From Cylindrotheca closterium (taxonomy: Eukaryota; Bacillariophyta; Bacillariophyceae; Bacillariales; Bacillariaceae): DNA of 64,000 bases. The stretch is from positions 72,000 through 135,999 of the forward strand of contig CAKOGP040002369.1 of the NCBI GenBank assembly GCA_933822405.4, read 5' to 3'. Under the pieces are notes generated by a model. The model was not told the origin of the DNA and did not search any database. It was given only the letters and a program-made list of their open reading frames with translations. The position numbers and the translations under genes are program-made. Positions 1-64,000 of this stretch are shown here, piece by piece; position 1 is the first letter of the stretch; every line of letters begins with the position of its first letter.

Positions 1-2210
1 TTTGTGTAGACGTCGTTTTCGAATATCACAGACACAATGATTCGTAGTATGGTAAAAACAAAGTGAGAGTAAACCATCATTCCCAAACTCTTGGACTCGT
101 TGAACTCTTGCTTTGCATTGCGTGATTGAAAGGCCAGCGCAGAACACCACAAAATTAGAACACCTTCCCACAAAGTATAGGCTGTCCCCCAATACTCAGA
201 CTCGGAACGACAACCCCAGTGTGAGGAAATAGTAATCGAATCCTCTTCCAATCTTCGAACTTCTGTAGCCTTTGCCGGGTCTACGACAGTCCATACTAGC
301 AAATAAATCGCCACAATTCCAGATAAGACAAGAACAGTGGAATAGAGGTGCATCATATTGATGTTCACTCTGCGCATTCTCCGTGATGCGCTCATCAAAC
401 GATTCAGAGCCGTCACTTTGATAATCAAAGGTACGAGCTCAAAGGTGTAACCCAAGCTCACGAGCCACACTCGCGCCATGCAAATTGTATCATTCGGTTC
501 GATTGCATGCAAGATGGAGCCAATGGCTACCAAGGTGAGTCCAAAGAGGACCACGAAAATGAATTGGACTTGTGAGTATACAAATACTGCAGCCTTTCGT
601 TTCTTGACCGTGATTGCCGTCGAAATCAAAATGTACACCAACGCAAGTGTCGCCACAATGTATGCCACCACAGACACCGTCTCACTGTAATCATCCCTAG
701 ACTGAAAGGCTCTTGGGTGATTGGGCGGAATGAAACTCTCGAGATAGTCGGTATTGTTGGCAATCCATCCACAAACCGCTTCTCTGGCGGCATATCCAGT
801 TCCACCATGGTTCACAAAATGCTGCAAAATGGTCGAGACCTCCAACTCGTCAATGGCAAAATTTCGAATAAAGCTGTAGGCTGGACTTTCGTCTTCTGGG
901 GATTGCTCCAATGTAGAGTCTCTCAGGGAAATAGCAATTGCCTTTTTGGTCACGTGCGGTTGGTTATCGCACGAGCCTTCTTTCGGTCCCAACCTCTTGA
1001 TGGGGTTCGCGTCGCATTTGTCTTCTGGGAGCGCCCTTGCTTCCAAGCACTGAATCGATGGACTTGGCAAATGGACCTTAGTAAAGGCAGCATCCGTATT
1101 TCGAAACATTTCCAAAATAGAATCTGGTTCGTACCACCACATAATCACATCGGATTTTGTGGCATTGGCGGCATTCCAGATTTGGATCATTTCGGAATAG
1201 GTATAGGCACGATTAACCAAGTTCCCACTGGACATCAATGCAATGTTGTTCCAATACGCCTGTGATTCTACAAAGGTACTCCAGGTGCAAGGTGCCCCAG
1301 TAATGTGACCGGTGCAGGTGTTGTTATTGGCTACACAGTCGTTTTCTTCCGTGGCTCGAAAGTGCCCAATATATCCGCTAGCAAAGTACTTTGACATGTC
1401 TTCTTCCGCAGGATAAAATGCAGCGAATTCATCGGGTGTGGTGCAGTTGTTGAGGGAAACTTCATGGCAGTAGTCCGCCCAAGTGGTGGGTCTTTTGAAC
1501 ACCTCTGCTAATCGATGGCGATCTTGTGACAACCCCATGTGAGTGATAGCGAATGGATGTCGAGCCGCCGTAAAGTTGGGAATCCACCAACCAACCTTTC
1601 CAACCTGTCCATTCCCACCCAAATAATCCAACTGACCGTTGTCGTATTCTTCTTGATATTTTTTCTGTTGGCCCAACCAGACATCAGGAATGACATGGGC
1701 ACAATCTTCATCCGTCAATAAACAGTTGCCTCCCAATTCGTTTGCCTTTTGTAGAGCATCCCAAGCGTAACTCGTTTTGGAATACGGAACATCATTTTCA
1801 ATATGATAAAAGCTGGACTTTATTGTATCATCCCCCAATCCCACAGTGACAGGCACGTCCAACAATTCCATGAGGCTCACTTGAAGGATCCAGCTGAAGA
1901 ATATTGCCACAACCCAGTCCTGATTGTGGACTCGGATCTCTGGATAATTAAAGGGTGAAAGTCGGCAATGGCTTGCATCTGCGTCGTCCGAGTTGCAGTG
2001 TCGTTTCTGATGATTTTTTGCCGAGTTCATTTTTTTCAGACATCCATCCATAAAGGGATTGCTGCACTGACCAGTGAGCAAACAGGTCGATCCTTCGCCA
2101 TAGAATTCTATACATTCAGTGTCAGTCCAGCATTCTGCGGGTACTGCGGTCACCACACACGGTAATATTCCAAGCAGCAGTGTGATTGATTTTACTATTG
2201 ACATTTTCAT
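1..2210 (-). CDS. Class C-like seven-helix receptor, first copy (3' end beyond window)
   Basis: Open without a stop from an ATG at 2210 to the window edge (about 736 codons seen), so the C-terminus is missing. It starts with a hydrophobic signal peptide, then a short Cys-rich stretch, then a large ectodomain with many N-x-S/T sites. The ectodomain shares with the downstream copy the blocks PEIRVHNQDW, VGLGDDT, HVIPDVWLGQ, YIGHFR, MWWYEPD and TKVHLPSPS. Helices begin near residue 507 and run to about the sixth at the edge, including an ASRRMRRV loop after the third helix. The helical part resembles 7tm_3 (GABA-B-type) receptors. The ectodomain probably binds a small ligand, but which is unknown. 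It is a tandem, same-strand paralogue of 3403-6189 with no intron seen. The fold class is fairly secure; the ligand and G-protein coupling are inference. Confidence 0.8.
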   Translation of the reverse strand, partial: MKMSIVKSITLLLGILPCVVTAVPAECWTDTECIEFYGEGSTCLLTGQCSNPFMDGCLKKMNSAKNHQKRHCNSDDADASHCRLSPFNYPEIRVHNQDWVVAIFFSWILQVSLMELLDVPVTVGLGDDTIKSSFYHIENDVPYSKTSYAWDALQKANELGGNCLLTDEDCAHVIPDVWLGQQKKYQEEYDNGQLDYLGGNGQVGKVGWWIPNFTAARHPFAITHMGLSQDRHRLAEVFKRPTTWADYCHEVSLNNCTTPDEFAAFYPAEEDMSKYFASGYIGHFRATEENDCVANNNTCTGHITGAPCTWSTFVESQAYWNNIALMSSGNLVNRAYTYSEMIQIWNAANATKSDVIMWWYEPDSILEMFRNTDAAFTKVHLPSPSIQCLEARALPEDKCDANPIKRLGPKEGSCDNQPHVTKKAIAISLRDSTLEQSPEDESPAYSFIRNFAIDELEVSTILQHFVNHGGTGYAAREAVCGWIANNTDYLESFIPPNHPRAFQSRDDYSETVSVVAYIVATLALVYILISTAITVKKRKAAVFVYSQVQFIFVVLFGLTLVAIGSILHAIEPNDTICMARVWLVSLGYTFELVPLIIKVTALNRLMSASRRMRRVNINMMHLYSTVLVLSGIVAIYLLVWTVVDPAKATEVRRLEEDSITISSHWGCRSESEYWGTAYTLWEGVLILWCSALAFQSRNAKQEFNESKSLGMMVYSHFVFTILRIIVSVIFENDVYT

Positions 2211-2514
2211 TGACCTTGACCTTGACCTTATTGCTGGTGTTCTAGAATGTCCACGCGTCATGTTGAAAATGCTGAGGATGCTGAGGATGGATATTGGAGT
2301 TATTCGTTACTCTGGTTATGATTTTGTTTGTTACCACTGACCACGGGTATGGTGGTACCTTGTAATGTGTGAGTGCTTACCGGCGGTACAGCAGGGATCC
2401 GAACAAAGCAACAATGGAGCCGAAAGCCTTACACTTAAATAAAATAAACCCAGTTCGTTTACTTACTGGTTCATTCCGGGACCTCGCACCCAAAAGGAAA
2501 GCGAAACTTATTGT

Positions 2515-2555
2515 TCCTTGTACTCGTACATCTGTACCACGTACCGGTACCGGAC
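2515..2555. repeat. GTAC-rich palindromic cluster, about 310 bp upstream of the first receptor
   Basis: Several GTAC tetramers occur in about 40 bp, with a core GTACCGGTACCGG. The words are self-complementary, so the stretch could fold or bind a dimeric factor. Similar clusters recur at 2788, 34638, 46503, 52857 and 52993. Confidence 0.6.
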
Positions 2556-2787
2556 CAAAACGAACCACCAAATGTAATCAATAATCGAAACAATTAAGCA
2601 ATTCGATGTGACATGTGAGACAAAAGCGCTCCAGTCATTCGTCGTTCTTTTCTGCATTTAAAACAAAAAGCCTTTTGTCTTCTGTTGCTCCACCACCAAT
2701 GTAAGACTATTTACGATCAAATACTGTAAGTTCTCGAAACAGCATACTCACGCCATGCCACACGCAATACCATGATTTCATCAAACA

Positions 2788-2880
2788 GTACTACCGGTAC
2801 CGGTACACGTACCTGTACCTGTTTTATCGCACCGGTACGAGTACCGGCGCTGGTACCAGTACCTGGTACGAGTACGGTAT
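2788..2880. repeat. Long GTAC/CCGGTACC cluster
   Basis: About 93 bp is built mostly from variants of ACCGGTAC, GTACCTGTACC, GGTACCAG and GAGTACGG. Imperfect inverted symmetry runs through the whole stretch. It lies between the two receptor genes and has no coding character. Confidence 0.65.
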
Positions 2881-3402
2881 CCAGCATTCAGCATTGCCCG
2901 AATTCTCCTCTTTCTTCCTTTCATTCCAAAGAATTCCTCTTCCCAGGACACATCTGTGCTGTTATGTTCTTTTTCATCGCTTGGCAGCACTTCATCAATA
3001 GACTACAATCATACAAAGCCATAGGACTACAATGCTCATTTTATAAAATAATATAGAATCGTAATAAAAGTTAGAGTCTTTGTTCTCCATCACCAGAGCT
3101 GGTAATTCTTGTATGAGGCCATGACCTCATTGCATTTTCGGACGGTCGTCCGGTTCGTCGTTTGTCGTTTCACCAATTGACTGCCATTTCTACCGGTAAC
3201 ATTCCACTTGACATTCCAATACTACTTCTGGTTCTGGCGGCAGACTTGTCTACGAGCTTGTCTACGAGCTTGTCTTCACCAAACAACCAAATCAGTGTGA
3301 TTGGTTGCTCTGGTAATATAATAATGCCCAAGGCGGATGGTTTCTCCAAAACCGAGCCATCCATGTCATGCATGGCTCCTCCTCTTTCGCCTGTCTTCAC
3401 TA

Positions 3403-6189
3403 CTATGAGGATTCATCATTGCTCGTTGCTTCGTCCAAGTGACCCGATCGCGAGGATTCCTCGATTCCACTCAGAGGCCGATCCATGGAATGTTGTCGGA
3501 CAGTATCAATTTCGGAAGTGGTCTTGAAACTGACCCGTCTTATGTATTTACTTTGGTCACTGGTACCAAAGGATCCCGACATTTCCTCATCGGTACTTTC
3601 GGGTATGCTATCAAAGCTCTTTCGCTTGTTTTGTTGATCATCAAAGTAGGAAAAGGTCGAGTGCGACTTAGGCAGTTGCTTGGATGGAAGAAAAGCCTTG
3701 GAGACACTTGAATTGTTGGAGTTGGGGTTGGACTTGTTGGTGAGATTGAGGCCAGTCACAGAGGTGGTGGATCCCTCTCTTCGGAAAGATGAGGCTGTGA
3801 TTTGGAATCTTGTGTTCTCATTACTAGCAGGTTTGTGTAACTGCTTGTGTCCCTTCACCCACTTGGGAAGGAGATAGATGGTCAAGGCGGAAATAACATC
3901 CAAACTGAGCAACAAACTAGTCGCCACAGCATTGGTATTGGGTTCTTCATCAAATGTCAGGTAGACAATGACTCGAAGGGCCGCAAAGACAAAGTGGGAG
4001 TAAATCATGGTTCCAACCGCTCGTGATTCGTTGAATTCAGCCTTGACTCCTCTCGATTGAAAGGCAAGTACAAAGGCCCAGAGAATTAAAAATCCCTCCC
4101 AAAAGTGATAGCCCGTTACCCAAAACGTATCCTCGGAAGAACAAGTAGCTTGAGCCGAAACGGTCCTGCCATCGTCGACCAAAATGCGAAACATTTCTGG
4201 TCTGGGAGGATCCATAAAGGTCCATACCAACAAAAAGATGGTCACAAAGGATGCCAAGGCAGCTACTTGCAAGTACAAGGTTCGTGGCTTGATGCGCACC
4301 CGTCGCATTCTTCTAGAAGCTCTCATCAATTGATTAATCGCCGAAACCTTGATGATCAAGGGTCCCAACAAACAAGTGTACCCCAGATTGACAAACCAAA
4401 CTTGCGCAAGGCAAGTGGTATTGTCGGGTGTGAGGGCGGCATGCATGATGGAGCTCAAGGCCACGAGAAGCAGCCCAAAGAGCATGATAAAGACGAATTG
4501 GACTTGGGCAAAGACCATGATGCGGGCTTTGCGGTAATGGTAAGTGACCAAAAAGGAGATCAAGACATAGATTGCGGCAAAGATCCCTACTCCTTGCGCC
4601 ACAGTTTTGAGATTTCGTTGTGTCTCGGATTCATTGCGGAGTGTCCGAGGATATCCCACGGGTTTGAACTTGCCCAAGACGTCCATGTTGTTTTGGACCC
4701 ACTCGCAGACGGATTCTCGAGCGGATTGCCCCGTCTTGCCCTTTTTGACATAGTCTCGCAACACCACGGCCAGGTCCAAATCATCAATGTTAAAATTGCG
4801 AATGGCGTAGTATCCAGGAGATTGGTCCACTTCCGGGGTGGCCCGCGTCGAGTCTCTGAGAGAAGAAGCAATCGCCTTTTTGGTAGTGTGTCCAATATTA
4901 TCACAGGATCCTTCCTTGGAGCCTCTTCGTGTCATCGTATCCGCGCTGCAGCGATCGTCCGGAGTCACCCGGGATTCCCGACATTCGACCGACGGACTGG
5001 GCAAATGGACCTTGGTAAATTCGTAGTCGGTCCCCCGAAAGGCTTCTAGGAGTGGATCTGGTTCGTACCACCACATCATGACGTGCTCGTTGGTAGCATT
5101 GGCGGCATCCCAAACTTGGAGCATCTGACTATAGGTATAGCCCGAGTTGACGGTAGCTGTTCCAGAGGATGCCAAGGGAATGTCATTCCAGTAGGTTTGG
5201 GCGTCCAAAAAGGTACTCCAGGTACAAGGAGCATTGACTATGTGTCCAGTACAAGTGCTGTTGCCAAATTCGTTCAGAATGGTACAGTTGGATTCTTGAG
5301 TATGCCGAAAGTGACCAATGTAATTGCCATTCGGAGCAAAGTAACTAGCCTTTTCGGAATCGGTGACAGGATACCTTGAGGCAATTCCATCGGGTTGCGA
5401 ACAATTCATTGTCGAAACCTCGTGACAATAATCTTGCCAACTGGTGGGTCGCTTGAAGATGTCTGCCAATTCTTGTCTCCTTCCGTCCATTCCCACATAG
5501 GTAATGGTAAAGGGATGTTCTTGGGCCGTCTTTTTCGGCACGTACCACGAAATTTTCCCCACCTGTCCATTGCCATCCAAATAATCAATGTCTCCATCAT
5601 CAAAATGACCCAAGAGTGTATCCTTTTGTCCCAACCAGACATCTGGAATCACATGGACACAATCTTCTTCTGTCAATGAACAATCTCCTCCGAGCTCATT
5701 GGCTTTGACCAATGCGTCAAAGGAATACGAGCGTCTACTCAATGGTAACCCAGTGTCCGTGCTGTAAAAGCTGGACTGGAATGTATCGTCCCCCAACCCG
5801 ACGGATGCAGGAACCTCTAGAAACTCGGTCAAGTAAATTTGCATAATCCATGACAAGAAAATGGCCACTTCCCAATCTTGATTGTGAACGCGGATTTCGG
5901 GATATTGGAATTCGGCAATCCGACAGGTTTGTTCCATTCCATTTTTGGTTTCGTGGTTGCCTAACCTCAAATCATCGGCATTGCAGACTCTCATTTTGTG
6001 TTTGTCCGAGTCAAAGCTGTGCAGACATCCCGAGACATATGGATTGCTGCAGACTCCCGCCACGGTGCATTTGGAATTAGGATGATAGATGGCGCTACAA
6101 TCGTAATCCGAAATGCATTCAGAAGAGGCTTGCTCAAGGAGTAGAACGAAAAGCAGCAACAGGACAGAAATGGCTTTTTGGAACACCAT
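3403..6189 (-). CDS. Class C-like seven-helix receptor, second copy
   Basis: 928 residues from an ATG at 6189. Signal peptide at about 1-23, a Cys-rich segment to about 60, and a large N-glycosylatable ectodomain to about 525. Seven hydrophobic helices span about 527-775, followed by a Ser-rich cytosolic tail of about 150 residues. The helical core has the features of 7tm_3 receptors: an ASRRMRR loop after helix 3, conserved Cys in the second and third extracellular parts, and the RGVKAEFNES loop. The ectodomain has blocks such as VHVIPDVWLGQ and MMWWYEPDPL and does not look like an animal Venus-flytrap of the usual length. It may instead derive from a bacterial-type solute-binding fold (inference). 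The tail is rich in Ser, Thr and Asn and could be phosphorylated. It is complete and intronless, with the same orientation as the upstream copy. Confidence 0.82.
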   Translation of the reverse strand: MVFQKAISVLLLLFVLLLEQASSECISDYDCSAIYHPNSKCTVAGVCSNPYVSGCLHSFDSDKHKMRVCNADDLRLGNHETKNGMEQTCRIAEFQYPEIRVHNQDWEVAIFLSWIMQIYLTEFLEVPASVGLGDDTFQSSFYSTDTGLPLSRRSYSFDALVKANELGGDCSLTEEDCVHVIPDVWLGQKDTLLGHFDDGDIDYLDGNGQVGKISWYVPKKTAQEHPFTITYVGMDGRRQELADIFKRPTSWQDYCHEVSTMNCSQPDGIASRYPVTDSEKASYFAPNGNYIGHFRHTQESNCTILNEFGNSTCTGHIVNAPCTWSTFLDAQTYWNDIPLASSGTATVNSGYTYSQMLQVWDAANATNEHVMMWWYEPDPLLEAFRGTDYEFTKVHLPSPSVECRESRVTPDDRCSADTMTRRGSKEGSCDNIGHTTKKAIASSLRDSTRATPEVDQSPGYYAIRNFNIDDLDLAVVLRDYVKKGKTGQSARESVCEWVQNNMDVLGKFKPVGYPRTLRNESETQRNLKTVAQGVGIFAAIYVLISFLVTYHYRKARIMVFAQVQFVFIMLFGLLLVALSSIMHAALTPDNTTCLAQVWFVNLGYTCLLGPLIIKVSAINQLMRASRRMRRVRIKPRTLYLQVAALASFVTIFLLVWTFMDPPRPEMFRILVDDGRTVSAQATCSSEDTFWVTGYHFWEGFLILWAFVLAFQSRGVKAEFNESRAVGTMIYSHFVFAALRVIVYLTFDEEPNTNAVATSLLLSLDVISALTIYLLPKWVKGHKQLHKPASNENTRFQITASSFRREGSTTSVTGLNLTNKSNPNSNNSSVSKAFLPSKQLPKSHSTFSYFDDQQNKRKSFDSIPESTDEEMSGSFGTSDQSKYIRRVSFKTTSEIDTVRQHSMDRPLSGIEESSRSGHLDEATSNDESS

Positions 6190-6912
6190 TTTGTTGGTTT
6201 TGTGCTTGAAGGTGAGGCTACCGGTATGATGATAACGTTGAAACTTTCACAGTCAACCTTCGTTGTCTTGTTCGTTTGTATTAATAAACGGTAGTGCTTT
6301 GTATCTTATAGCTTGTTGGTTGCTTGTTGCTTGTTGCTTGGGATCTTCTCCAGACGCTGTCACTTCTCACTGACTCAATTTGTTTACCCCCATGCAACTT
6401 TTTGCTGCTCGCGACAACATCTGTGAACACACGGCGAATTTCCTTCTCGATTTTTTTAATCAGAGCGGTATTGGAAACTGTTTATGGTATTACGATTTAC
6501 TTATCACTATGTCACTTAGGACAAAGCAGAATCATTTATACGTCACTTCTGTCTATGGACCACAATGTTAATCCCGCATGTCAATTCGGATTATTTTTAT
6601 TTTGCCTTCTCCTCGCTCGTGTGACCCAATTCGCGCTTATAAAATGTTCCGCACCCAGAACGGCACTTGATGTTCTCGGTTCGCTTTTATTGATAGCCGC
6701 ATGGTCGCGGTCTGTCCGTAGTTGTAATCTGAAGTGTCCGATATGCCTACGTATTGAATGTTGCACGTGTCCGTGGCACCGGACAGCTACCATTCACATC
6801 CCTCCTGTATTTCCTTCATTCTGAATTCCTGCCATCATTTTCAAACCTGCCATTATGAGACACTACATTGATTCATTCATTGTCGAAATAATGCACCACA
6901 ATTGCATGCAGC
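6190..6912. other. Divergent intergenic region
   Basis: Shared 5' region between the receptor (minus) and the macro-SIR2 gene (plus). A plus-strand reading frame through 6324-6824 has no ATG start near its beginning and no recognisable domain, so it is not called. Nothing else seen. Confidence 0.5.
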
Positions 6913-9135
6913 ATGATAAAAATACCCTCCAAACGAACCAGTAGTAACAAAGCAAAAGATCTCGCGGAAAGCGGAGTAGCCACCGTCTTGTCTGTGGATC
7001 AATGGAAGGCCACTCCCGATTCCAAATGCGATTGTCCCAAGGATGAAACAGTGAGTGTCAACTTTATTTGCATGCATCCCGATGGTGCTGATGGAGATGA
7101 TGATAGTGATAAGGCACCACCACCTCAAACACCTCAAACCGACACACCTGGCCTGGCCCAAGCTGCCCGTTATCAAGAAATCTTTCTCGACAAGGTTGGC
7201 ATGCTGTATGCCGTTCAAGACGCTGCCTCACGTCACGTCTTGGACGATCGGTTTGACAGTTTTTTGAGTGACGGTGAAAAACAACTCAAGGATTCTTTGT
7301 TGACGTTCCTGAAAAAGGCAAGTCCAAAAGCCAAGGCAACCCATGCCTTTTCGTATTTGGAAAAACTCCTGAAGACCAAAATGGGGTATCAGGACATGAT
7401 GGGACGTGGTGCGACTCGTACGGCCGCCAAGAGACTTTCCTACTTTTGGAAACCAAAAAAGGAATCAACTACAACCCTGCCAACCACGACGACAGAAAAA
7501 GCGACAACATCAACACCAACATCAACAGCAACATCATCACAACAACCGTCTCGTCCATTGCCCACCACTGCAAACAAGTCAAGCACACCACCATCACAAC
7601 AGCAGTCACCTAAGGCACCAAATCCAGGTCACGTCTTTGTGTGCAATTCCTCGGTGTGCGACATTCAGTGCGATGCCTTTTTGTGTCCTGGCCATATATC
7701 TCGCAAGAAGGAAAACATATCGGGAAGCATCTTTCATCAATGGTACAAGGGTTCTCTTGCGGCGGAACTCATGCGAAAGGCAAAAGGCATGGACGAATTT
7801 CAACAACGACAACAACAAAGACGAGTTGGCACTCATCAGAAACTGCAACAACATCAAGGTTATGATCGAGTCGTGACCATTCAGGAATGGCCACAAGATA
7901 GTGATGCTTTCGATTTGCCTCTGTTGATTGCTGGAGAAGTATCTTTGGAGTCGCAATTGCATGCCTACAATTTGGCTTGCGATAAAAGTGAACGAGCAAC
8001 AAATACTGAGGACCTACCACCAGATGACTTTCGAGTCGAATTTTTGCTGGAAACAGTCCGCCAATTCCTAGAGTTGGCATCGACTCTCGTTCAACAACAA
8101 GGCACGAAAAAACCAAATGTCCATCGAGAACGTTATTTGCTGGCGGTTCCCATATTGGGAACGGGTGGAGGCTACGCTGGGGACATGACGGGACAGATTG
8201 TGTACAAGTTGCTGGAAATGGTCACCAATTTTGTTGCCTCCAGCACTCCTAATATGGATGTGGTGGTGGTCACGGTCGACGATGCCACCTATGCTCACGC
8301 CCAAGTCATTCGAAAGAATCAACTCGGCGAGTCATCCGGAAGGTATCCTTGCTTTGCAGCCTTGTCCAAAAGTCAAAATGACTATGCTGCTCAATTGGCC
8401 AGTTTGGCAGAAGGTCGACATTTGGCACTCTTTGTGGGTGCTGGGGTTAGCATTGGATCTGGTTTGCCCAGCTGGTTTGGTTTACTGAACTTGGTAGAAG
8501 ATGCCTTTACTCCCACTGGAAACTCGTCAGAACGAAGCGTGGGAGACGATTGCGACTGGGATCCATTGGCCATGGCCCAAGTATTGAAAGACTGGTGCGA
8601 CACCAAGCCGGATCGGAATGGAGTGCAACAGTCATTGAAGAAACGAGTCTGTCAGTGCTTGCAAGACAATGGCCGCACGCTCGGACTCTTGCTATGTTTG
8701 CTCATGTCACTCCCCTTTCATTCCATGGTGACTCAAAATTACGATACTCTGATTGAACAAGCCTGTCAAAAGTGGAGTCTTGCCGCAATCAGGCATGGAC
8801 CACTCACTGGAAACACTACGAAACGCAACTTGAGTGTGATTCCCTATCGTCCCCAACGCAAAGCTCACTATTGGCTGTTGAAGATGCACGGATGCGTATC
8901 TCGGCCGGAAGATATTATATTGACCGAAGACGACTATGCTCAGTATTCTACCTCGTCCAAAGCCCGCGCGTTGGATGGGTTGGTCCAAGCGAGTTTACTC
9001 ACCAAACACTTCTTGTTTGTGGGCTTTAGCTTGACAGATCCCAACTATTTGCGGATCATAGATCAAGTGAGAGAAGCGCTGTATCGGGATGATCCATCGT
9101 ACCATGACAGTCGCGATGATGATTCTTCACAATGA
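6913..9135 (+). CDS. Macro-like domain fused to SIR2-like NAD-binding domain
   Basis: 740 residues, one exon, no signal peptide or membrane segment. Order: an N-terminal helical region (1-180), a Thr/Ser/Pro/Gln-rich linker (185-240), a macro-like domain (about 240-470), and a SIR2-like domain (about 500-735). The macro-like call rests on CDIQCDAFLCPG near its start and VPILGTGGGYAGDMTG later. The SIR2 call rests on four ordered motifs: GAGVSIGSGLPSW (nucleotide-binding loop), TQNYDTLIEQ, LKMHGCVSRPEDI with the candidate catalytic His, and FVGFSLTDPNYL. This is the SIR2_2-like class, which in bacteria includes NAD-depleting defence effectors, rather than the sirtuin deacetylases: there is no zinc Cys pair. 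Likely activity is NAD binding or hydrolysis with ADP-ribose sensing by the macro part (inference). Bacterial origin is possible. The domain order is clear; the biological role is unknown. Confidence 0.8.
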   Translation: MIKIPSKRTSSNKAKDLAESGVATVLSVDQWKATPDSKCDCPKDETVSVNFICMHPDGADGDDDSDKAPPPQTPQTDTPGLAQAARYQEIFLDKVGMLYAVQDAASRHVLDDRFDSFLSDGEKQLKDSLLTFLKKASPKAKATHAFSYLEKLLKTKMGYQDMMGRGATRTAAKRLSYFWKPKKESTTTLPTTTTEKATTSTPTSTATSSQQPSRPLPTTANKSSTPPSQQQSPKAPNPGHVFVCNSSVCDIQCDAFLCPGHISRKKENISGSIFHQWYKGSLAAELMRKAKGMDEFQQRQQQRRVGTHQKLQQHQGYDRVVTIQEWPQDSDAFDLPLLIAGEVSLESQLHAYNLACDKSERATNTEDLPPDDFRVEFLLETVRQFLELASTLVQQQGTKKPNVHRERYLLAVPILGTGGGYAGDMTGQIVYKLLEMVTNFVASSTPNMDVVVVTVDDATYAHAQVIRKNQLGESSGRYPCFAALSKSQNDYAAQLASLAEGRHLALFVGAGVSIGSGLPSWFGLLNLVEDAFTPTGNSSERSVGDDCDWDPLAMAQVLKDWCDTKPDRNGVQQSLKKRVCQCLQDNGRTLGLLLCLLMSLPFHSMVTQNYDTLIEQACQKWSLAAIRHGPLTGNTTKRNLSVIPYRPQRKAHYWLLKMHGCVSRPEDIILTEDDYAQYSTSSKARALDGLVQASLLTKHFLFVGFSLTDPNYLRIIDQVREALYRDDPSYHDSRDDDSSQ

Positions 9136-9381
9136 TTATGATTTATGACCCGAAGTTGGAGGTGCGCAACATGTAAGTGACACAAATGATGCCCACCACT
9201 ACCACAAACAGACATAGAAATAAATGGTGGTAGCAACACATAGAATAATAGGTGACACAGAGAGTTTGCAATCATTTCATTCTTCCCGTTGTTGCATTCC
9301 ATATTCACAATGCTAGAGCTTGTTTCGTTTGTTTGTTTGTTTGGATTGTTTGCTTCCCTACTAGTATTATTATTAAAATGT

Positions 9382-9816
9382 TTACATGCGGAACTTTCCC
9401 AAAATATGCAGTAGTACAACGACACCGACAAAGGAAAGGGATGCAACCAAGACAGTAGTAGGTCCCACTTGTAGACCAGGTGAATCATCGGTATAAAATT
9501 GCAGAATGTTGTTACCGGCTCCGGCGGGGCGACCACCACCAGCACCGGCTCCAGCACCGGCTCGGGCTGCTGCGCGTCGTTGAGTTGCCTATAGATAGTG
9601 GAGACGAATAGAGGGAAATGGTGAGCATTGGTATCATGGAATTGGTGGTAGAGAACATTCATCTTGTTGCATCCAATACAAATGGAAATCGAAAGAGCAA
9701 ATCGTGTAGTCCAAAGCATTCCGATAATCCAAATTGGAGCAGATGTTGGAGCGATTTCAACAATTACGGGAGTCCCAGTAGCAACATTTATGCACAGTGG
9801 CGGCGGCGTTCCCCAT
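9382..9816 (-). CDS. SEC61B: Sec61 beta subunit of the ER protein translocon (two exons)
   Basis: Coding parts are 9796-9816 (21 bp, seven codons) and 9382-9588, with a 207-bp intron (9589-9795). On the minus strand the intron begins GTGCAT and ends CTATAG, phase 0. The predicted 75-residue protein starts MGNAAAT. It has a basic then Gly/Ala-rich cytosolic part, the family signature around LQFYTDDSPGLQVGP, and one C-terminal membrane helix ending in LLHILGKFRM. Length and layout match eukaryotic Sec61 beta, a tail-anchored subunit of the Sec61 channel that aids co-translational import. The second exon is secure. The small first exon is the best choice by eye and could be another upstream ATG. 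It converges with the macro-SIR2 gene, with 246 bp between stops. Confidence 0.85.
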
Positions 9817-10612
9817 TTTGCCTCCAAGCAATCTCCAAAAGGCAAAGGATCGCTCTTGCCAACTGCATGCTCGGTCATTTTTGAAACTTGTCACTCCAAA
9901 AATCCATCCAATCAAAGGTTGTTGCATTGGAAAGTTTCCCATTGGAACCACCATTTAAATGCCGCCCATTCAAAGACGCTGCAATTGCCGATAATAAAAG
10001 TCTCACCATTGTCTAATATAAAGTATCTCTTTCAAACAAGCACTTGTTTCATTTGATGGTGGTGATGGACTTGGTCAGCTCCAAACCTTGCTTCTTGGGA
10101 CGCCTCTTGGTAGGAAGCCACGTAGCACTCTATTGTGCGGCTGCAAAGAGATCAAAGCAGTCAACAGTACCCGGATATTGCATCGGAGTTAGTCGGTGGG
10201 GTCGACACTTTCAAACTCCGCTCCGAAACGAAGAAACGAAACTCCAACATTATCACGCCCGTATCATCTTACTGCAGTGGATCAATCAGTGAACCGTGTA
10301 TACTCACAATGCCCAACTTTGTGAGACGCCCACAACCATGACGTCTCCCTCTCAATTATGCCATGTACCACTTCTTTGAGACTCATTGAACCCATAACGA
10401 TGAGACTCACACAAGTCAGTTGTCCCTCTTTCTACCGAAAGCATGAAGGAGTGGTTGCAATCCACAGCTATACTGTCCATTCCACCAAGCAGGAGAGGGA
10501 CAAAGAGTAGATAGCTCGAGGCACAATGGACTTCCTCCAACTTGGATCATAATTTGCATCTTGTCTGCATCTTGTCTCATCATTCATAGCACTACAGAAC
10601 TTCAAGACAGAC
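9817..10612. other. Divergent intergenic region
   Basis: Upstream of both Sec61 beta (minus) and the plus-strand spliced gene. No RNA gene or domain-bearing frame was recognised. Confidence 0.5.
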
Positions 10613-13059
10613 ATGAGTAATCCATCAACCAACAACATTGTTACCATACCAGAATCACCTCCTCCTCCACTTCCTCTGATGCGACAATATTCGAATCCGA
10701 AAAATCACCTGGATGGTAGCAAGTGTCGTCGTCATCGTCATCACTCATCGGCTGATGGCAGCAGCAACAACAACAACAAGTACACGACACCATCTCGCTT
10801 GGTAGTAACAACAGCTAGGTCGCCCATGCCAGAAGCCCGCCAAGATGCTTCGTCGTCCTATGAAATTCGGACTCCTCCTCCTCCGCAAGAACATCGGTCC
10901 TTGGTATCCAAAGATTCTCATGTAGCAGCATCCTTGAGGCAACCCCTGTCGTGGTCTCCTCATCATCAGCAGCATCATCAGCACCAAGACGTTTCAAAAT
11001 CAGGATCCATCGATATCACGTCAGCATCTCCACTCGATGGGGTAAGTTTTTCTACAACGTGGTCAACTGTTCCATTTATGTATTACAGCTTGACATTTCT
11101 CACCTAACACATACTATAATAGTGGCCACAACGAAGTCCCATGGAGCACGATGACGATGCCGATGTGGCCTCCTTTGCCTTGTTTACTCAATCCTTTGAT
11201 ACCATTTCGGAGAGTGGACATTACTTTCGAGAGGCAGATGCTACCGCCACAACAACAGCAACAACAACCACGCAAGGAGATTTGCTGCCTCGCAAGTTGG
11301 ATCTCAAGCCTCGAAGCAACCATGGTGGTCATCATCAGAAGCCGCATGCCAAGGAGGATGCTTTGGTGGGAAATCTCTCACCAATTCAGTTGGGACCGGA
11401 GGAAAGTACTCCACCACCAGCAAGAGCCAAACGATCAGCGCCACCTCAAGTCCATTACCCCCATCAGCAGTACCACCCTCATCCACAGCCGCCATTTGAT
11501 CCGTATCATGGTTATCCACCTCCTCCACACCCGGATCAACCGCCGACACCCTATTACCAGTACGATGGGACACTGCCACCCCCACCGCCGCCACTAGGTT
11601 TCGACGAAGGCTATGGGTATTCTCCTCCTCCTCCTCCAGGATATGATCCACGAGGTCCTCCTCCCCCACCCACTGCTGGGCACTATCCACCACCACACCC
11701 ACCACCACATGTTGCCACGATGCAACGATCCAATCCCTTTTATGTCTTGCGGACGGCCCACCGGGCATTCTTGGGATGTTCTTATTTGCTGCCTTGTTTG
11801 GAAAATCGAGAAGTCATTCCCATTCATTTGGGAGCGCACTCGAGTTTTCGATTGCTCCAGGATCCAACCTGCATTCCAGATGCCCATGAAGTCATTGTGG
11901 CCAAGCAACGGGTGGAAACGGCCATTTGCACGTTCGGTGGCCAGCTGTCATCCGCTGTGGTGCAAAAGGATGCCATTTTTCGTCGACGCCTTGCAAGTAA
12001 TAAATCGAGTTGGAAGAAGCTGTACGACGATCGGTTTCATGGACGATATGTGGTCAAGCCAACCCACATTGATTGGCGCCTGGAAGAGAATCCACCGGTC
12101 CATTACGAGCGAAATGCTGCTGCTGCTGCTGCCAAAGCAAATCGCCAATTGGCAAGTGGCAATCCAAGTGGCAATCCAAGTGGAAATGCCAATGGCGACT
12201 GCGAAATGGAGGAAGACAATGCAGACTCTATGGTGTCGGTGGTTACCCTGGAGAATAATCAACAAAAGATGAAATATCGGTACGTTTGTTTGTATTGGGT
12301 CTCATTGCCAAATGGCCATGATTATGATGCTGCAACTCTAATTCATTTTTCTTTCCCTTCCATAGATGCAAACTTTGTGGCCAGTTGAAGCAGAATCACA
12401 GTTGTCCATATCAACAGTCGCTCCAGAGAAGCATTGGAATCAATGTGTATCCCGCCGTCAATGCCTTTACGGCCAGGGAGCCGGGTCGTTTGACCAAGTC
12501 ACTGTCGGAAATGAACAATTTTGTTTCCTATGAATCATCAAGCCAGAATGCTGGTGTTCCAAAGTCGTTTCCCTCTTCCTCCTATGTGACTCCGGAAACC
12601 AAGGCTCGAGACATTCATTCATCGCCGTCCTCGTTGACGACTGTGGACAGTATGGAAGGAAAGGAGGATGGCAGTACACCAGTTTCCAGTCGCATCAAGT
12701 CGTCCAAGAGACGCGACGCGAAGCCCTTTGTCAAGACGTTGACGCTTCGGCAAGAACACTTTCGTGCCGTGACGCCCATGGCGAGTGAGGGAGGTTGCGA
12801 CTACCAGTATCCACATGTGCCACTTAGCTTTCGGGAGCGAAAGCGTTTGAGCGACACATTATTTTTCTTGTCAAAGGAGATTCCGGACATGACAGTGCCG
12901 GTCGCGTCTCTCTTGCGGACAGCGAGGAGCAGGAACGAATGGGACTTGTGCGTCGCCGAGCTCTTGACGCAAATTGTTGTTGGGCTTTACTGCCGAGAAG
13001 GGGACCATCGATTGGATGGCTTGCAAGATTACCTTTTACGATTGGGAGTAGCATGTTGA
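10613..13059 (+). CDS. Diatom conserved protein with Cys/His motif, plus-strand paralogue (three exons)
   Basis: Exons 10613-11041, 11123-12279 and 12366-13059; introns of 81 bp (GTAAGT...ATAG) and 86 bp (GTACGT...ATAG). The product is 759 residues. The N-terminal half is low complexity (Ser, His, Gln, then long Pro/Tyr runs). The C-terminal half matches the minus-strand neighbour. Shared blocks are an AFxxCSxLLPxL block, a RVxxAxCxFGG block, and a CKLCGQxKQNHxCPYQQS block (C-x2-C-x6-H-x-C, possibly metal binding). After these come IGIxVYPAVNAFT, a RKRLSDxLFxLSKE block and a WDLxVAELxTQ ending. I do not recognise a named family. Pro-rich tails plus a small Cys/His motif suggest a nuclear or scaffold role, but that is a guess. 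It faces its paralogue tail to tail, 146 bp apart. Intron 2 splits the Arg codon just before the first Cys and is absent from the paralogue. Confidence 0.85.
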
Positions 13060-13205
13060 AAGTGAACAGTATATCATATATGTATAAATGTAGTACCTAT
13101 TTTACAATCATCAAAAGTCTAGAGTACATCTCTACTTTGTGTAAATATATTTTTATATTGAAGCATCCATGGACATCATGAAAGTGTCTCTTCAATATTA
13201 TTCGT

Positions 13206-16200
13206 CTAACACGAAATACCGAGGGTCAAGAGATAGCGTCGTAGACCCTCGAATCGGTTGTCCCCATCCGAACAGTTGGCCACAATGACAACCTGTGTCA
13301 TTAGTTCAGCCACTGCCAAATCCCACATGTCCCTTTCTCTTGCTTCACGCAATACTGCGGCACATTCGTCAGTGAGTTGAGGAACTTCCTTCGAAAGTGA
13401 AAACAAGTTATCACTGAGTCGTTTGCGCTGTGCGTATGGAAGAGGAAGAGCCGGATATGTAAATGCTTCTGTTCGGGAAAGCTTCTTAGAAGCTGCGATT
13501 ATTCGGAATTGTTCGGGCTTGAGATCCGCAGATTCGACAAAGAGAAGATCGCCTTGTTCCTCCCCATTCATCTGAGAGTGTGAGCGCTTCTTCATTGCCG
13601 ATCCTGGTGCAGTGCCAGCCATGTATCGTTGGGTTGATCTAGTACCTCGTCTGGCAATAGAACCAGGAGTTCGAGTTCTCTGCGGTGTGCTCGTTGTGAT
13701 TGAAGTGATTGGAGAATGAAGTCCTCTACTGCCATTGTGCAATGACTCGGGTGTCACTTGGGCCGAGCTTGGACCGACAGCGGGGGGATGACGCATACGG
13801 TCGGGGGTGGGCCGGTTGGGAGAATTTTCGGTAGACGAAATAGATTCTCCCGAACCAATGAAATTGTTCATTTCGGACAAGGCAGGTGCTATAACACCAG
13901 GTTCCGTCGACGTGAATGCATTGACCGCAGGGTACACCTGGATACCAATGCTTCTAGCGAGTGACTGTTGGTAAGGACAAGTGTGGTTCTGCTTTGGCTG
14001 CCCACACAGTTTGCATCGGTAACGCATTTTCGGTTGATCTGATTGCGAGCCATCGTTTTCTTCTCCCTTCTCGTCTGATTCATCGTTTGGATCTTCTGAA
14101 TCACCGTGGTCCTGCTTGATTGGATTTCCTTCGCTGTCCATCATAATTTCACCATTGCCACCCTCCGATTCATTCCTCATGGCCAATTCATCATCCTCGT
14201 CGTCCTTCATGGATGTCGCTGCCTCAATCGGTGGATCCTCTTCAAACTCCCACGACAAGCGGTTGTCATTCTCGTAGTATCTTCCAGGCAAAGCTTCATC
14301 ATACTTGGACTTGGGGCGAGAATTGTACCCATTGGCAGGCGAGGTCGTGGATGACGATGGGGTGACAGTAGCTGTTTCCGTCGTCTTTTCACGGAAGATA
14401 GACTGGGTCGTCATTGGAGCTGATTTCTGTAGTGCTCGATCTCCAATAAACGTTCCTCCAAAGGCACAGACAGCGGAAGCCACACGTCTCGATGCGATTG
14501 CAGCATCATGTGGTGATGGATCTCCAAATGGCTGTAAAGGGTAACAAGCGTGTGAGTAAGATGAATGCTTGAAGGAACAATCGCAATCAATGTGATGTAG
14601 TAAGATACTTACTGAACGAGATTGGCGTTTGGGTGTATCATCAGGGTCCTTCTTCATATCTCCAGGCGTCTCCAATAGTGCTGCTTTAAGTCCAGGCAAC
14701 AAAAAGGAGCACTCTTTGAAGGCATCTTTGTTTCGCTTCAAGAAAGCATAGAACAGTGGGCTTCCGTCTGGATTCTCCATGATTCCCCCACTTGAATGGT
14801 TCATTGGTGGATTCGGAATGTGTGGTCCTCCGTGCATGCTGCGGTCTTCAAGTGGTCGTTGTTTGGTCTTTGGCGATCCTCCTCCGGAATAAGATTGGTA
14901 CATGTTGAGCACTTGGGATGGACTGGAAGATCCAGTTTGCTCGCCTCCGAGAAGCATCATGTTGCCACCTCGGGACGGTGGGCCATTGCCAAAAGAATTA
15001 CTGGGGCTCATGCCAAAGGTACCATTGAGAACACCCGAACTAGATCCTCCCAAGAGCTGTTGAGTAATCGAATTGCCTCCCGAAGATGACAGTTGCAGAT
15101 CTGGACCCTTTTCGTTGTCGTCGGACCCAAGGCCTCCACCAAAGGAAGAGGATTGTAGGGCAGAATCCAGTGGACCGCCCACATTGAAAAATCCGGTGCC
15201 ATCGCCAAGGCTATCAAACGATTGGTTGAAGAGTGAAAACGATGGCGCCATGTCAAGGGAGTTTGTAGGTTGAGGTGTTCCTTGCGGGTTGCTCTTGGGA
15301 CTTCGTGTCGGCTGTTGTTGGCAAATGACGATTGAGGAGTGGTTAGCGTGATGGATCGAATCAACAACACCAATCTTTAGTGTCACAGTTGTGTACTTAC
15401 TTCAAAAAATAGACTCGAGTCGGCGCCGCTTGGATGATGCGAATGTTGGATTCGAGGAGGCTCATGCGGACTCAATTCCGAACTTCCTTGCTTGTCCTTG
15501 GATCGGTTGTTCGCTGATGGTGCAGATGCCTTTTCCTCAAACGAGGTGGTTGGCGTTTGGATAGACATGAGCACTTTCTGTGGATTGCTTTCTTCGGGAT
15601 TGCTTTGAGCAACGCCTGGGCGACCACGGAAGACTGAAGCAGCAGCCGCTCGGCTGAGAGGAGCTTGTTCTGATGCTCTTGGTACATGTATAGGAGTAGC
15701 AGTCCCAATTACCCGAGTAGTTCGTTTCCCCGGAGTCGAAACACTTTCACCGCCCCTTGCTACATCTTGTAGCATTCCGCGGTAGCCCTCGTCTCGCATA
15801 TCTCTCATATATGGAGGACGATCTCCTCCTCCCGCCCCTCTCCGAAAGGGATCAGCACCGTACCCTGGTGGTGGTCCTTGTTCTAGTCCCCGGCCACGAC
15901 CCATGCGTTCATCGTAGACATGTCGTGACATGTTGGGATCCCCGCCATAGCGCCGATCGTAATCTTGTTCTGTGTATGGTGGACGGCCATATGGATCTCC
16001 TCTTCCCCGAGCTCCACGATAGACATAACTTGGATCAGCACCACCCCGGTATCCATATTGGTCTTCCCGTCTTGTTGGCATAGGCTGTAGTGGCATGGAA
16101 GGATGCCCTGATGGGTGTCCATATCTAGAGCTAACGCTGGCTCTAGATGGTGGACGTCCATCTTCTTCTGGCGGCCAGCCTCCAGCTCTTGGATCTCTGT

Positions 16201-16789
16201 AGGCGGATCTGTGTGGTGGATAAAGCGACGAAGTTCCCGGCGGCATGTGATGCGGAGGAGGTGTATGATAGCGAACAGATTCTCGTGGTGGTAGTGGTCG
16301 TCTTCCATAATCTCTGGGCGCTCCTCCTTCCGGTGCTTCATATTGCCAAGAACTGGGTGGAGGCTGAGTTCGTCCGTTGGAAAGTGATTTTGCAGCTGCT
16401 GCAGCTGCCGCTGCCGCAGCAGAAGGATTCGCAGGCGAGGGTGGTGGAGCACTTCTATCATCCACCGTGGGAGGATACTCTTGCATTGGTCCTCTTGATC
16501 CAGGCCGGCTTCCCATTGTAGGCGGTGATCTACATCTAGTCCTTCCGCCTCTTCGACTGGTGGCTGTCGTTCGTGGAGGTCCACTTCCTGAAGCCACTGA
16601 ATGCACAGAAGCTACGGAAGGAGGCCGTTGTGGAGTGGAATTTGTCATGATTGGAGCTAATCGGCCGGGGGGAATGGGAGATGTGGACGATGGCGGCCGT
16701 TGAGGAGGCATACTATGTTGCATCTTAATCATATGATCCATATCCGCCGATTTCTTCTCGTCCTCTTTGGGATTTACTTGTGTCACCAT
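13206..16789 (-). CDS. Diatom conserved protein with Cys/His motif, minus-strand paralogue (three exons)
   Basis: Exons 15401-16789, 14613-15311 and 13206-14531, giving about 1137 residues. Intron 1 (15312-15400) has GTAAGT and ends CAACAG. Intron 2 (14532-14612) has GTAAGT and ends TTTACAG. Intron 2 is 81 bp and has no stop in frame, so a naive reading passes through it. Removing it restores alignment with the paralogue around RVxSAVCAFGG. The N-terminal 460 residues are Pro/Arg/Gly/Ser-rich (Arg-Gly and Tyr-Gly runs, RNA-binding-like composition). The middle is Gly/Ser-rich, then acidic. The C-terminus carries the C-x2-C-x6-H-x-C block and the RKRLSDNLFSLSKE and WDLAVAELMTQ blocks. Function unknown. 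Intron 1 lies at the same place as in the paralogue; intron 2 is unique to this copy. Confidence 0.85.
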
Positions 16790-19564
16790 TTTGATTGAAA
16801 ATTTTGTTTTTAAACAGAGTATCCGAAGCTGCGACTATAAGGTGTAAAGGAGGAGGGAAAGAGGGCAACAACAAGGTGAGCATACGCTCTTGTGACATGC
16901 CATCATCAAACAGATTGGTTTTCGTTTCAGATCCATTTCCATAGGTTCCCCCAAGCACCACGGTTAGAGATCTAAACATTTCCCGCCTTCTAACTATCAT
17001 TGCTGAATCGTGATAATAGTTTCCATGGAAGCCGGATTGTATCTAAACCGAACCACTGAGGTGCTTGGTTGGATTTGAAACAAGAATTCCCCCCATCAAT
17101 CGAAACCAAATATGGCGGCATCGTCACTCCAACCACACTACAATCTCATGCCAAACCCACCTACAAGCTGTCACAACCACAGAAGAACAAAACGAAAAGT
17201 TGAATATCTTGTTTCGTCAAAACGAAAGATGTTTCCAATGTTAGAGTCGTCAACGTCCAAGTTGTTGCTCTCCCCAATATGAGTGCTGGGTGGCTCCAAC
17301 CTAAGTAACCAAACCTTGGATTCGTTGAACGTATGGACTCTCTAAGTAGTTGCGTGCGTTAGGTCAGAACGGTTACATGTGCATATTCGATTATATTCAT
17401 GATATAAAACTCTGACGGAGTGGCGTTACGCCTCTTCGAACGGAAAAGGCTTTCTTGCGTGTATTATTTACTTCTTATTGCGCAGGGATGGGCCGTTGAG
17501 GATGTTTGGCGATAATGGACTGACGATTGACTGACGTGATGAAAAAATGACGGATGGAAATCAGACGACATCTCGCACCGGGCGTGTTCATTCTTGGGAC
17601 GGAAATCCAATGACTTGTATTTGCATTGATTGACTATGTGCGTGAGTCAGTCTTTAGAAGGATTGGGGCAAATTGTATCAATATGTAACCTATCAATAGT
17701 GTACTAGTTCATTCGTTGATGCAATCTTTTTAAATGGAGGAAAAGTACCAAGTTGGCGACAAATCAATACCATGGCTAGGCGAATGGCCCAAGAAAACGT
17801 ATCACATTGGTCAGCATCAAGTCGATTCCACAATTCATACGAATGATCTCTCAAGCTGTCATCAATGTCTAGTCACTGTCCGATTTAGACATTGCTTCAC
17901 AATCCACACCTTGATCATGCATGTAGCAAGCCGATACCATGGATTGTCCCTTCACTTTCATCCTCCAGCCATAAAGCCATTTCCAGCAACGACTCCACCT
18001 CCATCCATTCGTACTCTGCTGCCAACGTGCGACAAGCGGAAACGACTTCTGAAGCAATGGATACGGTATCAGAAGCTTCGACCACTGCCGCCAAAACAGA
18101 TCGAACCTCGTCCCTCCATCGGGGCAGTAGTCCCAAGACAGACACACAGGCAGGGCTCCTGCTGGACTATAGCAAGCAATGATGTTGTCACATATTCACT
18201 GGATTCGTTGAATGGTCCTTGCATAGGTAGTCCATCGGTGTACATCCAAAGACATCTTTTTAGATCGCAGAACAATGTTCACTGAGGATATCGAAAGAAG
18301 CTCTTGAAACAGGTCCCCAAATACGGCGTTCGAGAAAGAAAAAAAAGCCAAGGACATGGAATGAAGTGAGTCATTCCAACAAAATCCACTTTGTTGCAAG
18401 CAGCTGGATCGGCCTTTACAATATTCTGAATGCTGCCAATATTGTCTTGTAAAGTGTATGCGATAGCTCTTGAAAATAGCAGACCCGGTGAAAGTGGAAG
18501 AAAGCCGAATTGGCGTTTCAGCTTGCTATATCATGACCAGATCTTCATATACCCATTTGCAGCTTCCACCCATATCATGTCTTTCCTTCCATTAAATTCA
18601 AAGGGACAGGATCCAATTCGTTTCTTGCATATGAATACTGCAGACAGGAGGATCAAATTCGTTTCGTCCATGGGTAGGTAAATTGCCCTCCTAGATATAT
18701 GTACTGACAGGATCTATAATTTTTGTGATGAAGGAAGCAACAAGTCTGACCAGAGAGTTGTATCCAAAATCGCCTGCAAACATACCAAAACGAACAGCGC
18801 TTCAAGCTTTCGGGCACTTTCCACTGAGAGCAATGAGGTGCACTTAGCAAACGAATTCTCGTAATAAATGCACTTCGACCGTTGGTGGGATCCAGAGATG
18901 CGTCAAGGAAGAACAACTTTCAAAGGTCCACTCTTCAATCCTTTTCAGACTTTGTTGTTCGTGGAAGAAGTTATGTCCTTCAGTCGTGAACATCCATCAA
19001 AGGCATCTTTCCCAATGCTGGTCAAGTTGCAACGAGAAAGATCTCACTTTGTTCGTTTTTCGTTCTTTGAACGCATTGGGTGGAATGAGTATGAATGAAT
19101 GAATGAATCTTCTTGACAGATGAGCTATCGATCCGCAGCGAGGTTACATATCACGCGGAATGGATGGCAGGTCTATGCTTTCGTACGGTAGTACACAAAG
19201 ACATCATCGTCCGAGACATCCTAGCTAGCTCCATTTCCACGACATTGTCACCAAATAAGTCGTCTCCTTCTCTTATTATAATGTTTGAATGACAATGCGA
19301 CAATAATAAATATCATACTGTATACTCGTATGGTAGTGTGCGACAAATTCAAAATACACATTGGGGAAAGCGATCGAATGAGTCAGTCAGTCTCCAGCTA
19401 CAGTAGCAGACCAATTCGGGTTTCGGACGAACTTCGAACAGTCATTATCATGTAGAACACGTAGAATTAGTACCAAACCCGAATTATGGCGCAAAGCCAC
19501 ATGAACATACAAAACAACGAACTGATTTTGATTTATTTTAATATTTATTCTTCGAACCAAGATC
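16790..19564. other. Long stretch without a convincing gene
   Basis: About 2.8 kb. The first few hundred bases are the 5' region of the minus-strand gene. Open frames at 17734-18285 (plus) and 17915-18145 (minus) overlap each other, show no domain and have poor starts. The sequence is of mixed composition with no long repeat noticed. A short or multi-exon gene cannot be excluded. Confidence 0.45.
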
Positions 19565-20974
19565 ATGACGACGACCGCACCACCAACACAACCACCACCA
19601 CCACCACCACCACCACCACCAACATCAGCAACAATCACACCAGCACAAAAGCGGGAGAAGAAAAAGCAAGCCCCGGTAAAGGCGGCCGCAAGACGAGAAA
19701 CGAGGAAGCATACAACCAGAGACGATGACGAGGCTGATCCGAATGTGCTTGCTGCAAATAATAAGGGTGGAATCGCTGTTGAGGATCATGACATTATAAG
19801 TATGAGAACTCCTACTTTTGCATTACAGGATTATGTGAAAGTAAAAGCTGATTTTGGTGATCCAGGGACCAATAATCGTCCGGCCGGACGTGGTTTTATC
19901 CAGGAAATCCATGGATTTGGTGGAACATCTACATATACTGTGAAGTATGAAGGAGAGGATCCGGGAGGAACGTTCAAAGGGATCCCTTTGTCTGATATTT
20001 CTCCTCTACCTGTTGTAAATTCAGTTTTTTCCAACACTACCAACACTACCAACACAAGCACCCCTCGAAGGAAGCGACAGAAGATCCAACCAAGTTCATC
20101 AGTCGCTCCCTGTCCATCGGCCGAAACGAAGTCATCAACAAAGAAGAAACAGTCTCCCGGTGGGGAGCTTGTTAGTAGACTTCGTCATGCTCTCAGTAAC
20201 GACAAGGAGAAGGGATGGCGGCGTAAGGAACTTGGTTGGATGCCACCTCCAAAGGCGAATGCCAAACGCCAGCCGAAGCTTACCAACCAGGAGAAGTCGC
20301 AAGTACTAGTAGATGTTGCCTTGCTGGAAACATTCCTAGAGGCTCAGGGGAATGGCAGTGGCAATGGCAATGGCAACAACCATTATCAAGAGAAGGACGC
20401 AGTCTCTGGAAAATTCAAGAAGCGGGTTACAAAGTGGAATCCAATGTCCATTGGGTATCTTGTCAATCATTCTTGGGGCCTTTCGAATTCGTACTTGTGT
20501 CGGCTTCAAAAGCAGCAGCAGCAGCAGCAAAAGGCGAACGAGAATGCGGCCACTGGTGCAACTTTTTTCGAAGCCAGAAAAAAAGCAAGCAAGAAGGCGA
20601 GATGTGTGATTGATGACTACGAGCTGGCAGAAAAGTTATTCACAACAAGCTACCTTTATGCTGTGAGTGAATGCCGGAGACAGGCGCGAGCAAATCTGGA
20701 GGAGGTTGTTGACCAGAAATTATACCACCAGCGTTTCAAAGCCGCAAAGGAGAAATTCAAAACTTTGGATGATGACACAAAGGCAGTCTGGGAATTCCAA
20801 AGACGTGCTCACTTGTCGCGGCATGCCACCATCAAGGATCAAATCATTCGTGCTAGAAAGACAAATCCAAAGTGTTCGTGGCGATCCATTGAAGAAGAAA
20901 TTGACCACTGGTGTTGTGACGCAACCATTCGTAGATGGGCAATGGCAAGGGAAGGAGGAAACAAGATACTGTAG
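19565..20974 (+). CDS. Proline-rich protein with HTH-like C-terminus, possibly transposon-derived
   Basis: 469 residues, single exon. It begins with a (CCA)n-encoded run of about ten prolines and a Lys/Arg-rich stretch. A beta-rich segment around DYVKVKADF...TYTVKYEGEDPGG (about residues 88-145) has a Tudor/chromo-like look. A Ser/Lys linker and a helical C-terminus follow, ending in KCSWRSIEEEIDHWCCDATIRRWAMA, which reads as a helix-turn-helix. Diatom DNA transposon proteins often combine a 'YVKVK' segment with such a helix-turn-helix, followed by a DDE catalytic domain. Here the stop comes directly after the helix-turn-helix and no DDE part follows in the next kilobase. It could be a domesticated or truncated transposase N-half, or an unrelated DNA-binding protein. 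The family link is from memory and unsure. Confidence 0.6.
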   Translation: MTTTAPPTQPPPPPPPPPPTSATITPAQKREKKKQAPVKAAARRETRKHTTRDDDEADPNVLAANNKGGIAVEDHDIISMRTPTFALQDYVKVKADFGDPGTNNRPAGRGFIQEIHGFGGTSTYTVKYEGEDPGGTFKGIPLSDISPLPVVNSVFSNTTNTTNTSTPRRKRQKIQPSSSVAPCPSAETKSSTKKKQSPGGELVSRLRHALSNDKEKGWRRKELGWMPPPKANAKRQPKLTNQEKSQVLVDVALLETFLEAQGNGSGNGNGNNHYQEKDAVSGKFKKRVTKWNPMSIGYLVNHSWGLSNSYLCRLQKQQQQQQKANENAATGATFFEARKKASKKARCVIDDYELAEKLFTTSYLYAVSECRRQARANLEEVVDQKLYHQRFKAAKEKFKTLDDDTKAVWEFQRRAHLSRHATIKDQIIRARKTNPKCSWRSIEEEIDHWCCDATIRRWAMAREGGNKIL

Positions 20975-22681
20975 GACTAGAGAATGATGATACTCCTTGT
21001 GGTATCCAAAAAGAACATATACAATATATAATAATACAATAATGAAACTCCCAGTGGGCTTTCTAGAAAACGACGAAGAGATTATCAATCCTCCATCCTA
21101 TTGGGCCTTGCTTGGACGGACTGTTGCTTGATTGAATGATTGATTGATTCCTCCAAGGTATTGTGCTGTTGGTGCATTCTCCTCTGGAGGTTGGTTGTCG
21201 TATCGTCGTTGTCGTCATCGTCGTTGTCTCGGATCTATTGTGTTGGTGTACGTACGAATATTTATTGTATTTATTGGATGTGCGCTTGCTTGCTTGTTCG
21301 TATAGCACCTTTTAAGACAGATATATCATTGCGCAATGCTGATGATTCTTCTTCTTGTGAGGTTGATTGTCGTTTGTCCTCGTCGTCATAGTAATACTGT
21401 ATATTGATCTTATCTTTTGACAGTGAATCAATCAATGAATGAATGAATCAATCCTCTAAATTCTTGCAAAACGTAACATTCATTCCTTATGTGCATCATG
21501 ATGGTTTTGTATTGCAATGTTGCCAGCAAGAAGAAACAACTGGCTGTTACTGTCACCCATGATTGCTCGTTGTCATCGTCGTCAATTGGCATTCCCATCA
21601 TCATCATTATCGTCATTTTGCTTTGCGCGAAAGCAATAAGGGTATGCGGACGGAAATGCCGCAAGACAAGACAAGACGAGACGAGACAAGAGAATTCCAT
21701 TGCACAAAAGATGATGATGAATTCAGAAACACTGTTCAGCATCACCATCTCAACTATCTATGCCAGCAGTGCCAAAGCATCAGTCAATCAGTCAATCAAG
21801 ATGACCATGAGTAGTAGTAGTAGAAGACAGTAGGGACACTTTGTGTCACGCCTGACTGATTGATGGATGGAATGTATGCTGAATTCATAGCATACATGCA
21901 TCTTTGCTTTGGAGCAGTGTGATTTGAATAATGGCAGTATCTTCTGTTGTGTGTGCCATGCGACTGATTCATTCATTCATTTATTCATTCGTTCGTTCCG
22001 CATGGCCTGGTGCAACCTTGCAGAACAAATCATCATAATCATCATCATCTCTTGTTCATCATCATCATCTCTTGTTCATCACCTCATCATCACCTCATCA
22101 TCATTCTCATCATCATTCAACAGCAAAGAATTCTCTCCTCATTGAAATGAAAAATTCACCACCATCCACAATCATACACCATGTAGCTTGTTGTGGTGGT
22201 AACGACTTTTCCTGCTTGTCGTAACGACCCTCCGATTCTCTTTCTCCTTTGTAAGATCCGATATCTTCCCGTTTTCAAGGAGAAGTTAGTCGTTTTGTGA
22301 GGGTTGGTGTTGGCCACGTCAGCAATTCTTTTTCCGAGTTCGAACGAGGAATTCTGGTTCGGAAAAAATCACTCCTCAAAGAAGGAATAATGTGAGAAAC
22401 GGTCAATTGTTAGTCTATTCACGATGCTGTGCCTACTTAGAGGTGACTGGTTGGTTCCCTTTCGAGGCTCTTTTCCATTGCTTCGTGTTTCACCGATCAG
22501 GCTCAAGAAGCATCAGAATTTCAAAATTCAGCGTTTTGTCCTTGGTCCTATCAGCCTACAAGTCGCTACTGTTACTCCGACTGACATTGCGCTGTGTCAG
22601 TGAATAGTGATCATCGTTCTCATATTATAATTTCAAGGCTTTCCTTCCTTCTTTCTTTCCTTCCTTCCTTCACGAACAGTA
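20975..22681. other. Simple-sequence-rich intergenic region
   Basis: Contains GATT, ATGAATGA-type and CATCAT repeats. The last few hundred bases are the promoter side of the sulfite oxidase gene. No frame here shows a domain. Confidence 0.5.
22026..22122. repeat. TCATCA microsatellite block
   Basis: Imperfect (ATC)n repeats interrupted twice by CTCTTGTTC and by CACCTCATCATC units. Low complexity only. Confidence 0.7.
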
Positions 22682-24840
22682 ATGATCTCTCAAGCCTTGA
22701 TCAAATCGTCAGCGGCCTCCTTGAAACAACAAGGAAGTCGTTCGGTACAACGATGGGTTTCCACATCCTCCACTCAAGCTTCGAGCCTGATGGATCAGGG
22801 AAGTGATGGGAATAATAACGCCGCCATGGGTGGCAAGGTGGCAGCAGCAGCTGTTGTAGCCGTGGCCATGGTGGGATTGGTCACCACCACCACCACCACC
22901 AACAGTACCACTGTGGAACGCACACGATTGGTGTCTTGCGAACCAGCAGCAGCAGCAGCAGCACAACCAGCACAACAGAGAACCAAAATGTTGGGCACCT
23001 CCGCAAATAGCATTTCCACAACGACGGGTGGTAGCAAAAGCAGCAGCAGCATTGAAGTTAGAACGGCTCCCACCAAATCCAAAATGCCCGTCTACACTAT
23101 GAAGCAAGTCGCAGTGAACAATGGAGAGAATGGCAAACCAGTATGGATGACCCATGGAGGCAACGTTTACGATGTCACCAACTTTATTGCCAATCACCCA
23201 GGGGGTTCCGAAAAGATTATGCAAGCGGCAGGATCGGTACGTTCCAACATTGATCGTGTGTGTGTGTATATGTGTGTGTGTGTAGTGCGACACGCAATAC
23301 TCGATACATGCAAACAAAGAAGTGTGTGTTTCACACAATGGCAATGACAATGACAATGCTAACCTTCTTTTGTTTGCTTTCAATATATATTTCACTACTG
23401 TCATTATCAACGTTTTGACAGTCCGTCGAACCCTTTTGGCACGTGTATCGTCAGCACTTCAACACGGATTTGCCCATGAAACTCATGGAACAAATGCTCG
23501 TTGGGGAACTCTTGGACAAGGATCAAGAAAAGGTGGATTTGAAAATGGAACTCCTCGAGGAAACCACGGCCGATCCCTATGCGCTCGAGCCACTGGAAGA
23601 ACGCCACCCGGCCTTGATTGTGCACGGCGAACAGCCCATGAATGCCGAAGTTCCCGAACATTTGCTCACCAAGGATTATTTGACCTCGCCCGATTTGTTT
23701 TACATTCGGCACCATCACCCCGTTCCATATTTGACAAAGGACGAGGTGGAGAATTTTGAATTGGAAATTGATTTGGGAGCCTACGGGGGTGGCAAAAAGA
23801 AGACCATTACCTTGGAGGACTTGAAAAAGATGAAGAAGGTAGAAGTCACGGCCACTCTGCAATGCAGTGGGAATCGTCGGGGCGGTTACAATGACTTTGA
23901 ACGCACGTCCGGGACCAGTTGGGGACAGGGGGCCATTTCTACGGCCAAATGGGGCGGGGTCCGACTCCGTGATTTGATGAAGCACATTGGACTCGAAGAT
24001 GAAATGGACGCCCAAGAAAATGGAAAGTTGGAACATGTGCGATTCCATGCTTTGGACGGCATGATGGCGTCGATTGGTATTGAAAAGGCCATGAATCCAT
24101 ATGGGGATGTCATTGTCTGCTACGAAATGAATGGCAAGCCACTTCCAAGAGATCATGGATATCCATTGAGAGTAAGTTGACTTCTTGTGTATATATATAT
24201 ATACGTGGCTGAATGATCAATGACAAGGAACAAATTCTAACTCCTCATGATCCACTCGTTCGTTTCACTACAGGTCATTGTTCCAGGATATGCAGCCGTT
24301 CGCAATGTCAAGTGGGTTCAAAAGATTGAATTGAGCCAAGAAGAAGCCGAAGGACCATGGCAACGTGGACTCAACTACAAGGTATTGCCACCTGGTGTCA
24401 GAGATGCCAAGAGTGTCGATCTTTCCAAGATTCCTTCCATGATGGAGTTGAGTGTCCAATCGGGAATTACCAGCATTGTTCCACAAAACAAGAGCTCCTC
24501 ATCGAAACCTGGGGACACCATTATGGTCAAGGCATCCGGATGGGCCTACTCTGGTGGGGGTCGAAATATTGTGCGCGTCGACGTGACGGGCGACGGGGCG
24601 GAATCCTGGCAAGCGGCGGATCTCACAAGTGGACAAGATCAAAAGCAGGGCCGCGCCTGGGCCTGGACCTTTTGGGAATGCACCCTTCCTGCCAAGGTAC
24701 AAGCCGATGGGTCGGTGCAAGTTCACAGTAAGGGAGTCGATTTGGCATTCAACTCGCAACCGGACAGTGCCAAGCACAATTGGAACGTCCGGGGATTGAC
24801 CAATAACAGTTGGTACAGCAAGAAGATTCCAGTGCAATAA
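22682..24840 (+). CDS. SUOX: Sulfite oxidase (cytochrome b5 plus molybdopterin domain), intact copy A
   Basis: Exons 22682-23236, 23422-24171 and 24274-24840, all phase 0; 623 residues. Introns begin GTACGT and GTAAGT and end GACAG and TACAG. An N-terminal Ser/Arg-rich presequence and a hydrophobic Ala/Val stretch (about 52-68) suggest mitochondrial intermembrane targeting. The cytochrome b5 domain is at about 135-215, with axial His172 in HPGG and a second His in the HVYRQH part after the first splice. The molybdenum cofactor domain includes LQCSGNRRGG, with Cys333 as the expected molybdenum ligand, and GAISTAKWGGVRLRD. The third exon is the Mo-co dimerisation domain. It oxidises sulfite to sulfate and passes electrons to cytochrome c. 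Intron 1 holds a TG repeat (23256-23283). Domain order and key residues are complete, so this copy is probably the working one. Confidence 0.92.
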
Positions 24841-27265
24841 GATGTATGTATATATGAATTGCATATTGCATATTGCATTGCTATTTAAGTCGTCGCTACT
24901 TTTGTCATTATTCAATGGAATGATGAACGAATGAATGAATCATCAATCATGTCTCCAAATTTTGAACTTTGCTGTAATTCCCGCCGCTGCCGCTACTATT
25001 ATACTAGGCCATAGATATATATATATATTATATTGCTACATAATATACACAGATATACATTTCATGCAATGCAGGTAGAGTAATTGGCTGACTGACTGAA
25101 CTCCTCGCGATCCTATAGCTTCCATCAGAGCAAAAGTTTATCGATTTGCAATATAGACGCTGAATAAGTACCATCATACCTCCAAACGGCAGGTATCACA
25201 TAATAATCTTGGTCAAACCATTTGCTTGCGTCTACGGTACGTGACGGGAGGGGACGGGAGCTGGTGCCATATCCAGGGTACTGCAATTCAAAAAAGGCGA
25301 ATCAAAAATATTGTTCGTCACGGTGAAACTCGCCAATGCTACAGACAAGGAATTTTACAGATACGTTATCGAGCTATCATACTGTAGTAAAGCTGAACCA
25401 TGGCACGAGGAAGCAGTGGAAGCCAGCTGGGCGGAGCAGCTTCATAGGACAACACAACGATCCAACTTCGGGGACTTCGTTGAGGATCTGACAGTTGGCC
25501 AGGAGATCCGTTTATATATCTTGGCTGGGCACTCAGTGCATACAACTCTCGGCTGAATGAATGAGTTCACACAGTGTCCGAACTACCACATTGTTGCACG
25601 TCTAACATAGAGAGTATGGCAAGGAGGCAGCAAGATGATGCAGGTAGATTCCAATCTTACTGCCATGTCTTTGCCGAACTCTCGACTTACTCACAAATGA
25701 AGCGTCGCAAGCCAATCATTGAGATGCTATAGATAACATAGTTGATTAAATAGTTAAGTTTGATTCCAAAATGTAACTAATGCAACCCAGGATGTAGAGA
25801 GTGCAGACGCCGTGTTCACAAGTCAATCGTGAACCAAAGGATTGATATGTGCGACCCGGTTATCGGTTGGATGGTTCTTCAACTGTAAAATAGGCAACTT
25901 ATAAATATTCCAAATCTCATCTAACAGGATTAGTAGTCTTCCCATTCAATGTGATTTGAACAAAGTACTTACATCAGAACAACAAGCTCGATACCTTTCT
26001 TCTCTTGTCTTGCTTGCTGCTGTATTGAACTATGATGTGATCGTATCGGTAGAATAGGCAAGTCAAAAATATTCCGAACCTCAATTTTAGCCGGGAAGGT
26101 CCAAGATAAATCCCACTCCGCTTCTGCTTTCAAACAATGTTGATTGTTGCATTTATCGATATCTTTCATGTCTTGTTTGCTGCGGTAGTGAATGCAAACA
26201 ATGCTTTGACCATAGAATAGACATTTATGCTGTACAGTAGCAAGATCAATCACACTCCGCTCCATCAGCTTTGAAACAGTGTGGATTGTAGCATTCTTCT
26301 TGCCGAATTCATAACGTTGTTGCTGATTTGTTGGCTCGAGTCGCTTGTTCTTCAAAGACTACTGTATCAAGCAGGTCACGACAAGCAGGTAACGACGAAT
26401 TTATCGATACCTTCTTGTCTTCTTTGCTGCTGTATTGAATGCAAACGCTTTGACCGACCATCGAAAAGGCAAAACATTCCGAATCTCGTTGAAGCAGTGC
26501 AGTAGCAAGATAATACCACTCCGCTTTTGCTTTCTGGTGGATTGTTGGATTGCTTCATTCTAATCAATCGGCACCTACTCAGATCGCGAGCGCCGATGCA
26601 GATTTGTTGGAACTCATCTTGTCTTCATGGATGATGCCCCTGATGTATACGATGTTGTGCTTCTGCCTCCAGGCTGTTTTGCATCATGGCTATTTAGCGT
26701 CTGTTGTGGTCAGTGTCGTGTGCTGTCCTGCTCCGTTGCCCTTGTTGCTCGTTGGAGGCTCGTGATCGAAGTGTTGTCGATGGAAACAATGATGACACGC
26801 ACTACTGTATGTTCAATGTATGATACGATGCATCTCAACTAGTAGCTCCCGTCAAAAACGGTACCAAAACGGACGAAAAATGCCTCTACTGCAGTCATAT
26901 CCGGGTCGCTTAGCAGCTCTATTTTTTGAAATCAAATATTATTCGTCTGTTCTTCGATCTTTGGTTATTCCAAGAGGAAATGTGCCGTCATCGTAGGCGT
27001 AGTATGAAAAATACGACGATTTTCAATGGAATACCTGCCCAAATAATAACGCACTGCTGTATCTCCCGCTCAAACGATATTATACTGTAGATGTCATCGA
27101 TATACATGTATGCGATACAATAGAGGGAGTTCCAGTATACGACCAGAAATATAGCATACGGGTATCATCATTATCTCAGAAAAGTAAGCAGACTATATAT
27201 ATAGGTATAGAGACGAATATTATTCTACTACGAGTCGAGTATACTGTAAAAACACAAAAACAATC
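24841..27265. other. Intergenic with degenerate tandem repeats
   Basis: The first 260 bp match the 3' flank of the sulfite oxidase pseudogene (31521-31870) and include AT-rich microsatellites. The middle holds a diverged tandem repeat (listed separately). No gene is supported. Confidence 0.5.
25880..26565. repeat. Diverged tandem repeat, about three copies plus a partial one
   Basis: Copies near 25988-26150, 26156-26288 and 26400-26565 share four ordered words. These are a CGATAYCTTTC...TTTGCTGC start, GTATTGAATGCAAAC, a 'GGCAARnnAAANATTCCGAA' part, and CCACTCCGCTTNTGCTTT before TGGATTGTTG. A partial copy around 25880-25925 has the ATTCCAAATCTC word. Unit length varies from about 135 to 240 bp. 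No coding frame is conserved between the copies. Confidence 0.55.
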
Positions 27266-28543
27266 ATGGAGGGGGGCAGTAGTAGCAAAGAAGCCTTATT
27301 GTTGTTGGTCGAGGAACTCTTGAAGATGGGCGCTCTCTGTTATGAACGACAGCACTACAAAAAGGCAAGGGAGAATTTTGAGAGTGCGTTGGAGATACAA
27401 AGAAAATATTTGGATGAAGATGACCTTGCTGTGGCCGACACACTCAATGACATTGGGAATGTGCTGATGTGGGAAGGAAAACTGGATGAAGCTTTAGAGA
27501 AACTCAACACAGCACTGCCGATACGTGTGAAAAAATTGGGAAACCACCGTGACACGGCGCAAACATCCATAATGATTGGCAATATTCTTGAAGTACAAGG
27601 CAATTACGAAAAAGGCGAAGAAATGTTCCGGAAAGGTCTGGATATCAAGTGCGAAATCCTGCCAAATGACCATGATGAAGTCACGGAAATGTACCAAAGT
27701 ATAGCGTTGTCATTGAAAAAACAAGGCAAGTTTTCGGAAGCAACCAAGATGCTCAAGGTCCAACTTGCAAAGCTACTAGATATGCATGGGGAATACCACC
27801 GTGGCGTTGTACTTGTATACGATGGTATTGCAGAGCTGCTGGCACTTCAAAATAGGCCTGACGATGCTCTTCAGATGCTTGATAGAGGCATTGAGATTTG
27901 CAACCGATTAACACCGCTGGGAGACCCCGACACCAAGAAGACATTGGAAGTAACTCTTACCAGTAAAGCAGACATACTTCTCGAACAGGGTAACTTCGAA
28001 GCTACCACAGAGGTGCTCAACAAGTTGTTAGGGATAAAAGTGGAAACGGATCCCACATTATTCCAGACCTATGAACAGCTTGCAACGGTATACGGCCGAC
28101 GAGGAATGATAGAAGATGCCAGGAAGGCATTAAAGGCTGCCATCGACATTCTTCGAAAGGGGGGTGGCCATGATCATCCCATCGCACAAAGGCTTGCGCG
28201 CAACCTCGCACAGTTAGACCTTGAGAAAATGCCGAGAGCACTGAATGAACAGGGATTGGCAATGAAAGCAGAAGGCGAGTCGGAAAAGGCTGTACAACTC
28301 TTCCAACAGGCACTTGATAGCTACATGGAAATCGCTGTTGCAAATCCCAGCAATATAGCAGAAGTGTACGAGAATCTTTCGGCTGTGAAAGTCGAACAGG
28401 GGTTTCTGGAGGATGCCCTTGTGGCGAGTTCAAACGGACTCAAGATTCGTCGAAGAACGCTTGGCGACGATCATGTTGACACGAAGCGACGAATGGAAGC
28501 GCATAGATCTTTGCTGATACGTCACTTGGAGAATCGGAGCTAA
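27266..28543 (+). CDS. Kinesin-light-chain-like TPR protein, intact copy 1
   Basis: 425 residues, single exon, ATG at 27266. Almost the whole protein is 42-residue TPR units of the kinesin light chain type (ALEIQRKYLDEDDLAVADT, ALPIRVKKLG, ALKIRRRTLGDDH). It ends in a basic tail with RSLL and LENRS. Such repeats form a helical solenoid for protein binding. No kinesin-type coiled coil precedes them, and no catalytic domain is present. Partners are unknown. It is one of three intact copies in the window; fragments of the same gene lie at 28626, 36206, 38790, 46326, 50737 and 53688. The intact 5' part and absence of stops argue that it is functional. Confidence 0.85.
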   Translation: MEGGSSSKEALLLLVEELLKMGALCYERQHYKKARENFESALEIQRKYLDEDDLAVADTLNDIGNVLMWEGKLDEALEKLNTALPIRVKKLGNHRDTAQTSIMIGNILEVQGNYEKGEEMFRKGLDIKCEILPNDHDEVTEMYQSIALSLKKQGKFSEATKMLKVQLAKLLDMHGEYHRGVVLVYDGIAELLALQNRPDDALQMLDRGIEICNRLTPLGDPDTKKTLEVTLTSKADILLEQGNFEATTEVLNKLLGIKVETDPTLFQTYEQLATVYGRRGMIEDARKALKAAIDILRKGGGHDHPIAQRLARNLAQLDLEKMPRALNEQGLAMKAEGESEKAVQLFQQALDSYMEIAVANPSNIAEVYENLSAVKVEQGFLEDALVASSNGLKIRRRTLGDDHVDTKRRMEAHRSLLIRHLENRS

Positions 28544-28625
28544 GTAAGTGAGTGAGCTGATGATTGGATAGAGTCATCTCTATGACAATCGATTCTGCTC
28601 TGGGTGGTCGAACGGGGGGACGCTG

Positions 28626-28854
28626 AATATGTACAAGGCAGGGAGCCTCTACTATCAGTCCCAATGTAGCAGCAACCTACGAGAACCTTTCGTCTGTCAA
28701 ATTCGACCAGGGGCTCCTTGAAGACGCTGTAGCTGCGAGTGCAGAAGCACTCAAGATTCTTAGAAGAACGCGCGGCGACGATCATGCTGACACGAAACGA
28801 CGCATGGAAGTGCATCGTTCTTTGCTGAGACGTCTCTTGGAGAATCGGACCTAG
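28626..28854 (+). pseudogene. TPR gene 3'-end fragment
   Basis: Begins abruptly with the equivalent of the DIYEE segment of the last repeats and continues in frame to a stop at 28852. It keeps YENLSSVKFDQGLLEDA and the RSLLRRLLENRT ending. It lacks the first five-sixths of the gene and any start, so it is a 5'-truncated copy 80 bp behind the intact one. Confidence 0.8.
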
Positions 28855-29403
28855 GTGTGAGAGCTCAATATGAATTGAATGGTCGTCGTATGAAGGGAAA
28901 GGTAACAAGAATCGAGCTTTCAATTGCACTGGAACCAAAGATGCCATTGCACTTGCCCATGACGACTTCTGCTCGTGTCACCGGGTGCGAATCCTTGCAC
29001 TCAATCGGATGTCTCTCTTATCAAGCGCAGTCGAGGGGTCGATTGCAGTGCAGTCCCCGAACCACTTGCATCTCACTTCCATTGTGGTGGCTTCCCACCA
29101 CCATCCACAACGTTACCGAGATTTCAGCCAAATGTTGTCAGACAATGGGAAAAAAATCAACTGATAAAGGTGCAAGGGCTCTAGTTGTGCTTGCTGTGCT
29201 ACAGGATCATCCTAAGATAGTATAGCACTTTGGGAAATAGTGACGAAGAAGATGTTCCAAGCCCTTTTGCACTAAGGCGACCAAAGGTCAAGGTAACATG
29301 AACGCGAATCAAGTGTCAAGAAAAGAAAGTCATACCAGGAGATGATGGCATGGCCTGTAGCCATAAGGACGACGGCTTTGGATTTTGACGATCCAAGGCT
29401 GTA
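28855..29403. other. Spacer between TPR fragment and sulfite oxidase pseudogene
   Basis: No gene. It does not match the promoter region of sulfite oxidase copy A, so the duplicated block lacks its 5' flank. Confidence 0.5.
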
Positions 29404-31520
29404 GCTTTGATCAAATCGTCAGCGGTCCCCTTGAAACAACAAGGAAGTCGTTCGATACAACGATGGGTTTCCACATCCTCCACTCAAGCTTCTTCGAGCC
29501 TGATGGATCAGGGAAGTGATGGGACTAATAACGCCGCCATGGGTGAGAAAATAGCAGCAGCAGCAGCTGTTGCAGCCGTGGGCATGGTGGGATTGGTCGC
29601 CACTAGTAACACGACTGTGGAACGCACGCGATTGGTGTCGTGCGAACCAGCAGCAGCAGCAGCACAACAGAGAACCAAAATGTTGGGCACCTCCGCAACC
29701 AGCATTTCCACAACGACGGGTGGTAGCAAAAGCAGCAGCAGCAGCAGCAGCATTGAAGTTAGAACGACGGCTCCCACCAAATCCAAAATGCCCGTCTACA
29801 CTATGAAACAAGTCGCAGTGAACAATGGAGAGAATGGCAAACCAGTATGGATGACCCATGGAGGCAACGTTTACGATGTCACCAACTTTATTGCCAATCA
29901 CCAAGGGGGTTCCGAAAAGATTATGCAAGCGGCAGGATCGGTACGTTCCAACATTGCTTTAGTGCGACACGCAATACTCGATACATGCAACCAAAGAAAC
30001 GTGTGTGTTGCACAATGACAATGACAAGGCTAACCTCTTTTTTGTTGTTGTTGCTTTCCACTGTACTACCACTACTATCATTATCAACGTTTTGACAGTC
30101 CGTCGAACCCTTTTGGCACGTGTATCGACAGCATTTCAACACGGATTTGCCCATGAAACTCATGGAACAAATGCGCATTGGAGAGCTCTTGGACAAGGAT
30201 CAAGAAAAGGTGGATTTGAAAATGGAACTCCTCGAGGAAACCACGGCCGACCCGTATGCACTCGAGCCACTGGAAGAACGCCACCCGGCCTTGATTGTGC
30301 ACGGCGAGCAGCTCATGAATGCCGAAGTTTCGGAACATTTGCTCACTAAGGATTATTTGACCTCGCCCGATTTGTTTTACATTCGGCACCATCACCCCGT
30401 TCCATATTTGACAAAGGACGAGGTGGAGAATTTGAATTGGAAATTGATTTGGGCGCCTATGGGGGTGACAAAAAGAAGAAGACCATTACCTTGGAGGACT
30501 TGAAAAAGATAAAGAAGGTAAAAATCACGGCCACTCTGCAATGCAGTGGGAATCGTCGGGGCGGTTACAACGACTTTGAACGCACGTCCGGGACCAGTTG
30601 GGGGCAGGGGGCCATTTCTACGGCCAAATGGGGCGGGGTCCGACTCCGTGATTTGATGAAGCACATTGGACTCGAAGATGAAATGGACGCCCAAGAAAAT
30701 GGAAAGTTGGAACATGTGCGATTCCATGCTTTGGACGGCATGATGGCGTCGATTGGTATTGAAAAGGCCATGAATCCATATGGGGATGTCATTGTCTGCT
30801 ACGAAATGAATGGCAAGCCACTTCCAAGAGATCATGGATATCCATTAAGAGTAAGTTGACTTACTGTTTGTATATATATACGTGGCTGAATGATCAATGA
30901 CAAGGAACAAATTCTAACTCCTCATGACGATCCACTCGTTCGTTTCACCACAGGTCATTGTTCCAGGATATGCAGCCGTTCGCAATGTCAAGTTGGTTCA
31001 AAAGATTGAATTGAGCCAAGAAGAAGCCGAAGGACCATGGCAACGTGGACTCAACTACAAGGTATTGCCACCTGATGCCAGAGATGCCAAGAGTGTCGAT
31101 CTTTCCAAGATTCCTTCCATGATGGAATTGAGTGTCCAATCCGGAATTACCAGCATTGTTCCACAAAACAAGAGCGCCTCATCGAAACCTGGGGACACCA
31201 TTATGGTCAAGGCATCCGGATGGGCCTACTCTGGTGGGGGTCGAAACATTGTGCGCGTCGACGTGACGGGCGACGGGGCGGAATCCTGGAAAGCGGCGGA
31301 TCTCACAAGTGGACAAGATCAAAAGCAGGGCCGCGCCTGGGCCTGGACCTTTTGGGAATGCACCCTTCCTGCCAAGGTACAAGCCGATGGGTCGGTGCAA
31401 GTTCACAGTAAGGGAGTCGATTTGGCATTCAACTCGCAACCGGACAGTGCCAAGCACAATTGGAACGTCCGGGGATTGACCAATAACAGTTGGTACAGCA
31501 AGAAGATTCCAGTGCAGTAA
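29404..31520 (+). pseudogene. Sulfite oxidase, duplicated copy B, broken
   Basis: Aligns with copy A over all three exons: about 29404-29940, 30099-30850 and 30954-31520, with both introns at the same sites. Three lesions are visible. The start codon is gone: homology begins in the second few codons, and an in-frame TGA sits at 29386 with no ATG between. The next in-frame ATG (29503) would lose the presequence. The HPGG heme motif reads HQGG (codon at 29902). One T is missing from the run at 30431-30433 and shifts the frame, so exon 2 is 752 bp against 750 with one extra Lys codon. The molybdenum Cys region and exon 3 are otherwise almost identical to copy A, so the copy looks recent. A sequencing error could explain the T-run, but not the missing start. 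Confidence 0.85.
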
Positions 31521-32427
31521 AATATATGTATATATGAATGGCATATTGCATATTGCATATTGCTTATTGCATATTACATTGCTATATATAAGTCGTCGCT
31601 ACGTTTGTCATTATTCAATGGAATGATGAACGAATGAATGAATCAATCATGTATCCAAATTTTGAACTTTACTTCCTGCCGCTGCGACCGCTACAATACC
31701 ATCATAGTAGGATTTATATGTTATATTGCTACATCTATATATAAATAGTCCTACTATTAGTCATACTAGGATAATTTCCTTTTTACAATAATACACAGAT
31801 ATATAGTGGTAGAACCAAATTCTCCATCTTTTTTATGCAATGCAAATAGAGTGGATGGCTGACTGCTTTTGGGGAAGACGAGGGGAAAGGAAAAAAGAAA
31901 GGGAAGGAGAAAAAAGGAGAAAGGAGATATTTTTTTAAGTGCTCCCCAATGCATCGCTTCTCTTGATTTCTGAAGCAATGTTGTATGTAGAAGACTTGCC
32001 AACAGCATTGAGATGTTTCATGTTGATGTCAAAAGTAATGTGGTGGGAATTGGAGCTTCCAAGTGGGATATAAGATATGGAATTGAAATAGCACGACTTA
32101 ACCTTGTGATTTGACTTCAGGCTAGACCAGACTTGAAATAGAAATGTGATGACCCAACTATTTTTATATATGTGATTTTATTTCGGGCTGCGTTTATCGC
32201 ACCATATAATTTGAAATTCGAGAAGGACTCAGATTCTTTTCTATGCAGAATTTCAAAACAAAAGAAATAGTCCCGACAAAAATAAAATCGTATCGCGCCC
32301 CAAATGGACACTCATAAATTTAAATTTGACTACCACTGGTATACCGTAAACAAATTGCAACGACGCACTACCGCCTAGGTGAAAGATCCTGGCCAGCTTT
32401 CAGCCGCTCATCGACTCCATTGAGCCG
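31521..32427. other. 3' flank of copy B and spacer
   Basis: 31521-31870 matches the flank of copy A in order (ATATTGCAT repeats, GTCGTCGCTAC, TTCAATGGAATGATGAACGAATGAATG, then an ATGCAATGCA word), with extra AT-rich sequence inserted. The rest, to the EF-hand gene, has no supported feature. Confidence 0.55.
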
Positions 32428-34548
32428 TCAAGTCTGGTTCATGTCACATTTGGCAAAGAAAGCGACAAACTCGTTGAAATCGACGTTGCCACTTCGATCA
32501 ATATCAATCACTGAGAATAACATGTCAAAGTCAGCCCGGCTCATATGGCCAACTCTTCCAGACTGCAAGAACGCCCACAACTCTTCCTTTTCGAGGGCCC
32601 CACCCTTATCCTGGTCAATTTTGTGAAATTCGGATGCCAATTCATCAGGGGAGAGACTACCTGCATTACCATTGACACGGATACCTTCAGCAATGCGACC
32701 TGCAAACTTGGCGCGCAGCACGGCCTCCTTTTGCTTCATTTGGCTCCTGTGGAAGTAAAACAAAGCAGAAAAGATGACCACAAAGACAGCCAACCCGATC
32801 CCTGCAATTGGTCCGATCAAGATACTTGCTTCTGGCTCTTGATATGGAGAGACAGCACACTCAGGGTCGTACTCACACCAGTCGCTTTTGTCTGGACAGT
32901 AACCTGATAGACAGTCGCCTTTGAATGGTCTTTGATCGGGGGGCACATTGTTCTCAAAGTAAGCTTGTTCAAGTGCATCGTGGAAGTCCTCGGATGATGT
33001 GATTCTCTTGGCAAGCATCCGAGTGGAAGCAACAACCTTGAACTCTTCACCTTCCGGAATAGAGGTGACATAGTAATCAATAGTCGTGGATAGTTGACTA
33101 CACTCTGCATCAAGGCAAGCAGATGCGTATTGTACAAGCAAATCACCTTCCATGTAGCTGGAGAAGTGATTGCTTTCACCAGCAGGGAGACTCACATACG
33201 ACTTGCGATCAAGCTTAACGCCCGTCATTGTTGATCCAAAAGGCAACATCGCTAGAGATCCGTCCTTTTCGAAAGTGCTGGTTCCAAAGCGCTCATAGAA
33301 TCCGGAAGTCCCACTCAAACCGCATTGTCCTGGCAAAATAACATTTAGCATTCCTTCTGGTATAGGCTGGGTACAAAATGCACTCGGTGGAGGAGGATAG
33401 ATAGCATGCATTTGCTCGTACATTCTCGAACCACTCAATGTGATGTTAATGAACATTTTGTAGGGGGCTTGGGTGTATGGCATTTGATCGGGTGAAAAAG
33501 AAACGGCGTTTTCCTTCAGAAAGGAGGGCTCAATAGCTCGTCCATCAGGACCATAAGCGGTGGCAGATGCTTCGTAAAGGCCTTCAAGCTTCTTCCACAA
33601 AGGGTTCTGATCGGCGATTGCATTGGAAGCTGTAGGGTCATAGCGGATGTCGCTTTCTGCAAGACATCTAGAGGAGTACCATCGACCGCATTTTGTTTCT
33701 GAAAGTCGCCTATCCGTTTTAAGTGTCACTGTTTCCTCCTCTTCCGTTGAAAGGATTCTGCGACGACGACCTTCCTCCTTGGGCAGCTTGTTGTTGTAGA
33801 TATCACTAAGAGGAGCCGTTGATGAGTTGTACAGATGTTTCACTTTGAACTCAACGTTCAACTCGATCAACTGTAGATCTGTGAGGTCGTCAAGCCTGCT
33901 GCGGTCGGACAACAATTTAGTTGCGCTGGGACTCTTGCGCACATCTTGAGCGAGGGCAGGGTTTGTCTTTTGAAGTCGACTTGCGATGAATCGAACCATT
34001 TCATGATCGATCTCCACGTTCAAAAGGTCCATCATACGATTCGGAAAGTGACCGCAGTTCTCAGTGACAATGTCAAAGTTTTGCATGCTGTCCGGATCTG
34101 AAAGAACTTGGGCTTTTGCATTGTGGAATGCTTTTGCAATCTCTTTAAGCAGAAAGGTTCCCAGCGGCAAGTATGGAAAACTCTTCGGGTCGATGTAATT
34201 TGGGAGAATGACTTCATGTACATTCACGGTACGAATCTCAGAATCAGTGAGAGCGTCAGAGTCCGCATCAGACGGCTTTCCAAGAGCGCCACTTTGCTCC
34301 ATGGCTATGCTTGGACAACCAGAGTCGCCTTTGACGACAGGTGTCGAGACCACAAAAATATGCTTGTGAACGTAGATAGAAGTCTCGTATTGGACTTCCG
34401 AACAGGACTGAAGTACATCACTCCAGCCATCATCTTCAAGCCTGTTCAGCAACCTCCTTGCCTCTTTGAGACCACAAGATGTAGCTGTGAAATCGAAACT
34501 GGGCAAATAGAGAATGGCCACGATGCCAAAAGCAAAGAACCTGTTCAT
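32428..34548 (-). CDS. Single-pass membrane protein with secreted domain and cytosolic EF-hand pair
   Basis: 706 residues, one exon. Signal peptide at about 1-22. A large extracellular region of unknown family has scattered Cys (CSEVQY, CGRWYSSRCL, CGLSGTSGFYERFG, CLSGYCPDKSDWCEYDPEC) near its end. One membrane helix is at about 575-599, then a basic stretch and two EF-hands at the C-terminus. The loops are DQDKGGALEKEE (unusual Gly at position 5) and DIDRSGNVDFNE (canonical). The layout suggests a surface protein whose cytosolic end senses calcium. The second EF-hand should bind calcium; the first may be weak. The extracellular part includes a region with dirigent-like length that I cannot assign. 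A GTAC-rich palindromic cluster lies about 90-130 bp upstream of the start. Confidence 0.8.
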   Translation of the reverse strand: MNRFFAFGIVAILYLPSFDFTATSCGLKEARRLLNRLEDDGWSDVLQSCSEVQYETSIYVHKHIFVVSTPVVKGDSGCPSIAMEQSGALGKPSDADSDALTDSEIRTVNVHEVILPNYIDPKSFPYLPLGTFLLKEIAKAFHNAKAQVLSDPDSMQNFDIVTENCGHFPNRMMDLLNVEIDHEMVRFIASRLQKTNPALAQDVRKSPSATKLLSDRSRLDDLTDLQLIELNVEFKVKHLYNSSTAPLSDIYNNKLPKEEGRRRRILSTEEEETVTLKTDRRLSETKCGRWYSSRCLAESDIRYDPTASNAIADQNPLWKKLEGLYEASATAYGPDGRAIEPSFLKENAVSFSPDQMPYTQAPYKMFINITLSGSRMYEQMHAIYPPPPSAFCTQPIPEGMLNVILPGQCGLSGTSGFYERFGTSTFEKDGSLAMLPFGSTMTGVKLDRKSYVSLPAGESNHFSSYMEGDLLVQYASACLDAECSQLSTTIDYYVTSIPEGEEFKVVASTRMLAKRITSSEDFHDALEQAYFENNVPPDQRPFKGDCLSGYCPDKSDWCEYDPECAVSPYQEPEASILIGPIAGIGLAVFVVIFSALFYFHRSQMKQKEAVLRAKFAGRIAEGIRVNGNAGSLSPDELASEFHKIDQDKGGALEKEELWAFLQSGRVGHMSRADFDMLFSVIDIDRSGNVDFNEFVAFFAKCDMNQT

Positions 34549-34637
34549 ATGATACTATCTTTCTCAAGACGAATCTCGATAATTTTGTGTGGTCAACGGG
34601 GAGGTTTTAAGCTTCTGCCGAAAATTGATCACTTCCG

Positions 34638-34679
34638 ATACCATGGTACCGGCGCCGGTACCAGTACGTGTACGGTATG
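34638..34679. repeat. GTAC/GGTACC cluster upstream of the EF-hand gene
   Basis: Contains CCATGGTACCGGCGCCGGTACC, a near-perfect palindrome, then AGTACGTGTACGG. It lies about 90-130 bp before the start codon of the minus-strand gene, a position fitting a promoter element, but function is unknown. Confidence 0.6.
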
Positions 34680-35180
34680 ATATACGGAACTACTTTGTCG
34701 TACGTTCTTGTGCATCAGCATTTTGCATCACGGAAAGAAGACTATGACTACTTATGAGAAAAGTCATGAGGCCTATCGGGTCAACGTGGCATTAAATATA
34801 TCACTGACAAAGTGCCAACCACCACTTCAGGCTCAAAAATGATTGTGCAACCAGTTCCAAGTTTCATGCCGCCCAGCCAAGATGGATAACGCTTTCCACT
34901 AAATTCGCTCGATGTTTCTACGTATTTCTTACGTTGACTTTGTACCAATTTGACACAATTCCGATCACAACGAATTTGTTGTTTCATAAAAAAAGGACAG
35001 AAAATCATGATATTTCCTCTAGAAGATTTGGCACAGATATACAAAATCATTTCCTCACCTTTCTTTTGCATGTCCCAATTTCGATCCATCGCACAGTTAT
35101 TGTGAATGACGATGTTGCATCGGGCACATCGATGTCGCCAAGTTCCAACTCTTTGGAGCAACCGGCACAAGCACATGGTC

Positions 35181-35753
35181 CTAGTGGTCCTGGAACTGAT
35201 ATTGGCGGATACGGACGCCTGATTCCAAATCTGTCGATGAGTTCTTGAAGATATGTGGGTGATGTTTGGTCGTGATGTCCGATGGCAACAGCCGGAGGTC
35301 GTGATGTCCGATGGCAACAGCCGGAGGCCCTGTTGGACCGCGACCAACACCATACTCTTCCATCATTCGATCCTGTTCTGCATTTGCTTCAATTGAATAT
35401 CGAGTCGAATTCAAGACACAAGGTGAGTGGTCTATCGGTTCGAGCAAGATACCCGCTCTTGCATGAATTGTTGCCTGTTGCAATCTTGCTGGATTCGTTG
35501 CATTTGCTGTTTTCTTTTGCTTTCCTCTTCTGAGGTACTTTGGATTTTTAGCCAGCGGACGGACTCGATTTTTATATTGTCGTATGGCACGTTTTGCCTT
35601 CTGCCTCGATTCCAAGTAAGTTTTATCTGACGGATTTCCAATCTCAACAATTTCTGACGGCGATATACCTTCCTTGCGAAAGTAGAAATACAGTGGCTTT
35701 TTGCATTCTTTCTTGTGAATGCATAGGAAAACTTTTTTTCCAGAAGGTCCCAC
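35181..35753 (-). CDS. Hypothetical basic protein, doubtful
   Basis: 190 residues, Lys/Arg-rich in its first half (KKVFLCIHKKECKKPLYFYF, RQKAKRAIRQYKNRVRPL). Another frame starting with an ATG at 35815 joins it near an A-run at about 35728, so the true gene may start upstream with a frameshift or intron there. The C-terminal part is affected by the 29-bp tandem repeat, which gives a repeated LRLLPSD. No family recognised; it could be the remains of a mobile element. Confidence 0.3.
   Translation of the reverse strand: MGPSGKKVFLCIHKKECKKPLYFYFRKEGISPSEIVEIGNPSDKTYLESRQKAKRAIRQYKNRVRPLAKNPKYLRRGKQKKTANATNPARLQQATIHARAGILLEPIDHSPCVLNSTRYSIEANAEQDRMMEEYGVGRGPTGPPAVAIGHHDLRLLPSDITTKHHPHIFKNSSTDLESGVRIRQYQFQDH
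35268..35325. repeat. Two perfect tandem copies of a 29-bp unit
   Basis: Unit 35268-35296 is repeated at 35297-35325 without a mismatch. Because 29 is not a multiple of three, the duplication shifts any frame crossing it. Confidence 0.85.
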
Positions 35754-36205
35754 ATCTCATTGGTAGTACGTTCCAAGTGTGCTTCAGTCACTTCTTTGCT
35801 TGTGTTACTAGGCATTTCTAACCCATTGTTCTAGAGATACTTGAAAAGTTTCTTCCATCCAAGTGCTGTGTTCGGGAGGTCCTTTGGTCGTAGCTGGCGA
35901 AATGGTTTCACATAGTTGTTGCTATACCTTCTACCCTTGAGCTAGCATCGAAGCGCTTGGGAAAGGTTTGGCTTTGGAGGGAACTCAAAGCCTTCCGGAA
36001 CGGACCAGAACCTTTCGGTGTAAAAGTATTTTCCTTGATCAGGCTTTTGAAGCAACAATCCACCCCCTTGCTGAACTTAATTTCCATGTGGCGGAATCGG
36101 AGCTGGCTGACCACCTTGGAACTGAGGAGGCAGGCTCCTAAGCATTCCTTTGAAATGTTCGGTAAGTTGTTTATTTGTTGCGTCTTGGTGCTTTTGAATA
36201 ATGTC

Positions 36206-36800
36206 ATTAGTACCTAAGAGAACAGGGCAACTTGGTAGCTGAAACGGAGGCGTTGAACAAAAGGCTTAAAGTCCAAATCAAAACGGTAGGTGAAATGCAC
36301 ATCACAACAGCCTGGGTGTATTAACAGCTTGGGCGAGCATACGTCAAACAAGAAATGGTAGAAGATGCCATCAGTGCGTACTCGAAAGCCATGAATATTC
36401 GAAAGGAGCTTGGCAGTGATCATTCCAAGATAAAAGAGCTTGAGGTCGACCTCAAATGGTTGAAGTATGATTCAAAGCGCGACAAAAAAATAACCATTCT
36501 AATGAAGAGGGATTGGCAAGGAAAGTGGAAGGCGATTCGGAAAAGGCTGTACAACTCTTCCAAGAGGCGCTGGATATGTACAAGGAAACTTCTAGTACTG
36601 TTACTCCTACCCTGGCAAACTTGTACGAGAATATTTCGGATGTCAAGGTCGATCAGGGGTTGCTGGAAGATGCCATTGCTGCGAGTGCAGAAGCTCTCAA
36701 GATTCGTCGAAGAATACTTGGTGACGAAGATACTGACACAAAACGACGCATGGAAGTACATAGATCTTTGCTGACACGTCTTTTGAAAAATCGGAGCTAA
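36206..36800 (+). pseudogene. TPR gene, 5'-truncated and frameshifted copy
   Basis: Starts at the segment equivalent to 'ILNEQGNF' of the intact genes and ends with the complete C-terminus and stop at 36798-36800. An in-frame stop (TAA) occurs near 36320, and the frame changes near 36490-36515. From 36513 to the end it is open and very similar to the intact C-terminus (LYENISDVKVDQGLLEDAI...). The 3' flank (GTGAGTGAGCTGAT, then GGGTGGTCGAACG) also matches that of copy 1. Confidence 0.85.
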
Positions 36801-37176
36801 GCGAGTGAGTGAGCTGATTGTATGGCATCGTGTTCCCTATGCAAATAACAAGATTCTGAACTGGGTGGTCGAACGAAGGGACCGCCGGTCAACACCGAGC
36901 TTTCGCTTGGAATGCACCTACTTGCCAATACCAGGTAGATGAATATGACTGACTGACTCCACCCCTTGTGGTCGATGAGATTCTTCAATGTGCACAAGTA
37001 AGCATGGGTACCCAAATGAGGGTGCCTTGTCTTGCTTCTAAACGAAACTGAAGAAGGACCTAAATAACACTGAGCTTTTGGATGCAGCAATTCTTTATAT
37101 CTATTATTATAGATGTGTGCTGAAATGGGTAGTGGATGGGATTAGAACTTTTGAATAGCTGTAGAAGATGGAGATT

Positions 37177-37863
37177 TTAAACAAGGCATATGTCACTGTC
37201 TTCATGAGTGTTGCAAAAGGCTTGTTTGGCAGCATCGACAGCCTTGGAAGCCTTCGCCTTGAATGATACAACTCTACCGTGGTCCTTGATATCTTTGAAA
37301 AAGACATGAGCAGCATCAGATTGCAGGAGACGCCAAGCCATGTACTTTTCAATGGCCGATGCCGCATGGGCATGAACCAGTTCCACCAAACTGGAAGGAG
37401 TCATATCTGTCTCTTCCAAGTTGGATTCTTCCCAAGCCATTTCTAGCAATTCGGGAGAGATTTCCAGCTTGGTCTCTAGATCCTTTTCAGATGCCTGTTG
37501 AGCGGCGCAAAACTCATCGAACAGCTTGGCTGCTTGCCCGGGTGAGTTCGGAGCATGCATGGCAAAGGCAACAGCCTTGTCTGCAATGGAAAACTTATGA
37601 CCATCCTTATCAACGACCTTGTAGCGAGCTCCGCCACTGGCCTTGTTTTCCTTTTCAGCAATGGTTCCAATGTGAACCCGGTTCTTTTCTTCAAATTCCA
37701 CAAATGTCCCAACGGCGTAACCCTGCTGTTGGACAACCGGATCGGCATCACCGTCCTTCTTGGAAGACAATGCAAAAGCTTGGTGCAATGGCTTGGTGAC
37801 AGGTTGGAAGGATTCAACCAAGGATGATTCAAGAAGGAGACATAGCAATAGTAGCCGGTTCAT
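37177..37863 (-). CDS. Short RNase II/RNB N-terminal-domain protein, probably plastid-targeted
   Basis: 228 residues from ATG 37863. The leader has a signal peptide followed by Phe-containing sites (ESFQP and QAFALS), like bipartite plastid leaders of diatoms. The body has a small beta domain (GTFVEFEEKNRVHIGTIAEK, YKVVDKDGHKFSIADK), then a helical part with LLEMAWEES, LVELVH and EKYMAWRLLQSDAAHVFF. This order matches the N-terminal region of organellar RNase II/RNR-type exoribonucleases of plants and algae. The catalytic RNB domain is absent: the frame stops in DICLV and TPR-derived sequence follows within 400 bp. It may be a truncated gene, an inhibitor-like or accessory domain, or an exon whose continuation was lost. 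The family assignment is moderate. Confidence 0.6.
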   Translation of the reverse strand: MNRLLLLCLLLESSLVESFQPVTKPLHQAFALSSKKDGDADPVVQQQGYAVGTFVEFEEKNRVHIGTIAEKENKASGGARYKVVDKDGHKFSIADKAVAFAMHAPNSPGQAAKLFDEFCAAQQASEKDLETKLEISPELLEMAWEESNLEETDMTPSSLVELVHAHAASAIEKYMAWRLLQSDAAHVFFKDIKDHGRVVSFKAKASKAVDAAKQAFCNTHEDSDICLV

Positions 37864-38789
37864 GGCTTTGTTTTGTTTCGTTTCGTTTCGTTTCGTTCGA
37901 AAGGAAGTTTATTCTTTGGATACCAAAATGATTTGTGGAAAGAAGAAGCTTCTTTTGGATACGGAAAAGTGATGTCAATTCTGGATGTCAATAAGATCCA
38001 GAGTAGGCGCAGGGTTCTCATTTCAATGACCGTTAAGTTGGCCGGCTCAGAAACAGTTGGATTTCACAGCTGATATTCCCAACGTAGACCGCAGGGGCAC
38101 TGTTCGATCACTTTGACTACATTGTGTTACAGACGGACAAAGGCCGAACGGCCTTCGACCGTCAAAAGTTGTTGTCGATGCGCCGAGGCAATGATGCCCA
38201 GTTTATCGACTGAGATTGAATTCACCCACTTGTGTCGTGGTAATTCAATTTTTCTCTCCCAAACCTCACCCGCCCTGTTGGGCACCGCCTCCATTTTACC
38301 ATATCGGCGGTGCCTGGTAGGAAAGCAGATCTCAGTAATACCGCACACGGGATTTCTGAGATTGGTCGAACGAATCGAGTCTATTACTCGATCAGTTCGA
38401 CCCGCTTCACACCACAACCCACCAGCTACACACCAAGACAAAATACTACGAACACACACGGAGGACGGCAGTAGGCTATCTCAGATAGTCTTTTGTTGGT
38501 CGTGTGGCGGGAGAAAACATGATGACATCTTCTATATATTACAATTTCGAAGCATCATCATTGAACGCTGGGGTCTTGACAAACAAACTAGCAATACCCG
38601 AGTGATGCCCTCCGAGGCCTTGGATCGATCGTCTGACTCATCATCTTGTCGTCATCTCAAACTAGTGAAGCATATTTTAGAAAAGAAACCAAGAAACACA
38701 AAACTCATCGATCAGCCATATCTGAATCATCATAATCATCATGATCAAAGCAGCCTAGAGCCGCGTCTTCTACTCTAGAACCGCAAGCA
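37864..38789. other. Intergenic
   Basis: A CGTTT repeat (GTTTCGTTTCGTTTCG) lies just upstream of the plastid-type gene. Frames on both strands at 38113-38778 overlap fully and neither shows a domain. Nothing else recognised. Confidence 0.45.
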
Positions 38790-40012
38790 ATGGAGGACAA
38801 TGAAGAACGAGATTCGTTTCACAAGGTCATGAATAAGTCCTGTGTCTATTTTTTAAGGAGCAATTGATGAAATATTCCGAGATGTATCTTGATCGACGGA
38901 ATTTTCAAGAGGCAAGTGAGATTTTGGAGATACTGTTGGAGATACAATCAAACGATTCAGACAAAGATGACGCTACTGTGGTCCACACAATCAATTACAT
39001 TGCAAAAACTCTATGGGAGGAGCAACTTTTTCATGAAGCCTTGGAGAATCTCGACAGAGCACTCGCAATATGTGTGAAAAAATTGGGAACACATCTTGAG
39101 ACAGCGGATACTTATTTGCATATTGGCAATGTCCTCAAATCACAATAGAACAAAAAAAAAGCCGAAGAACTGTACCAGAAAGCTCTTGACATCAAGCTCA
39201 AAATTCTTCCAAATGATGATTCTGAGGTAACGGATTTGTACCACAAGCTGGCGTCCGCATTGAAAAAACAAGGCAAGCTTTCAGAAGCAATTAAGACACA
39301 CAAATTCCAACTTGCAACACTACTACGAATACACGGCGGGGAGGACCACCCTAATGTTGTTCATGCATACAATGGTATTGCAACTCTCCTGGGACTTCAA
39401 AATAGGTTGGATGATGGTCTTCAGATGCTTGGTAGAGGCATCAAGATTTGCAGTTGACTGGAAGCTTTGGGAGGCTTCGACAGAAAGCTCTAGGGAGAAA
39501 TGCTCCACAATCAAGCACGCATGCTGAGCGCCCAGGGCAAATTTGAAGCTTCCAAGGATTCGTTTTTAGCAAAGTACTAATGCTACAGATGGAAACGCTA
39601 CATGAAATGCACCCCACAACAGCAGATGTGTATGAAGGTTTGGCAGGAATTTACGCCAAACAAGACATGATAGACAATGCTATCATGGCGTAAGGGAAAG
39701 CCATCAAAATTTATCGATATGTGTTTGGCGATGATAATTGTCACGCAAACAAGCTTGAGCTTGACCTTGGCTTGTTGGTTCACAATAAACATGCGAGAAC
39801 ACTGAACAAACTGGGAGTGACAATGAAAGCGGAAGGTGATTTGGAAAAGGCGGCACAACTCTTCCAAGATGTGCTGGATATTTACAAGCACAATTGTAGT
39901 TTTATAGAAGTAGCCATTTATGAAAATCTCTTGGCTGTCAAAGTTGATCAGGGATTGCTGGAAGACGTTGTTGCTGCGAGTGCACAAGCCCTCAAGATTC
40001 GTCGCAGAACAA
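38790..40012 (+). pseudogene. TPR gene, full-span but multiply broken copy
   Basis: Retains the ATG region at 38790 and TPR units along the whole family length. The early frame hits a TGA at about 38867, another frame stops at 39146-39148, and later blocks (39236-39457, 39721-40012) lie in different frames. Recognisable pieces are ALAICVKKLGTHLETADTYL, KLSEAIKTHKFQLATLL and KVDQGLLEDVVAAS. The family ending after RRRT is lost and replaced by unrelated sequence, possibly part of a retroelement. Confidence 0.85.
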
Positions 40013-40418
40013 CAGACTGGTGCCTTTTGCGCAGGAGTGTGTACCTGAATCTGATTTCAGCACACTACACTGTTGTTGGAGTATATTCCATACTGCCATC
40101 AAACCACAACCTTTTACAAGGCAATCATTGGATTCTTGACTTGTGTACGAAGAGAAACCCGTTTGACGACTACAGGTCAAGGTTTCTATGGCTGCAACTG
40201 AAATAACAAGTTTAGCAGAACAGTCATCCATGGATGGTGTTTTGCTCCCAGGAGTGGACCCAGAAGATCTGTGGATACTACCAAAAACGGTACAAGAACA
40301 AGACCATCATGACAACTGAGAACAACTATATTCTCAGAAGAAGAGCTTCAAGAAGTGAAAGACGACTACATGTAGCAATTTGGAAAGTATGTCGCTCAAA
40401 GAGACAATGAGGAGTAAC
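40013..40418. other. Spacer before the copia element
   Basis: A short plus-strand frame around 40185-40320 reads as an acidic 'GVDPEDLW' linker, reminiscent of retroelement polyproteins, but is too short to assign. Confidence 0.3.
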
Positions 40419-40923
40419 TGTTAGAATAATGCAAAATGTGCTCTATCGTGAGTGCCTTAGCGCTCAGAACAAACTCTCTGCAATCTAAATTTGTAATCGA
40501 CTGTACAACACTTTCACGACAATAGTTCTCCTGTGTTAGGTATACTTTGAGTGAAATTGTTCCTATTTGATTAATGTTTGGCTTGAATTGATGATTCAAT
40601 CACAAAAGTGAGTTCAACAATTTTCCCTTGGAAAATCCCTTGTTTACAGAACTCGATTTGACTTCTACGACAATTCTGTGTTGAATGCAGTACTTTGGGA
40701 TATCTTGCATTATTCCCTACTGCATTGTACACAACATCAATATTCCACTTGTACAGGATCTTTTCCTGTTTGTGTGGATACAGATTGTCCGACAGACTTG
40801 CGTCCTGCAGACTTTCATCAAATCCCGACATCACGATCAAAGTCCGATCGCACGTGTCGAAAACTTTGTACTTGAATAGTTTCTTTTGGAACGTAAAAAC
40901 TCATATTTTGTCATATCCCAACA
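40419..40923 (-). repeat. Candidate 3' LTR of the copia element
   Basis: Bounded by TGTT and AACA on the plus strand. The outer right edge lies next to a GGCAGGAGTG-like polypurine tract on the minus strand, downstream of the RNase H stop. About 505 bp. There is no second copy in the window to confirm its limits, so the edges are inferred from the terminal motifs only. Confidence 0.4.
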
Positions 40924-41029
40924 CACTCCTGCCATTGTGACAATCACCATTGGCAGCAATGGGACATGCTCTCATTCACTGTTTATTTTCTTTTGTTTTG
41001 TATTTTGAACATATACATACTTGTCTGAC

Positions 41030-42862
41030 CTAGTCCTGTGGACCAAGAATCAGATCCCTGAACTTGCAAAACTTCTCACTTTGCAATGGCTGCGTCATAA
41101 AATTCCAAATCATATTGTCAGTTGGACAGTATTTGATCTTAACATTTCCTTTCTCAATTTGATCTGTGATAAAGAAATAACGAATATTGATAGCTCTGCT
41201 TCTTTTGCCCGCGCTCTTGCGACCATTCTCTTCCAGTAGAATTGCGCTTTTGTTATCCTGATACAAGCTATTCTTCTCAATCAGATACCCTTGCCACTCC
41301 ATGAACAACTTAGTCCATAATATCATAGTGACAACATTGTCAACAGCAATCAGTTCCGCTTCCGTACTGCTTCTGCTGTTTAGTTTTTGTTTCTTCGACA
41401 TCACTTGAGCTGCACCTCCTCCAAAAGACAGAGTGCCGCCAGTATGATGGCTCTTGAAATCCGGATGCACCGCAAAAGATGCGTGGATCATCCAGTTCAT
41501 GACTTGTAGTGATTCTGCGGAAAGTGTCAGGTGATACAACAATGTACAAAACAAATATTGCATCATGCGAACACACTTCTTCCAATCAGACTCTGTAGGT
41601 TCTTGAACTCTCGAGGCAAGAATAGTAATCGTTGGATGGATATCCAAACGAGCTCTCTTAGAGACATAAAGTCCCCTTGCAACAGTAGTATGAAAGATTT
41701 GACGGTACTCAGCATTGAGTAACTTTCCTTTCCCAGCCTCCAGTAAATCGTTACCAGCTGGTGTTTCCTGCTTTGAATCCTTGTTGAACTTGATAGGAAA
41801 ATCTTCCAACATGTTCTTGACATAGTTGTCCATGCGGATCTTGAGTTTTCCTTTCACCGAGAAATCCAAAGTCATTCCAAGATATCTGTGTATCTTTCCT
41901 CTGACAATTGTACATGCCTTGATTGAACCATATCTCATGTTCAACCACTTAGCAAATTCGTCATTTACTTTTGGATCCATGTGACTCGACATAAGATCGT
42001 CAACATGAGATCTGATAGTTTGCTGTTTTTCATCAACAACTTTGTTAGCAACACACGGGTCATAGGGATTGAAAACAAATCCCTTTGCCTCCAAATCACT
42101 TTGAAACTGATTATAGAATAGGAGGCGTAGTACCCGCACATAGATTACTTGCTTTCTGTTCTCTAAAACAACGTATTTGCGATACTCTGGGGCCATGTCA
42201 ATCAATATCTGGACCATCATGCAAGTGATTTTCATGTAGATACGATCTTCTCCTTCCTTAGCTTCAGGCATATAAGTTTGAATGAAAGCATTAGGCACGT
42301 CCATCGTCATTATATCTCTACCTTTGTTTGCATCAATAACACAGGTAGTGGTTATTGCTTCTTGCAAAGCAGTTGGACTTGCAGTGTCCTCTCGCAATAA
42401 CCATTCATGTGTTCCATCGCCTTGGTATACTAAGCGACCTTTAACTGTCTTTTTGAATTGCTTTTCTGCGAGTAACATCATTGCTGATTGGGCCTTCTTT
42501 CGCTCAGACACGGTCATGCCTTTCACAAATTTGGGAGTAAAACAATCTCTCAGGAGCATTTGTCTCAATTCCTTATCCACAGCATCTTTTCCATCCTCAC
42601 CAAACTTCTTCAGTCCTTGATTGATGTAATACTGTTGAATGAAGTTCAGACCTTTGTCAGTATCAAACTTTGCCTTGATCTGCATCATACAACAAGCGAT
42701 CAGAATAGCGTCGTGCTCTTCATAATCAGCTTTCATCTCATTCCCAATCTGTTGGAAACATAGATTGTGCTGTGCTTCAAGGATAGCTTTCCTGTTTTTA
42801 GTACTGCGACTTCCCTCTTTGGTACAAATACCAGACTTCAATTTGTCCTTCAACGGTTTCAT
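41030..42862 (-). pseudogene. Copia reverse transcriptase and RNase H
   Basis: 610-residue open frame. RT landmarks are MDVPNAFIQT and HVDDLMSSH (the catalytic Asp pair). RNase H landmarks are SSTEAELIAVD, QDNKSAILLEENGRKS and the C-terminal NMIWNFMTQPLQ. Between VLRLL and FYNQF about nine residues of the usual LYG block are missing, which would damage the RT palm. The frame is open, but lacks its own proper start because it is the pol end of a polyprotein. The frame is broken upstream (42863-42895). Confidence 0.85.
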
Positions 42863-42895
42863 TTCCCTCTCTCGATGCTTGTGTCTTGTCGCAAC

Positions 42896-43860
42896 TCAAT
42901 TCTTGTTCTTATTGGCAGAACTGCCACTCCTGCTTGAAGGCCATTCTCTTGGTTTCTTTGGAACCTGAGAAAGGTCCAGCCCTGACATTGCAGCTTGCGC
43001 ATACGTTTGCCCAGATCGAGTGACCTTTGCTACTTGAGGCTCTTCAGGCTCAAATACAATCTCTTCTTCTGGCGGTTCTTGTAGATCCTCCAGATTGGTA
43101 ATGAGGCTCCCAATATCATCGGTTCCTCTATCGACATTTTCTTGATGGTGATCCAAATCGGCCACAATAGGTTCTTCCTCTTCATTGCCTTCATCACCCG
43201 AATCGTCGTCATCTGATTCATAGTCATCATCCCCTTGGAATCTGACAGTGAGTTTTGGCATATCATCGGCATCATTGTCTGCATCTGCCAAGAGCTCATT
43301 TTTTTGGGAGTCAATGCTATCATCGAATAGGTTGAAATCATGTTCATCTTCATCTTCAGGTTCATAGTCCTGATCAAAGGCTTCCTCTAAGTTACCTTGT
43401 TCCGTGTCATCCACTCCTGCGATTTGATCGCCATCTCAAAGAACTTCATGGAAGTAACACCTTCGGTAGCAGCCCAAGCTTCAACACGCTGGATTACTGG
43501 ATCGGTAACGGGTAGTACGACAACCTTGGGTCAAGAAATCATCTTCTTAGTATTGAGGTTGAGCACCCGGTGCCCAGTACATTGTCCCTTCATAGGTTCA
43601 ATGTAGATCGCTTTGATACTTTGCGGTTCCATCAAATTGTTGGAATCCGTCCCAATTGCATGAACATACTGCCCAAGCTCAGCAACCATGTCACTCTTGT
43701 AGTTGATATTGACATTATCAATGAGTTGCTGCGGACTGAAATGTGAGGAAATACTGTCTTTCTGGGGAAAGACATTCAATAGCTCGGCGGCTCGACGTCC
43801 AAGACATTCAGTGATCACCTTTGGGACCACTTTGTAGGGTAATCGTGCAAGAGCTACTCT
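42896..43860 (-). pseudogene. Copia integrase C-terminus and acidic linker
   Basis: 43531-43860 holds the integrase C-terminal block (TLKERVRVALARLPYK, LLNVFPQKDSISSHFSPQQL). 42896-43414 is an acidic Asp/Glu linker leading to the RT. A frame break separates the two. No start is expected in these polyprotein parts. Confidence 0.75.
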
Positions 43861-44225
43861 AACTCTTTCTTTCAGCGTTCAATTGTTTCGCTCAGCTGTT
43901 GGCTCGGGGTCTCCAGCTGCAGTCGGGTCAATAGTAACACCCATATCATCTAGCATATTATCCGTCAGGACTGGCCTTTTCTTGGATAATTACATAAGAT
44001 CCTATTACTATTTTTGAAGATTGCTTCTTCAGTGATAGGACAGTCCTTGATGAGACCAGAAAGGATTGCATACTTCAGACTTTTGGTGCTTGGAGTATTG
44101 AGTATGTGCATTGCACTTCTTGCTTCCATCGCAGCCTTGACTTGTCTTGGAGTGAATCCTTCCTTGTTCTTTCAAACCGTTGCCATCTTTGCAGTCATCC
44201 CGAGTCCAGCATAGCCATTCTGGTT
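43861..44225 (-). pseudogene. Copia gag-pre-integrase part, with integrase core deleted
   Basis: Reads as NKEGFTPRQVKAAMEARSA, then KYAILSGLIKDCPITEEAIF, with in-frame stops. It then passes within about 15 codons to TAAGDPEPTAERNN, which normally lies after the Asp/Asp-containing core. The core (roughly 120-150 residues) is thus deleted. Confidence 0.7.
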
Positions 44226-44279
44226 GTTTGAAGAAAGTTCGAAATGGGGTTGTTTATTTACGCTGCTTAACTGGCAACG

Positions 44280-45365
44280 TTACATTGCACTTGTCTCTTT
44301 GGCACCTGATTTGACATCTGCTCCAAGTTGCTCCAACACATATACACCCTTACGATTCACAAATTGCATCTGTCTGTCTTCATCGCAATGAACAACAAAG
44401 GCATTGTCAAAATAAATATCCATGGTAATGTGGTATCCTGCAGCAATCATCTCACGCATAGCAAGTACATTGGCAATTCCGTCTTCATCATAATAGACTG
44501 GAGGCGGAAATCGTCCTAGAAACCCTTCTTCATCGAGAACTCTGCTGCCCACGTTAGTGTGCATATCGAGTTCTTTCTCAGCTTGGCGTAGTTCATGCAT
44601 GAGTTCACCATGACAAATGGTGGTGTTTGTGCAACCACTGTCCATGATGATGTGATCAAGCAAACCAAACGGATCTCTTTTGTTTCTGCGGCTTTGAATA
44701 AACTGCATACCTTGATCTGCTTCAGTAGCAAGATCTGGCAAATCTTCACTTTCACTAGCATAGTGCCAGTCAGATTGAAGTTCGACGTTAGTCGTTCCAG
44801 TAGGACATGGAATAAGATAGACATTGTTGCCATTCTCATCCCTTCCCTTGATAGCATCGTGAAAGACATTTGACGTATCAAAATAGCCAGTCTTCACGAC
44901 CTGCGGAGTTTGAGCTTGAGTTGCATCAAATCCTTGGTGCACTTGAGCACCACTGAAGCCTTGTTGGCTGAGTTGTATTCCACTGAACGCAATTTCACCG
45001 TTAGCATTCATAGAGTAAGGGACAGTAACAGTGCCGCCACCTTGAGTTGGAATCTGCATGAGCTGCATTCCCGAGAGAACTTGCATCATTTGATTACCTG
45101 TAGGAACTTGCATCATTTGATTTCCTGTAGTACCAGCAAGTTGCAAAGGTGTGTTAACACTTCCCGCAACACTCGATGTTTCCACCAGTGATAACACTTG
45201 TTGCTGGAGAAGTTCCAGGAACTGTAGCTGGGACAGCTGCTCCAATCTGATTAAGATTGAGCTTCTTCCCATAATCAACATAGTGTTTTGGATGCTTCTA
45301 TTGAATCTCTGGTAGCAGTCTGTCTGGGCATTTTGGAGACATATGGTCCTCTTTGCCACATACAT
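44280..45365 (-). pseudogene. Copia gag C-terminus and aspartic protease
   Basis: 361-residue frame. The protease active site appears as HIIMDSGCTNTT, followed by the usual VYYDEDGIANVLAM and FVNRKGVYVL parts. The first part is Gln/Gly/Met-rich low complexity with repeated QMMQVPTGN units. It overlaps the zinc-knuckle frame by 68 bp in another phase. Confidence 0.8.
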
Positions 45366-45561
45366 AACATGCTGCCTTTTTCTTATCGTCCTTTGGTTTA
45401 CCTTTACCTTTACATTTATTTGGCTGGTCTTTTCCTTGGTAAAGGTTCACTCCCGGATTCTTGATCACATCCATGTGAATCTTCAACATATCTTGTGCTT
45501 TCCTAACCGTCTTTGGATAATAATCCACTTCCCTGCAGTAGTTCGTCTGAAGATCCAGCAT
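45298..45561 (-). pseudogene. Copia gag zinc knuckle
   Basis: A Lys-rich stretch, then CYVCGKEDHMSPKC, the C-x2-C-x4-H-x4-C nucleocapsid knuckle, followed by a short tail. The frame is disconnected from the protease frame by a shift. Confidence 0.8.
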
Positions 45562-45705
45562 CAGAGGAGCTGTTCTTGTTCAATCACAGTTACACAGGAA
45601 TCCTGTTGCAAGAACGACTTCCAAGATATCATCCTTGAATTTGTCTTTAGCAGTAGTATCGGTGCTAGCAATAGCAGTATACGCTTTCGTCTTGACTGCA
45701 AAATT

Positions 45706-46233
45706 TCAGAACCAGGCAACGCCATATAGATCTTGCAGGACTTCAGCCTGTCTCAAGAATTGTTCCTTGAAATGCATCAAGTTTTCGGTTGTTCCTTGCT
45801 TCATAGCAAAGAACTTTTGATTGGCTTCCCAGAAATCCAAGAAGTCATACTCAGCAACGGCACTCTTCTTCATGAATCGTTCAATACGTTTCAAAAGTTT
45901 GATTGGGTCTTCAAGAGTAGTAGTGAAATCGACTTCACCTCAAAGCTTGACATCCATCGCCTTTGTCACAAACTTAAGCATGATGTTTGACTTCACAGTT
46001 CGCTTATTCGTTTCGAAGTAGGCTGATCTTCGCATGTTCTCGTCGAGCTTTGCAGAGTAGAGAATCTTGTTTTGAGCCATCTCTGTTTCTCTTGCAACAG
46101 CTTCAGTTTGAGTTGGAGCATTCAATGTTGGAGCGATCGCATTGAAGTCGATCAACTTTCCATCTCGAATCGATTTCACCATGTCTTCGGAGCATTTCAT
46201 TCCAGAAGATAGCTCGCATATCAAGATTTTCAA
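45706..46233 (-). pseudogene. Copia gag N-terminal pieces
   Basis: Two frames (45940-46233 and 45706-45894) together give an UBN2/gag-like helical region (MKCSEDMVKSIRDGK, TNKRTVKSNIMLKFVTKAMDVKL, FWEANQKFFAMKQGTTENLMHFKEQFLRQAEVL). A stop near 45940 separates them. The upstream end of gag and the 5' LTR are missing. Confidence 0.7.
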
Positions 46234-46237
46234 AAAA

Positions 46238-46478
46238 GACGACTAAAGAAGTACGATAAAACACGCACAGTGCTGCGCGCGATCTTTCTAAAATCATACA
46301 GTAAGAAGAATTTATTACAGGCGCAATGGGGATGAGGAATAAAGAAGGCTTGTTTGAGGAACTCTTGGACAATGGCCTTGTCTATTTGAAACTATTGGTC
46401 GATGTAAGAGGTAATGAAAAGAGAGCAAAGCTAAGTAGGACTACACAAGTACAATAAAACGCGTGCACCCGCCGTGCG
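46238..46478. repeat. Repeated upstream segment of TPR copies
   Basis: 46238-46285 and 46437-46478 share GACTA...AAGTAC(A/G)ATAAAAC(A/G)CG(C/T), then a CGC-rich word. One precedes the TPR N-fragment by about 50 bp, the other precedes intact copy 2 by about 120-150 bp. This fits duplicated 5' flanks of the TPR gene. Confidence 0.5.
46326..46395 (+). pseudogene. TPR gene N-terminal fragment
   Basis: An ATG followed by RNKEGLFEELLDNGLVYLK corresponds to the N-terminus of the intact TPR genes (KEALLLLVEELLKMGALCYE). It lies 200 bp before intact copy 2. Homology ends after about 23 codons. Confidence 0.6.
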
Positions 46479-46502
46479 GAAAATACATGCAACCAACCAA
46501 TG

Positions 46503-46566
46503 ACTACAGCACCGGTGCTGGTACCAATGCTGTACCGCGGTGTGTCATATTTTATATATACCGGTA
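46503..46566. repeat. GGTACC/CCGG cluster upstream of TPR copy 2
   Basis: CACCGGTGCTGGTACCAATGCTGTACCGCGG and, 30 bp on, a TATATATACCGGTAG word, 30-90 bp before the ATG at 46596. It may include the promoter TATA element. Confidence 0.45.
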
Positions 46567-46595
46567 GCTATAGAGTATAGTGTTTTCGAGCAATA

Positions 46596-47855
46596 ATGCA
46601 AACAATGGAGCGCAACAAACAGTACTCAGTTGAGGAATTCATTGAAAAGTCAAGTGTCCACTATGAACAACGAAACTATCAAAAGTCGAGGGAGATGTTA
46701 GAGAGAGTGCTGGAAATACGAACGAAACAGTTAGGTGAAGATGATGTTGCTGTTGCATGGGCACTTCACGAGATTGGGAATGTACTGTGGAAGGAAGAAT
46801 CTTTGAACGATGCCTTGGAGAAATTCAATAGAGCACTTCCGATACGTGTGGAGAAATTGGGAAGACATTGTGATACGGCGGAAACCTACACGAGCATTGG
46901 CAATATTCTTAAATCACAAGACCACGACGAAAAGGCAGAAGAAATGTTCCGGAAAGCTCTGGACATGAAGCGTGAACTTCTTTCAAATGATCATCCTGAT
47001 GTGACGGATCTCTGCCTGTATCTTGCGAAAGCGTTGAAAAAGCAAGGCAAGTATTCAGAAGCAATCAAGGTACAGAAACTCCAACTTGCGAAACTACTAG
47101 AAATGCGTGGGGAAGACCACCCCGGTGTTGTACTTATATATAATGGCATCGCAGAGCTGTTACAAATTCAACATAGGTCGGATGATGCTCTTCGATTGCT
47201 TGATTTAGCCATCGAAATTTGCAATCGATTGGAAATTAAAAAGTCATTGGTAACAACGCTCCGCCATAAAGCAAACATACTAAACGAAGAGGGTGACTTC
47301 GAAGCTTCGGCGGCGATTCTCACCAAAGTGATAATGGTACAAATCGAGACGGATGGTGAAATGCACCCAAAAACAGCACAGGTCTACGAAGATCTTGCAA
47401 TAGCATATATCCAACAAGACATGATAGAAGGTGCCACCAAGGCGTGCGCGAAAGCCATCAAGATTCGTCGAAAGGAGCTTGGCAATGATCATCCCAAGGT
47501 AAAAGAGCTTGCGCTCACACTTGGAATGTTAGACCTTCAGCAATATCCGAGAGAACTAAATGAACAGGGATTGGCAATGAAAGCAGTGGGCGAGTCGGAA
47601 AAGGCTGTACAACTCTTCCAAGATGCACTTGATATTTACGAGGAAACCTCGCATATCGATCCCTTTTCAGCAGCCGTGTACGAGAATCTTTCTGCTGTCA
47701 AAGTTGATCAAGGATTGCTGGAAGACGCCATTGCTGCGAGTGCAGAAGCTCTCAAGATTCGTCGAAGAACGCTTGGCGACGATCATTTTGACACGAAGCG
47801 ACGTATGGAAGCGCATAGGTCATTGTTGAAACGTCTCTTGGAGAATCGGAGCTAG
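46596..47855 (+). CDS. Kinesin-light-chain-like TPR protein, intact copy 2
   Basis: 419 residues, single exon, ATG at 46596 (a second ATG three codons on). Regular 42-residue TPR units throughout (ALEIRTKQLGEDDVAVAW, ALPIRVEKLGRHCDTAETY, ALDMKRELLSNDHPDVTD, AIKIRRKELGNDHPKVKE). It ends in the family tail RSLLKRLLENRS. No membrane segment or catalytic domain. Followed after 250 bp by a relic of the sulfite oxidase last exon, repeating the TPR-then-sulfite-oxidase order seen at 27266-31520. Confidence 0.87.
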   Translation: MQTMERNKQYSVEEFIEKSSVHYEQRNYQKSREMLERVLEIRTKQLGEDDVAVAWALHEIGNVLWKEESLNDALEKFNRALPIRVEKLGRHCDTAETYTSIGNILKSQDHDEKAEEMFRKALDMKRELLSNDHPDVTDLCLYLAKALKKQGKYSEAIKVQKLQLAKLLEMRGEDHPGVVLIYNGIAELLQIQHRSDDALRLLDLAIEICNRLEIKKSLVTTLRHKANILNEEGDFEASAAILTKVIMVQIETDGEMHPKTAQVYEDLAIAYIQQDMIEGATKACAKAIKIRRKELGNDHPKVKELALTLGMLDLQQYPRELNEQGLAMKAVGESEKAVQLFQDALDIYEETSHIDPFSAAVYENLSAVKVDQGLLEDAIAASAEALKIRRRTLGDDHFDTKRRMEAHRSLLKRLLENRS

Positions 47856-48107
47856 CCGTGTGACGGGGCTTTCATGGGATCTTGACTACTTATACAAACA
47901 ACATTCTGAATTGGGTTGGGTTGTCAAATGAAAAAAAGCACACAAGATGCTATTCAAGGAATGTTACGTGCTTAGGATGTCTTATGCTCATGACAAAGAA
48001 TGCGTATTCTTCCAATCGAATGAGTCTCTTTCAAGCGCACAGCTGACTGGTATGACAAGGTGACGATCAATTGAAGGCGCAAACACAGCAGTGATCCCAT
48101 GCGACTG

Positions 48108-48690
48108 AACGAGCCGTTAAGTATTTTAATACAAGCCACTTCAGCTGTTTCCTCGGTAAATTAAAACTCAAATCCATGACAACGGGACCCGACCACTTCA
48201 AAGTCTTCCCACCTGGTGGTAGAGCATAGCAAGATTTCTTCCATGATGGATCGGGAATTACCAGCATCGTTCCACATCACCAGCAACAAAGCGTCATGAA
48301 GACCCCCAAATCCGGGGATACCAGCTATGGTCAATAAGGCATCAGGGTGGGCTCCGGAAATCTTGGCAGCCTGCTAATCTAGTGAATGGTCAACAACAAC
48401 AAAAACAAGCTTGTAACTAGGCTTGGACCGGTGGGAAGAGTACCCTTCCTGTCGACGTACGAGAAGACGGATCGATCCAAGTCCACAGTTGAAGTCGATA
48501 TGGTAGTATTTCTCGCAACCCGACAGAGCGAAACACGATTTGGATGTGCGCGGATGCCAGTACGGTTGTTACACCAATAAGACTATTCAGCGCAATGAGT
48601 GAATGCGGTGCATTGCATTACTCGTGTCGCTATAACATTCGATTGGACCATGTTTGCGCCAAGTTTTCAACTTTGTGACTAGGCCATACA
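48108..48690 (+). pseudogene. Sulfite oxidase last-exon relic, copy C
   Basis: Not open in any frame, but matches the third exon of copy A in order. Matching words include TTCCCACCTGGTGG, TTCTTCCATGATGG, ATCGGGAATTACCAGCATCGTTCCACA, a CCGGGGATACC...ATGGTCAA stretch, CACCCTTCCTG-like, TCCAAGTCCACAGT, AGTCGATATGG, and a tail resembling the 3' flank (TTTTCAACTTTGTGACTAGGCC). Many indels are present and the two first exons are gone. Divergence is much higher than for copy B, so this is an older duplication. Confidence 0.75.
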
Positions 48691-49316
48691 TATATTCCTG
48701 CTCCTATCTTCTTATAGAAATTAAATATGCATAGATTTTATCGATTGAATACAGGTATAGAGGAAGATGAATCAATCCACTTTGCCCTCGCGTATTTGAT
48801 ACTCAAATTTGATTCTGTGTACTCGTACTATGAGTGAGTCAGAACCTGAATAGAAAGCAGACTAAATCGGTCGAATTGTGTGAATGATGGATTTTGGCTC
48901 CCACACGGATGCTCGTCCTTATTCTTACTGTTCTGTCGATTCGCCACACACCTCCTCCTACCGGTAATATATCCCCCTCAAATATAAAATTAAAAATTAG
49001 AGCGCTTCGACGAAAACAATATTCCAAACTGATACATAATCCATGATCATGCACATGGCGGTCCTCACAGCTGCTATATTGCAGAGCACTGAATCCTATT
49101 CTGGTTGCAAGCCAAGCAGGCTTATGCATTCATGATACTTCAATATCTATAACCATTGGTTTTTGTTATTATTGCCAAACGAAGCTGAGAAAGTACTCTT
49201 GTGCAGCGGCATACAATGCGCAAAATTCCCGTCATATTAACGCATGCAGCAGACGGCATTGATTAAGAAGAAGAAACTACCTTACAGACACGTATGCTGT
49301 TGTGGAACCGAAAATA
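48691..49316. other. Intergenic
   Basis: AT-rich, with a CCTACCGGTAATAT word near 48960. No gene supported. It is the upstream region of TPR copy 3. Confidence 0.5.
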
Positions 49317-50582
49317 ATGGAGGGCAAAGAAGAAGAATCTGTTGAGGAACTCATCAAAAAATCCCGTTACTGTTTTGAAAAACGGAACAACCAAGAGGCA
49401 AAGGAGACTTTGGAGAGAGCGTTGGCGATACAGAGGAATGAGCTAGGCGAAGATGATCTTACTGTGGCCTGGATACTCTATCAGATTGGAACGATTCTAG
49501 CAGAGGAAGACAATTTCGATGAAGCTTTTGAGAAATTCGATAGAGCTCTCGCAATACGTGTGGAAAAGTTGGGAACACACCTTGAAACAGCAAATTCCTA
49601 TATGAGCATTGGCGTAGTTCTTGAATCGCAAGACAACGGAGAGAAAGCAGAAGTAATGTTCCGGGAAGCGCTTGGTATCTACCTCGAAATTCTGCCAAGG
49701 AATCATTCTGAAGTGATGGATGCGTACCTTCATCTTGCGTCCTCATTGAAAAAGCAAGGCAAGTTGTCACAAGCAACCAAAATACATAAACTTCGACTTG
49801 GAACACTGCTACAAATTCATGGGGAAGACCACCAGGGTGTTGTGCTTTCATATAACGGAATTTCAGAGCTGCTGAGAATTCAAAATAGGTTGGACGATGC
49901 TCTTCAGATGATTGATAGGGCCGTTGAAATTTGTAATCGATTAGAACGATTGGGAGACTTCGACATGGATCTATTGGGAAGAGCCCTATACAATAAAGCA
50001 AGCATACTAAACGAACAGGGAAACTTCAAAGCTGCCACGGAAGTGTTCAACAAAGTACTGACGATACAAATCGAAGCGTTTGGTGAAATGCACCGCGCAA
50101 CAGCACTAACCTATGAAAATCTTGCTGCAGTGTACATCCAACAAGGCATGATAGAAGGTGCCATCATGGCGTACACAAATGCCATCAACGTTCGTCGAAA
50201 GGAACTTGGCAATGATCATCCTGACACAAAAGAGCTCCTGCTCACCCTTGCATTGTTAAAGCGCGACAAAAATATAACAACACTAAACGACGAGGGATTA
50301 GCAAGGAACGCGGAAGGCGATTCGGAAAAGGCGTTGCAACTCTTCCACCAGGTGCTGGATATTTACGAAGAGAGCTCCATTGCCAGTCCCAATGTAGCAG
50401 CAGCCTATGAGAATATCTCCACTATCAAAGTTGATCAGGGGATGCTGGAAGATGCCATTGCCGCGAGTGCAGAAGCCCTCAAGATTCGTCGAAGAACACT
50501 TGGTGACGGTCATTGTGACACAAAACGACGCATGGAAGCGCATAGATCTTTGCTGAAACGGCTTTTGGTGAGTCGGAGTTGA
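49317..50582 (+). CDS. Kinesin-light-chain-like TPR protein, intact copy 3
   Basis: 421 residues from the ATG at 49317. The frame is open a few codons further upstream, but only a GTG lies there. TPR units run throughout (ALAIQRNELGEDDLTVAW, ALAIRVEKLGTHLETANSY, AINVRRKELGNDHPDTKE), ending RSLLKRLLVSRS. Same length and layout as the other two intact copies, and closest by eye to copy 2 and to the broken copy at 38790. Followed by another broken copy at 50737. Confidence 0.87.
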   Translation: MEGKEEESVEELIKKSRYCFEKRNNQEAKETLERALAIQRNELGEDDLTVAWILYQIGTILAEEDNFDEAFEKFDRALAIRVEKLGTHLETANSYMSIGVVLESQDNGEKAEVMFREALGIYLEILPRNHSEVMDAYLHLASSLKKQGKLSQATKIHKLRLGTLLQIHGEDHQGVVLSYNGISELLRIQNRLDDALQMIDRAVEICNRLERLGDFDMDLLGRALYNKASILNEQGNFKAATEVFNKVLTIQIEAFGEMHRATALTYENLAAVYIQQGMIEGAIMAYTNAINVRRKELGNDHPDTKELLLTLALLKRDKNITTLNDEGLARNAEGDSEKALQLFHQVLDIYEESSIASPNVAAAYENISTIKVDQGMLEDAIAASAEALKIRRRTLGDGHCDTKRRMEAHRSLLKRLLVSRS

Positions 50583-50736
50583 CTCAGGGAGCTGACTGTG
50601 GGGCGACCATGCAAACGGAGTTTGAATTAGGCGGTCGAACAAAAGGATTGGTCGAGTCGGGTATTGCAACGAAATGGACCTCTTTTGCTTATTTATGGAT
50701 AAAACAAATGCCGATCCTCGCAATCGGATGCGTCTG

Positions 50737-51500
50737 TTGCAAGCGCACAACAGAGTACTCGCGATTCGTTTGGAAAAATTGGGTATAGACACCGTGATAC
50801 AGCACAAAGCCAAATGATGCGATGACGAAAAAGCCGAAGAAGTCTTCCGAAAAGCTCTCGATATAAAGCGAGAAATTCTGACAAGCGATCATCCTGAAGT
50901 GATGGACCTGTATTTGCATATAGTGCTATCCTTGGAACAGCAAGTCAAATATTCAGAAGCAACCAAGATACATAAACTCCAACTTGCAATAATTCTACAA
51001 ACGCATGGAGAAATTTACCCCCAACGCGCACATAAGACCATTTCAGGGCTGCTGTTGCCTCACGATAGGTTGGACGATGCTCTTCAGATATGCTTGATAG
51101 AGGCCTCGTAATTTGCGACCGATCGCAACGATTCGGAGACCTTGACACGGATGCGTTGGGAGCAATAACACTTGGTAATAAAGCAGGTATGCTAAACGGA
51201 TAGGGCAACTTTGAAGCTGCTACGGAGGCACTTAACAGATTGCTAATGGTAAACATTGCAACAGTAGCTACAATATACCCCAAAACACCAGAGACCTATG
51301 AAGAGCTTGGACGAGAATACGCTCAATAGCACAATATAGAAGGTGCTATCAAGGCGTACGCGAAAGCCGTCACGGAAATGGGAAAACGCCCGATGAACAT
51401 GGATTGGCAATGCCGGTGGAAGGTGATTTGGAAAAGGCGACACCGCTCTTCCGAGAGGCGCTGGATCGTAGCAAGGAAGACTCTATTGCTGTTCATGGGG
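50737..51500 (+). pseudogene. TPR gene, internal broken copy
   Basis: Begins at the 'RALAIRVEKLG' unit and proceeds through the family order (EKAEEVFRKALDIKREILTSDHPEVMDLY, then a KYSEATKIHKLQLA unit, then LDDALQI). Stops include the TAA after LIEAS near 51110, a TAG near 51200 and one near 51327. The C-terminal 70-residue block is missing and only a remnant of the 'EEGLAMPVEGDLEKA' part ends it. Clearly non-coding. Confidence 0.8.
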
Positions 51501-51742
51501 TCACTTTGTGTTAGATGTAGGCCCCCAGATGTGATGTCGCATGGCGGTTGCCCATTTCAATATTCGGTGCACTCTGCTACGACCTACGAAGATATTGCAT
51601 CGTACTAAATTCTTCCTTTATTGTTCTATGTTAACATTATTGCGACTCTTAGTGTACTGTGGTACACGCGAGGAGTCCTTCTTAGTACATAGCTAAAAAG
51701 CTACTTCTAGAAGCAAGCAGATTGTGGTTCGACCGGCAGTCG

Positions 51743-52378
51743 TCATGCGGCGGGCGCTATTGGTGCATTTGCGTCCAGGTTGGCGAGGAAGTTTAGCACG
51801 TGCTTTAGCTGCACACTGTATCCGCGATCGACAAACAGCATCATCAAAGATACTAGAAAGTCAAGGCATTCTTCCAACATTGCCTGGTTGCCAACAGCCT
51901 TGTGAATAATCGCAGTATTGTTGATGACTGCAAACTTGAAAAGAACATTTTCTTCGCTGTCTTGTAAATCATAAGCAAGCTCGTAAAGTCGCTGTGCTTT
52001 GAGAAGGATGTTTTGAGGTACGGCTCCCGGGTGCTTTCGTGCCAAGAGTTGGTGCGACAAAGCAGAATTGAAGATGAGGATTGCTGCAATGTTAACCGTC
52101 TCGTGGGCATCAGAAGGAATCAGGATGCCATGTTCATAGATGTATTCCCCGGCAGTGGAACCATTTTGAGATTCACTGGCATCGGTTTGCATCATACATT
52201 GATCGATGCTATCACTATCATTACAAGAATTCGTTGTGGCATATAGAGTTTGAGCCATTTCGAGCTCGCGATAATGTTTCAAAGCGAACGAGGTAGCGAC
52301 GATAGCGTCACGGTAGTGCTCTTGCTTCATGAGAGCAACAGCACAGTTGTTAAGTTCGATAACTTGGCTGGGTGTCAT
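51743..52378 (-). CDS. Small helical (TPR-like) protein of a diatom-type family
   Basis: 211 residues, no signal peptide. Helical throughout, with TPR-like pairs at both ends: LNNCAVALMKQEHYRDAIVATSFALKHY and, later, ILIFNSALSHQLLA, KAQRLYELAYDL and FKFAVINNTAIIHKAVGNQAML. A polar insert (about 50-85) divides them. Proteins with 'FNxALxHHLxA...YELAY' repeats are common in diatom genomes as lineage-specific, stress-associated families, but I know no function. It is unrelated in sequence to the kinesin-light-chain-type copies beside it. Confidence 0.75.
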   Translation of the reverse strand: MTPSQVIELNNCAVALMKQEHYRDAIVATSFALKHYRELEMAQTLYATTNSCNDSDSIDQCMMQTDASESQNGSTAGEYIYEHGILIPSDAHETVNIAAILIFNSALSHQLLARKHPGAVPQNILLKAQRLYELAYDLQDSEENVLFKFAVINNTAIIHKAVGNQAMLEECLDFLVSLMMLFVDRGYSVQLKHVLNFLANLDANAPIAPAA

Positions 52379-52544
52379 TTTACTTTGCTTTGCAGTTTAT
52401 GAGAAGAATTTTGTGGTGATCCTTTCCTTTTTTGGTATGATACCGCGGTTGAAGCTGGTGATCACATATTCGTATCAAAGGTCATGTTTGATTAACGATT
52501 TTCTGAGCAGACAGCGCAATATTGTCCAAAGCAGGCATTTTAAA

Positions 52545-52820
52545 ATGACGGATGTAGATCTATCCTCCGTGTCTCCAAGAGTTCGTTCATGTCTGCTCAT
52601 ATATATGGTTTGCATTTTGAAACATTTTGAGAAGCATTTCGAGAAGCATTTGAGCTGTGACGAGGAGGCCCTGGCCGAATTTCGCGACGTTTCGGTTGAA
52701 GCTAAGACTTCAAGGTCCATTACAGTACCGTATGTGAATAAAAGGTCATTTATTGAATCCATCCATATATTATCCAACTATTCATCTGGACGGATAGAAC
52801 ATGCCCAGAACAGACATTGA
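52545..52820 (+). CDS. Doubtful small ORF
   Basis: 91 residues, ATG in good context (TAAAATGACG), acidic in the middle. No family known and no paralogue in the window. A coding nature is not established. Confidence 0.25.
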   Translation: MTDVDLSSVSPRVRSCLLIYMVCILKHFEKHFEKHLSCDEEALAEFRDVSVEAKTSRSITVPYVNKRSFIESIHILSNYSSGRIEHAQNRH

Positions 52821-52856
52821 TGACTGATGACTTCTTTTTTATCAATTGAGTTTCAA

Positions 52857-53024
52857 TACCGGTACCTACTGCAGGTGATGTGGTGATATGGAATTCCACA
52901 CTTTCGGCGGCACTTATTGGAGCAACGAGGAGCCCTCTTTCGCAATCTGCAAAGTGGCCGTCTTCTTTTCCCAGGGCAGCTTTGGAGGTCGAATACCGGT
53001 ACGAGTACCAGGTACCTGGTACTG
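52857..53024. repeat. GTAC/CCGGTACC clusters
   Basis: 52857-52871 reads TACCGGTACCTA. 52993-53024 reads ATACCGGTACGAGTACC then AGGTACCTGGTAC. Same word family as at 2515, 2788 and 34638. Confidence 0.55.
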
Positions 53025-53687
53025 CCGACTCGAAATGGAATGCGACACTGAAACAAAATATTGCAGAAATAAATCAAGACTACCGTTCGTGAGAGGCAAT
53101 GAATGAAGACGGTGCGTTATATGGGGACTAAGGAAGTTCAGGTCCCTTCAGGTTCGGTACTACCAAGACTAGTACAGTAGCTACTAGAAATGTTCATTTT
53201 CTTGCAGAGACACGAAGATATCGGAAACTAGCACTTTTGAGCTCAGACGAACAGCCTCTTGGCTGAGGAGACTATTGCTCTTTCCTCACCACTTCCATGA
53301 GTTGTTGACGGACGCACTAACTCGTACGAGACCAATCGGTGAACTTTGCCCTAGTATTATGAGCGAGCAACATCAATCCAAAATTGAATGCCGAATTGTC
53401 GCATGCTGGTCAAGTCATTTTTTTAGTAAAAAGTGAGCTGACTTTGGTCGAATCATCCTCCCATTGTAGCGTTATCTAGATAACGCGAAGATTTGCAAAA
53501 ATAGACAGGATAGGGCTGCAAATGGGGGGGAAACTAGCCATAAAACTCCTTTTACAGTTTCGATTCGACCCCAAAGTAAAACCAGGGTTCCCCTGAACTG
53601 GACCACTAGATTATGGGGGAACGAAAAAGGTAAAATATCCCCCAGAGTGACGGATGATGAGCAGACGCAGAGTGTCGGGGGGTGCAG

Positions 53688-53853
53688 CTGCTGGATATTT
53701 ACAAAGAAAGCTCTATTGCCAGTACCAATGTAGCAGCAGCCTATGTTAATATTTCCAATGTCAAGTTGATCAGGGGATGCTGGAAGATGCCATTGCTGCG
53801 AGTGCAGAAGCCCTCAAGATTCGTAGAAGAACACTTGGTCACGTAAAAATGTG
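53688..53853 (+). pseudogene. TPR gene 3'-end fragment
   Basis: Matches LLDIYKESSIASTNVAAAYVNISNV, shifts by one base near 53760, then continues as the DQGMLEDAIAASAEALKIRRRTLG block. It ends near CTTGGTCACG. Closest by eye to copy 3. Isolated from the cluster by over 2 kb. Confidence 0.75.
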
Positions 53854-54343
53854 AAACCAAACGACGCAAACAATAGTCTAAATTGTTTGGTCGAATGATA
53901 GAAAGGGTCGAGTACAGAGTCAGGAATGGTGGCACTAGCGCTGATTGAAAAGAAATACTTAGGTCGTCTTTTGCATGCATATCGAGGTTTCTCCTACGAC
54001 GCGCATCACAAGATGCCGAAAGAGACATTGCGTGGAGAATTTGTCCTGTAATCCAGTACAAGCTTCTCAATGTACTTCATTTCCCTAGCAATGCTATATT
54101 CACCACCACAACTTTCTGGAAGGCAGCATTGTTCAGAGAAGTGAGGACGAGCCATCGCCTAGAAAGGTTAGCGTTCGGATGATCATATTTCACCCACTCA
54201 AGACCCAGCTTGTCAAAGCCATAAAACGCAGTGGTGTATTGCTAACATATAACTGTCACCAATGTCCCATGTCCCAATAAAACAGGATGCTTTCGTTGCA
54301 TACTATATTCGTGGGGCTCATACATCATCATCATGTGTTGTCA
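53854..54343. other. Intergenic
   Basis: Short spacer downstream of the ankyrin-like gene. No feature recognised. Confidence 0.4.
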
Positions 54344-55563
54344 TCATGCCAAACTCACCGCCGACGGATTCCTCCGAAGAAGTTGATAAATCGTCTCCAA
54401 TCGTTCGCGGTCTACCATTTCCCGTGCTTTGACAAGCTCCTTCTCCTTTTCCCTCTGAGACAAATAATGCCATATCCCAGTCTGTTGCCCACCCCATCGC
54501 GCGGTCATTTCCACTTGATGTTCGTCCATGGGTACTACCGCAGGCAGACAAAAGACTGGTAGATTTGTGAGTTCGTCACGCTCGAGTATGGTATCAGGGA
54601 AGGTTTCAAACAGGGGTTTAATTTCTGACCAGCGCTTTCCCATTTGCAATGCCACATTCAACGGGGATGTTGTGGGTGGAGTAGTTGGTGCAGATCGGTA
54701 ATAGTACTCGCAGAGGACGCGTAGAGATCCACAATCACCTTGAGGGTATCGTTCAAAGGAGGATTTAGTGGCAGCCCAAATCTCAAGGGCATGGTATCCG
54801 TGAGGATGATTGAAATGTTGAGGAAAGAGTCTGACCGCTAGGTCCGCAACGGCTTGTGGGCACCAAGATAGGTTCGCCAATGCCAGCACGAGCTCCGTTC
54901 TAAGCTTTTGCCGACAAACGATATTGAGTCTTCCATAGTGGGCGACAGTCACTAGACACTCCAATCGTTGCCAGAAGGCATATACTCTTTGGATTATCTC
55001 ATGGTGGTCACCATTGTTGTTGTTGCTGTTGTTGATTTTGCCGTGTATTATGCACAACCTAAGTTGATCCAATAAAGGTTTGGATTTTGCAATCGTAGCA
55101 ATGGCATCCAGCAGTTCCTTGGCACTTTCTTTTTGCCCCCGATCTTGCCATACATATGGAAATAGATTTTTTCGGAAATAAAGATCGATTGGTGTTTGGC
55201 CATTCTCTGTTTTCATAATAAGCGAGAAGAATAGTGAGAACTGCCGATTACCGAACAGAATTGCATCATGCATCTGAATGATTCAAAAGAAAACTCACCT
55301 GTCTGCGCTAATCGGAGCTTGTCATGCCCCGCACATGCTTGATGCAAGAGCCATTCCCACCACCGTTGCGGAATGGTAGAGGCGCATGCAATGTGAAGAC
55401 ATGTCCATCCACGTGAATTCGTCTCCCAGACTAGCGACGGATTCTGTTCAATGGGTTCGAAAATATCATCAAAATCCTTGTCACGAACTTTCTTTACGAC
55501 CCATGCATTCCTCGATGTGAGTTTTGGTGGTGGTGAAGGAGAGGAAACTAGCAGTGCCGCCAT
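54344..55563 (-). CDS. Ankyrin-like repeat protein (two exons)
   Basis: Exons 55299-55563 and 54344-55206, with a 92-bp intron beginning GTGAGT and ending AACAG. The join is phase 1 and gives LAQTENGQTPIDLYF. 375 residues. The first exon has an ankyrin-like unit (RGWTCLHIACAS). After the splice NGQTPIDLYFRK completes another, and ALEIWAATKSSFERYP, TSPLNVALQ and LTNLPVFCLPAV suggest degenerate further units. This is a large diatom family with 'WTPLHxAC...G.TPL' repeats, likely protein scaffolds; function unknown. The stop follows SAVSLA; the sequence GCG-GTGAGT there also resembles a donor site, so a further 3' exon is possible. Confidence 0.75.
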
Positions 55564-55834
55564 TGCTGAGATTACCTACTTTTTCTAAATGCTGATGTGA
55601 TGATGGATGGGAGAAGGTTTGGACGGTTCTCAAAGCGCATTATTTTGAACGGTGATGCCATCTGCGGCGATTTTGCCGAACAGAACACTTCATTCGTGAT
55701 TCGTCACGAACGTGATTCGAAAAGATACCATCACCAAAGCACTATCGAAGTACTTTCAGATCCGTACGCGAACCGCGTGAAATAAAAGGTTCCTCATATC
55801 CAACCAACACAAAACAACTTCAAAAGAAGAAACG

Positions 55835-57376
55835 ATGGAAGACAGCGATCAAGACGACATTTTTGCCAGCCCCAGCCGGAAGCGAGGTTCTGATAATGGA
55901 TCATCACAGAGCAATGGGAGTAGTAGCCAGAAGAAGAAGAAGGCCAAGAGAACAAACGATGTGGTGGTGGTGAAGGAAGAAGATAGTTTCCGAAGTTTGG
56001 CCATGAACCTGCCAGTTGCTTCCTTCTCTACCACAACCGGAACCACCACCACCACCACCACCACTGGAAAGAAGAAGAAGCAACAACTGCAACAAACGGA
56101 AAGGACTTCGCCTACAGAAGAGATTGACTTGAGCAGTTCTAGTGGTGGATTCAGAAGCTTGGCCTCCAGTCTCCCAGTGGCTTCCTTCTCCACCATGGGA
56201 GGAGGAAGTACCAAGAGTACTAATGGAATCAAGAAGGAAGAAGCGCCCTCCCCTGCACCAACCACCAAAACTGTAGAAAGCGCCCCCAACAGCACGGGAA
56301 AGAAAAAGAAGAAAAAGAAACAACTACCTCTTCCAAATTCCACAGAAACTGGCAAGAAATGGACCAAGGCGGTTGTCAAATGCCGAGAACATGATCGTTA
56401 TGCCCCCTCTTTTGACTTTGCCGCCTGTAAGGAAAGATGCATTGAAGCTGGAGTTACAGCCGAGTGGATCAAGGCAAAACCCTTTGGTAAATGGTGCTCT
56501 GGGAATCCACAAGTCATTGCCATTGATTGTGAAATGTGCGAAACCACCGATCCAGAGTCCGGATCAAGAAATACCAAGGCCTTGTGCCGTTTGAGTGTCA
56601 TCAATGCGGAACGACCAGATGAAGTGATTTTAGATACTCTGGTAAAGCCAAGCTGGCCAGTGAGTGACTACCGAACGAAAATCAATGGGATTTCCAAAGA
56701 GAAATTGGAAGGTGTAGAGTTCACTCTCGGTCATGCACAGTCGTTCATGATGTCTCTTTGTAGCGACGAGACTGTGATTATTGGACATGCCGTCCATAAC
56801 GATCTGGTGACGTTGCATATGGAACACCACTGTGTTGTCGATTCCTCCCTTCTATTCCGCGCCAAGGACTCGCCGACTTCCAGTGCCAGTCTCAAAGACT
56901 TGGTATCAGGCATTTTCAAAGAAAAGATGCCGGCCATACATGACAGTGTGAATGATGCCAGAAAAGCGCTTGATTGTGCACTTCACTGGGTCAAGAATGA
57001 TGGAAAGGTTGCCGATATTCAGCGGAGCACCAACAATGCAAGGGCTGCCCAACTATTTGTGCACCGAGTTCCTAAACACTGCAAGGCTGACCATTTCATT
57101 TCCATGTTCCAGAATCATACCAGCATTGTTCCAGACGAAGTTGATGAGATTGACTTTAATGGTGATACTGGAAGGACCCATGTCACCTTCAAGTCGTATC
57201 AACATGCCAACCTGGCCTTCAATACACTGGAAGGCGCTTCCGAAGGGGACAAGTCTGGTAGGTTGCAAAAGAAGGTCTATCTCAAGGGTGGTGGTTACGT
57301 ACGTATTCGAAAGATGGTACACGAAAGAAGCAGCGAGACTCCGGACAAACAACGATCGACACCAGATGATTCATAG
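55835..57376 (+). CDS. DEDDh RNA exonuclease with RRM-like C-terminus (REXO/SDN type)
   Basis: 513 residues, one exon. A low-complexity N-terminus (Ser/Lys/Thr) contains a repeated FRSLAxxLPVASFST motif at about 50 and 108. The exonuclease domain is at about 225-390: AIDCEMCET (first Asp and Glu), GHAVHNDLVTLH (second Asp) and HDSVNDARKAL (His and third Asp), all five catalytic residues present. An RRM-like fold follows at about 405-500 (LFVHRVPK, THVTFKSYQHANLAFNTL). This layout matches the plant small-RNA-degrading nucleases and REXO5, 3'-5' exonucleases acting on small or structured RNA. The substrate in this organism is inferred. It converges on the amine oxidase gene, and the last codons lie inside a tandem duplication. 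Confidence 0.87.
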   Translation: MEDSDQDDIFASPSRKRGSDNGSSQSNGSSSQKKKKAKRTNDVVVVKEEDSFRSLAMNLPVASFSTTTGTTTTTTTTGKKKKQQLQQTERTSPTEEIDLSSSSGGFRSLASSLPVASFSTMGGGSTKSTNGIKKEEAPSPAPTTKTVESAPNSTGKKKKKKKQLPLPNSTETGKKWTKAVVKCREHDRYAPSFDFAACKERCIEAGVTAEWIKAKPFGKWCSGNPQVIAIDCEMCETTDPESGSRNTKALCRLSVINAERPDEVILDTLVKPSWPVSDYRTKINGISKEKLEGVEFTLGHAQSFMMSLCSDETVIIGHAVHNDLVTLHMEHHCVVDSSLLFRAKDSPTSSASLKDLVSGIFKEKMPAIHDSVNDARKALDCALHWVKNDGKVADIQRSTNNARAAQLFVHRVPKHCKADHFISMFQNHTSIVPDEVDEIDFNGDTGRTHVTFKSYQHANLAFNTLEGASEGDKSGRLQKKVYLKGGGYVRIRKMVHERSSETPDKQRSTPDDS

Positions 57377-57588
57377 GGACAAAAGAGAGATGGGGTTTTC
57401 AAATGACAAAACTATCATACTAATTAAACTAGAGTACAGTCTTACGACCTCTTGTATGTTTTGTTAGGCGCGGAGACACCAGATGATTCATAGAGACAAA
57501 GAGAGATGGGTTCTTCAAATGACAAAACTATCATACTAATTAAACTAGAGTACAGTCTTACGACCACTTGTATGTTTTGTTAGGCGCG
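57358..57588. repeat. 117-bp tandem duplication across two convergent gene ends
   Basis: 57358-57474 is repeated at 57475-57588 with few differences. The unit runs from the final codons and stop of the exonuclease gene to the final codons and stop of the amine oxidase gene. After duplication each gene keeps one intact end, and a spare copy of each tail lies between them. Confidence 0.9.
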
Positions 57589-60441
57589 TATCCTGTCAAT
57601 GATTTCCTCTGCCACATCCTTGCCGCAATAAGCAGCGCCATGGACATATCCCCAGCTAGCACCAGATGTTTTGACCGCTTCACCAGCAAAGTACAGTTTG
57701 CTATCAATGGGATCGCGAAGTCTTTCCCGATAGCGACTTGGAGCATACCTTGAGTACGCGGTTCGTATCTGCGGTTCGTTCGCCCAATCTTGAACGACAC
57801 CCTTGACAAAAGTCTCCGAGGCTTTCCCATCAAAGACGTCATCCAGTAGATTCAAAATGGTCTCTATTACCACAGAGTCTGCTTGGCCGGTGTACAAATC
57901 GGCAATGTCGGCATAGGTAAACATTCCCAGAATATTAGTATTTGTCACCCTTCCAACAGTTGGATCGTAAAAGAGTCGAAGCCCATGATTTGATGACCCG
58001 CAATCGCTACTGTACTCATCCCAATCGCTGTCCAATGCAAACGCGTCCGGATAGAATTTTTCTGTGAATTCCAGAAACACCTTGACGGTAATGTCCATTT
58101 CAATATTATTGATAGCGTCAATGTGACTTGATGGTAGACTTGGGACGAAGTTGATTTCACCCAGTTGCAGTGTTCGCACTGACGCTGTGACAATGACGTA
58201 GGACCCTTCGTATCTCCTTCCATTTGTCAGAAATACCACTGGCTTTTGATACTCATAGTCAATTTTCTCGACAAGGCTGTTGAGCACAATCGTGTTAGCC
58301 TGAAGATTTGACGCCATCTCTTCATGGAAAAAGTCCCACCATGTTCCGTCCATCCAGCGATAGTCGCCAGACCAACGTCCTGGAGGATTGTGTTCTAGTG
58401 TTGTTCCCGTCCATCGATGGGCCACATTCGGGTCACGAATGGTTCTCTTGTTGACTGTGCGTCCAACAATTCTGCTCAGCATATCATTGGGTTCGTCCAC
58501 GTGCAGCCACTCTGGACCCAGTCCCATGCTCACATCCCATGTATTGTCCTGTTTCATCCGACCGCCATATCTGTTGGCTGCTTCCAGAACCACTACTGAA
58601 ATTCCTTCTTGTTCCAAATGATATGCGGCTGTTAGACCAGCCGCTCCAGCTCCCACAATGACAACGTCGACGGAGCGTTCCACCGCAACAGGAGTCTTTG
58701 TAGTGGCGATCGTAGGTGGAGCTGTCGGACGCGGGGATGGAGATGATGTTGGTTCTCGGGTCGGCCTGGAGGTTGGAGCCAGCGTGGGATTCGAACTTGG
58801 TTGCGCCGAAGGATATTTAGACGGCTCTGAGGTCGGGAGCAAAGAAGGTGAAACGGAGGGCATGCCCGTTGGTGCTGCTGACGGGGAAGCACTGGGAAAC
58901 CCAGTTGGATTCAGACTTTGTACTTTCGTTGGAGACGCCGAAGCTAGTTGAGTCGGGACACCTGTTGGAATTTTGGATGCAGCTACTGTGGGTGACACCG
59001 TGGGAAATGCTGTAACATCATCGAACGTTGTCATAGGTTGAACACTCAGAGCCGACCCCGCAATTTGAACCTGACCCGGGAATACCATCCCTCGATCAAG
59101 TTTCTCGAAGCTTCCCAGTACTTTCCCAATGATCAGTTCATCTTTGACTTCATCCTGGAGCCAAACATCAATAATCACCAGCAAAAGGTAGCGATTGATC
59201 GATTCCTGTTGTCTGGTTCCGGTCGGGTCCATTATTTCGTTTGGGTTCATGATTGCATTCACGACAACTCCATTGGAAATGATGTATTGTGGTAAGTCTT
59301 CGTCTAGTTTCAATGAACGCCGAGACTTCTGTGGACAGTCTGCCAGCATGGGCATCAAATGGGTTTGCATGGAATCCTCGACACTTGACAACATTCCAGC
59401 ATTCGAATCATCATCTATTTCTTGCAGCAGACTCATTTCCACTTGTATGTTGATCTCGAAACGACGATGAACGCTGACTGCATGATTGGCATCATCTTTT
59501 GGAGTCACAAAAGTTCCTTTGGAAATGGCAGCACAATCTGCACTTGACGGCGGATCAAATGACTTTGGCAATGTTGCTGGGTTCACGACCCGCTTCTGAA
59601 GCAGGAGCACCGTCGCGACAACACCGACAATAATGCAAATAAAAAATAGCCCACAGCAAAAATTTCTGGTACAGAATATTGATTTTCCTTTCCCTTGCTT
59701 GCTCTTTTTCTTTTTGGTCTTGGACTGAGGAGTTTCCACATCTGAAAATTGCGACGTTGCTTGGGTTTGCGACGATGCTGCCGGTAGTATTGGTGGTATC
59801 GACTGACTGCGTTGTTCGTCGAGTCTACTTTTGGATCGATGGTAATTCCGATGTCCAACTTCACTTCGACGGGAGTCTTCCTTGTGTTCGGATAAAGATC
59901 GTCGCCCTCCACTGCTCTGTTGACGAGAACGAGACCGCGAACTTCTTCTGCTTCGCCTTGGCTGGTGTCTATCTTGGCTGTGCACAATCTCCTGTTCGGC
60001 GATTTCGCTTCTATACCTTTCCGTATTATGTTGCTTGTCAATTCTATAGTTCCTGTCGTCGTCTTTGTCGTCACTACCACTTTGATAGTCGTCATCAAAT
60101 CTATAATTGTGGCGCTTGGACACGCGGTGTGACTCCTGTCGTTCGTTTTGCTTGTGGCGCCTCCGAGAGGAGTCACGTGTCAAATGACGCTCGCTATGAC
60201 CACGACTATCAGACAAGTGTCGACGGGAAGATTTCGATTTGCTCATGTTTTTCCGGCTGGATGACCGTTTCTGTGACTTAAAGTGTTCCCGCCTTCTGCC
60301 ATGTTGTTCATCCTTTCCATTGTGAACCATTTGCTCAATATCACCATCGTCGGCAAATGGGACAATGATCGCATCAGTTTCATTCATAACTTCACCACGT
60401 GCCTGATTTCGTGGAGGATCAGCGACATTGGATGCTTCCAT
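57580..60441 (-). CDS. Membrane-anchored flavin amine oxidase with PSxxPT linker
   Basis: 953 residues, one exon. The cytosolic N-terminus (1-230) is Arg/Ser/His/Lys-rich with many acidic runs. One membrane helix (about 234-258, CCGLFFICIIVGVVATVLLL) follows a KKKKSKQGKGK stretch. A short ectodomain (about 275-465) precedes a PSxxPT linker (about 470-580). The oxidase domain (585-953) has the FAD loop VIVGAGAAGLTAAYHLEQ, GGRMKQ, and the C-terminal FAD site YFAGEA...GYVHGA. This is the flavin-containing monoamine/polyamine oxidase family, which oxidises amines and yields hydrogen peroxide. Topology suggests a type II protein with the catalytic part outside the cytosol, perhaps wall-facing, where peroxide or polyamine turnover would matter (inference). 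Related proteins usually lack the long N-terminus. Confidence 0.87.
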   Translation of the reverse strand: MEASNVADPPRNQARGEVMNETDAIIVPFADDGDIEQMVHNGKDEQHGRRREHFKSQKRSSSRKNMSKSKSSRRHLSDSRGHSERHLTRDSSRRRHKQNERQESHRVSKRHNYRFDDDYQSGSDDKDDDRNYRIDKQHNTERYRSEIAEQEIVHSQDRHQPRRSRRSSRSRSRQQSSGGRRSLSEHKEDSRRSEVGHRNYHRSKSRLDEQRSQSIPPILPAASSQTQATSQFSDVETPQSKTKKKKSKQGKGKSIFCTRNFCCGLFFICIIVGVVATVLLLQKRVVNPATLPKSFDPPSSADCAAISKGTFVTPKDDANHAVSVHRRFEINIQVEMSLLQEIDDDSNAGMLSSVEDSMQTHLMPMLADCPQKSRRSLKLDEDLPQYIISNGVVVNAIMNPNEIMDPTGTRQQESINRYLLLVIIDVWLQDEVKDELIIGKVLGSFEKLDRGMVFPGQVQIAGSALSVQPMTTFDDVTAFPTVSPTVAASKIPTGVPTQLASASPTKVQSLNPTGFPSASPSAAPTGMPSVSPSLLPTSEPSKYPSAQPSSNPTLAPTSRPTREPTSSPSPRPTAPPTIATTKTPVAVERSVDVVIVGAGAAGLTAAYHLEQEGISVVVLEAANRYGGRMKQDNTWDVSMGLGPEWLHVDEPNDMLSRIVGRTVNKRTIRDPNVAHRWTGTTLEHNPPGRWSGDYRWMDGTWWDFFHEEMASNLQANTIVLNSLVEKIDYEYQKPVVFLTNGRRYEGSYVIVTASVRTLQLGEINFVPSLPSSHIDAINNIEMDITVKVFLEFTEKFYPDAFALDSDWDEYSSDCGSSNHGLRLFYDPTVGRVTNTNILGMFTYADIADLYTGQADSVVIETILNLLDDVFDGKASETFVKGVVQDWANEPQIRTAYSRYAPSRYRERLRDPIDSKLYFAGEAVKTSGASWGYVHGAAYCGKDVAEEIIDRIRA

Positions 60442-61241
60442 TCTTGATGTAGTATAAATTGGAGTGAAACGCTGTCAGCACCAACCGCAAGCAAGTCACC
60501 CTCAGCGAGAGAGTCGGTCAGTCGGTCAAAAGGATCTAAAATCAACCAACCACTTAATGGACTAAGTGTTGTGTGCGTATTTATCGATCAATGGTCTAGC
60601 TGTCTTATTGCGAATACGAAGCTTGTGCGTCTCGTTGAAGCAACGGAAGTTCTAGTGATGCTGATCTGCTTGCAGTCTCCTGCCATCAAATAAAAAATAA
60701 ACCCACAAAATTCGCACGATTGATTTCTAATAGAATCAATCGACCCATCGGATTCGACTTGATGTACTCTCAACTCTCAACTCGATCTTATAATCGGTAT
60801 ACGTGTCAGCATGTCCATATGGTTGCGAGTTGCGAGGCGCAGTACTGTAGACACGCACGAGATAAACAGGGGTCTATCAGGATACACGATCTTGCAATTA
60901 GATTACATAATTTTGTGACAACGCTGAACGCTTAAGATCTATATGCTATCAATGCCAGCCACCAGGCAGCTGGAGGGCAATGGTCGAGATTGTGAGAGGA
61001 GCCAGTCATCGTATCGCGCTGAGGCTTCTTAATTCCACTGTATTTCGTCGGTTTTGGGGGGGAACACTCCTGCTATTATGCTGTCGATAGCTTCAATTTC
61101 AAAGCATTCAATCATTTTCCTTGTTCCTTTTTGTAAAAGGATCGAAATCCCTCCGTCCCAGTCGGTCTTCAAGTATCCTCCGCCTGACCTCGATGATCTT
61201 GCCAACGTCTGATTGTCAGGGATTCTCCATTGGACGAGTAA
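60442..61241. other. Intergenic, upstream of the amine oxidase
   Basis: No gene or RNA recognised. It contains the 5' end of the amine oxidase and the region before the DUF285 pseudogene. Confidence 0.45.
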
Positions 61242-63026
61242 TGCTCTGTGGAGAATCGGGAATTTGAGGTCGATTTTGAACTCGGCTTGTCCAGTCCCAG
61301 CACCGACATTCCTACCGTTTTGCCAGAAGCAGAACAGAAGATTGCCAAATGGTTCGCCCCTCAACTTGTGGTTTCTCAAGATTTTCAGCGCTGTCTTCTG
61401 ATAGAAGGTGAGAGACCCGCTTCGAAAGGTATTCGAAGTGATGCAGTGCGCCAGTTGCAAACGACTTCCGAAAATCCTCTCCGATACATGATTGCTGATG
61501 TATTGGACATCTGTGCCGTTGCACAAGAGGAACCATGCTCTGCTGCCTCTACAATTCCCAACTGCAGCTTTGTGAAAGTAAAGATGCAGTTGCTTCTCCG
61601 TGGAGATGAACTTAACATGTACGTGACGGCTTTGCTCGCTGAGTTCTTCCCAGAAGGCAAAAACCTCAAAGATGAGATTGGGTTGCCCGTGATTTTGACA
61701 TCTTTGTGTTGGAACGTGTATTAGATACTGAGATTGGAGTAGTCAGCTTAAGGTAGCCTGGTAGGCGCAGCGGTTCGATTCCGTAATACCTTATATTTGA
61801 CATCGTTGCTGCAAAGTGCATTCGTGCGACTGGTTCTACCGCAAGGCTCCTAGTGCGATGCCGTCTTGGCAGCCAAGTCTTTCTCCTTCAGATTATCCAA
61901 CTATTCTTGCATCGGCTAATCCAAGTGCTTTGGTTCCTGAACCTACCAAGAAACCCTCAGAGTCGCCCAGCAAGACCCCTTCCGCAACGCCATCGAGTGC
62001 CCCGACTCCGACCCCACCGCCAACACTTGCTTCGGTTCCAGGAGAAACACCAAGTCCAACAGAGACATCCTCTGCAACTCCCTCGTCTACGCCATCAGTC
62101 GCTCCTGCCGTTGGAAGCACACCGTCTCCATAAAAAACCGTCGACGTTGGAGCCTACGCTTGGAATCAGCGCCTCGCCGTCGGTTGATCCATCTATCAAG
62201 CCCTCTGCATCACCAAGCGTCGAACCGTCTCTGTTGCCTTTGGATCAACCTTCCATCCAACATTCAATGGAACCATCATTGTCACCTTCTACACCTCAGC
62301 CATCTTTATCACCAACAATACCATGTAATCGATCCAATGCTGAGCTTTTGGAGGCTGTTTTGAACTGGTTTCAAAGCAAGGCAACAGTCGAAACCCAATA
62401 TGGACCGATGGGAGACTGGTGTTTCGCTATCGGTGTAACAAGCATGCAAAACCTCTTCTTTGGTAAAAGCACATTCAACAAGGATTTATCAAATTGGGAT
62501 GTTTCTTCCGTTACTGACATGAGTGGAGTGTTTTGGAATGCACGGTCATTTAATCAAGACTTGTCATCCTGGGACGTTTCTTCTGTCACCAATATGAAGA
62601 GCATGTTCAGCGGCGCAAGTGCATTCAATCAAGGCGTGTCGTCCTGGGACGTTTCTTCCGTCACGACCATGAAAAGTTTGTTCAATGGAGCAAGATCATT
62701 CAATCAAGACTTGTCATCCTGGGACGTTTCTTCTGTCACGGACATGAGCGACCTGGGACGTTTCTTCTGTCACGGACATGAGTGACATGTTCGCAAACCA
62801 TCCATTTTTCAACCAAGACTTGTCATCATGGGATGTTTCTTCCGTCATTTCAATGCATCGGATGTTCTACCAAGCATCATCTTTCGATCAGAGTCTTTGT
62901 ACATGGGGCGCGCGGATTCCAAGCAATGCAAATGTCCTCGATGCATTTGCTGACACCAACTGCCCGTCGAAGTCCGATCCAAACTTCTCTGCGACTCCAC
63001 CTGGCCCTTTTTGCCACACTTGTTAG
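61242..63026 (+). pseudogene. PSxxPT plus BspA-type DUF285 repeat surface protein, frame broken
   Basis: Three or more frames are needed to read the whole. 61242-61724 is an ectodomain-like piece (FEVDFELGLSSPSTDIPTVLP) whose start is missing. 61816-62133 is a PSxxPT linker. From about 62134 a second frame gives a PS-rich stretch, then DUF285 units (WDVSSVTDM, FNQDLSSWDVSSVTNMKSMF, FNQGVSSWDVSS). A 34-bp tandem duplication at 62718-62785 shifts the frame again. The final unit (62778-63026) ends with the family tail CPSKSDPNFSATPPGPFC. DUF285 proteins are leucine-rich-like surface proteins for adhesion. The breaks are at 61724-61816 (stop, possibly an intron), the A-run at 62133, and the duplication. 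A spliced gene is conceivable for the first break only. Confidence 0.75.
61754..61782 (+). other. tRNA-like promoter boxes (A box and B box)
   Basis: TAGCCTGGTAGG resembles an RNA polymerase III A box and GGTTCGATTCC is a perfect B box, but only seven bases separate them, against 30 or more in tRNA genes. There is no room for an anticodon arm. Either a deleted tRNA relic or chance, inside the interrupted pseudogene. Confidence 0.35.
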
Positions 63027-63743
63027 AATAAAAGGAAAGTTCACGTGTATATGGGGAGTACTGTAACGACCATCCTCGTGTTGGTTTGATGTCGTTCTTT
63101 CGTCAGTTTGTTTTGTGTGGTGGTCCATGGAGAAGCGAAATCGATGAGGATAGTACTGGTGTCACTGCTTGCTCATAGCATCTTGAATTTTGCAGGGTTG
63201 CCTCATGCTGGTACCAATGTACAATTGCACGATTGAAATTTAAAAATGTCAGTTCGCCCTCATCGACGCCATCACACCGCGCAATGCCACACCCAATCCC
63301 TGTTGAATGAATAATACCATATCAATCATCAATACCAACAATTCTTTTTGATCCGAGAGTGTTATATCGACCATATTGATAGCTTTGATATACGTACCTT
63401 TCGATCAGGCAGTGTACCGTGGTAGGCCTTCAATACTCAAACATAGTTCGGAGGAAGGTCGATTTTAAAAATTGTGTTGCGATGAATACAAAGAAGCCAC
63501 GAACTGGATCAATTCGACTGTAACCGATACTAGAGATAAGCGCAATGGGTACAGCCAAGAGTGGAACAGGAGTTCTGTGTACTGTACCATTTCGTCTCCG
63601 ACCTTGTCACATCTGAGGTCCACATTGCTGCATATATGTATATTCCATGATTTGTAATAGGACTATTAATAGTTACTAGTCTTGGCAATATACATGAGAG
63701 AAGATCGGTGCGCCAATGATTTGAAGCAAGAACTGGAATATAA
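63027..63743. other. Intergenic
   Basis: 3' side of the DUF285 pseudogene and of the transporter gene. A GGTACC word is near 63210. No gene supported. Confidence 0.45.
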
Positions 63744-64000
63744 TTAGCTTTGTTTCTTGTTTGCAAGGAGTAGTTTTGGCATAGTGGATGACAGACTGCT
63801 CGAACAAGAATGCATCCAGAGACTGGTAGCCGCCAACAAGCCACCCACAATTTGTGCCGAGGAAATTCCATGAGATCCAGCTTGTAAAAAGCCAGAAAGA
63901 AGAATCCCAAAGATGAGTGCGAATCCCTTTTGGACTGAACCCGCATGTTTGGTGACCAATCCAACCAAGATTCCACCAAACGAGTTGGTCAAAATAGGAA
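63744..64000 (-). CDS. Nucleotide-sugar transporter, C-terminal part (start beyond window)
   Basis: Reads [22 protein letters not shown], then [40 protein letters not shown], and a Lys/Ser tail to a stop at 63744. Gly-rich NSFGGILVG followed by VTKHAG and KGFA is the C-terminal signature of the SLC35A type (UDP-galactose, CMP-sialic acid and UDP-GlcNAc carriers) in the Golgi membrane. The two last membrane helices are visible. The N-terminal eight are outside the window, so the substrate cannot be judged. Confidence 0.7.

Follow-up and report, generated by a model that had tools for sequence, protein, structure and literature searches.

ThsA of the Thoeris system has a SIR2 domain first and then a SLOG domain. 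According to the available text on this enzyme, N112A and H152A abolish its NAD+ cleavage, and H152A also perturbs the oligomer (PMC7272460). DSR2, KomC and SIR2-STAND Avs5 have other sensor parts, and a macro domain is not named in their entries. The accessible part of PMC12700824 describes human FAM118A/B as vertebrate-specific SIR2_2 proteins and treats SIR2_2 and SirTM as separate subfamilies (section 7). Macro appears as one of the additional domains of SIR2_2 proteins in the legend of its Extended Data Fig. 2, so the pairing of macro and SIR2_2 has already been noted, and the word "permut" is absent from that paper. In TM-macro ThsA, a macro domain that binds ADPR and IAD serves as the nucleotide sensor of an immune effector, although that effector is described in the accessible text as transmembrane and as having no SIR2 domain (PMC11204291). 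In the eukaryotic Mfs1-type proteins a macro domain shares its chain with a sirtuin, but this sirtuin is a SirTM and not a SIR2_2, it is an ADP-ribosyltransferase, and the available text makes no mention of a C-terminal block like the one described below (PMC4518038, PMC11490716).

Here we describe a protein of the diatom Cylindrotheca closterium, P0001, which is a diatom member of a bacterial family in which a macro domain is followed by SIR2_2 and then by a C-terminal block (order M-S-C). All three blocks are homologous between the two, but the C-block is last in the bacterial proteins and precedes the macro domain in the diatom protein (order C-M-S). Unlike ThsA, P0001 has its macro domain before SIR2, its chain ends 14 residues past residue 726, and it does not have a SLOG domain after SIR2. 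As far as the open literature goes, in which we recognised neither a permuted SIR2 nor this diatom family, the C-block, its rotated position and the clade of diatom proteins appear to be new in print; macro with sirtuin and macro with SIR2_2 were already known.

The frame, its relatives and its surroundings

The window, a 64,000-nucleotide stretch of a C. closterium contig, contains the P0001 frame at 6913..9135 on the + strand (740 codons plus stop, without interruption). It is the single SIR2_2 match in the 47.6-Mb source genome. Translation gave the 740-residue frame reported in the earlier note, with every motif quoted there (CDIQCDAF, VPILGTGGGYAG and LKMHGC) as well as GAGVS, NYD and GFSLTDPN. 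Among the 62 other matches listed in a protein search with P0001, 33 (P0002-P0034) were close kin, and the four scanned SIR2 motifs, including the GAG and GFSL-type motifs, were present in 29/29 C-M-S members; the frame is therefore no chance ORF. The nearest relative in alignment A3, among the matches listed, had 62% identity. Only four close relatives in the listed matches are named, all of them diatoms (Cylindrotheca, Amphora, Seminavis and Fragilaria), and the label "diatom" for the entire C-M-S group is our extrapolation from these four, which span raphid and araphid forms.

Besides P0001, the window has 13 frames of at least 330 codons, of which 10 were scanned with Pfam and 6 had a match. 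The matches include a class C receptor, EF hands and TPR repeats, gene content as in a eukaryotic nuclear contig. The frame adjoining P0001 (3403-6189, −) carries a receptor domain of class C (7tm_3; E 2.1e-34), and two TPR_12/TPR_10-rich frames of similar lengths lie about 18 kb apart (27266-28543 and 46596-47855, both +). Long ORFs at 11141-12388, 13206-15251, 19565-20974 and 41030-42862 had no Pfam match at E 1e-5.

Some relatives bear additional N-terminal pieces. P0003 and P0004 have a Cys-rich, zinc-ribbon-like extension, and P0027 (1029 aa) has BspA-type leucine-rich repeats preceding its C-M-S unit. No upstream exon resembling the Cys-rich N-terminus of P0003/P0004 was detected in the window (best tblastn E 0.048); elsewhere in the source genome, G000:C2:75437-75700 resembles P0004 residues 18-104 (47% identity, E 1.1e-17).

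The SIR2_2 and macro parts

The main part of the SIR2_2 domain covers residues 480-726 (8350..9090, +). Pfam SIR2_2 (PF13289) matched residues 604-723 with 86.3 bits against a cut-off of 24.5, in agreement with the SIR2_2-type domain with all motifs that the earlier note had proposed, and a SIR2_2 match at E 0.01 was found in 31/31 members of alignment A3. The nearest solved structures are ThsA, followed by DSR2/KomC. A grouping with ordinary eukaryotic sirtuins, raised beforehand as a point to check, was not seen, as SIRT5 chains reached only E 0.5-1.8. The ThsA profile matched P0001 solely over ThsA residues 14-215 of 478. Within this region Asn609 (8737..8739, +) aligns with ThsA Asn112 and His659 (8887..8889, +) with His152, the latter being the candidate catalytic His previously pointed out in LKMHGC. 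Since both residues align with those essential for ThsA, by the mutation data in the available text of PMC7272460, and are kept in 29/29 C-M-S members, we consider it likely, by analogy with ThsA, that P0001 would hydrolyse NAD+ through Asn609 and His659.

The macro domain lies at residues 237-475 (7621..8337, +) and contains GTGGG at residues 416-420 (8158..8172, +), which we take to be a macro phosphate-loop-like motif. No Pfam macro model, including PF01661, matched P0001 at E up to 10. The predicted fold of residues 237-475 is a macro fold, with macro chains leading the fold search, and the bacterial macro profile matched macroH2A1.1 weakly (E 8.1e-5). The macro-like domain of the earlier note is thus supported by the predicted fold and by weak sequence similarity, but not by Pfam. 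SLOG in place of macro was considered and rejected, as macro chains led the fold search and the macroH2A1.1 match agrees with macro; SLOG was not listed, which by itself does not exclude it.

The macro-loop Asp is the adenine-binding residue in macro domains. Of 199 bacterial-type rows that could be matched (9 more were unmatched), 155 have this Asp, as do P0040 and P0050. P0033 has Ala at the position, and all 29 C-M-S members have Ser or Pro, so the ligand of the C-M-S macro domain may be altered or its binding lost. The macro domain is likely a sensor. P0040 (901 aa, M-S-C) also matched Tudor weakly, close to the N-terminus (21.0 bits, cut-off 23).

Block order in the family

A first alignment gave the clue that the N-terminus of the diatom proteins (ATALS, then LDDRFDSFLS) resembles the C-terminus of the bacterial ones. 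An HMM built from 28 diatom N-blocks was run on 29 non-diatom proteins and 1479 decoys. It matched 22/29 non-diatom proteins at E <1e-4 and one more at 0.3, and the best decoy reached 0.005. Of the six proteins that gave no match, P0046 ends early and the other five, P0059-P0063, have only the SIR2 part in common. Profile-profile alignment (hhalign) of the diatom N-block with the bacterial C-block gave 99.3% in global and 99.1% in local mode, against 0.2% for a reversed-column control. When the bacterial C-block alignment (14 loci) was compared with the whole diatom profile, columns 31-159 of 746 were chosen (97.8%).

Macro, SIR2 and C-block HMMs made from 16 non-diatom proteins were then run on 178 proteins and on the long frames of 80 bacterial loci. 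Among the 257 sequences matched, 214 had the order M-S-C (210, plus 3 with a split macro match and P0033 with a split SIR2 match) and 29 had C-M-S (20, plus 9 with a split macro match), the latter being P0001 and 28 relatives. The others were M-S (6), S only (5), S-C (1), M-S-C-M-S-C (P0064) and S-C-M-S (P0052). The 16 model sequences match by construction, and 121 of the 136 M-S-C proteins were outside the model set. These proportions are no census, as the protein sets are 63 matches listed and the best 120 of 797. P0001 was matched by all three models (C-block, residues 47-158, E 7.3e-16; macro, 3.3e-22; SIR2, 3.6e-60), so that its blocks are homologous to the bacterial ones, but the bacterial order of macro, SIR2 and C-block was not found. 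C-M-S was the order in 29/29 complete members of its group, each with one C match that always lies ahead of M and S. The tail past the SIR2 match had 3-43 residues in these 29, compared with at least 109 (median 132) in the 136 M-S-C proteins.

The C-block of P0001 covers residues 15-160 (6955..7392, +) by HMM, pairwise alignment and hhalign. It is C-terminal in bacterial and haptophyte relatives, and the C-terminus of P0033 aligned with P0001 residues 17-160 with 33% identity (E 8e-14). The AF2 model and the alignments place a first predicted strand at residues 21-27 (6973..6993, +), aligned with the late bacterial SIR2 strand FGTAL, and a second at 48-52 (7054..7068, +); in the model these are followed by a helical part at 81-160 that includes LDDRFDSFLS (7153..7392, +). 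The first strand aligns weakly, as the C-block HMM begins at residue 47 and the local hhalign covers the later part. A search of the C-block profile against PDB gave nothing convincing (best E 0.48). From the old C-terminus to the old N-terminus runs a linker rich in Thr, Ser, Pro and Gln (residues 165-236, 7405..7620, +), with AF2 pLDDT <50 at 164-233 and a tandem CAACAT repeat at 7505-7544. Its length varied from 41 to 254 residues across the 29 C-M-S members.

In M-S-C proteins the C-block consists of a helical part preceded by the two strands with which the SIR2 sheet ends. The model of bacterial P0038 has C-block strands at 410-414 and 429-433 with a helix between them and helices from 441, and the diatom model has the corresponding strands and helices in its N-terminus. 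In fold comparison the C-terminal part of the diatom protein matched ThsA 1-217, compared with ThsA 1-282 for P0038, and the two C-block strands of P0038 fall within the region aligned to ThsA up to 282. In the models, therefore, the cut is inside the SIR2 fold, past the helix following GFSLTDPN and ahead of the last two strands. Judging from sequence, the N-terminal strands of the diatom protein would complete the SIR2 sheet in space. The order "macro then SIR2" given earlier for this frame is correct for both domains but incomplete, because by homology the last two SIR2-sheet strands precede the macro domain.

The diatom form is almost certainly a circular permutation of the bacterial M-S-C protein. 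The rotated order, the clade that carries it and the kept catalytic residues are established at the level of sequence comparison. The macro-SIR2 fusion did not arise in diatoms; it belongs to an old bacterial three-part architecture, which the diatom form carries in rotated order.

Origin and possible role of the rotated form

A careful tree was made from the macro and SIR2 parts, with the C-block omitted, for 54 chosen rows including 17 of the 29 C-M-S members. P0034 and the flagged long branches P0064 copy 2, P0058, P0052 copy 2 and P0044 were among those left out. The 17 C-M-S rows formed one clade (99/91). P0033, of order M-S-C, was its sister (100/100), and P0050 from the haptophyte Prymnesium parvum, also M-S-C, branched next (96/90). 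A quick tree had 98 rows, and both trees were given a midpoint root. In the quick tree the C-M-S label group of 30 needed two changes because P0034, a fragment without C-block, fell inside it; among the 30 was P0023, which also has no C-block in its sequence. On these sequences, the simplest account would be a single rotation that took place once the P0033 lineage had split off. The C-terminus of P0033 favoured diatom N-blocks only slightly, with a best E of 4e-15 against 5e-13 for bacterial C-blocks. A wider search with P0033 for unrotated eukaryotic forms returned two proteins, one of them P0033 itself, from 7991 scored candidates that were probably drawn by low-complexity words of P0033.

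Tandem duplication is the classical route to circular permutation. P0064 (1028 aa) carries a full tandem copy of the family in one chain and P0052 (809 aa) a partial one. In the second SIR2 copy of P0064, GAG is missing and KING replaces KMHG. P0052 has NYD and KMHG in its first part alone, and its sole GAG sits in the macro region. As neither protein groups with the diatoms in either tree, they show that doubling occurs within the family and are not demonstrated as actual ancestors. It is improbable, in our judgement, that domain shuffling produced the same order, the diatom ancestor having lost its C-terminal block and gained a homologous N-terminal block from another gene. Block order alone would look the same after such a transfer as after duplication and trimming. 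The linker, moreover, is long and of variable length, and P0003, P0004 and P0027 show the same N-terminus accepting other pieces. Against this, the cut lies between the last long helix and the last two strands of the SIR2 fold and not at a domain edge, the M-S-C sister P0033 bears at its C-terminus the block slightly nearest to diatom N-blocks, and tandem forms exist.

Since the bacterial members span several phyla (Myxococcota, Planctomycetota, Actinomycetota and others) and the named eukaryotic members are all algae, transfer from bacteria to algae is favoured, on unrooted trees. The suggestion that the gene was possibly taken from bacteria can be strengthened, as full-length bacterial relatives make a bacterial origin likely.

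We propose that P0001 is probably a SIR2 NAD hydrolase gated by its macro domain, that it came from bacteria, and that it was circularly permuted once in the lineage to the diatom clade. The C-block would have shifted ahead of the macro domain by tandem duplication and loss at both ends, with the disordered linker now bridging the former ends and the N-terminal strands presumably still completing the SIR2 sheet in the folded protein. NAD+ would be hydrolysed as in ThsA. The macro domain would bind an ADP-ribose-type ligand, either product or signal, and would gate the enzyme, probably through the oligomer state, which we infer because ThsA, Avs5 and FAM118 are so described in the accessible part of PMC12700824. 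The chances that the enzyme is macro-gated are about even.

A role in immunity or in stress-triggered NAD loss is a tentative reading, less likely than not. It is favoured because, by sequence, defence NADases come closest to P0001 among characterised SIR2_2 proteins and because bacterial members are sporadic (10/59, 8/81 and 6/79 genomes of three groups, with the starting genome counted in each and scoring limited to the best 18 to 25 candidates of every genome). Two bacterial members had a stop in frame. A simple immune reading is disfavoured because TIR_2, the one Pfam family searched in six frames for a TIR-type partner like ThsB of Thoeris, had no match in the source genome, because P0038 matched nothing in plasmids at a limit of 1e-20 or in phages at 1e-5, and because defence neighbours were few in the sampled loci.

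Neighbours were taken as up to 2 ORFs on each side in 29 of 80 bacterial loci, giving 111 frames by a rough longest-frame rule. In a comparison with PADLOC at E 1e-10, 57 families were matched by 61 of the frames; the 25 among the matches listed had 4 members each and were mostly kinase-type by name. The other 50 frames matched 8 families, each through a single member, and models of CARF-AAA-HTH and type IV restriction were among these. Protein-kinase genes make up part of the neighbour cluster that is shared most widely (12/79 loci). Among 10 upstream genes scanned, a same-strand kinase adjoined the family gene at 0-61 bases in three loci, one gene (L021) had restriction-type domains, and some neighbours were ordinary, such as PrmA and a lipid kinase. 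The kinase genes lie at L014:6048-10001, L005:8264-9940 and L023:6518-9961; the upstream kinase is possibly a partner, or a chance neighbour in kinase-rich genomes. No clear defence island emerged around the bacterial members; the neighbour signal was judged weak in the sampled loci and no system was called. Searching viral contigs with the diatom alignment gave 26 pattern matches, none confirmed as a relative, and the one row under E 0.001 in a fold search of BFVD (probability 0.23) was judged to be chance.

That the protein is instead a housekeeping sensor of NAD or ADP-ribose with no part in immunity, serving perhaps redox or light-dark NAD control, seems rather unlikely to us. It would fit the single genome match, the retention in raphid and araphid named diatoms, the plasmid and phage result for P0038 and the ordinary bacterial neighbours, but the sporadic, accessory-like bacterial distribution and the defence NADases as closest characterised SIR2_2 proteins speak against it. 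An Mfs1-type pair, in which SIR2 ADP-ribosylates a protein and macro removes the mark under oxidative stress, would account for the same two domain types in one chain, and fused macrodomain-SirTM proteins of fungi, Phytophthora and Entamoeba are tied to oxidative stress in the available text (PMC4518038, PMC11490716). We hold this improbable as well, because SIR2_2 is a subfamily apart from SirTM (PMC12700824, in its accessible part), the nearest solved structures are ThsA, DSR2 and KomC, and the C-block is unmentioned for Mfs1 in the text available. Least probable of all is a catalytically dead scaffold retained for binding alone. The macro-loop Asp is gone in all 29 C-M-S members and the second SIR2 copy of the tandem forms is without motif residues, whereas the Asn and His required in ThsA and the GAG and GFSL-type motifs are present in all 29.

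The proposed macro-gated NAD hydrolase may be carried further, to a reading that we regard as speculative and unlikely. In it, algae captured a bacterial defence-type macro-SIR2 NADase, and one permutation left the sheet-completing piece tied by a flexible linker to the macro sensor. Ligand bound by the macro domain would then dock or release the last strands and switch on NAD destruction, which would make the protein a eukaryotic cell-death or immune switch. If this is true, control of such a switch would have been created by protein topology and not by new domains.

To our knowledge, natural circular permutations through a catalytic sheet are seldom caught with the unrotated sister and tandem forms still extant. 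Automatic annotation overlooks the rotation, as the Pfam gathering level marks just one SIR2_2 stretch across P0001. With this family the eukaryotic SIR2_2 proteins gain an algal branch beside FAM118, and it offers a direct test of how a macro domain and a SIR2 NADase may cooperate.
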